IMG/VR virus record: IMGVR_UViG_3300027969_004530
Coordinates: 1 to 39,519 of that record
Reading direction: 5' to 3' (one strand)
Origin: a virus
Length of the DNA: 39,519 nt
Each line of letters begins with the position of its first letter. Position 1 is the stretch's first letter. Positions 1 through 39,519 of the stretch are shown here, one piece after another. Made by a program: the position numbers and the translations under genes. The notes beneath the pieces were generated by a model that did no database searches, was not told the DNA's origin, and was given only the letters and a program-made list of their open reading frames with translations.

Positions 1-206
1 AATTGTTAGACTTTTTAAAAAAAGAAAAAAATAACAAAAAATGTTTTGAAAACACTAAAGAGAATTCTTGGAGAAAAGGCAACGAGATACCAATTAAAAA
101 AAGACAGCTAACTAACAAACACGCAAGCGAATTTGAAAAAATATGCAAAAAATACGATTACCCGCTAGACAATACCGAAAATAACAAAAAAATATTCTTT
201 TTATAA
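1..206 (+). CDS. C-terminal end of a truncated hypothetical protein
   Basis: The reading frame is open from the left edge and ends with TAA at 204-206, so only the last 68 or so residues are visible. The visible part is lysine- and asparagine-rich with no recognisable motif. A TTG at position 3 is in frame but is probably not the start, because no ribosome binding site can be assessed. The product is unknown. Confidence 0.5.
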   Translation, partial: LLDFLKKEKNNKKCFENTKENSWRKGNEIPIKKRQLTNKHASEFEKICKKYDYPLDNTENNKKIFFL

Positions 207-240
207 TAGATATATAGATAAAGTATTGAAATATGTATTT

Positions 241-249
241 TGATACAAT
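241..249 (+). promoter_or_regulatory. possible extended -10 promoter
   Basis: TGATACAAT has the TG-n-TAnAAT form of an extended -10 element and lies 28 nt before the small gene starting at 277. No good -35 hexamer is present at 17 bp. In DNA this AT-rich such matches arise by chance, so this is tentative. Confidence 0.25.
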
Positions 250-276
250 TGTTTATAAACAAAAAGGAGATATATC

Positions 277-501
277 ATGGCAGATTACATTGCAAAACTA
301 GTTCCTTCATTGTTGAATTTCGCTACCGAAAGTGGCCTAGACACCTCTATCGACGCAAATGGCAATTCTCTTCAGAGAACCATCAATTGCTTAGAAGTTG
401 GTACTGCTGGCGCACGAAAATCAGTAAGCGTTATCGATGGCGAAGAATTCAGCGATGTTGAACAAACTCTACTCAATGTAGACGGCATCATTGCTGGCTA
501 A
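277..501 (+). CDS. small hypothetical protein, 74 aa
   Basis: The start is fixed by a strong AAAGGAG ribosome binding site 7 nt before the ATG. The protein is small and acidic, with no cysteine pair, no membrane segment and no domain I can name. It is followed closely by a strong hairpin terminator and appears to be transcribed alone. Codon use is less AT-biased than its neighbours, which together with the strong binding site suggests high expression, possibly a minor structural or early protein. The function is unknown. Confidence 0.75.
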   Translation: MADYIAKLVPSLLNFATESGLDTSIDANGNSLQRTINCLEVGTAGARKSVSVIDGEEFSDVEQTLLNVDGIIAG

Positions 502-518
502 TTTAGTTCAATAATATT

Positions 519-554
519 AAAAAAGAGATTCGAGCTTACTCGGATCTCTTTTTT
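519..554. terminator. bidirectional rho-independent terminator
   Basis: The 16-nt arms 519-534 and 539-554 pair with one G-T wobble around a 4-nt loop (CTTA). The arms end in A6 and T6, so an RNA from either strand has a stem followed by a U run. It serves the convergent genes 277-501 (+) and the deaminase (-), and its right arm lies inside the last codons of the deaminase gene. Confidence 0.85.
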
Positions 555-1018
555 AATTCCAATTCAATTCCAACTTCATTAAACATTTGTTTTGAAAATT
601 CAAACTCTTCATTCCACCTTTCATTGTCGTTCACGACACTTATAACTTTTTTAATTCCAGATTGAATTATAATTCCAGCACAAGCAGAACATGGCATTAA
701 AGGCCATGTATAAATAATACAATCTTTTAAATCTATCTTTGCGAATATAATTGCATTTCTTTCTGCGTGAACAACATATTTATATTTTAAATTTCTATCA
801 TCGTATCTTGAATCAAAATCACTAACGCCTTTTGGGAATCCATTATATCCCAAAGAAACGACTCTTTTATCTTGATCTACAATTACAGCACCAACCTTAG
901 TGCTTGGGTCTTTAGACCAAGACGAAACTAATTTGCACAATTCTAAAAATCTATAATCCCATTTTTCATCATTAGATAACGACAATTCTTCAGATTCAAA
1001 TATTTCATTGAAATTCAT
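536..1018 (-). CDS. dCMP deaminase (cytidine/deoxycytidylate deaminase family)
   Basis: Zinc-dependent deamination of dCMP to dUMP, feeding dTMP synthesis. The 160-residue protein has the catalytic HAE motif at residues 84-86 and the second zinc motif PCSAC at 109-113 (C110, C113), the hallmarks of the family. The N-terminal STKVGAVIV and NGFPKG segments are also typical of dCMP deaminases. Its ATG overlaps the stop of the upstream acetyltransferase by 4 nt (ATGA), so it is probably translationally coupled as the last gene of the leftward cluster. The length is near that of many bacterial dCMP deaminases and all catalytic residues are present. Confidence 0.93.
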   Translation of the reverse strand: MNFNEIFESEELSLSNDEKWDYRFLELCKLVSSWSKDPSTKVGAVIVDQDKRVVSLGYNGFPKGVSDFDSRYDDRNLKYKYVVHAERNAIIFAKIDLKDCIIYTWPLMPCSACAGIIIQSGIKKVISVVNDNERWNEEFEFSKQMFNEVGIELELKKRSE

Positions 1019-1476
1019 TTTTTACTTTCTTTTTTAGGAGGAAGAGAATACATGAAATATATAGCACCAGAATCATTCTCGAAAAAATTCTTTATATTGT
1101 GAGTGGCGAAAAAACTTCTTTTTTTTAAAAAAAGCTGTGCGTTTAAATTATATTCATCGACATAACAAATAATTTCAAATCTAGTTTTGTGATTTAATTT
1201 AGATGTTAAAAAATCTAATAATTCTGTTCCTATTTTTTTGTTTCTATGATCGGGATGTACTGCGAAATTAACAAGCAACACATGCTTTGGCTTCATTTCG
1301 TAAATAATATATCCTATCATTTTATTATCTAACTCATAATAAAACGCTGCTGTCTTTTCCCTTGTCAAAATAACTTTGAAGTCTTTTTCGATCCAAGGTG
1401 TCGGAAAACAAATGGACTCCAATTCAATCAAGTCGTTTAAGTTTTTTTTTCTTATAGGCAGTATTTTTTCGTTCAT
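1015..1476 (-). CDS. GNAT family N-acetyltransferase (RimI-like)
   Basis: This 153-residue protein has the GNAT fold pattern. It has an N-terminal strand-helix with acceptor-type residues (ELESICFPTPW), a central VNFAVHP strand, and the acetyl-CoA pyrophosphate loop HRNKKIGTELL in the position of the R-x-x-G-x-G/A signature. The order matches RimI-type enzymes that acetylate protein N-termini. A start further upstream at 1512 is open, but the ATG at 1476 is preferred. It has a GGAGAA binding site 6 nt upstream and forms an ATGA overlap with the methyltransferase stop. The acceptor is unknown. Candidates are a host protein, a phage protein or a small molecule. Confidence 0.85.
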   Translation of the reverse strand: MNEKILPIRKKNLNDLIELESICFPTPWIEKDFKVILTREKTAAFYYELDNKMIGYIIYEMKPKHVLLVNFAVHPDHRNKKIGTELLDFLTSKLNHKTRFEIICYVDEYNLNAQLFLKKRSFFATHNIKNFFENDSGAIYFMYSLPPKKESKK

Positions 1477-2210
1477 TTTAATTCTCCGATTCTCTGATTT
1501 GCAATTTGACAATACTCACTAGAAACTTCACTGCCTATAAAGTTTCTCTTATTTGTAATTGCCATTTTAGCAGTAGTTCCACTTCCCATAAAAGGATCAT
1601 AAACCAAATCACCTTCATTGCTCCAGCTAACTATATGATCGTTAGCAAGTTTTTCTGGCATTGGGGCTGGATGCTTGAATGCTTCTTTATCTTTCGAAGT
1701 ATTTCCTCCACCATTAGCATACTTCCAAACATTATATCTCATGCCAAAATCTTCACGAAAAGATCTTTCGCCACCATGAACTCCTTTATATTTGTTTTCT
1801 CTATCTTTTATTGGGTTGAATGTTTTTGGAGATCCTTTGCTGAACACAAACATATATTCAAAAACTTGATGATACCTAGTCGAACTCGGATTTGAGAATC
1901 CTGTTTTTTCATAAATCATAGTGTCGTGAATTTTAAATCCTATATTCTTAAAATACAGAGCTTGTTCGAAACTAGTTCCTGTTTCTCCCCCATCTACACT
2001 CCCATCGGCAACAACCCAAACAACGACACCTCCAGATTTAGTCACTCTATACAAACTTTCCGCTGTTTTTTTATAATCAAAAATATAACCATTATAAGTA
2101 CGCAAATTATCATATGGAGGACTCGTCACAGTCAATCCAACAAATCCATCATGCATTCTCGACATTGTTTCAAGACAATCTTCATTGTAAATCCGATTGA
2201 CATCTATCAT
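1473..2210 (-). CDS. DNA methyltransferase, beta class (likely N4-cytosine or N6-adenine)
   Basis: An S-adenosylmethionine-dependent DNA amino-methyltransferase of 245 residues. The catalytic motif IV TSPPY is at residues 29-33 and the AdoMet motif I DPFMGSGTT is at 205-213. This order (IV before I) defines the beta class. SPPY rather than DPPY is more typical of N4-cytosine methyltransferases, but N6-adenine activity is possible. The segment between the two motifs carries the presumed target recognition region. No restriction endonuclease is nearby, so it is an orphan enzyme, probably for self-protection or regulation. It overlaps both neighbours by 4 nt. Confidence 0.9.
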   Translation of the reverse strand: MIDVNRIYNEDCLETMSRMHDGFVGLTVTSPPYDNLRTYNGYIFDYKKTAESLYRVTKSGGVVVWVVADGSVDGGETGTSFEQALYFKNIGFKIHDTMIYEKTGFSNPSSTRYHQVFEYMFVFSKGSPKTFNPIKDRENKYKGVHGGERSFREDFGMRYNVWKYANGGGNTSKDKEAFKHPAPMPEKLANDHIVSWSNEGDLVYDPFMGSGTTAKMAITNKRNFIGSEVSSEYCQIANQRIGELK

Positions 2211-2737
2211 TTATTTTTCCTGATAATGTTCCATACACTTAAATCAAAATCCAACATTTCTCTGTTGTCTATGATGTCCTTAGATTTTTGTTCTTTTGAA
2301 TTGGTTGTTTTTTTTGTTTCTGGTTTGTTCGAACTTATTTTATAAGTATAATCTTCAACGCAAAGCTGTCTTGTATGAATCAAAAAACATTTAACGACAT
2401 TGTTTTTCAAACCTTTTATTTTTAAAAATTCTTTAAACGAACAAGTGCGAAGATTGATTCCAGAAAAAGCAAGGAGTATAAAAACTATAGCTTTTTCGTT
2501 ATGATCTTTTATCGCAAAATTTTTAATTTCCAATGGAACATTTGTTTTATCAACCATGCTTCTTATGCTTTGAAAAGGAGAAAGTTTTCCTTTATCATTC
2601 CATTTATCTAAAAATGCATTTAAATTTTTAGCAACGGTCAAAATATCATTATCTTCAGCACACAGCCAAAATAATATGTTTTGTTCGAGTTGGTGGTCTG
2701 AAAAGGAATAATGCTTTGCATTTTCAAAATCAGCCAT
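2207..2737 (-). CDS. hypothetical protein, 176 aa
   Basis: No family is recognised. The protein is mostly helical by composition, with a hydrophobic stretch near residues 86-96 (IVFILLAFSG) and a lysine-rich, low-complexity linker around residues 138-155, followed by a short acidic/aromatic C-terminus. It sits between the 166-residue protein and the DNA methyltransferase, overlapping them by 8 and 4 nt, so it is co-translated with the methyltransferase. That context is only a weak hint of a DNA metabolism role. Confidence 0.7.
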   Translation of the reverse strand: MADFENAKHYSFSDHQLEQNILFWLCAEDNDILTVAKNLNAFLDKWNDKGKLSPFQSIRSMVDKTNVPLEIKNFAIKDHNEKAIVFILLAFSGINLRTCSFKEFLKIKGLKNNVVKCFLIHTRQLCVEDYTYKISSNKPETKKTTNSKEQKSKDIIDNREMLDFDLSVWNIIRKNK

Positions 2738-3230
2738 TTAATATATCCTCTATTTGCTTGTCTTGATTGTAACTTACATCGGGAAAATCAGCCGACCTAG
2801 TATCTTTCAGCTTTTCGAATTCTTTTCTAAGAGTGTGACCACGATTTTGAGCATTATCGTGATTTCTATCCCAAGCTCTAAGATACGCTTTTATAAGCCC
2901 AACCGTTTCTCGCTTTGAAAGCATTTTTTTATAACTATCGATAACCACAGTATCTGTTTGAGCTTTCGCCTTTGAATATGTGTCGGAATTTCCCTGATCT
3001 TTAACTTGAATGTATTTTTCGTTATACAAAACATCATATTCTAATGATGCTAAGGCTAATTCCTTTTGAGCCAATTCAAGTTGTTTTCCAAAGTAATCAA
3101 TCCATCCATACTCTTGTTCCATGAATTTATTGATATTGGCTTCGTTAAATTTCATGTACTCTGGATCTAACCTGACATCTTTGCCACATACCACTACAAC
3201 AATGCATTCGTTCGGAATTTCGTCTAACAT
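2730..3230 (-). CDS. hypothetical helical protein, 166 aa
   Basis: First gene of the leftward cluster. The frame is open to an ATG at 3263, but the ATG at 3230 has a GAGGT binding site 8 nt upstream and is preferred. The N-terminus (ECIVVVVCGKD) is a hydrophobic strand. Residues about 30-130 are rich in alanine, lysine and glutamate and likely form long helices or a coiled coil. A charged segment (RAWDRNHDNAQNRGHTLRK) lies near residues 116-135. I do not recognise the family. The overlap with the next gene suggests a shared operon with the methyltransferase. Confidence 0.65.
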   Translation of the reverse strand: MLDEIPNECIVVVVCGKDVRLDPEYMKFNEANINKFMEQEYGWIDYFGKQLELAQKELALASLEYDVLYNEKYIQVKDQGNSDTYSKAKAQTDTVVIDSYKKMLSKRETVGLIKAYLRAWDRNHDNAQNRGHTLRKEFEKLKDTRSADFPDVSYNQDKQIEDILNG

Positions 3231-3313
3231 TTGAATTACCTCGTTTGATGTTCGTACACACATATTAAAATATATAATTAAATTTAATCAATGCTAGTTT
3301 GTAAAATTTACAA

Positions 3314-4816
3314 TCATTCTTCATCGTCAAATGATTCTGATTTTTTCTTTTTACCACCAGCTTTAAACTGATCGAAATTTAAATCTTCTGTTTTCTGAGA
3401 ATTCGAAGTGCTAAATAATTCTTTATATTTTTCATTTGTTATTTCATACAAATCTAATGTACCCATAGATAAATCAAATCCTATTTTAAAATTGAACCTT
3501 GATTGTCCATTTCTGTGTTTTATAACAAATACCCTTCCTATCTCAGCATCCTTCTCGGAACTTTTTTGATTAATAGACCAAAAAGCATCAAGTGGCTTAT
3601 ATTGATCAAACGATGTTCCTATGTTTGATTCGTCAATATATTCGTTTAATTCTAACTTCGCTGCTGATTGATTTGGTTGCAAACATGTAAATGTACAATG
3701 ATTTTGTTCGACCCCGAAACCTCTTAAATCTCTTAATATTCTATAAGCAGACTCGTACTTCTTAACAGTCGGGTCATCTTTCATTTCTCCGACATAATCG
3801 ACAATAACTAAATCTGGCTTCCAACCTCTAAGAAGCAATTGAGCGTGATAAGCTCTAATACCATTGACATCGATCATGCCACCGGGAAATTGCTTTACAA
3901 TTAAAAGATTAGAATTTTCTTTGTCCTTTTTAAATTCTTCAATCGTACTCTTGACTTGATCTTTATTCTCTTTTAATAAATTTATATCAATCTTTGTAAA
4001 TTGTGATGTAAATCTTGTTGCTATTCCTATCTCGTCCATTTCCATGGTTAAATATAAAACTTTATGGCCTAAAAGAACATTAGCAACAGCAGCCTTCGAA
4101 AGAGCCAAAGACTTGCCAGTACCGGGCAATCCTATCCATGAAGCTATTTGTCCATGAAATAAGCCACCTCCAGTCAAATTGTTATCTATAGAAGGAAATC
4201 CAGATGTGAATCTATCCTTACCAGCGAACTGATCTTCCATGCGATCAAACATCAAATCTATATTTAAAAAATATTCAAGTCCCGGTTCATATGATCGCTC
4301 GATTAACATAGACTGACGCATTTGCTCGTAGACATACGCCCAAGTCTTTTCTTCCTCTGGTGCCTTTTTCATTTTTTCGAGACAATTATGAAATGCTACT
4401 TTTACCGCTTGTACTTTAGCAAAGTAGAACACTTTATCGATAAGGTATTCTCTCGTATCAAGTCCGGGAACATAATAGCTATATAAACTTCCTAATTCAG
4501 CACAATGATACAACTGAATAGTTTTATCTTTGTCTTTTATCTTTGAGGTGAGTTCCGTGTTCATTATAAAATGATCAGGAATAGAATTCTTTTCTTTGAA
4601 GTAATCAAATAAAATCTTCGATATCAGAACATGTATTTCATTTGAAAAATATTCTGGTTTTAATTTATCGATACTTTGAATCAACATGTATTTATCAGTA
4701 AGCAACATGCCGAGCAGTTTCTTCTGGAACATATCGTCCCATGAAAACTTCGTCTGTTGCGTTTCTGGATTAGTTAACGACTCGATTATTGCTTGTTCTT
4801 CTGGTGTCAAACTCAT
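3314..4816 (-). CDS. replicative DNA helicase, DnaB/gp41-like
   Basis: Hexameric 5'-3' helicase expected to unwind the replication fork. The 500-residue protein has an N-terminal helical domain (about 1-180) and a RecA-type motor domain. Walker A GLPGTGKS is at residues 229-236, followed by the DnaB-type YLTMEM segment. Walker B LVIVDY ends at D340, and a conserved Q (CLQPNQ) follows. The C-terminal tail is lysine-rich then acidic (KKKKSESFDDEE), a likely protein-interaction tail. The start has a strong GGAGAAAG binding site. It lies downstream of the polymerase gene on the same strand. No primase gene is visible in the window. Confidence 0.92.
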   Translation of the reverse strand: MSLTPEEQAIIESLTNPETQQTKFSWDDMFQKKLLGMLLTDKYMLIQSIDKLKPEYFSNEIHVLISKILFDYFKEKNSIPDHFIMNTELTSKIKDKDKTIQLYHCAELGSLYSYYVPGLDTREYLIDKVFYFAKVQAVKVAFHNCLEKMKKAPEEEKTWAYVYEQMRQSMLIERSYEPGLEYFLNIDLMFDRMEDQFAGKDRFTSGFPSIDNNLTGGGLFHGQIASWIGLPGTGKSLALSKAAVANVLLGHKVLYLTMEMDEIGIATRFTSQFTKIDINLLKENKDQVKSTIEEFKKDKENSNLLIVKQFPGGMIDVNGIRAYHAQLLLRGWKPDLVIVDYVGEMKDDPTVKKYESAYRILRDLRGFGVEQNHCTFTCLQPNQSAAKLELNEYIDESNIGTSFDQYKPLDAFWSINQKSSEKDAEIGRVFVIKHRNGQSRFNFKIGFDLSMGTLDLYEITNEKYKELFSTSNSQKTEDLNFDQFKAGGKKKKSESFDDEE

Positions 4817-4873
4817 TTTGCTTTCTCCTACTTACGAAATAACATTAACTAAGCAGAAGAACAATATCAGAAG

Positions 4874-5437
4874 TTACAAATTCGTACCAAGATAATCGTA
4901 TTCGGATAAACTAACTAAACCTGATCGAATAGCTTTTTCTCTAGTGATTTTCTTACCCATGCTCTTCTGACCATTCCAAACAATCGCTTTACAATAAGTC
5001 GAAAACTTTGTGTCGATTTTTAACGATTCGGTTTTACTTGGTCTGATGTCTTTGGGAACATATTTTTTAATCAATTCGTCTAATAACTTTTCTTGAATGG
5101 GTCCAAATTTTTGTCTATTCGCACCGTGACGAGTTCTGTTGTTCCACAAATTTTGTAAAGTTAAAACTAACTTTTTATTTTTTACGGTCTTCTTGATGTG
5201 TTCCTTGGCCAACACAAGTGAACTTTCAATATAAATCTGTCTCTTGTAATAAGATCCTGCACGAATAATAGAAAGTTGAAGCTCTTGGTTTATATCATCT
5301 ATGTCTTCGACACAGTTGTTTTTTGAATTTTTCTTTTTTAATTGATGTGCTGCGTAATAACAAAGTTTGCCAAATTTTTTATCTAATTCAAAATATTCTT
5401 CTGATGTGATTGGAAAATTATTGCATATCTCTTTCAT
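4874..5437 (-). CDS. conserved-looking phage protein, possibly sigma region 2-like
   Basis: 187 residues. The N-terminal half has an acidic DDINQEL segment followed by LSIIRAGSYYKRQIYIE. The C-terminal half has FSTYCKAIVWN followed by basic residues. These resemble the D-x-x-Q-E and F-x-x-Y patterns of sigma-70 region 2, but the match is loose and no promoter-binding helix can be assigned. It starts 4 nt after the polymerase stop and precedes the DnaB-like helicase gene, so a replication role is equally possible. I would annotate it as unknown, with the sigma-like pattern as a hypothesis. Confidence 0.65.
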   Translation of the reverse strand: MKEICNNFPITSEEYFELDKKFGKLCYYAAHQLKKKNSKNNCVEDIDDINQELQLSIIRAGSYYKRQIYIESSLVLAKEHIKKTVKNKKLVLTLQNLWNNRTRHGANRQKFGPIQEKLLDELIKKYVPKDIRPSKTESLKIDTKFSTYCKAIVWNGQKSMGKKITREKAIRSGLVSLSEYDYLGTNL

Positions 5438-5441
5438 TTAC

Positions 5442-6746
5442 TCATCGCTTTTCGAGTGACTTCAAGTTATTTAAGTTAGTCCCCCCATGACAAGCCACTC
5501 TCAATCTCATGCCGGGACATATTTGTGATTCACCAACAAGAACCTTTTTCGCTTCAATAGCCACTTCTTTCCAATTATCATCTTGTGCATATACATAATA
5601 ACCATCATGTACATGATAACAAATTCTAGTCTTATGCTGTATTTTTTTCCATAACTGAACTAATTTTTCTAAACAAATTAATGATGCAGGTGATTGAATA
5701 CAAAAATTGCGAGCCTTATAGAAATTTTCAGTAAATGTTCTTCTCTTGCCAAAATAATCACTTATTGTTCCTTGAGATTCAGCCAAAGACACGAAGCCTT
5801 TGACATAATTTACAGATTTAAAAAATATTTTATTTATATTACTACAAATTTGTTCGGCAAGAGATAATTGGATATCCGCTTGTTCAGCAAGAGTCCGTGC
5901 CGACATGCCATATATAGTCGGTAAAAATATTTTTTTTGCTAAAATCTTAGAATTGTCGTCTGCAACGCTATTTGTTATAGCCGCAAATATACTTGAATAA
6001 ATATCTGGTGCTTGAATCAATTCTAATAACTTTTCGTCATTAGCCAGATAAGCCAATACAGCAACTTCCATGCTTCTAAAATCAAAATTCAAAAATACAT
6101 TATAAGGAACGCATGGTTTATATTTACCTTTTTGATCTTTTGATAGCGTGTGAGGGTTGTAACCTTTGATCCTTGAGTTGGAACATAGCATTCTGCCATT
6201 ATCTTGTCCGTTTATAGAATAATGAGCATATACCCTATCCTTAAGCTCGCAATCAAGTAAAGGAGTGTTTTCCATCGTAGGAACTACTAAAGTAATTAAA
6301 GGTAAATAAACAGAATTATATATGTTGTAAAACTTATCCCAATCTTTATCTGTCTTTAATTTCTTGAAACGAATCAAAGCAGACAAATAGTTAACTGGTT
6401 TTTCTTGTTTGATGAAAAAATACGATTCGATAATCTTTAAATCAAGTACTACAGCTTGAAATTCAACTAACTTCCCAAAATGAAATGAAACATAAGAAAC
6501 GAAGTCTTTCCAGTTCCACGCAACTACCTTTGATTGCTTTGATAATACAGTGCCTTTTAGAACCTCAATAAGCAGCGGTAATTCCTTTATCTCTATCGGA
6601 ATGCTACATTCTCCCTCAGAAGAACAAATACGCAAAATTTGCCTTGTTTCAGAGTTTGTAAAATCAATCGAATCATTTTCTAGACTTATATAAAAAGTAC
6701 TCGAAGTACCGCTAATCGAAACTATGTCTGAAATGAACTTAATCAT
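5442..6746 (-). CDS. DNA polymerase, family A (polymerase domain only)
   Basis: Template-directed DNA synthesis, probably the phage replicase. The 434-residue protein has the family A palm and fingers. The NGRMLCSNSR segment is at 184-193, motif A DFRSME at 222-227 (D222), motif B K267-x3-K271-x7-Y279-G, GKRRTF near 333, Q351, and motif C H380-D381-G382. Two things are unusual. Motif C reads HDG where DNA polymerase I and T7 have HDE, and the residue matching Pol I F762 is leucine. The first 180 residues contain no 3'-5' exonuclease motifs, so proofreading may come from the separate enzyme at 13967-14560. The start has an AGGGAAAA binding site. Confidence 0.9.
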   Translation of the reverse strand: MIKFISDIVSISGTSSTFYISLENDSIDFTNSETRQILRICSSEGECSIPIEIKELPLLIEVLKGTVLSKQSKVVAWNWKDFVSYVSFHFGKLVEFQAVVLDLKIIESYFFIKQEKPVNYLSALIRFKKLKTDKDWDKFYNIYNSVYLPLITLVVPTMENTPLLDCELKDRVYAHYSINGQDNGRMLCSNSRIKGYNPHTLSKDQKGKYKPCVPYNVFLNFDFRSMEVAVLAYLANDEKLLELIQAPDIYSSIFAAITNSVADDNSKILAKKIFLPTIYGMSARTLAEQADIQLSLAEQICSNINKIFFKSVNYVKGFVSLAESQGTISDYFGKRRTFTENFYKARNFCIQSPASLICLEKLVQLWKKIQHKTRICYHVHDGYYVYAQDDNWKEVAIEAKKVLVGESQICPGMRLRVACHGGTNLNNLKSLEKR

Positions 6747-6867
6747 AGATTTTCCCTAAATATATTTGTTAAATCAAATCTAACAAACACTTACATAAAA
6801 AACAATAGACAGTTACTTTTAGTTAAATAGTATTATTTTTACGTACCGAGGTCCCGACTTAAGGGTA

Positions 6868-6918
6868 AATGGATTTTTAATTAAGGTAATTAGTAATACC
6901 TTAATTGTTACTTCCATT
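6868..6918. repeat. two-stem inverted repeat in the non-coding region
   Basis: Outer arms AATGGA (6868-6873) and TCCATT (6913-6918) and inner arms AATTAAGGTA (6879-6888) and TACCTTAATT (6897-6906) are all perfect. They are separated by a small internal loop and capped by an 8-nt loop. A coaxial 6 + 10 bp arrangement is unlikely by chance and suggests an RNA helix. Confidence 0.8.
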
Positions 6919-6926
6919 AGCATTAT

Positions 6927-6995
6927 GTTACTTAAGTTAAGAGTTAATATTTGAAACAATAGTTTCACTTAAAAACTTTAGTAACTTAAGTTAAC
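6927..6995. repeat. long-range stem with nested hairpins
   Basis: Arms 6930-6939 (ACTTAAGTTA) and 6982-6991 (TAACTTAAGT) are perfectly complementary. They extend by GTT (6927-6929) with AAC (6993-6995) across one bulged T. Inside lie AGTT/AACT (6942-6945, 6974-6977) and a 6-bp hairpin TGAAAC/GTTTCA (6952-6957, 6962-6967) with an AATA loop. The nesting gives a coherent multi-helix fold. Confidence 0.7.
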
Positions 6996-7138
6996 AACCG
7001 AAAGTTACGCTAACATTATGGTGCGTTTGTTATGGTCGCCTAATCTAAGATAGCTCTAGAAAAACATAAGGTTAATTAAGTTTAACTAAAGATTCGGGTG
7101 GTTTTTCCTATCCTAGACTACCTTGACCATTGGAGAAG

Positions 7139-7158
7139 AATACTGCTCGTACAGTATT
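7139..7158. repeat. 7-bp hairpin in the non-coding region
   Basis: AATACTG (7139-7145) and CAGTATT (7152-7158) pair around the loop CTCGTA. It is enclosed by TGGAG (7131-7135) and CTCCA (7193-7197). A second CAGTATT near 7271 could compete for the same left arm. Confidence 0.7.
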
Positions 7159-7373
7159 GTGTTTAACAACTAAGACTTCATCTGGGTAAGACGCTCCAAG
7201 GTTTTTTCATTAAATTACTCAAGGGAACGCAGCCAATCATAAAATAATGGAAGGATTAGAGCCTTCATCTCAGTATTCAAAGTTTTCAAAGTATTAATTT
7301 ACATTGTTACTTTAATTAAAATTATTGCAACCCTAATGTAATAAATTTGAATGATTTTTATTTTAAAATATGA

Positions 7374-7922
7374 TTACTTATTGAACCCAAGAGAAAAAGG
7401 TCTCTTATCGTGAATAACAGTAATTATAAAAGAGTTTTCTTTTTCTGAAGGTTCAGATTGAACTAATATTCTTCCTATTCTAACTGGATTCCTTGTTTCT
7501 CTTGAAGTTTTAGTATGTTTGCCGTCGCTACTAAATTTTAAATCAGATTCCCTATCGATTAGTTCTTTTATAACCCATTTTTTGACTTCTTCTTTTGCTT
7601 TTATTTCAGTGTGGTTATTTGATGTATACTTCCAAATCCAGCCTTCTGTGTTTTTATCAGGTTTCCAATTGCTATTATCGCCTATTTTAGAATAATCAAT
7701 TCTAGTCATCGAATAACTATTTTTATCTCCCAAATTTAAACTTTTAGGTTCAGGTTTAATTTTTTTACCTCCAAACCCAAGATCTGTTAATTTTTTCAAA
7801 CCAATACCACCAAGAGTACTGCCAATTCCAACAACGGCTGCGCTTTTAAGGAAATCCCTACGATTCATTTCATCGTAAAGTTCTGGATCTCGTTGTTCTA
7901 AAAATTGTGTAAATGATGTCAT
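7374..7922 (-). CDS. hypothetical protein with head-targeting-like N-terminus and Tat-type motif
   Basis: 182 residues of unknown function. The N-terminus MTSFTQFLE resembles the T4 capsid targeting sequence. Residues 19-27 (MNRRDFLKS) followed by a small, hydrophobic stretch (AAVVGIGSTLGGIGL) form a textbook twin-arginine signal. An ATG at 7868 would make that signal N-terminal, but neither ATG has a clear ribosome binding site. The start at 7922 sits directly behind TATAAATT. The rest is polar with a probable beta-rich C-terminal domain (RIGRILVQS, NSFIITVIHD). It is transcribed divergently from 7977. It could be a packaged virion protein or an exported protein. Confidence 0.7.
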   Translation of the reverse strand: MTSFTQFLEQRDPELYDEMNRRDFLKSAAVVGIGSTLGGIGLKKLTDLGFGGKKIKPEPKSLNLGDKNSYSMTRIDYSKIGDNSNWKPDKNTEGWIWKYTSNNHTEIKAKEEVKKWVIKELIDRESDLKFSSDGKHTKTSRETRNPVRIGRILVQSEPSEKENSFIITVIHDKRPFSLGFNK

Positions 7923-7976
7923 AATTTATATATTAATTAAAATGTTAATTTTTTGGAATGGCGAGTTAAATAGTTT

Positions 7977-8726
7977 ATGTTAAATAATAAAGATACATTC
8001 TTTTCTCACGAATTCAATAAAATGCTCGAAATGGCCATACAAAAGTACAAAATGACAGCAGAAGAAGAAAAGGCCTACAAAATAACTTTGTGTTGGCACG
8101 ATTCTTTAAGAAAATTGTTCCCTGATATGGCATCTGGCAGAAAACAAAAAGGAGATCCTAGAAAGTCTCTCGTTTTCAAATATTGTTTTAAGCTACAACG
8201 AGAAACAAAAGATAAATTACCAGAAGACGAATACCACCTTTATGTTTTCGCTCAATTAGATATTTTAAAAAGAATCAACATAGACAACAACGAAAAGCCA
8301 CTTATAAACATAAATTGTTTGGCTGGCGAAAAAGCATGGAAAAGATGGAAACTATGGAAATACAGATATGATGCTCTTGTCAAACAAAAGAAATCGGGAA
8401 TCAAAAATGTAAATGCTCCAATTTCTATTTCAACAGAAAAAGTAATTCTCGGATTGAAGAATACATATGAATTTTTAAATAAAAAATTAGGAAAAGATTA
8501 TAAATTCAAAGATTATAAAGAAAAAATATTAAACAATGATTTTAAAATGTGGATAATTTTACAAAAAATAAGTCCATATTATCTAATACTCTCAAATTAC
8601 TTTGAAAAATGCAAAGATTCAATAGATTTAAATAAAATAAACATAGATTTAAACATATACAAAGTATCGATTAACGATAAGACCAAAAAAATATATGAAG
8701 TTTTATTCTATAATGAATTGAAATGA
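7977..8726 (+). CDS. hypothetical protein, 249 aa
   Basis: A basic, lysine-rich, mainly helical protein with no recognised family. The central aromatic/basic segment EKAWKRWKLWKYRYDALVK (about residues 119-137) and the conserved-looking N-terminal YKITLCWHDSLRKLFP stand out. No Shine-Dalgarno sequence precedes the ATG, but TTAAATA lies 4 nt upstream. It overlaps the glycosyltransferase that follows by 4 nt (ATGA), so the two are translationally coupled. Confidence 0.7.
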   Translation: MLNNKDTFFSHEFNKMLEMAIQKYKMTAEEEKAYKITLCWHDSLRKLFPDMASGRKQKGDPRKSLVFKYCFKLQRETKDKLPEDEYHLYVFAQLDILKRINIDNNEKPLININCLAGEKAWKRWKLWKYRYDALVKQKKSGIKNVNAPISISTEKVILGLKNTYEFLNKKLGKDYKFKDYKEKILNNDFKMWIILQKISPYYLILSNYFEKCKDSIDLNKINIDLNIYKVSINDKTKKIYEVLFYNELK

Positions 8727-9565
8727 AAATATCTTTTATTATCTGTTTGCATTCATCAAGAATTAAAAATTTATTTCAATTGTTAAGGTTTTTAGAAAAA
8801 AGAGAAAAAAATCTACAAGGTTCTGAATTATTAATTTTGTTTCATGATTCTTTCAATAAAGATATAACATCTTCTTTTTTTGATATTAAAAAACACAATT
8901 TAAATCTACAAATATACAATAAGCCTTTTATGTGTAATTTAGGCGTAGAAAATTCTATTAACGATAAAATAGTAATTTTAGACAGCGATAGAATATTGCC
9001 TGAAAATTATTTTTACAACAATGCAATTACTTTAAGTGAAAATGATTTTGTCACGGTTGGATACATTAAACAATGCGAAAAAGAAGAAGACGATGATTCT
9101 ATTGAAAGCGATTCATTTAATTACACAGAAGAAGAAAGATCGAAAGAAAATAAGATAAATTGTAGAAATTTATTTTCTGGAAATGTTATGTTCTATAAAA
9201 ACAAATATAAAGAATTAGGCGGAATGGATGAAACTTTCTTAGGTTATTCTTTTAACGATAATGATATCACACAAAAAGTTTTAAATAATTCAAGTTGCAA
9301 TACCGTATATCACAATCAATACGAAATACATTTGTATCATGAAAAACAATTTTTTTATAAATCATATTTTTTCACTAAAGAAGAAAAAGAAGTAAATTGC
9401 GTAGCCAACATGTTAAAATATTGCAATAAATGGAATATCGAAGTCAACGAAAGATACAGAGAAGCGAAATTGTATGTAAAAATAGCAAATGGCTTAACAA
9501 ACGAAGCGATTAAAAAAAGATTCTTCGATGAATACAATAAAGTTAAATTTGGAAAATTTATTTAG
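8723..9565 (+). CDS. glycosyltransferase, GT-A fold (GT2/GT27-like)
   Basis: Probably transfers a sugar from a nucleotide-sugar donor. The 280-residue protein opens with the GT2-like strand ISFIICLHSSR. The metal-binding DSD is at residues 87-89 (LDSDRILP), then a C-terminal acceptor module with SGNVMFYK, a GG, and the acidic NDND motif, and a closing HLYHEK. This matches the C-terminal glycosyltransferase module (Glyco_transf_7C type). It is a clear paralogue of the leftward gene at 16023-16868, sharing DSDRILP, SGN, GG and the E-x-HL-x-H pattern. No signal peptide or membrane segment is seen. The acceptor is unknown. It ends in a 4-nt tail-to-tail overlap with the next gene. Confidence 0.85.
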   Translation: MKISFIICLHSSRIKNLFQLLRFLEKREKNLQGSELLILFHDSFNKDITSSFFDIKKHNLNLQIYNKPFMCNLGVENSINDKIVILDSDRILPENYFYNNAITLSENDFVTVGYIKQCEKEEDDDSIESDSFNYTEEERSKENKINCRNLFSGNVMFYKNKYKELGGMDETFLGYSFNDNDITQKVLNNSSCNTVYHNQYEIHLYHEKQFFYKSYFFTKEEKEVNCVANMLKYCNKWNIEVNERYREAKLYVKIANGLTNEAIKKRFFDEYNKVKFGKFI

Positions 9566-10047
9566 AATTGTTTTTTAATAATGTTTTTCAACCAAATTAA
9601 AAATTCTCTTTTTTGTTTGTAGCCAGATCCAGTCTTAATTATCTTTTCGTTTTCATCGACAACAATATACCAAGGAGTAGATTCGACTTTGTATTTCAAA
9701 AATACATTTTTGTTCTTTTCGACATCAACATAATATTTAATATAATTATTGTCTGAAATATAACTGTTTACATCCGAGTCTTTTAAGGTTTCGAAGAATT
9801 TATCGGACCAATCACATGTAGAATCTATAAAAAATAATATTATTTTTTTGTTTTCTATTTTTGATTTCTGGACAATTTTTTGATAATTATATGATTCTTC
9901 GTTTTGCGTATAATCATTATTTGTTAATTTATCTTGACTGATGTGATTTTGAGGTCCAGCATGATCTATTTTCGTCAAAGAAACAAATATAAACATGCAC
10001 ATTAAAAATGTAAGACTCAAAGAATAGTTTATGTATTTTTTTTTCAT
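9562..10047 (-). CDS. membrane-anchored thioredoxin-like protein with CxxS site
   Basis: 161 residues. A hydrophobic segment at about 9-24 follows lysines and predicts an N-terminal signal anchor, placing the domain outside the cytoplasm. The rest follows the thioredoxin fold: KIILFFIDSTCDWSDKF has the active-site position, and TPWYIVVDE carries the cis-proline (ESTP). The active site reads C-D-W-S, so only one cysteine remains. A single-cysteine site suits isomerase, mixed-disulfide or chaperone functions rather than a full dithiol reductase. An AGGA binding site precedes the ATG. It overlaps its convergent neighbour by 4 nt. Confidence 0.75.
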   Translation of the reverse strand: MKKKYINYSLSLTFLMCMFIFVSLTKIDHAGPQNHISQDKLTNNDYTQNEESYNYQKIVQKSKIENKKIILFFIDSTCDWSDKFFETLKDSDVNSYISDNNYIKYYVDVEKNKNVFLKYKVESTPWYIVVDENEKIIKTGSGYKQKREFLIWLKNIIKKQF

Positions 10048-10055
10048 GAAAAATC

Positions 10056-10856
10056 CTAATATGTCATAAACGAATTATTTATTACGGTTACTATTTCATC
10101 CATTGGTTGCGAAGGAGCGAACCATTCGTTAAAATCTGAAATTTGAACTTTCCAGCTATGTTGTCTGGTATCTGAATCAATGTCGTATCCCCATGCCTTT
10201 ATAATTCCTGTGGTTTTATTGAAATGAAGATCAATATCGAATTGTTCTGCTCTCGATCTTGTTGGAGCTTCTACGCCACCACCTTTAAATTCATATATGA
10301 GCTTGTAATAATTTTCACTCATTTTTTTCATGCCTATTGGAAACATTATATAAGAAGGAAATACAGCTTTACATTTGTTCCATAGTTTCCAAGCAAGTTT
10401 ATCAAAGTTTTCACAGTTAGCAGACGCATGATCTAAATTTTCTTTATTTAAACCTTCAATTATACTTAAACAATTTTCAGCATAAGCTATTTCGCTGTGA
10501 CCAGAATATGTGTCATCAAGATCTATTACATTCTTTGTAATCCAAGTACTATTTCCGACTAAATCTTTTATTAATTTTCTTATTACGATTCTATACGAAC
10601 CAAGAGGAGTTATTTCTAATTTTATCGCTCCGGGATCAGAACCCCATTGAACAACATTTTCCCAAAAATTTACTGGTTCGACATCGTTTATTTTATGTCT
10701 AACTAATTCATTTACAATTAAATTAGAATCTATGTAATTAATAGGCTTTTCACCATCTTGCATGACGCTTCCACCTATAGTTTTTGAAGTCTGAACTTCG
10801 AAACCATAATTGGCAAATTCAAAAAATGTTTTAAAATTACTGATGATGTTTTTCAT
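10056..10856 (-). CDS. hypothetical protein, 266 aa
   Basis: No family is recognised. The frame opens at a TTG at 10880, but the ATG at 10856 is more likely, giving MKNIISNFKTFFEFANYG at the N-terminus. The protein appears mixed alpha/beta with strands such as YRIVIRKLIKDLV, a patterned IKAWGYDIDSD segment, and a tryptophan-containing C-terminal SDFNEWFAPSQPMDEI. The FKTFFEF segment faintly resembles the head-targeting-like signature of nearby genes but lies later in the chain. It begins back to back with the gene at 10889 and ends 8 nt before the thioredoxin-like gene. Confidence 0.7.
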   Translation of the reverse strand: MKNIISNFKTFFEFANYGFEVQTSKTIGGSVMQDGEKPINYIDSNLIVNELVRHKINDVEPVNFWENVVQWGSDPGAIKLEITPLGSYRIVIRKLIKDLVGNSTWITKNVIDLDDTYSGHSEIAYAENCLSIIEGLNKENLDHASANCENFDKLAWKLWNKCKAVFPSYIMFPIGMKKMSENYYKLIYEFKGGGVEAPTRSRAEQFDIDLHFNKTTGIIKAWGYDIDSDTRQHSWKVQISDFNEWFAPSQPMDEIVTVINNSFMTY

Positions 10857-10871
10857 ATCTATCTTATATAG

Positions 10872-10882
10872 AGCTACCAAGG
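10872..10882. promoter_or_regulatory. 11-nt sequence shared with the 18.7 kb intergenic hairpin
   Basis: AGCTACCAAGG covers part of the ribosome binding site of the gene at 10889. It recurs exactly at 18764-18774 as the right arm of a strong hairpin, whose left arm is its reverse complement. RNA from that left arm could pair with this binding site. The match itself is seen in the sequence. The regulation is inferred. Confidence 0.35.
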
Positions 10883-10888
10883 AACAAA

Positions 10889-11188
10889 ATGAACAAATTG
10901 AATTTTAAATTGTGGCTAGAAGAAAGACATGGATTCGACTATTACAAGGACTTGTTGTTAAAATTTTTAAACTTAGAGGGCAACAAGAATGGCATGTCTA
11001 CTAGCATTAAAAGTCTAAAAGAATCTGGTTACACAAATGAAAGTCTTAAGAAAAAAATATTAGGATTAGGAGGCATTTCTGATTTAAATCAAGACACAAT
11101 CGATGCCATGATTGATATTATAGACAATAAGGACTTTTCTACTGTTGGCGATATAGTTAGAGTTTTATCTCATAATGAAATTAAATAA
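10889..11188 (+). CDS. small protein with head-targeting-like N-terminus, 99 aa
   Basis: An AAGGAA binding site lies 6 nt before the ATG. The N-terminus KLNFKLWLEERHG has the pattern F-x-x-W-L-x-E and an L-E-E that would fit a T4 prohead protease site (L/I-x-E). The remainder is helical, with KSLKESGYTNESLKKKI and IDAMIDIIDNKDF. No enzyme motif is present. A role as an internal head protein is inferred only from the N-terminal signature. It overlaps the glycosyltransferase that follows by 14 nt. Confidence 0.7.
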   Translation: MNKLNFKLWLEERHGFDYYKDLLLKFLNLEGNKNGMSTSIKSLKESGYTNESLKKKILGLGGISDLNQDTIDAMIDIIDNKDFSTVGDIVRVLSHNEIK

Positions 11189-12155
11189 ATTACCTAAAAT
11201 TGTAATACCAAATCTTAAACATACAAGTAAAATAAATGTTTTATATTTAGCCGACACACCCAATTGGAGTTTTCATTTCAAAGGAATAGATTACAGAAAA
11301 CATCTTCCACAATTCGATATCGATATAGGTTTTGCAAATTTAAATTGGATCGATCAAGTAGAAAAAAAACATTACGATATCATTCATCATTTGCATGAAC
11401 AGTATTTTGCTGAAACTAAAGATTTAGTAAGTTTCGTGAAGTATCATAATTCTAAAGGAACAAAGGTTGTGCTTACTATAAACGAAGTATTATCTCCTTA
11501 TGAAATTATGATTAAAAAAGATAGGATATCAGCATTCAATTGTGTTTCAGTAAACAATCCATATGTCTATGAAACTATGATTAAAAGTGGATTTGAAAAC
11601 ATACACCTTACATATGATGGCGTTGATTTAATTACTTTCTTTGTAGAAAAACCATTTGATCAAAGAGATTTTATTGTATTTTTTTCATCAAGTATGATGC
11701 GATTAGAACACAAGGGTTATTCTATTTTACAGGAAGTAAAAAACAAGCTATCGAATTATAAAGATATTTATTTCGCAGAAATATATGTTGATTCTTTCAA
11801 CAACAAAAGAACATTAAAAGATATGAATAAAATTTATAATGAATGTAAGATTTTTTTGTGCCTATCCAAATCGGAAGGAGGTCCGTGTACATTATTGGAA
11901 GCATCTGCTTGTGGATGTGTTCCTGTGTGTACAGATGTTGGTTACAGTAATTATTTTCGTAATTGTAATATTATCGAAAGAAATGTTGACTCATGCGTCA
12001 ATAAAATATTAGAATTAAAAAGCGATAAAAAGAAAATTCAATTAATGCATCATGGTATTGTCGATGAAATAAAATCATGGGATTCAAAACATATGTCACA
12101 ACAATGGGGTAAATTCTTAATCGATTCATATGAAAATAATAGCATCAATTGTTAA
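11175..12155 (+). CDS. glycosyltransferase family 4-like (GT-B fold)
   Basis: 326 residues. The C-terminal domain carries the GT4 signature SEGGPCTLLEASACGCVPV, in which E-x7-E binds the nucleotide-sugar, followed by TDVGY. The N-terminal domain holds the acceptor-side segments HLHEQYF and TINEVLSPYE. It is shorter than typical GT4 enzymes, with a compact N-terminal domain. It starts inside the previous gene and overlaps the next glycosyltransferase by 26 nt, so the two probably act on the same glycan. No signal sequence is present, so it should act in the cytoplasm. Donor and acceptor are unknown. Confidence 0.87.
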   Translation: MKLNKLPKIVIPNLKHTSKINVLYLADTPNWSFHFKGIDYRKHLPQFDIDIGFANLNWIDQVEKKHYDIIHHLHEQYFAETKDLVSFVKYHNSKGTKVVLTINEVLSPYEIMIKKDRISAFNCVSVNNPYVYETMIKSGFENIHLTYDGVDLITFFVEKPFDQRDFIVFFSSSMMRLEHKGYSILQEVKNKLSNYKDIYFAEIYVDSFNNKRTLKDMNKIYNECKIFLCLSKSEGGPCTLLEASACGCVPVCTDVGYSNYFRNCNIIERNVDSCVNKILELKSDKKKIQLMHHGIVDEIKSWDSKHMSQQWGKFLIDSYENNSINC

Positions 12156-13041
12156 AAACGAAGAAGACATCATCGAAACATTCGTGCGTTACCATGCCGT
12201 GTATTTCGACAAAATAATAATTGTTGAACACGATAGTTCTGACAATACAAGAAAAATTTTAAACAAGCTACAAACTGAATATAAAAAACTTGATGTAATT
12301 GAGGAAAAATCTGTTTGGCACATTCAATCACAAATATCTACAAGAATATTGAATGAATATAAAGAAATAGCTGATTGGTTTGTGTTTTTAGATGCGGATG
12401 AATTCATTGTTTTTGATAAAAAATTAGAAGACATAGTGTTTGAAGACAATAAATTGTTAATGGCGTGTTGGTACAATTATGTTCCTACTATAGAGACTAA
12501 TGATAAAAACATATTAAACACAATAACACACAGAACAAAAACTATAAATTTAAATCAACTTAAAGCTATTGTCCACAAAAACATATTTAAATCATGTGAA
12601 GGATTGTATTATGTCGAAGGGCAACATGAAGTACATTATGGAAAAAATGAATACATTAACAGAAATACTACTAAACACATTAAAATATGTCATTTTCCAA
12701 TAAGAACAATAAATCAGATGAAATCCAAATATTTAATTGGATGGCTGTCTAAATTAGCAAATCCAAATAATAAAAATTCAAAACCAGAATGGTCACATTG
12801 GAAAAAGATATTCGATATGATTAAGAACAAAAAAGAAATTACTTTTAAAGATTTACAAGATACGGCTGCTGGATACACATACGACCACAAAGATACAAAC
12901 TATGATTTGATTTTCGATCCTGTATTAAACAATGTGTTTCTAGAATACAATGATTTAATAGAAAATAGGGATTCTTTTTTGAATCTTACGGATTTCTGTG
13001 AAAAATTAGCATGGGAATTTTCTCGGTTTAAATCAATATAG
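12130..13041 (+). CDS. glycosyltransferase family 2-like (GT92/Glyco_tranf_2_4 type)
   Basis: 303 residues. The N-terminus KIIASIVKNEEDIIETFVRYHAV and the HDSSDNT segment are typical of this GT2 branch. The metal/donor-binding FLDADEF has D88-A-D90-E91. The C-terminal part has several histidines (KHIKICHFPIR) that often form the acceptor side. It overlaps the GT4-like gene upstream and runs 9 nt into the convergent glycosyltransferase gene at its 3' end. No membrane segment is seen. It probably works in series with its neighbour. Confidence 0.87.
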   Translation: MKIIASIVKNEEDIIETFVRYHAVYFDKIIIVEHDSSDNTRKILNKLQTEYKKLDVIEEKSVWHIQSQISTRILNEYKEIADWFVFLDADEFIVFDKKLEDIVFEDNKLLMACWYNYVPTIETNDKNILNTITHRTKTINLNQLKAIVHKNIFKSCEGLYYVEGQHEVHYGKNEYINRNTTKHIKICHFPIRTINQMKSKYLIGWLSKLANPNNKNSKPEWSHWKKIFDMIKNKKEITFKDLQDTAAGYTYDHKDTNYDLIFDPVLNNVFLEYNDLIENRDSFLNLTDFCEKLAWEFSRFKSI

Positions 13042-13716
13042 ATCCAAAGTAGTTGCCCATTTTTGGTCTGCGAATGGTAGGAATTCTCCAGAATACTTCA
13101 TCCCAGAATAATGAAATGGTATAAATGTGTAAGATGGTAATATGTTTATATTTTTTTGTTTGTATTTGTGAATCACATAAGTTAAAAAAATTGGACCAAC
13201 ATACCACCATGCTGGCGATATAGGTAAATTTAGTTCTTCAAGATTCGATATGCATTTTTCCATAAGTGGATTGTTGGAAGCACAACCTAAGATAGCACAT
13301 GATACTACTCCTCCTCTTATTTTTTCGTTTTCATAACAAGAAAGGAATTCATAGTTTCTTAGTTCATCGCTCAATGGTCTCAGACATTCACTGTCGGCAT
13401 CAATGAAAAAACCTCCATGTTTATATAAAATTTCATATCTCATTATGTCTGCTTTTCCATTAAATTCTGGCATCTTATCGATAAGACTTTGATTGTGGAA
13501 ATTTTCTTTTTCAAGTTCTTCTTCGTTCCAAAGAATGTATTCGTAATCGGGATTTTTTATTTTCCATGTATCCATCCAATTTAAGGGTGGTTTTTTGTTC
13601 CCTATCCATAATTGATGTATTTTTTTGGGAATGTTGTTTTCTATTATTTTTGGTTCTATCTTGAAAAAAGGAGTTTTTATTGATTTGGAAGTTTCATCGA
13701 ATAAAGGGAAATTCAT
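13033..13716 (-). CDS. glycosyltransferase with DXD sugar-binding motif (GT32-like)
   Basis: 227 residues from the ATG at 13716. A longer frame to a TTG at 13770 is open but has no advantage. The protein has the IPKKIHQLWIG opening of the Gly_transf_sug family, the KADIMRYEILYKHGG helix, and the donor-binding GGFFIDADSE with D106-A-D108. These are the landmarks of capsular polysaccharide and OCH1-like transferases. It lies opposite the GT2-like gene, with a 9-nt tail overlap. This strand choice separates it from the rightward pair, so it may be expressed at another time. Confidence 0.87.
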   Translation of the reverse strand: MNFPLFDETSKSIKTPFFKIEPKIIENNIPKKIHQLWIGNKKPPLNWMDTWKIKNPDYEYILWNEEELEKENFHNQSLIDKMPEFNGKADIMRYEILYKHGGFFIDADSECLRPLSDELRNYEFLSCYENEKIRGGVVSCAILGCASNNPLMEKCISNLEELNLPISPAWWYVGPIFLTYVIHKYKQKNINILPSYTFIPFHYSGMKYSGEFLPFADQKWATTLDLY

Positions 13717-13781
13717 TTTGATTCTCGCATTTACTTTTTTAAATTTTAAGGTACGCTGATGTTTTAACAATTGGAGGCAAT

Positions 13782-13931
13782 ATGAATCCTAGCATATCAG
13801 ATTGGATTTTGGCTAGTATACAAATGGAAGATCCTTCTTTATATCAAGAGCTTTGTCAATTGTTATCTGAAAGAAAAAAGAAAATAGAACAAGGCGATGG
13901 CAATGATAAAAAACCACTTGACAACATTTAA
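13782..13931 (+). CDS. small hypothetical protein, 49 aa
   Basis: ATG at 13782 follows a strong TTGGAGGCAAT binding site (GGAGG 5 nt upstream), which is the main support for this short gene. The product begins MNPSISDWILASIQMEDP and ends in a charged, lysine-rich tail. No motif is recognised. It is 35 nt upstream of the exonuclease gene on the same strand and probably shares its transcript. Confidence 0.7.
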   Translation: MNPSISDWILASIQMEDPSLYQELCQLLSERKKKIEQGDGNDKKPLDNI

Positions 13932-13966
13932 TCGTTATTTCAGCCTAACAAGATAAGGAAGTCACC

Positions 13967-14560
13967 ATGAAATATGCATCTATAGATATCGAAACAAGCG
14001 GGTTAGATCCTAAGAATCATGATATTTTAGAATTCGCAGCGGTTCTTGATGATTTGAAGAATCCTTTGCCGATAAAAGATTTACCAGTTTTTCATTATCA
14101 TTTAAATAAAAAAGAACCTTACTGTGTCGACCCCAAAGCTATCAAGATACATAGTAGAAATATATTATTAGATATTTCGAACAAAGTCGAAAACAATTCA
14201 CCTTACATTTGCTATCCAGAAGAATTGTTCACAAGGTTAAGTAATTTTCTTTTTATAAATGGTTACAACGATGATAATGAAAAAATATATTTAAATGTTG
14301 CTGGTAAAAATTTTGCAACATTTGATTTAATGTTTTTACAAGAAAAAATACAAAAAAACGATTGGTCTAACATTTCGTTTCGATCTAGGGTAATAGATCC
14401 TGCTATACTATATTTTGATCACTTTAAAGACGATCATTTGCCTAATATGGAAACGTGTTTAGATAGAGCTTCTATAAAGGAAAAGGTAACTCATAACGCT
14501 GTAGATGATGCTATACAAGTAATAAAGCTAATTAGGCGTAAATACAAAATACATTTTTAA
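13967..14560 (+). CDS. DnaQ-like 3'-5' exonuclease (DEDDh)
   Basis: 197 residues of the RNase H-like exonuclease fold. Exo I is SIDIETSG with D7 and E9, Exo II lies in FATFDLMFL, and Exo III is HNAVDDAIQ with H176 and D181, which makes it the DEDDh type. No polymerase or helicase domain is attached. Since the family A polymerase in this window lacks an exonuclease domain, this enzyme is a candidate for its proofreading partner, by inference. An AAGGAAG binding site precedes the ATG. It is followed after 17 nt by the UvsW-like helicase gene. Confidence 0.9.
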   Translation: MKYASIDIETSGLDPKNHDILEFAAVLDDLKNPLPIKDLPVFHYHLNKKEPYCVDPKAIKIHSRNILLDISNKVENNSPYICYPEELFTRLSNFLFINGYNDDNEKIYLNVAGKNFATFDLMFLQEKIQKNDWSNISFRSRVIDPAILYFDHFKDDHLPNMETCLDRASIKEKVTHNAVDDAIQVIKLIRRKYKIHF

Positions 14561-14577
14561 ATTAGAGAAAAATCAAC

Positions 14578-16026
14578 ATGTCGAGTAGTCTGGAAGATCA
14601 CGATGTTGTTTTAACCATAAACAACGATGTTTCTATTTGTACCACCACCAATCAAGATATTCTAAATGTTTTATGGCAAAGTCTTAGGTTTAGAGATAGA
14701 AATTATTTTCACAATAGAAGATACAAACAAAAGTTATGGGATGGATACATTGATTTTTTCAATAAGACTAGCGGTAAATTTTTGACTGGATTATTGCCAG
14801 AAGTAATCTTGGTAATAAAACATCATAATCTTAAGATATCATATAACGACAAAAGAACTAAAACTAAATTTGCGGTTGAAAGCATAGACAAAGATTATCT
14901 CAAATTTAAAAATCCAAGTCTCGAATTACATGACTATCAAGTTGATTTTGTAAATCAAATTATAAAACACAAGAGAGGAGTTATTTACGCTCCTACATCT
15001 GCTGGGAAAAGTTTTATTATGGTTAGTATAATAAAATCATTACCACCTAATACCCCTATATTGGTTTTACAAAACAGAGTCGGATTAGCATCGCAAAACT
15101 ACGAAGAGATCAAAGGCTGGGATATACCAAATGTTGGTTGTCTTTGGGGAAAAGAAGTACATCCAAATATAATAACTGTTGCAAGCGTCCAATCGATCTC
15201 AAAAATCGAAAATATTTTACCAAAAATAAAAGTTGTTATAGTCGATGAAATACACGACATGATGTCGTCAGGACCCAAATCTGTTTATAAAAAATTGAAA
15301 GGTGCTGATATAAGAGTCGCATTAAGTGCGACTCCTTTCAAATTCGGAGAAAAAGATAAGGTGCAAAAGTATGGCGTAAAAGGATTTTTTGGTCCAGTAC
15401 TTAAAACTAATTCTGTAGAATCTGGAATTCTAACTACTAAAGAATTACAAAACAGAGGAATATTGTCTACATCAAAAGGTTACTTTATACCAGTAAGATC
15501 ACCTGATTTGCCACATGATATTTATATCGATGCCGTAACCAGAGGCATAGCAGAAAACAATGAGTTTCACGACATGGTTAAAGAAATAGCGATAAGACAA
15601 AAAGGAAGAACTTTGATTTTGGTAGATAGAATCGCACACGGAGACACATTACACAAAATGATTCCAGACTCTTTGTGGGTTCAAGGCAAAGATGATTCAG
15701 CAACTAGAAAATTTGTAATAAAAGAATTACAACAAAGTAAGGAAAATTTAATCGCTATCGCTACTCAACAAATATTTAACACGGGCATTAATGTGTTTTT
15801 ACATCAATTGATTAATGCTGCTGGCGGACAAGCTGATCACCAAATTATACAGCGTATGGGTCGTGGATTAAGAATATCTTCGGATAAAGAAGACTTGAAA
15901 TATTTTGATTTTATATTTGATATAAATCCTTATTTGCTGGAACACAGCAAAAAGCGTATTAAAATACTAATAGATCAAGGACACATTATTAAAGAAGTAA
16001 CTTTAGATGAAGCGTTAATTGTTTAA
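14578..16026 (+). CDS. uvsW: UvsW-like superfamily 2 helicase
   Basis: 482 residues, close to the 502 of T4 UvsW. UvsW unwinds branched intermediates and R-loops and promotes fork regression. Motif Q-like HDYQVDFVNQ is near 118-127, Walker A APTSAGKS at 138-145, and the DEIH box at 223-226. Motif III is ALSATPF, and motif VI is QRMGRGLR near the C-terminus. The N-terminal YKQKLWDGYIDF segment is the DNA-binding domain found in UvsW. It follows the exonuclease gene on the same strand and ends in a 4-nt overlap with the convergent glycosyltransferase gene. Confidence 0.92.
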   Translation: MSSSLEDHDVVLTINNDVSICTTTNQDILNVLWQSLRFRDRNYFHNRRYKQKLWDGYIDFFNKTSGKFLTGLLPEVILVIKHHNLKISYNDKRTKTKFAVESIDKDYLKFKNPSLELHDYQVDFVNQIIKHKRGVIYAPTSAGKSFIMVSIIKSLPPNTPILVLQNRVGLASQNYEEIKGWDIPNVGCLWGKEVHPNIITVASVQSISKIENILPKIKVVIVDEIHDMMSSGPKSVYKKLKGADIRVALSATPFKFGEKDKVQKYGVKGFFGPVLKTNSVESGILTTKELQNRGILSTSKGYFIPVRSPDLPHDIYIDAVTRGIAENNEFHDMVKEIAIRQKGRTLILVDRIAHGDTLHKMIPDSLWVQGKDDSATRKFVIKELQQSKENLIAIATQQIFNTGINVFLHQLINAAGGQADHQIIQRMGRGLRISSDKEDLKYFDFIFDINPYLLEHSKKRIKILIDQGHIIKEVTLDEALIV

Positions 16027-16868
16027 AGTGATTTTATTTTATTTGTTTTGTATTTTTCTAAAAATTTATCAATATCGTATTTATCAAAATTAATATTTAT
16101 ATTTATGTTGTTATTTTTAATTCTTTTTTGTAATTTAATGCTCGGTTTTAAATTATATTTTTTGCATATTTTAATCGCATTGTACATATACATAACATCA
16201 CGTTCTTTGCCTGAAATCGAATAATTATGTTTTAAATGTAGTTCCAAGCATTGTATTGTTTCAAAATCGAATCCTTTTAAATAAGTTTTATAAAAATAAT
16301 CAGTATCAGCTAAAGCTGGTCCTTCAAATTCGAGGCTTAATCCTCCTGATTTATAATAACTTGTTTTAGTGAAACCAGTGTTTCCACTCATTGGATTTTT
16401 ACCCATACTTAGAAATTCTGTATTCGGAGGACATGGAATTCTGTGATCTTCTTGGTATGACTCCCAATTAAGATATGGATTTTGTCTACATTCTTTTATA
16501 TAATTTAAAGAACAATTTTCTTTCATGGCAACTATTTGAGAAGAATAAACAAAAGTATTATTTTTTATTTTTTGTTGCAATGTTTGTAAATAATGTAATG
16601 GTAATATTCTGTCGGAATCTAGATACCATATTTTTTCGTATGCTGATTTTTCGATTCCAAGATTCCAAGCGGCAGCCCAATTAAAGTGTTTGTTTGGTCT
16701 TTTGCAGAAAAATATTTCAAAATCTTCTGGATAAATATTTGTTTCTTCGCCATCTACAATTAATATTTTTTGACAGTCTTCGTATCCCGGCATTTCTTGT
16801 AAACATTCGTAGAATATTTCAAACTGTTCTATTCTATCTATGGAATATATTACAAATATACTTAGCAT
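16023..16868 (-). CDS. glycosyltransferase, GT-A fold (GT2/GT27-like)
   Basis: 281 residues. An N-terminal strand leads to the NWAAAWNLGI helix. The metal-binding DSD is at residues 84-86 (YLDSDRILP), and the C-terminal module has MSGNTGFTK, GG, ALADTDYFYK and ELHLKHNY. It is a paralogue of the rightward gene at 8723-9565 with the same motif order, but its middle region differs. No Shine-Dalgarno sequence is seen. TATATAAT lies just upstream of the ATG. The acceptor is unknown. Confidence 0.87.
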   Translation of the reverse strand: MLSIFVIYSIDRIEQFEIFYECLQEMPGYEDCQKILIVDGEETNIYPEDFEIFFCKRPNKHFNWAAAWNLGIEKSAYEKIWYLDSDRILPLHYLQTLQQKIKNNTFVYSSQIVAMKENCSLNYIKECRQNPYLNWESYQEDHRIPCPPNTEFLSMGKNPMSGNTGFTKTSYYKSGGLSLEFEGPALADTDYFYKTYLKGFDFETIQCLELHLKHNYSISGKERDVMYMYNAIKICKKYNLKPSIKLQKRIKNNNINININFDKYDIDKFLEKYKTNKIKSL

Positions 16869-16889
16869 ATAATTATATATTAAATAAAA

Positions 16890-17966
16890 TTAAAATAAAG
16901 TTGGAATCCATATGATGCTATTTTTAGCACGACTAGCAGCTGTATATCGCCATCGGGATGTGTCGCAAAAATTATTCTTTTCTTCGTATACGATTATGTC
17001 ATCCCATTCATCTCCTTGGGCTTTGTGACATGTTATTGCATATGCGTAATCGAAAGGATTTTTAGTACTTCTTTCTTTTCTGAAATCGTTTTTTTCTTTT
17101 CCAAACTGATCAGGATCGTATGGTACTTTTGTGTAATTCACATTATTAGATGTGAAAGATAATTTTTCATTTTTATGAACCTTTGTTACTATTCCTTGCA
17201 TTCCATTGAATAGTCCTTCAAGATGATTGTTTTTTAGGCATATTATTTTTTCACCAATTGCAATATACGAAAAATGAATTTTCTTATATTCTCTTACTGT
17301 GGTGTTTATTTTTGTTCTAGTTTTATTGTAAAGACATATTACTTGATCATAATCCGCATAATGATTTGGTTTAACTGCCGAACAAGTTACTATTTGAACT
17401 CGACTGCTACTAGGAAAAGATGTTGGTGATTTTCCTTTTCTTAGATGTTCGGCAAAGTGAGCGATTTCTCCAGAGTTTCTGTGTATTTCTTCTAATTTCA
17501 AATCTGGATTACGCATCAAATTAAAATCATTAGCATTGCTGATTGGTTCTAATTGACCATGATCGCCAACAAATATCAAAGGCAATCCTGTGTTTACTAA
17601 GTCGTTATAGATAACAGAGTCTACCATAGAGGATTCATCTACAATTATAATGTCGCAATTTTTTGTTATATTATAATTGCATACTGGCATCCATCCTTCG
17701 ACATTGCCTTCACGATCAATCATCGGAGTATAAAGTAGGCTATGAATTGTTTGACATGGTACGTCTTTGTTTTTTAAAACATTTACTGCTTTTCCTGTAT
17801 ATGCAAGAACGATTGGTCTTATTCCAGCTTCTTCATATTTACCAACAAGATTGCTAATAATGGTGGTTTTGCCAGTTCCAGCATATCCACCAAGGGTTTG
17901 TACTTGTTGTTTTTGATGATTGTGAAAAAGATGATCTATTGCACTTTGTTGTTCTGATGAAAGCAT
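16890..17966 (-). CDS. dda: Dda-like superfamily 1B helicase
   Basis: 358 residues, shorter than T4 Dda (439). SF1B 5'-3' helicases of this kind displace proteins and help start replication. Walker A GYAGTGKT is at 27-34, motif II is IIIVDESSMVD, motif III is FVGDHGQLEPI, and then ITCHKAQGDEWDDIIVYEE and motif VI YTAASRAK. The motifs are complete, so it should be active. An AGGAAG binding site precedes the ATG. It is the last gene of a short leftward group that also holds the two small genes to its right. Confidence 0.92.
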   Translation of the reverse strand: MLSSEQQSAIDHLFHNHQKQQVQTLGGYAGTGKTTIISNLVGKYEEAGIRPIVLAYTGKAVNVLKNKDVPCQTIHSLLYTPMIDREGNVEGWMPVCNYNITKNCDIIIVDESSMVDSVIYNDLVNTGLPLIFVGDHGQLEPISNANDFNLMRNPDLKLEEIHRNSGEIAHFAEHLRKGKSPTSFPSSSRVQIVTCSAVKPNHYADYDQVICLYNKTRTKINTTVREYKKIHFSYIAIGEKIICLKNNHLEGLFNGMQGIVTKVHKNEKLSFTSNNVNYTKVPYDPDQFGKEKNDFRKERSTKNPFDYAYAITCHKAQGDEWDDIIVYEEKNNFCDTSRWRYTAASRAKNSIIWIPTLF

Positions 17967-17982
17967 TTTTCGCTTCCTAGCG

Positions 17983-18237
17983 TTAGCCTTGTGATAACCA
18001 TTCCTTGAAATTTAACTTAGAGAACATGTTAAGTGGTCTGCTTGGATCTTGCAATAGTTTTTTTATTTCTTTTTCTGCTTCTGTGTCTAGCAAGACCTTC
18101 CATGCTTTTTCTCTTGTGTGTCTTGTGTATTTTTTGAACACCTTGGATAAATTGTCTGCGATATCTACGATTGCACTTTTTATTCCAGAATCTACTTTTT
18201 TATTATCTTTTTTATTATCTTTTTTATTATCTGCCAT
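17983..18237 (-). CDS. small basic protein with DNKK repeats, 84 aa
   Basis: A GAGGATAA binding site precedes the ATG, which abuts the stop of the upstream gene. After MA the protein has three DNKK repeats encoded by a perfect 12-bp tandem repeat, then a helical, lysine-rich core (TREKAWKVLLDTEAEKEIKKLL). The C-terminus KLNFKEWLSQG is nearly the same as the N-terminal KLNFKLWLEER of the protein at 10889. The function is unknown. The shared segment may be an interaction or targeting motif. Confidence 0.7.
   Translation of the reverse strand: MADNKKDNKKDNKKVDSGIKSAIVDIADNLSKVFKKYTRHTREKAWKVLLDTEAEKEIKKLLQDPSRPLNMFSKLNFKEWLSQG
18196..18231. repeat. 3 x 12-bp tandem repeat encoding DNKK
   Basis: Three perfect copies of TTTTTTATTATC lie at 18196-18207, 18208-18219 and 18220-18231. 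They are in frame with the small leftward gene, so gain or loss of a unit would change the protein by four residues without breaking it. Confidence 0.9.
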
Positions 18238-18696
18238 TTATCCTCGTGTTTTGCTTTGTATGTAAAATACATAAGATTTTTTACCCATACCTTCTTCTTC
18301 GAGACTTGGAGAAGAGGTTTCTCTGAAAGAAACATTTAATTTTGTTGTTTCGCTCTCATATTTTAAAAATTCTTTTAGCCTAGAAATTACAGATTCTATA
18401 AATTCTGTACTTCCAGTAATTCGAATAGCGTCTTCGCTAAAGGTCGATCCTTTGTGGTCGTTATCAACTGGTTTCATTGCGATTGGCATTCCCAGAGGAA
18501 GTCCTTGCCAAAGTCTCATGACTTCTTCTTTGCTCATACTCCATTTTTCGCCAGTATCTTTTAATCGTTCCTGATCGACTGATTGTTGTTGTGAAACAGG
18601 TGATTTTACAGTGTTTTTAAAATCTGCATTGTTGACAAATGTAGAGTCTACGCCTTCTTGTTCTTTCAAATTTATATATTCTGAAAATCTAATCAT
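18238..18696 (-). CDS. hypothetical protein with head-targeting-like N-terminus, 152 aa
   Basis: The N-terminus MIRFSEYINLKEQEG shows F-x-x-Y-I followed by LKE, an L-x-E site as used by the T4 prohead protease. Residues 13-50 are polar and probably unstructured. The rest has helices and strands (EFIESVISRLKEFLKYE, KSYVFYIQS) without a known motif. No Shine-Dalgarno sequence is present. TTAAATA lies 5 nt upstream of the ATG. It is the first gene of the leftward group with the DNKK protein and Dda, divergent from 18925. Confidence 0.7.
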   Translation of the reverse strand: MIRFSEYINLKEQEGVDSTFVNNADFKNTVKSPVSQQQSVDQERLKDTGEKWSMSKEEVMRLWQGLPLGMPIAMKPVDNDHKGSTFSEDAIRITGSTEFIESVISRLKEFLKYESETTKLNVSFRETSSPSLEEEGMGKKSYVFYIQSKTRG

Positions 18697-18701
18697 ATGT
18701 G

Positions 18702-18708
18702 TATTTAA
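18702..18708 (-). promoter_or_regulatory. possible late-promoter-like TTAAATA
   Basis: On the minus strand TTAAATA lies 5 nt before the ATG at 18696, where no ribosome binding site is found. It resembles T4-type late -10 elements (TATAAATA). AT-rich DNA makes chance matches common. Confidence 0.3.
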
Positions 18709-18738
18709 TGTTTTGTTATCAAATTTTTAAATAAAAAG

Positions 18739-18776
18739 AGCCTTGGTAGCTTAATAATTTTTTAGCTACCAAGGCT
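18739..18776. repeat. 13-bp inverted repeat (hairpin)
   Basis: AGCCTTGGTAGCT (18739-18751) and AGCTACCAAGGCT (18764-18776) are perfect complements around a 12-nt AT-rich loop. No U run follows on either side, so it is not a simple terminator. It lies in the divergent region between the genes starting at 18696 and 18925, so an operator, a small RNA or a leader structure is more likely. Confidence 0.85.
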
Positions 18777-18786
18777 ACACCTTATA

Positions 18787-18846
18787 TTCCTCGTAAAAAT
18801 TATGTGTGGTTTTGATTGGGTAAGTACCAACACACATTTTTGAGGA
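18787..18846. repeat. imperfect long hairpin
   Basis: TCCTC near 18788 pairs with GAGGA near 18842. The interior TGTGTGGT (18813-18820) pairs with ACCAACACA (18826-18834) with a bulged A, and A/T tracts lie between. This second structure next to the 13-bp hairpin makes the intergenic region unusually folded. Exact pairing is uncertain. Confidence 0.5.
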
Positions 18847-18912
18847 GAAGCAATATTCATCCTATAGGTTTATTATATAGTCATTATTACTAAAAAAAAA
18901 ATAAATATCTTA

Positions 18913-18920
18913 TATAAATA
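18913..18920 (+). promoter_or_regulatory. T4 late-promoter-like TATAAATA
   Basis: A perfect match to the T4 late -10 octamer TATAAATA, 4 nt before the ATG at 18925, a gene without a ribosome binding site. Since the window encodes a gp55-like sigma factor, late transcription from here is plausible, but the transcript would be almost leaderless. Confidence 0.4.
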
Positions 18921-18924
18921 GATT

Positions 18925-19254
18925 ATGCAAACATTTTTAGAATTCATTAAAGTTCGAAGCAGTCTTTTTATGGAAGAAACTCCTCCACCGCCAGCGGCTG
19001 GAGCAGCACCTTCCGGTGGCGGTATGCCACCAGAAGCAGCACCTTCTGGTGGAGGTGCGCCACCACCAGCTATGGGAGGCGGTATGCCACCACCAGCTAT
19101 GGGTGGAGGAGGAGGCGGTATGCCACCACCAGCTATGGGTGGAGGTGGTGCGCCAACTGGACCTGTTCAAAAACCAGTTGCTACAAAAATAGCAGCAAAA
19201 AATGTTTGGGATCTCATCGAAAAAAAATATGGTGATGGAAAATCTAAAAAGTAA
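18925..19254 (+). CDS. proline/glycine-rich protein with head-targeting-like N-terminus, 109 aa
   Basis: The N-terminus MQTFLEFIKVRSS has the F-x-x-F-I pattern of the head-targeting-like group. Residues 17-76 are low-complexity Pro, Gly, Met and Ala, built of PPPAMGGG units from a 36-bp periodic repeat and much richer in G+C than the neighbours. The C-terminal 30 residues (VATKIAAKNVWDLIEKKYG) look like an amphipathic helix. No ribosome binding site is seen, and TATAAATA lies just upstream. A flexible internal virion protein is a reasonable guess but unproven. Confidence 0.7.
   Translation: MQTFLEFIKVRSSLFMEETPPPPAAGAAPSGGGMPPEAAPSGGGAPPPAMGGGMPPPAMGGGGGGMPPPAMGGGGAPTGPVQKPVATKIAAKNVWDLIEKKYGDGKSKK
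19045..19150. repeat. in-frame periodic repeat (PPPAMGGG)
   Basis: A 27-bp sequence at 19081-19107 recurs exactly at 19117-19143 (period 36 bp), with a third, diverged copy starting near 19054. The G+C-rich codons stand out against the AT-rich genome and suggest expansion by slippage. Confidence 0.85.
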
Positions 19255-19335
19255 TATTGAAATATATTTTTAATCATGTTAATTTAACAAATGCATATGA
19301 TTTAAATTTTTAGCACCAATTAAAGATAAAATTTC

Positions 19336-20391
19336 ATGAACAAAGTTCTTCTTTTTTCAGACATTCATATTGCGACCCATAAAAGAAAAACAGAGAGATT
19401 AAATGATTGTCTTAATGTTTTAGATTGGGTCTTTCAGACGGCAGAAAAAAATAACATTAAAAATATTATTTTTGGTGGCGACTTATTTCACGATAGACAA
19501 AAAATAGAAATTTTCGCCTATCAAAAAACATATGAAATTATAAGAAAATGGTTAAATACCAAGAAATTTAATTTATATTTGTTGCTCGGTAATCACGATT
19601 TGTGGTTTAACGAAAAAACTAATATAAGTAGTGTGATTCCATTTTCTGATATTTCAAATATTCGTGTGATATCTGAAGTTGAAAGAATTAAAATAGATGA
19701 TCACAATTGGGATTTCATACCGTTTACACACGACCCAATCGTTTCAATAAAAAAATTAAACGAAATAGATGGCAAAAAAGAATACGCAATTGGCCACTTG
19801 GCCATAGACGGAGCTAAATTACACACCAATGTTATTTCTGATGTTGTCATAGAACATGATGGTGACATGGTCGTTGTTAAATCGGAAATATTTAAAGGAT
19901 ACAAGCATGTTTTTTTAGGTCATTATCACGCCAGTCAAAAACTAGATGTGAATGTTGAATACATTGGCTCTCCATTGCAACTTTCGTTTGGAGAAGCATT
20001 TCAAGAAAAACATTTAATTATTTTCGATCAAGACAAAAAAGAATGCGAATACATATTGAACGATTTCAGTCCAAAACACTTAATCATTAAATCAGAAGAT
20101 ATCGATAAACATGATCTTGAAAATAATTTCGTCAGAGTTTCGGTTAATGATATTTCTTCTTTAGATGTTTTAAATTTAAAAAAAGAAATAATTTCCGAAA
20201 ACAAATTAGGTTCTTTAGAAATAAAACAAGTAAAAGAAAATTTATCAGAACACAAGATCGATAATGCAAAATCAATTTTATCAAAAGGTTCCGACATGTT
20301 GAAAGAGTACATCAAGGTCGTTCCGCACGAAGGTCTTGATGATGGTAAACTTTTAGAAATTGGAAACATTATTTGCTCTGAGTCGAACTAA
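19336..20391 (+). CDS. 47: gp47/SbcD-like nuclease subunit (Mre11 family)
   Basis: 351 residues, about the size of T4 gp47 (339). The calcineurin-like metallophosphoesterase motifs are in order: FSDIHI near residue 7, GGDLFHDR near 47, LGNHDLW near 95, then GHLAIDG and the closing GHYHASQ. It should form a complex with the gp46-like ATPase encoded after a 67-nt gap and resect DNA ends for recombination-dependent replication. The C-terminal part, about residues 240-340, is the ATPase-binding region. No strong Shine-Dalgarno sequence is seen. Confidence 0.93.
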   Translation: MNKVLLFSDIHIATHKRKTERLNDCLNVLDWVFQTAEKNNIKNIIFGGDLFHDRQKIEIFAYQKTYEIIRKWLNTKKFNLYLLLGNHDLWFNEKTNISSVIPFSDISNIRVISEVERIKIDDHNWDFIPFTHDPIVSIKKLNEIDGKKEYAIGHLAIDGAKLHTNVISDVVIEHDGDMVVVKSEIFKGYKHVFLGHYHASQKLDVNVEYIGSPLQLSFGEAFQEKHLIIFDQDKKECEYILNDFSPKHLIIKSEDIDKHDLENNFVRVSVNDISSLDVLNLKKEIISENKLGSLEIKQVKENLSEHKIDNAKSILSKGSDMLKEYIKVVPHEGLDDGKLLEIGNIICSESN

Positions 20392-20458
20392 TAAAATATA
20401 ATTAAAATTCTAAAGAATCAGTCTTGCTAAAACAAATAATTTATAGTTATTTGTATCA

Positions 20459-22489
20459 ATGAAAAATTTAAAATTCAAACACATATCCGCCTATAATTTC
20501 CTTTGTTTTGGTCCAGAAGGAATAGAGATTAATTTCGAAGATCATTCAAATGTAATTTTCATTCAAGGGTTAAACAAAGACGCTAAATCGAACAACGAAG
20601 ACGCTTCGTTATCGGAAGAAAATAAAATATCCAGCAATGGCAGCGGGAAGTCAAGCATACAAGAAATAATCGTCTACGGATTATTCGGTAAGACCGTAAA
20701 AAAGCACACGGCACTTAAAAAAGATGGGGTGATTCATAATCTAGTAGGTAAAAATTGCAAGGTTGTAATTATTTGGGATGACTTCAAAATAGTCAGAACA
20801 AGAAGCAAAAACACTTTGCGACTTTGGGAAAGCGAAGAACATAAATGGGATGACACCACAGAAATAACTACTGGTTCTATGGATGAAACTCAAGTTTTAA
20901 TCGAAGACAAATTAGGATTAAACTACGAAACATTTTTAAGCATATGTGTTTTTTCCGATGATCAAAGCAATAGTTTTCTTGAAAGCGAAACACCAGTAAA
21001 AAGACAAATTATTGAAAACTTATTGTCATTAGGTGTTTATAGAAAATGGCAAGAAAAAGCCAACGAAGGATATAAAAATAAAAAATCTAATATTTCTTCA
21101 TCGACTAAAGAATATGAATTAATGGATTCTCACAAGAAATCATTAGAAGCAAAACAAGAACAATTAAAATTCAAAAGTACTTCATGGCAAAATTCTATAA
21201 AATCAGAAATACAAAAACTTAAAAACGATCTTGTACTATGCGAAAAAGAATTAGAAAATTCCGATTACTCAGAATTAATTGATATTTACAATATAGCACA
21301 AAATAGAATTAAAGAACTTAATGATTTAATCGAAGAAAACAAAATATCATTTAAAAAACTAGCTGATAAAAAAGAATTCATAGATGATAAAAAAATAAAA
21401 ATTACAAACGAGATTGAAGCTATAAGGCCTTTAATTGCAGAAATAAAACTTGTTTGCAGAGATCTTAAAAATAAAATAACCGACATACAATCACATATAG
21501 ACTCGTTAGCTTCTAAAAAAGATCATAAAGTTTGTAATTATTGTCATGGAGAAATAGACCCGAATAATATCGACTTCGTAATCAAAGAAGAAACAAATGT
21601 AATTGAAAAATTAAAATTGCAAATAAAAGAAAAACTAAACGAATTAGTTCCTTTGGAACAACAACAACAAGAAAAAACTGAAAACTTTAATAAAGTTATA
21701 TCAATAGAATTAGAATTTAAAACAAAATTAAACGAACTAAAAACAAAGATAGAAAACGACACTAAGGAATTGTTAGAAAAAAGTAAAATCAAAGAACCAC
21801 AAGCCGAATCTAAAACAATCGAACTTCAAACAAAAATAAAACAAATCAAAGAATCTATAAATCAAAAAATATTAGATGTTGCGAATAATGATCCTTATAC
21901 AGAAATGATAAAAATCGGTAAAGAAGAAATAGATGATTGCTTGGTTAAGAACGACGCTAAAATAAAAGAAATAAAATCAATAGAAGAAGAAATTCCATAT
22001 TACCAATTTTGGTCTCAAGGTTTTGGCGACAAAGGTATAAGGAAAATAATTGTGGATGAAATAATTCCTCAATTGAATAACCGTATAGCTTTTTGGCTTC
22101 AATATTTAAACGATAATGTAATTGATCTTAAATTCGACAGTGAATTTAATGAAGTAATTGAAAGAAACCCTCCAGATGGAACTCCTTATATTTATTACGC
22201 AATGTCTGCTGGTCAAAGAAGAAGATTGAATTTAGCTGTTTCACAAGCATTTGCTGATGTTATGAGTGTTACTGCTGGCTGTTCTCCTTCTTTGATGTTC
22301 TTAGATGAAGTCACAACAAACATAGATCCTTTAGGAGTACAAGGGATTCATAATATAATCCACGCTTTAAGTGAGGAAAAACAGGTGTTTATAACTAGTC
22401 ACGATCAAGATTTGATTAAAATGCTAGAAGGTTCTGATGTTATTCAATTAATTCATCAAAATGGTTTTACTAAAATTAAAAAAGATTAA
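20459..22489 (+). CDS. 46: gp46/SbcC-like ATPase subunit (Rad50 family)
   Basis: 676 residues, somewhat longer than T4 gp46 (560). The N-terminal ATPase half has Walker A NGSGKSS with K64. A long coiled coil (about 190-520) is interrupted by a zinc-hook CNYC (C359, C362). The C-terminal half has the ABC signature-like SAGQRRRLNLA, Walker B LMFLDEVT and the H-loop ITSH. These are the complete landmarks of the Rad50/SbcC family. It is the partner of the gp47-like gene just upstream. An A/T-only hairpin with a U run overlaps the stop and could end transcripts weakly. Confidence 0.93.
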   Translation: MKNLKFKHISAYNFLCFGPEGIEINFEDHSNVIFIQGLNKDAKSNNEDASLSEENKISSNGSGKSSIQEIIVYGLFGKTVKKHTALKKDGVIHNLVGKNCKVVIIWDDFKIVRTRSKNTLRLWESEEHKWDDTTEITTGSMDETQVLIEDKLGLNYETFLSICVFSDDQSNSFLESETPVKRQIIENLLSLGVYRKWQEKANEGYKNKKSNISSSTKEYELMDSHKKSLEAKQEQLKFKSTSWQNSIKSEIQKLKNDLVLCEKELENSDYSELIDIYNIAQNRIKELNDLIEENKISFKKLADKKEFIDDKKIKITNEIEAIRPLIAEIKLVCRDLKNKITDIQSHIDSLASKKDHKVCNYCHGEIDPNNIDFVIKEETNVIEKLKLQIKEKLNELVPLEQQQQEKTENFNKVISIELEFKTKLNELKTKIENDTKELLEKSKIKEPQAESKTIELQTKIKQIKESINQKILDVANNDPYTEMIKIGKEEIDDCLVKNDAKIKEIKSIEEEIPYYQFWSQGFGDKGIRKIIVDEIIPQLNNRIAFWLQYLNDNVIDLKFDSEFNEVIERNPPDGTPYIYYAMSAGQRRRLNLAVSQAFADVMSVTAGCSPSLMFLDEVTTNIDPLGVQGIHNIIHALSEEKQVFITSHDQDLIKMLEGSDVIQLIHQNGFTKIKKD

Positions 22490-22556
22490 TTTTTTTTGAT
22501 AAAAATGAAAACTTTAATCTTAAATACTTTCCCTAGAATTTTTAACTGGAGTTTAA

Positions 22557-24800
22557 ATGTCAACTAAAGCATTGTCGGATTATACTTTTGCAAGTCGTTA
22601 TGCACGATATGATAAAACTAAAAAAAGAAGAGAAACTTGGCACGAAGCGATTGAGCGTGTCAAAGGCATGCATCTTACGAAATATACAATGGTAGCAGAT
22701 GATATTAATTGGGCATTCGAACATGTTCACAATAAAATAGCACTTGGCAGTCAAAGAGCATTACAGTTTGGTGGAGATCCAATTTTAAAGCGTAATGCAA
22801 AAATTTATAATTGCATTAGTTCTTACTGTGATAGACCTAGATTTTTTCAGGAATGTACTTGGCTTCTGCTTAATGGTTGTGGAACCGGATTCTCTGTTCA
22901 ACGACACCATGTTGATAAATTACCAGATTTTCACATTTCTAAATCAACTGATTTATCAGAAGAAAAAATTTATAAAATCGATGACAGCATAGAAGGATGG
23001 GCAGATGCTCTTGGAGTATTGACTGCAAGCTATAGTCCGCATGATGAATTTTCTGATTTCCATGGCAAAAAAGTAACTTTTGATTATTCTGCTATTAGAC
23101 CAAAAGGTTCATCTTTATCTTATGGAGTAGGCAAAGCACCCGGACATGAACCACTTGAAAAAGCATTAGAAAAGATTCGTGAAGTTTTTAATAAGTCTGT
23201 TGATTCTGGTAATAAAAAATTAAGAACAATTGATGCATACGACATAATAATGCATGCTTCTGATGCTGTATTGTCAGGTGGGGTGCGCAGAAGTGCGTGT
23301 CTTGCTATGTTTAGTGTCGATGATGAATTGATGCTTAATGCTAAAATTGGAAATTGGTATTATGAAAATCCACAAAGAGGCAGATCTAATAATAGTGCAT
23401 TATTGTTAAAAAACAGTACGGGAAGAGAAGACTATCATCGTTTATTTGAATCTACTAGGCAGTTCGGTGAGCCGGGAATTATCTGGAGTCATAGCACTGA
23501 ATCTTTGTTTAATCCCTGCGTCGAAATTAATTTGTACGGTTATGATGAGCAAGGCAATTCTGGATGGCAGGCTTGTAATCTTTGCACTATAAATGGATCA
23601 AAATTACAAACTAAAGAAAATTTTGCCTTGGCTGCAAAAGTTGCTTCTATAATTGGAACTTTGCAAGCTGGTTATACTGATTTTGATTATCTTGGAAAGG
23701 TTAGTGAATCTATTATAAAAAGAGAAGCACTTCTTGGTGTTAGCATAACTGGAATCATGGACTATCCGAGTGTAACTTTAGATAAAAATAATCTTCGTGA
23801 AATGGCAGGTATAGTTCTTCAGACCAATGAAGACATTGCAGATAAAATTGGAATTAATGTTGCAGCAAGAGCAACTTGTGTAAAGCCAGAAGGAACAGCA
23901 AGTTGTTTGCTTGGAACATCTAGTGGCGTTCATCCTGCACATGCACGAAGATATATTCGTAGAGTTCAAAGTAACGCTACTGAAAATCCAATTCAGCATT
24001 TTAAGACTTACAATCCTACTGCTATTGAAAATTCAGTATGGAATGCAAATGGTACTGATGAAGTAATTAGTTTTTTAATTGAAATGCCAGAACATGTAAT
24101 AACAAAAGACAATATTTCTGCTGTTCAACTTCTAGAAACCGTTAAATTGGTTCAAGAAAATTGGGTCGAAGCTGGTAAAAGACCAGATAAATGTGTGCAT
24201 CCTTGGATGTCTCACAATGTAAGTAATACGATTAATGTCAAGGAAAGTGAATGGGAAGATGTAGAAAATTTCATTTATGAAAATCGTGAAAGTTTCGCTG
24301 GTATATCTTTGCTTGGTTCTACGGGAGATTTAGATTACCCACAAGCTCCGTTTACTAAAGTTCTCACAGTTGAAGAAATAGTTGATAAATACGGAAAAAG
24401 CTGTATTTATGCTTCTGGTTTAATTGTTGATGGACTTCATGCATTTCACAACAACCTGTGGCGAGCTTGTGATGCTGCTTTGGGCGTTTTCGAGGTTCAA
24501 GAGCCAAAAGTTCCAGAAAAATTAAACGATGAAATAATGCATAAATTGCAGTCTGAATGGGTACACTGTAATTTGCAAAAAGATTGGGTTCGTAGAGCCA
24601 AACAATTTGCAGAAAGACATTTGCAAAACAACATCAAAGAACTTACTTATCTTTTAAAAGACATAAACAACAATAAATTATGGGAAGATTTGACTAGAGT
24701 TTACAAGGATGTGGATTATAGTAATATGCACGAAGAAGAAGATAACACCAAACTTATGGAAAATGTTGCTTGTGCTGGCGGAGCTTGTAGTACTTTTTAA
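22557..24800 (+). CDS. nrdJ: class II (B12-dependent) ribonucleoside-triphosphate reductase
   Basis: Reduces ribonucleotides to deoxyribonucleotides using adenosylcobalamin and no oxygen or second subunit. In 747 residues it shows the features of the monomeric Lactobacillus leichmannii type. These are a redox cysteine in YNCISS (C86), the finger loop NPCVE with thiyl cysteine C321 and E323, CNLC (C340), the phosphate-binding KPEGTASCLLG, and a C-terminal C739-x4-C744 shuttle pair. The set suggests an active enzyme that could reduce CTP directly, matching the CTP synthase two genes downstream. A GGAG binding site sits 7 nt before the ATG. No cobalamin riboswitch was found in the short gap upstream. 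Confidence 0.93.
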   Translation: MSTKALSDYTFASRYARYDKTKKRRETWHEAIERVKGMHLTKYTMVADDINWAFEHVHNKIALGSQRALQFGGDPILKRNAKIYNCISSYCDRPRFFQECTWLLLNGCGTGFSVQRHHVDKLPDFHISKSTDLSEEKIYKIDDSIEGWADALGVLTASYSPHDEFSDFHGKKVTFDYSAIRPKGSSLSYGVGKAPGHEPLEKALEKIREVFNKSVDSGNKKLRTIDAYDIIMHASDAVLSGGVRRSACLAMFSVDDELMLNAKIGNWYYENPQRGRSNNSALLLKNSTGREDYHRLFESTRQFGEPGIIWSHSTESLFNPCVEINLYGYDEQGNSGWQACNLCTINGSKLQTKENFALAAKVASIIGTLQAGYTDFDYLGKVSESIIKREALLGVSITGIMDYPSVTLDKNNLREMAGIVLQTNEDIADKIGINVAARATCVKPEGTASCLLGTSSGVHPAHARRYIRRVQSNATENPIQHFKTYNPTAIENSVWNANGTDEVISFLIEMPEHVITKDNISAVQLLETVKLVQENWVEAGKRPDKCVHPWMSHNVSNTINVKESEWEDVENFIYENRESFAGISLLGSTGDLDYPQAPFTKVLTVEEIVDKYGKSCIYASGLIVDGLHAFHNNLWRACDAALGVFEVQEPKVPEKLNDEIMHKLQSEWVHCNLQKDWVRRAKQFAERHLQNNIKELTYLLKDINNNKLWEDLTRVYKDVDYSNMHEEEDNTKLMENVACAGGACSTF

Positions 24801-24817
24801 AAGGAGTTTTATAATCC

Positions 24818-25063
24818 GTGGAAAAAAATATTGCTTGCAAAAATAAACCAGTTTATTCTAGCTGGGTAAAGGGTTCCATTGATGGTATGCGTGTAGATGC
24901 AATGAGAATTTATCTTGAAAAAAATAATTGGCTGGAAGAAGATATTTTTTTAAATGTTTTTAATATTGTTAAATTTAAAGAAAATTTTAGCCAAACAGAA
25001 AATTTAAGTTTCGAACAGGCAGTTGATGCAGTCAGAGCTTACGAAAAAATGTCAAAACTATAG
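24818..25063 (+). CDS. small hypothetical protein, 81 aa
   Basis: GTG start at 24818 with AAGGAG 11 nt upstream, a somewhat long spacing. The product is helical and has no recognised family. Conserved-looking patches are YSSWVKGSIDGMRVDAMRIYLEK and a C-terminal FEQAVDAVRAYEKM. It lies 17 nt after the reductase gene and before pyrG in one rightward operon, so a role in nucleotide metabolism is possible but unsupported by motif. Confidence 0.65.
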   Translation: MEKNIACKNKPVYSSWVKGSIDGMRVDAMRIYLEKNNWLEEDIFLNVFNIVKFKENFSQTENLSFEQAVDAVRAYEKMSKL

Positions 25064-25077
25064 GTTTAACGGTAAAA

Positions 25078-25380
25078 ATGGAATTTGAAAAAGAATATTA
25101 TGTTCAAGAAAGTTTAAAGATGATTGATCGATACTCAATTATATTTAAGAAGAAACTTTCGTTAAGTTGGGACAAATATTTCAATTTTTGTTCCAAACAA
25201 TTAAAAAATAGTCCGTATTGGTTATGGATTTTTCTTTGTGGTTTAGAAGATACATTGAAAAATGTATTTGATTTAAAGCCAAACAAAAGAAAATTGTACA
25301 TTTACGAATCTTCTTCCTTAAGAATAAAAAAAATCACAAGAGATTATTATAAAGATAATGATTATTTAAACTCTTTGTGA
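25078..25380 (+). CDS. hypothetical protein, 100 aa
   Basis: Fills the gap between the 81-residue gene and pyrG. It contains an aromatic, hydrophobic centre (SPYWLWIFLCGLEDTL, about residues 40-55) that could be a membrane-associated or buried helix, flanked by lysine-rich regions. No family is recognised and the ribosome binding site is weak (AGGTTTAACGG). Its role is unknown. Confidence 0.6.
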   Translation: MEFEKEYYVQESLKMIDRYSIIFKKKLSLSWDKYFNFCSKQLKNSPYWLWIFLCGLEDTLKNVFDLKPNKRKLYIYESSSLRIKKITRDYYKDNDYLNSL

Positions 25381-25392
25381 TTTGGAGCTAAA

Positions 25393-27048
25393 ATGGCGAA
25401 ATATATATTTGTAGCTGGTGGAGTTATATCTGGAACTGGCAAGGGAGTGAGTGCGGCCAGTATAGGATTGCTTCTAAGATCAAGAGGTCACAATGTCACG
25501 CTTATTAAGTTCGATCCTTATTTGAATACTGATGCTGGAGTTTTGGCTCCAAGAGAACATGGTGAGTGTTTTTTATGTGATGATGGTACTGAAACAGATC
25601 TAGATCTTGGTCACTACGAAAGAATAGCTGGAATTAATGTAAGTAAATTAAATATATGCACAAGTGGCAACTTATACGAAGAGCTTATAGCAGAGCAAAA
25701 AAGAGGCGATTATCTCGGAGAAACAATTCAAGTTGTGCCTCATGTTACAAATAAAATAGAAAAAAGATTGCTTAAACTTGGCGAAAATCACGACATTGTT
25801 ATAGCGGAAGTAGGAGGCACTGTCGGAGACAACGAAAGTGATCCTTTCTTCGAAGCTATAAGTAAATTTAGACTTAGAAATAGTAAAAATGTTTTGATGG
25901 TTTTGGTCGCACCTGTTCTTTGGGTTCAGACGATAAAAGAGTTTAAGACCAAGCCACTGCAAAATTCAGTTCGTGATTTAAGAAAATACGGATTACAGCC
26001 AGATGTTGTATTTTGTAGATGCGATAAAGAACTTCCAGAAAACATAATTAAAAAAATATCTGATATTACAAGTGTACCAAGAGGTTCTGTGTTTGATGCT
26101 CCAGATGTGTCATCGATTTATCAAGTGCCTATTGCTTTTTATGATAGACATGTCGATGATCTTTTTGTTGATTTATTGAATTTGCAAAGAACAGGATGCA
26201 GAATTCAAAAATACAAAGAATTAGTCGAGAAATATGTAAACAACAACAACATGCAAACAATTAATGTTGGTATTTTTGGTAAATATGACAACTGCGATGA
26301 AGCGTATATGTCACTCAAAGAAGCCCTGATTCACGCTGGTATAGCTAATGATGCTAAGATAAACATCAAGTGGATCAACGCAGAAGAACTTGAGAAATAT
26401 AAAGATCAAAGAGGTATTCATAAATATTTTGATGAATTACATGGAATTATAGTTCCCGGTGGGTTCGATGTAAGAGGAATAGAAGGAAAGATAAAATCTA
26501 TTCAATATGCAAGAGAAAAGAAAATACCTTTTTTGGGAATTTGTTTGGGATTGCAATGTGCCGTTATAGAAATTGCAAGAAACATTTTATGTCACGAAGA
26601 CGCTAATTCTTTAGAGTTTAACAAAAACACTAAAAATCCTGTGGTTCACTTTGTTGCTGGTCAAGAAAAAATGGATAAAAAGGCAGCAACTATGAGACTT
26701 GGTTCGTATGATTGTGAATTAGATAAAGATTCTATTGCATATTCTTTGTATGAGTCTAAAATCATCAAAGAAAGACATCGACATCGTTACGAAGTCAACA
26801 ACGTTTATGTTGAAGAATTTAGCAAGCATGATTTTAATGTTACTGGAAGAAATCCAGAATCTAATCTAATTGAAATTATGGAATTGTCACAAGATGTTCA
26901 TCCGTACTTTATTGGAACACAAGCTCATCCAGAATTCAAAAGCAGACTAACACAAGCTGCTCCGTTATTTAATGGTTTGATCGTTGCTTCTTTAAAATAT
27001 AAAAATATTAAATCAGAAAAAGATACAGTGGAAGTAAATAAGATATGA
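25393..27048 (+). CDS. pyrG: CTP synthase
   Basis: Makes CTP from UTP, ATP and glutamine. At 551 residues it has full family length. The synthase domain has the P-loop-like GGVISGTGKG near residue 9, DPYLNTDAG, DDGTETDLDLGHYER and EVGGTVGDNES. The class I glutaminase domain has the nucleophile C384 in GICLGLQ and the triad partners H512 and E514 in QAHPEF. All catalytic residues are present, so an active enzyme is expected. Together with the class II reductase it could channel UTP to dCTP. A TTGGAG binding site precedes the ATG. It overlaps the next gene by 4 nt. Confidence 0.96.
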   Translation: MAKYIFVAGGVISGTGKGVSAASIGLLLRSRGHNVTLIKFDPYLNTDAGVLAPREHGECFLCDDGTETDLDLGHYERIAGINVSKLNICTSGNLYEELIAEQKRGDYLGETIQVVPHVTNKIEKRLLKLGENHDIVIAEVGGTVGDNESDPFFEAISKFRLRNSKNVLMVLVAPVLWVQTIKEFKTKPLQNSVRDLRKYGLQPDVVFCRCDKELPENIIKKISDITSVPRGSVFDAPDVSSIYQVPIAFYDRHVDDLFVDLLNLQRTGCRIQKYKELVEKYVNNNNMQTINVGIFGKYDNCDEAYMSLKEALIHAGIANDAKINIKWINAEELEKYKDQRGIHKYFDELHGIIVPGGFDVRGIEGKIKSIQYAREKKIPFLGICLGLQCAVIEIARNILCHEDANSLEFNKNTKNPVVHFVAGQEKMDKKAATMRLGSYDCELDKDSIAYSLYESKIIKERHRHRYEVNNVYVEEFSKHDFNVTGRNPESNLIEIMELSQDVHPYFIGTQAHPEFKSRLTQAAPLFNGLIVASLKYKNIKSEKDTVEVNKI

Positions 27049-27590
27049 GATTTAAAGAATTTTTAATTACTGAAAGTATGGGAATTATAGCTAAAGATCT
27101 AGGTGTGGTACTCACATCTTTACAGGAATATTTAAATGTATTAAATGATTTAAAAAAAATACCTAAAGAGAGTTTAAAAAGCGTTTGCGAACAAGCGTTC
27201 TACAAGATAAAAGGAATTATCCGTTCGGGTAATTTAAAAGAAAATTCCACAGAAGTGTTTAGATTGCAAAAAATTTGTTTTGTATTAGATAAAATTATAA
27301 GTAACGACAAGGATTTTGGTTATAAGGATTACTTTCCAAAAATAGTCTCTAATCTCGAAGAAGTGATTAAAAGTATTGGTTTGCCAATAAATAAACTAGC
27401 AAGTGCCGATTCATCCGAACCAAAGGATTCTGATTCTTTGGGTTCTACTATGAAAAGTGCTAAGGATAAGCCTCCAGAACAGCCTAAAGATGTAACAGCA
27501 GCAGTTAATCCTACAGAACCAAACACTCAAGCAGATCAATTGTATGCAGAGCCTTTGGGTGGCAGTTCTGGTCCTTTGAGTGCGTTTTAA
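27045..27590 (+). CDS. hypothetical protein with head-targeting-like N-terminus, 181 aa
   Basis: Begins MRFKEFLITESMG: F-x-x-F-L followed by ITE, an I-x-E site like those cut by the T4 prohead protease. Residues 20-115 are helical (LTSLQEYLNVLNDLKK and similar). Residues 115-181 are acidic, Ser/Pro-rich and probably disordered. It overlaps pyrG by 4 nt (ATGA) and the amidotransferase by 1 nt (TAATG), so it is co-translated with metabolic genes although the N-terminus hints at a virion destination. No enzyme motif is seen. Confidence 0.75.
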   Translation: MRFKEFLITESMGIIAKDLGVVLTSLQEYLNVLNDLKKIPKESLKSVCEQAFYKIKGIIRSGNLKENSTEVFRLQKICFVLDKIISNDKDFGYKDYFPKIVSNLEEVIKSIGLPINKLASADSSEPKDSDSLGSTMKSAKDKPPEQPKDVTAAVNPTEPNTQADQLYAEPLGGSSGPLSAF

Positions 27591-28684
27591 TGTGCGGAAT
27601 AGCTGGGTACATAGGCAAATCAAAAGATAACAATTTATCATTTGAATTATTATCTAAAATTTTTGAACAAAACGAGTCTAGAGGAATCGATGCATCTGGA
27701 TTTTGGGGATTTAATTATTCCGAAAAAAAGGTATTCACGCACAAGGAACCAGTAAGATCTGGAATTTTTATAAAAGACAAACCATGGAACGACTTGTCGA
27801 GTGTTGATTTTGATATACTTGTGACCCATTCAAGGGGTGCTTCAAAAGGATGTGGAGATCCATCAGATAATATAAACAACCATCCTTTTGTAAGCAAAAA
27901 CAACGCAATAGCATTGATTCATAATGGAAGAATAGAGCCACACGAATACGAATCTTTAAAGGCTAAATACAAGCTAGAAACCGAATGTGATAGCGAAGTT
28001 TTGCTTCGCATATTTGAGTGTGAAACCGATGATTCTGTTCCATATCAAGATGCTAGAATAAATGCTTTGCACGATATATTTTCATTTATAAACCATGGTC
28101 ACATGGCAGTAGCTATAGCGGAAATAGCCAATAATAATAGTAATTTATGGCTGTTTAGGAACAAACATAGACCTTTATGGATAGTAGATTTAAGAGAGTC
28201 TTTGGGTCAAATATTTTTCTTTTCAGATCCTGATTTGTGGATTGATTCTTTAGAAGCGATGTCTTCTGAAAAAAAGAAGTTTTTAGGAAAACAAATTTTC
28301 ACTCAAATAGATGCAGATCAAATTTATCACATTGAACTTTCTGAATTTAAAGGTCTAACAATAGACAAATTCAATGTAACAAGGACATCTCAATACGAAC
28401 CTTGGTCATACAATGGGGATCTTGTCGATAAGGTTTATGATTTAAACAACAAACTTGTATTGGAAAAAACAACAAAAGAAAACGATTCCGCAACAGAAGA
28501 CAATCATTTTTATATAAAAGAATTATCCGAAACATGTAAAAACATAGAAAATACCAGCAAAAACATTATCAAAACAATTGAGTCTAACGAAGATTTATCT
28601 AATTTTGAAATAAAAGAAATATCCGAAGCATTAAAGGTTCATTTAAATGGTTTACAAATCATAGAGGCAATTTTAAATACATGA
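27590..28684 (+). CDS. stand-alone class II glutamine amidotransferase
   Basis: Hydrolyses glutamine to supply ammonia. The N-terminal nucleophile Cys2 follows the initiator Met (MCGIAGYIG), and the GlmS/PurF-type landmarks HSRGAS, NNHPF and HNGRIE, then ECDSEVLLR, lie in the first 140 residues. There is no C-terminal synthase domain. The last 70 residues are a helical, acidic coiled-coil-like segment. Enzymes of this kind act with a separate amide acceptor enzyme, none of which is obvious here. Aminosugar or modified nucleotide synthesis are possibilities. It is coupled to the preceding gene (TAATG). Confidence 0.85.
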   Translation: MCGIAGYIGKSKDNNLSFELLSKIFEQNESRGIDASGFWGFNYSEKKVFTHKEPVRSGIFIKDKPWNDLSSVDFDILVTHSRGASKGCGDPSDNINNHPFVSKNNAIALIHNGRIEPHEYESLKAKYKLETECDSEVLLRIFECETDDSVPYQDARINALHDIFSFINHGHMAVAIAEIANNNSNLWLFRNKHRPLWIVDLRESLGQIFFFSDPDLWIDSLEAMSSEKKKFLGKQIFTQIDADQIYHIELSEFKGLTIDKFNVTRTSQYEPWSYNGDLVDKVYDLNNKLVLEKTTKENDSATEDNHFYIKELSETCKNIENTSKNIIKTIESNEDLSNFEIKEISEALKVHLNGLQIIEAILNT

Positions 28685-28699
28685 TTACTCTATTATTTT

Positions 28700-29245
28700 A
28701 TGAGCAATACAAATAATGAAGATTTTTTTGTCGACGATGTTTTGAGCGACATGAAAAACAAAAAGAAAAAAGTCGATGGCAAAAGAAAAGGCAACAGAAC
28801 GGAAAGAAATGTAGTCAAAGTTTTAAATGATAGATTTGGAACTGGCTTTTCGAGATCCATAGGATCTGGTAATAGGTGGAGCCAGACATCTCATTTACCA
28901 AAACACGCACAAGATGTTTTCTCTGGCGATTTGGTTTGCCCACAAAACTTTTCTTTTTGCATCGAGAGCAAGGGTGGCTATGATGACATAGATGTTCATG
29001 GCTTTTTCAACGAAGGCAATTCTCAGATAGACGAATTCATCAAGCAAGCCGAATTGGACTCAGAAAGGTGTGGCAGGAAGCCTTTACTTATATGGAAGAA
29101 AAATAGGAAACCATATCTGGCATTTATAAAAGAATCTGACTTACCACATAAAAAATTTAATTATTATATGAATTATAAAAATTATATCATTGTGAATCTT
29201 GAAGAATTACTGAAATTAGAAGATGGTTTTTTCTTTATTAACTAA
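28700..29245 (+). CDS. PD-(D/E)XK nuclease-like protein (possible Holliday junction resolvase)
   Basis: 181 residues. The basic N-terminal KGNRTERNVVKVLNDRFGTGFSRSIGSG resembles the first helix and loop of archaeal Hjc-type resolvases. It is followed by D in SGDLVCPQ and E-x-K in CIESKGG, the PD-(D/E)XK catalytic triad. The assignment rests on motif order. No close family is identified. A nuclease of this class would fit with gp46/47 and UvsW in recombination. No Shine-Dalgarno sequence is seen. It starts 15 nt after the amidotransferase stop. Confidence 0.7.
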   Translation: MSNTNNEDFFVDDVLSDMKNKKKKVDGKRKGNRTERNVVKVLNDRFGTGFSRSIGSGNRWSQTSHLPKHAQDVFSGDLVCPQNFSFCIESKGGYDDIDVHGFFNEGNSQIDEFIKQAELDSERCGRKPLLIWKKNRKPYLAFIKESDLPHKKFNYYMNYKNYIIVNLEELLKLEDGFFFIN

Positions 29246-29318
29246 AAGTTCAATTTACACTTTGTAAAATATCGCTAAAATAAAATTATAGTTTTATTGT
29301 CACACAAGGAATAGTTCC

Positions 29319-30782
29319 ATGTCGCAAAGCGATGTTTTACGAACCAAGATGGCATCTTGGATTCAAAACAAACAAAATGTATTATTTATCGGCAAACACG
29401 GTATTGGCAAAACATCTTTAGTCAAACAGGCATTCGATGATGCTAAATTAAATTGGCTATATTTTTCTGCTTCTACTATGGACCCTTGGTGTGATTTCAT
29501 AGGAGTTCCTAAAGAAACTACAGAATCATACAAAGGCAAAGATATTAGTTATTTAAAATTGGTGAGGCCAAAAGCGTTTGCGACTGGCGAAGTAGAAGCT
29601 CTTTTTTTTGATGAATTAAATAGAAGTCATAAAAAAGTCAGAAATGCGGTGATGGAATTAATTCAATTCAAGTCTATAAACGGAGAAAAGTTTCCAAATT
29701 TAAAAGTTGTTTGGGCTGCAATAAATCCATTCGAAGAAGAAGTTTATGATGTGGAAAGGCTCGATCCATCGCATCTAGATAGATTTCAAGTACATTATAA
29801 ATTACCTTACAAGCCTGACCTAGATTATTTCTCAAGTAAATATGGCGATAAATTCGCAAAGTCTGCAATAGAATGGTGGAACGAACTTAACGAAGAAGAA
29901 AAAGAAAAAATAAGTCCAAGAAGACTAGACTATGCACTCGATACATTTAATTTCAAAGGTGATTTACGAGATGTTTTGCCAGTTACTTCAAATGTATCCA
30001 AGTTAATAGGAGCGTTGACGCATGGCCCTTTGATTGCGATCATAGAGGAACTGATGAAAACTAAAAACAAAGTCGAAGCTAAATCTTTTATAAGCAATGA
30101 AAACAATTACGCATCGGCCATAAAATACATCATCGAAAGCGATACTATGATGAAGTTTTTTTTGCCATTATTGTCTAGAGAGAAAATCGCTTCTGTTATA
30201 TCAGAAGATGATAGTGTTATAAATTTCGTACTCAAAAACATAAAAGAAGAGGAAGTTTTTATGGATTTGTGCAACGATATTATAAAAGCAAATCAGAATC
30301 AAGCATTGGTTAAAAAGATCAGAAAATCCCTAACTGAAAATACGAATCTAAATGATGCTTTGGTTAATTTTAGAAAAGAAGGAAGAAACACAGTTGTTAC
30401 TTATGCTTTAAAAAGTAACTCTTCTTTTTATATTGATATTTTAAAATTCGATGAATCTTTAAAACCATCTAGATTACCTGAAGATATTTGGGCTGATTTT
30501 TTAGAGTTCGCAAAAACAATACCAGAGTATATCAATGTCAATGATGCCAAGTCTTGTTTGACGACTATGAACGCTTTTTGTTTGTTGGTTCTAACAAGCG
30601 ATTTCAATAAAAACAACGCTAATACAATACCGGGAATAGTAAACAATTGTCTTAAAAACATATCAGAAAAAGATCGCAATGCGTACCAAGACATTTCAAA
30701 GAACAACTTCTTTGTGATTAAAAATGTTTTAGAAAAATGTAAAATCGCAGGATCGACTAACAAAATAAAATTAGATTGGTAG
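29319..30782 (+). CDS. AAA+ ATPase, MoxR/dynein-like (AAA_5 type)
   Basis: 487 residues. Walker A is in FIGKHGIGKTS near residue 24-34, Walker B in LFFDELNRSHKKV near 92, sensor 1 in VVWAAINP and the arginine-finger region in LDPSHLDRFQVHYKL. The last 250 residues are helical with no second ATPase domain. An AAGGAA binding site precedes the ATG. The VWA/metallopeptidase gene follows after 6 nt, the usual pairing for MoxR-type ATPases, which remodel or activate proteins with a VWA partner. The target is unknown. Confidence 0.85.
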   Translation: MSQSDVLRTKMASWIQNKQNVLFIGKHGIGKTSLVKQAFDDAKLNWLYFSASTMDPWCDFIGVPKETTESYKGKDISYLKLVRPKAFATGEVEALFFDELNRSHKKVRNAVMELIQFKSINGEKFPNLKVVWAAINPFEEEVYDVERLDPSHLDRFQVHYKLPYKPDLDYFSSKYGDKFAKSAIEWWNELNEEEKEKISPRRLDYALDTFNFKGDLRDVLPVTSNVSKLIGALTHGPLIAIIEELMKTKNKVEAKSFISNENNYASAIKYIIESDTMMKFFLPLLSREKIASVISEDDSVINFVLKNIKEEEVFMDLCNDIIKANQNQALVKKIRKSLTENTNLNDALVNFRKEGRNTVVTYALKSNSSFYIDILKFDESLKPSRLPEDIWADFLEFAKTIPEYINVNDAKSCLTTMNAFCLLVLTSDFNKNNANTIPGIVNNCLKNISEKDRNAYQDISKNNFFVIKNVLEKCKIAGSTNKIKLDW

Positions 30783-30788
30783 AATAGA

Positions 30789-32054
30789 TTGAAAATTACC
30801 AACGAAGAATGGATGGACATCGCACTGCAACTTGAGTGCTATCATGCGATATTTAGTAAATTATGGCACATGGGAAAGCCTGTATTTACTCAAGACATTT
30901 CTACCGCTGCTATTAAATTCAATAAAAATGGAGATTTTTTAGAGTTTGTTTTCAATTATGATTTTTGGAAATCCTTAGATGCAAACAATAAACTATTTGT
31001 TATTTGTCATGAAGCGATGCATGTTATTTTAAATCATGGACACAGAAGCAAAGACTCAAAAAACAAAAACGCTGCAAATGTAGCTATGGATATTGTGGTC
31101 AACCATTTATTGGTTGATAGATTTGGATTTATTAGAGAGAAAATATTAAATCACCAGCAATATTGTTGGATAGATACAATATTTAAAAATAAAAAATCAA
31201 AAATAAACTCCGATGAATCTTATGAATATTATTATAATAATTTTGAAAAAAAATACGGAGACGGAATGCCGGGAGATGGAACTACAGAGCCTAAACTAGT
31301 TGATAATCATGATTATTTGAATTCGACACAAGAAGATGGTTTACAAAAACAAATATATGAAAAATTCTTACAAGAAATGTCAGAAGAAGAATCAAAATGT
31401 ATAAAAGAATTATTAAAAGAATCCAACGAAGCTGGTAGATCTCTTGGTTCTTGGTTCGACATATCGCTTAAAAATAAAAAAACTAAAAAGAAATGGGAGA
31501 CAGTTATAAAAAAATGGGAACTATTAGATAAAAACTATGATTCTATAAAAGATGTAGAACAGTGGGCTAGAATCAACAGAAGAATGACTAGTTTATCAGA
31601 AGGTATGTTTTTACCAAGCAATCAAGAAGTTATAGAATTTGAATTTGAAAATAAAAAGATAGATGTTTTGTTTTTCATAGACACAAGTGGTTCTTGTATT
31701 TCGTACAAAGATAGATTTTTTAATTCTGCAATGTCATTGGACAAAGATAAATTTCAAGTTAGAATTTTTAGTTTCGATACAGCAGTAGAGGAATTTGATT
31801 TAAAAAACAAAAATTCATTCTATGGAGGTGGCGGAACTTCTTTTGTAATTCTTGAAAATTATATCTACAAAATGATCGAAACAAAGCAAATTACAAAATA
31901 TCCAAATGCTGTTTTTGTGATAACAGACGGATACGCCTGTGATGTTATAAAGCCAAAATATCCTAAAAAGTGGCATTGGTTTTTGACTGAATATTCTTCT
32001 GAGAGTTGTATTGATAAAAATTGTAATATATTTAAATTAAATAACTATGAATGA
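30789..32054 (+). CDS. VWA-domain protein with HExxH metallopeptidase-like domain (DUF2201 type)
   Basis: 421 residues from a TTG start. An ATG at 30813 is the alternative, and neither has a clear binding site. The N-terminal domain has the zinc motif HEAMH at 74-78 followed by LNHGHR. A charged helical middle follows (160-290). The C-terminal VWA domain has the MIDAS motif DTSGS at 298-302 and a glycine-rich GGGGTSF loop. This layout matches the VWA-like/DUF2201 proteins encoded beside MoxR-type ATPases. It is 6 nt after the AAA+ gene, so they should act together. The substrate is unknown. Confidence 0.85.
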   Translation: MKITNEEWMDIALQLECYHAIFSKLWHMGKPVFTQDISTAAIKFNKNGDFLEFVFNYDFWKSLDANNKLFVICHEAMHVILNHGHRSKDSKNKNAANVAMDIVVNHLLVDRFGFIREKILNHQQYCWIDTIFKNKKSKINSDESYEYYYNNFEKKYGDGMPGDGTTEPKLVDNHDYLNSTQEDGLQKQIYEKFLQEMSEEESKCIKELLKESNEAGRSLGSWFDISLKNKKTKKKWETVIKKWELLDKNYDSIKDVEQWARINRRMTSLSEGMFLPSNQEVIEFEFENKKIDVLFFIDTSGSCISYKDRFFNSAMSLDKDKFQVRIFSFDTAVEEFDLKNKNSFYGGGGTSFVILENYIYKMIETKQITKYPNAVFVITDGYACDVIKPKYPKKWHWFLTEYSSESCIDKNCNIFKLNNYE

Positions 32055-32059
32055 AAAAA

Positions 32060-32096
32060 GAAGAAGAGGCATGACTACAAGTCACACCTCTTCTTC
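32060..32096 (-). terminator. rho-independent terminator for the leftward operon
   Basis: GAAGAAGAGG (32060-32069) pairs with CCTCTTCTTC (32087-32096). Inside is a symmetric CA/CA internal loop and then TGACT/AGTCA around a 3-nt loop. On the minus strand the stem is followed by a U6 run, so it ends the leftward baseplate transcript. It lies between convergent genes and may also slow the rightward one. Confidence 0.8.
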
Positions 32097-32113
32097 CAAA
32101 GGGAGATAAACCA

Positions 32114-32857
32114 TCAAACAATTTGTAACTGATTTTTTTCAGATACAAAAATACTATCAGAAAATGTTAATTCGAACCAAACATCGTATATGCCTTTGTT
32201 TAGTTCGGCTGTGTCTATTTGGTAAAAGGCATAATGTCTTTCACGAAAAACTATAATTTGTTTGTCTACAATTAATCTCAAATCTTCTTCGGCAGGTAGA
32301 CACTCACCACAGGCAGCAGCTATTGATATTTTTAAATCCGATATAACCGCAAGGTTTTCATAAAAAGCCTGTAAATCACTACCTTTTGGCGTGTTTGGAG
32401 TGACTTGCACAGTAAGATATCTCTTCGATCCTTTTACAATTCTATTTGGCCTAAATTGAAAAGAAAAATCATATGTAGGCGGTACTGGAGATGCAAACCA
32501 TAAATCTGGGTATACAGTAAAATAATTAGTTATCGACCCAGATCCACAATCATCGGTATCCGTGAATGTTATGTTCCATACATCGTAATATTGCCCAATG
32601 CCAAATTGTGGTGGATCAACTTGAATTTGAGCCAGATACTCACCAGAATCAACATTTTCAATTTCTGATGCTTGTATGGTCTTTATTAATCTTTGGCCTT
32701 TTGGATTGGCTTCGGAAACATTGTAAGGATCTAAAAAATATATATCAATAGATGTTACATTAGAAACATTTGTTTTAATGTTTGAGTTATATGTGAAAAG
32801 CCTAAGATTTATCGAACTTCCACAAACAGGATTTTGAAACCTTTCAACTATTGCCAT
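32114..32857 (-). CDS. beta-rich virion-type protein, 247 aa
   Basis: The sequence is dominated by alternating strand patterns (SIDIYFLDPYN, YYDVWNITFTD, YDVWFELTFSD) with few charged helices, like Ig-like or other beta-sandwich structural proteins. A cysteine pair in AACGEC near residue 187 and one in DDCGSG near 102 may be structural. It is the last gene before the terminator in the leftward baseplate operon. Its ATG overlaps the stop of the 55-codon frame upstream (TAATG). A tail or baseplate component is inferred from context. Confidence 0.7.
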   Translation of the reverse strand: MAIVERFQNPVCGSSINLRLFTYNSNIKTNVSNVTSIDIYFLDPYNVSEANPKGQRLIKTIQASEIENVDSGEYLAQIQVDPPQFGIGQYYDVWNITFTDTDDCGSGSITNYFTVYPDLWFASPVPPTYDFSFQFRPNRIVKGSKRYLTVQVTPNTPKGSDLQAFYENLAVISDLKISIAAACGECLPAEEDLRLIVDKQIIVFRERHYAFYQIDTAELNKGIYDVWFELTFSDSIFVSEKNQLQIV

Positions 32858-33024
32858 TATTTTCTTTTTGCTCTCCTGCGTTCTTTTTCTGCTTCTGCGT
32901 GTTCGTCTTCTTTTTGCTTTATGAATCTACTTATCATCCATTTTCTTAAGTTTATAGGAAGCATCATGCAATTCTTATAATCCATGTGAAGATTGTATTG
33001 ATAGAAGAATATCTCTTCGGCCAT
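32857..33024 (-). CDS. 55-codon ORF, probable -1 frameshift extension of the baseplate gene
   Basis: From an ATG at 33024 this frame encodes 55 residues ending in a highly charged tail (KQKEDEHAEAEKERRRAKRK). It has no Shine-Dalgarno sequence. The same frame is open upstream through 33078, exactly where the slippery heptamer of the overlapping gene lies. Translation in the -1 frame gives a 393-residue fusion. The segment EYASLELWTGMAEEIFFYQY followed by MMLPINLRKWMI resembles the C-terminal part of gp26-like proteins, so the fused form is probably the main role. Confidence 0.7.
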   Translation of the reverse strand: MAEEIFFYQYNLHMDYKNCMMLPINLRKWMISRFIKQKEDEHAEAEKERRRAKRK

Positions 33025-33038
33025 TCCAGTCCATAATT

Positions 33039-39519: not shown

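Follow-up and report, generated by a model that had tools for sequence, protein, structure and literature searches.

The minus strand from position 7275 to 6842 of the window, by which we mean the whole 39.5-kb virus record analysed here, is predicted by comparison of homologous loci to be the gene of a large structured RNA whose fold, as compensating base-pair changes show, is maintained. As no described RNA family matches it, this RNA, placed before a DNA polymerase gene, looks like a new large phage RNA family. Dozens of related phages, very large ones among them, carry a member of this family immediately 5' of their family A polymerase gene. The family is tied to a defined place, at the front of a replication operon, and the phages concerned have almost no described relatives.

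The RNA lies within 6747-7373, which at 627 nt is the longest stretch of the window without an ORF of at least 70 aa, the runners-up measuring 239 and 228 nt. The original prediction had rightly called it the only long gap in the window and had noted a raised G+C content, which is indeed 0.40 at 7081-7200 compared with 0.31 for the whole window (0.33 for 6841-7290). It had also described perfect nested inverted repeats, which is accurate for 7139-7158, where the arms are exact (AATACTG/CAGTATT), but not for 6868-6918 and 6927-6995, which are nested but imperfect, with arm complementarity of 75% and 88%, respectively. Folding compared with shuffled sequence gave z-scores of -5.7 (minus strand) and -3.8 (plus strand) for 6841-7290, and of -4.5 (minus) and -2.3 (plus) for 6760-7375. 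The RNA strand, which the prediction had left unnamed, is the minus strand, as for the polymerase gene. The 5' end is placed at about 7275, or as much as some 40 nt upstream of it, and the 3' end near 6842, leaving 95 nt to the polymerase gene (Table 1).

Table 1. Features of the predicted RNA and of the adjoining replication genes (window positions)
Feature	Position	Strand	Evidence or remark
Family A DNA polymerase gene, 434 aa	5442..6746	-	PF00476, E 3.5e-24; directly 3' of the RNA
187-aa gene, no known family, search anchor	4874..5437	-	Conserved; adjoins the polymerase gene
DnaB-like replicative helicase, same operon	3314..4816	-	phrog_19, E 5.5e-52
Spacer from RNA to polymerase start	6747..6841	-	No terminator found; one weak promoter-like site at 6786-6759
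Predicted conserved large structured RNA, ~430 bases	6842..7275	-	Nearest relative differs at 4 of 434 nt; homologues in distant loci
Core: predicted four-helix junction, conserved AAACCTTGG..GAAGTCTTAGTTG	7131..7204	-	Covariation at 16 of 19 pairs; found (E about 4e-9) by a model from which the window was excluded
Core hairpin AATACTG-TACGAG-CAGTATT, conserved loop ACGAG/ACGGG	7139..7158	-	Alignment A9, helix 4
Core hairpin beside the closing helix, GCGTCTTACCCAGATG	7179..7194	-	Alignment A9, helix 2
5' hairpin GAAGG-CTCTAAT-CCTTC	7250..7266	-	Aligned with L022
P2, 5' strand, UGCGUU	7226..7231	-	Putative covarying long-range helix, read by eye
P2, 3' strand, AACGCA	7022..7027	-	Putative covarying long-range helix, read by eye
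Px (putative pseudoknot), 5' strand, ACCCGAAUC	7091..7099	-	Covaries with AAGUCGGGA in 18 members, read by eye
Px (putative pseudoknot), 3' strand, AAGUCGGGA	6852..6860	-	Partner of ACCCGAAUC
Conserved 5' motif ACTGAG	7269..7274	-	Possible pairing with CTCGGT at 6845-6850, without covariation support
Conserved 3' motif CCTCGGTACG	6842..6851	-	Compared across loci
Two long A+T-rich hairpins, variable 3' half of the RNA	6868..6995	-	Not alignable between groups

Some of the surrounding genes deserve a short description. The 187-aa protein, which has neither a Pfam nor a PHROG family, keeps 56-74% identity across distant phages, has at least 180 relatives in IMG/VR, carries the conserved motifs NRTRHGANRQKFG and TYCKAI.WN.QKSMG and resembles a sigma factor, as judged by eye only. 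A separate DnaQ-like exonuclease, also recognised by eye, is encoded at 13967-14560 on the plus strand and would suit the short 434-aa polymerase. A gene for a small protein with a twin-arginine signal is inserted upstream of the RNA (7374-7922, minus strand) and evolves fast, with 24 nonsynonymous and 9 synonymous changes between the window and its nearest relative.

In this nearest contig, the polymerase of which is 99% identical to that of the window, the RNA (6842-7275) shows 4 changes in 434 nt compared with 64 in 576 fourfold sites of seven neighbouring genes (Fisher p 3e-12; p 0.02 against the polymerase gene alone). There are 6 changes in the 98 positions just upstream of the RNA (7276-7373) and none in the 95 of the spacer between RNA and polymerase. 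On these counts, the RNA segment is more conserved than coding DNA.

Using the 187-aa neighbour as anchor, we collected 17 and then 80 viral loci, together with one Neisseriaceae MAG contig, most of which share the gene order; after dropping near-duplicates and the loci that carry one of two protein genes (AEP-TOTE-like or 387-aa) in the slot before the polymerase, 38 distinct polymerase loci were left. Most of these carry an RNA of 340-550 nt in the slot, the first homologue having been seen in L022, a 381-kb contig; 26 of the loci fall into four or more groups built on one plan. The very divergent rest (e.g. L027-L029, L043, L050, L075, L092, L094, L099 and L101) was not matched by our models and may possibly belong to the family; in several of these loci, and in group D, the motif TGCGC precedes the polymerase by 70-165 nt. 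The constant location of the RNA is partly a product of construction, most loci having been fetched through the neighbour gene. When only the RNA sequence was used for scanning, 20 true matches were obtained, all in contigs with the polymerase locus, and one of them, the previously unseen L131, was found in this way only and also has the RNA adjoining the polymerase.

A scan with a 17-base pattern recovered two true relatives, its other matches having no further similarity to the region, and three matches to RNA patterns (L115, L120 and L125) were set aside as chance, none having a model match and two (L115 and L125) lying inside a Dam-like methylase gene. An unrelated phage contig of 100 kb has, within a tRNA array, a non-coding segment (L031:2685-2735, minus strand) that shares GGCTGnnnTCCCTT..ACTTTGGAG with the RNA; this is probably chance, a model match being absent across the whole record. 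Whole-record searches gave no significant second copy of the RNA. When phage records were searched directly at the DNA level, the window gave just short A+T-rich matches and two other members gave none. The contig binned to the Neisseriaceae MAG (AWTP1-37) holds both RNA and polymerase locus (L102:4920-4997), possibly a faint hint at the host.

The fold was derived from a core alignment of 17 members, one of them the window's near-identical relative; an early six-locus MAFFT alignment was too loose to use. The 17 sequences give a four-helix junction in which 96.6% of cells are paired and 16 of 19 pairs are altered on both sides, with a covariation score of 0.581 compared with 0.183 for shuffled and at most 0.103 for slid alignments. 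In this core, a closing helix is joined by as many as three hairpins, the loops of which are conserved. The model built from the 17 sequences (R1) also finds L022, L046 and L077, and a second model (R2), from which the window and its near-identical relative were excluded, matches the window once only, with 44.3 bits and an E of about 4e-9 (E-values are rough), the minus-strand match spanning 7131-7204. Outside the core, the 5' hairpin at 7250-7266 reads GGATG-CTCACT-CATCC in L022, where the stem differs and the CTC start of the loop is kept. Two further helices, P2 and Px, were picked by eye, which biases toward pairing, and tested by re-dealing their 3' strands: P2 has 131 of 138 pairs and Px 138 of 162, values matched by none of 5000 re-dealings in either case. 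P2 and the pseudoknot Px are predicted to tie the middle of the RNA to its 5' part and to its 3' end. A closing helix P1 (ACUGAG/CUCGGU), of which the apparent pairing had no covariation support, was dropped. The proposal that the region could be a large folded phage RNA is strongly supported: on two of the points by which it could have failed, covariation is present and the sequence is not variable in relatives.

Some relatives have protein genes in the slot of the RNA. Among 50,697 phage records, the 187-aa gene occurs in one only, the uncultivated 595-kb LR756511.1, which is the nearest relative in that set (31% polymerase identity) and in which a 387-aa gene occupies the space from the polymerase to the divergent gene, so that an RNA would have no room; neither this record nor a 340-kb record with the same gene gave a significant RNA copy. 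The 387-aa protein (L014:5204-6367, minus strand; also L023 and L025) has palm-like motifs by eye (NIDIINSQ, IHDSI) and no match in Pfam or PHROG, and in LR756511.1 its gene is translationally coupled to that of the polymerase. In another branch, the slot is held by a gene of 421-427 aa for an AEP-TOTE-like primase (L020:4362-5645, plus strand; also L017, L019, L021, L026 and L091), with a PF22548 score below the curated cut-off. The presence of such genes could mean that the region is what is left of a lost protein gene, or a spacer under no constraint. This reading is contradicted by covariation, constraint and model detection, in no frame does the region resemble the 387-aa gene, and the covariation already refutes it unless the alignment is wrong, so that we give it practically no credence.

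How the RNA is made and acts can be considered from its surroundings. Of 26 members, 10 have promoter-like sites a short way upstream of the RNA, whereas those between RNA and polymerase are significant in 2 of 25 only, and a promoter of the polymerase's own at that place was rejected; no terminator was found between the two in 25 members. Because promoter-like sites precede the RNA, few follow it and no terminator intervenes, the RNA is probably made together with the operon, and it would be transcribed from a sigma-70-type promoter just upstream. We favour, with about an even chance of being right, a free-standing RNA of the replication module over a leader or an origin or primer transcript, because the spacer to the polymerase varies (60-220 nt) without a shared switch or expression platform and because the fold is large and pseudoknotted. 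Such an RNA would fold alone or with a phage protein and would act as an RNA-protein or RNA-only structure, not as a switch in the polymerase mRNA. The same operon surrounds it in every member, including those found by RNA pattern alone, and the AEP-primase-like or 387-aa gene that takes its place in relatives without it also points to the replication module. However, the whole gene order is conserved, so that location alone says little on function, and the window's own upstream promoter is weak.

The lack of a terminator and the few promoter signs before the polymerase would also be explained by a very large cis-acting 5' leader, which would form the untranslated start of the polymerase operon mRNA and control its expression, for instance through the binding of the polymerase or some other replication protein. 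In all members the RNA is directly upstream of the polymerase gene and on its strand, and the extra gene of the window does not separate the RNA from the polymerase but lies upstream of the RNA. The promoter-like sites before the RNA fit a leader as well as a free-standing RNA. A precedent for an RNA element that immediately precedes the DNA polymerase gene of a phage is the translational operator of T4 gp43, although that is a much smaller hairpin, located at the ribosome binding site of a family B polymerase gene; the present RNA is large, ends 60-220 nt before its gene and accompanies a family A polymerase. Given the variable spacer and a fold far larger than that of usual leaders, we regard the leader as a possible but clearly less probable explanation than the free-standing RNA. 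It seems unlikely that the RNA is an origin-linked transcript, marking or priming a phage origin much as ColE1 RNA II does. The likeness to ColE1 RNA II, a structured transcript some 500 nt long that works together with a family A polymerase (DNA polymerase I), is a functional analogy only, the present RNA having no sequence or structural match to it. The RNA does lie in the divergent promoter region of the replication module, next to a family A polymerase, and in the 381-kb relative the cumulative GC skew is flat to about 72 kb and then rises, with the RNA at 70.2 kb. This turn, suggestive of an origin near the locus in that one record, is confounded by gene direction, which switches there too, and a second record (225 kb) gave no clear picture; no iterons were noticed apart from the hairpins. 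Records that carry the RNA and records that lack it both show DnaG-like signals, which weakens the idea of the RNA as substitute for an only primase and also speaks against an origin transcript and against the replication-module reading.

Returning to the free-standing RNA, the fixed gene partner and the protein genes swapped into the same slot make its role directly testable. More tentatively, and with less confidence than we grant the leader, we suggest that it may represent a new functional RNA class in the DNA replication of huge phages, possibly a catalyst or an essential RNA-protein component, exchangeable with a primase-like or polymerase-like gene at the locus.

Its size and complexity and its location in phages could also indicate a divergent member of a known family such as ROOL, GOLLD, group I introns, RNase P RNA or tmRNA. 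This is very unlikely: Rfam at gathering level gave no match in the window and 16 relatives, and nothing convincing at relaxed level in the RNA region and four relatives. RNase P RNA and tmRNA were not matched by Rfam or ARAGORN models, nor group I introns by an Rfam model, and unlike a group I intron the RNA sits between two complete genes and interrupts none. No tRNAs were found in the window, a tRNA-like score at 7242-7308 being far below its cut-off. The literature found on large RNAs of phages and huge phages, mostly without subscription papers and preprints, does not contain this RNA, and an earlier description is possible.

Large RNAs of elaborate, conserved fold are rare; OLE, ROOL and GOLLD are known ones, and their functions are still poorly understood (PMC12286853). 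OLE, of about 600 nt, occurs in extremophilic or anaerobic Bacillota and has protein partners (PMC12286853, PMC12054373); the present RNA resembles it in being large and conserved and differs in having no Rfam match. The size class of ROOL or GOLLD, in which the prediction had placed the RNA, is roughly right, but at 340-550 nt the RNA is smaller and Rfam matches neither family. GOLLD, many members of which exceed 800 nt and lie near tRNA islands, is likewise a large ornate RNA of phages and prophages and is known from lake metagenomes among others (PMC12286853); the window, in contrast, has no tRNAs, and the GOLLD model in Rfam is unmatched. ROOL, with an example of 659 nt, is similarly a large, pseudoknotted, phage-encoded RNA of unknown function, is often found near tRNA islands and forms an RNA cage (PMC12286853), whereas the present RNA stands beside a polymerase gene.
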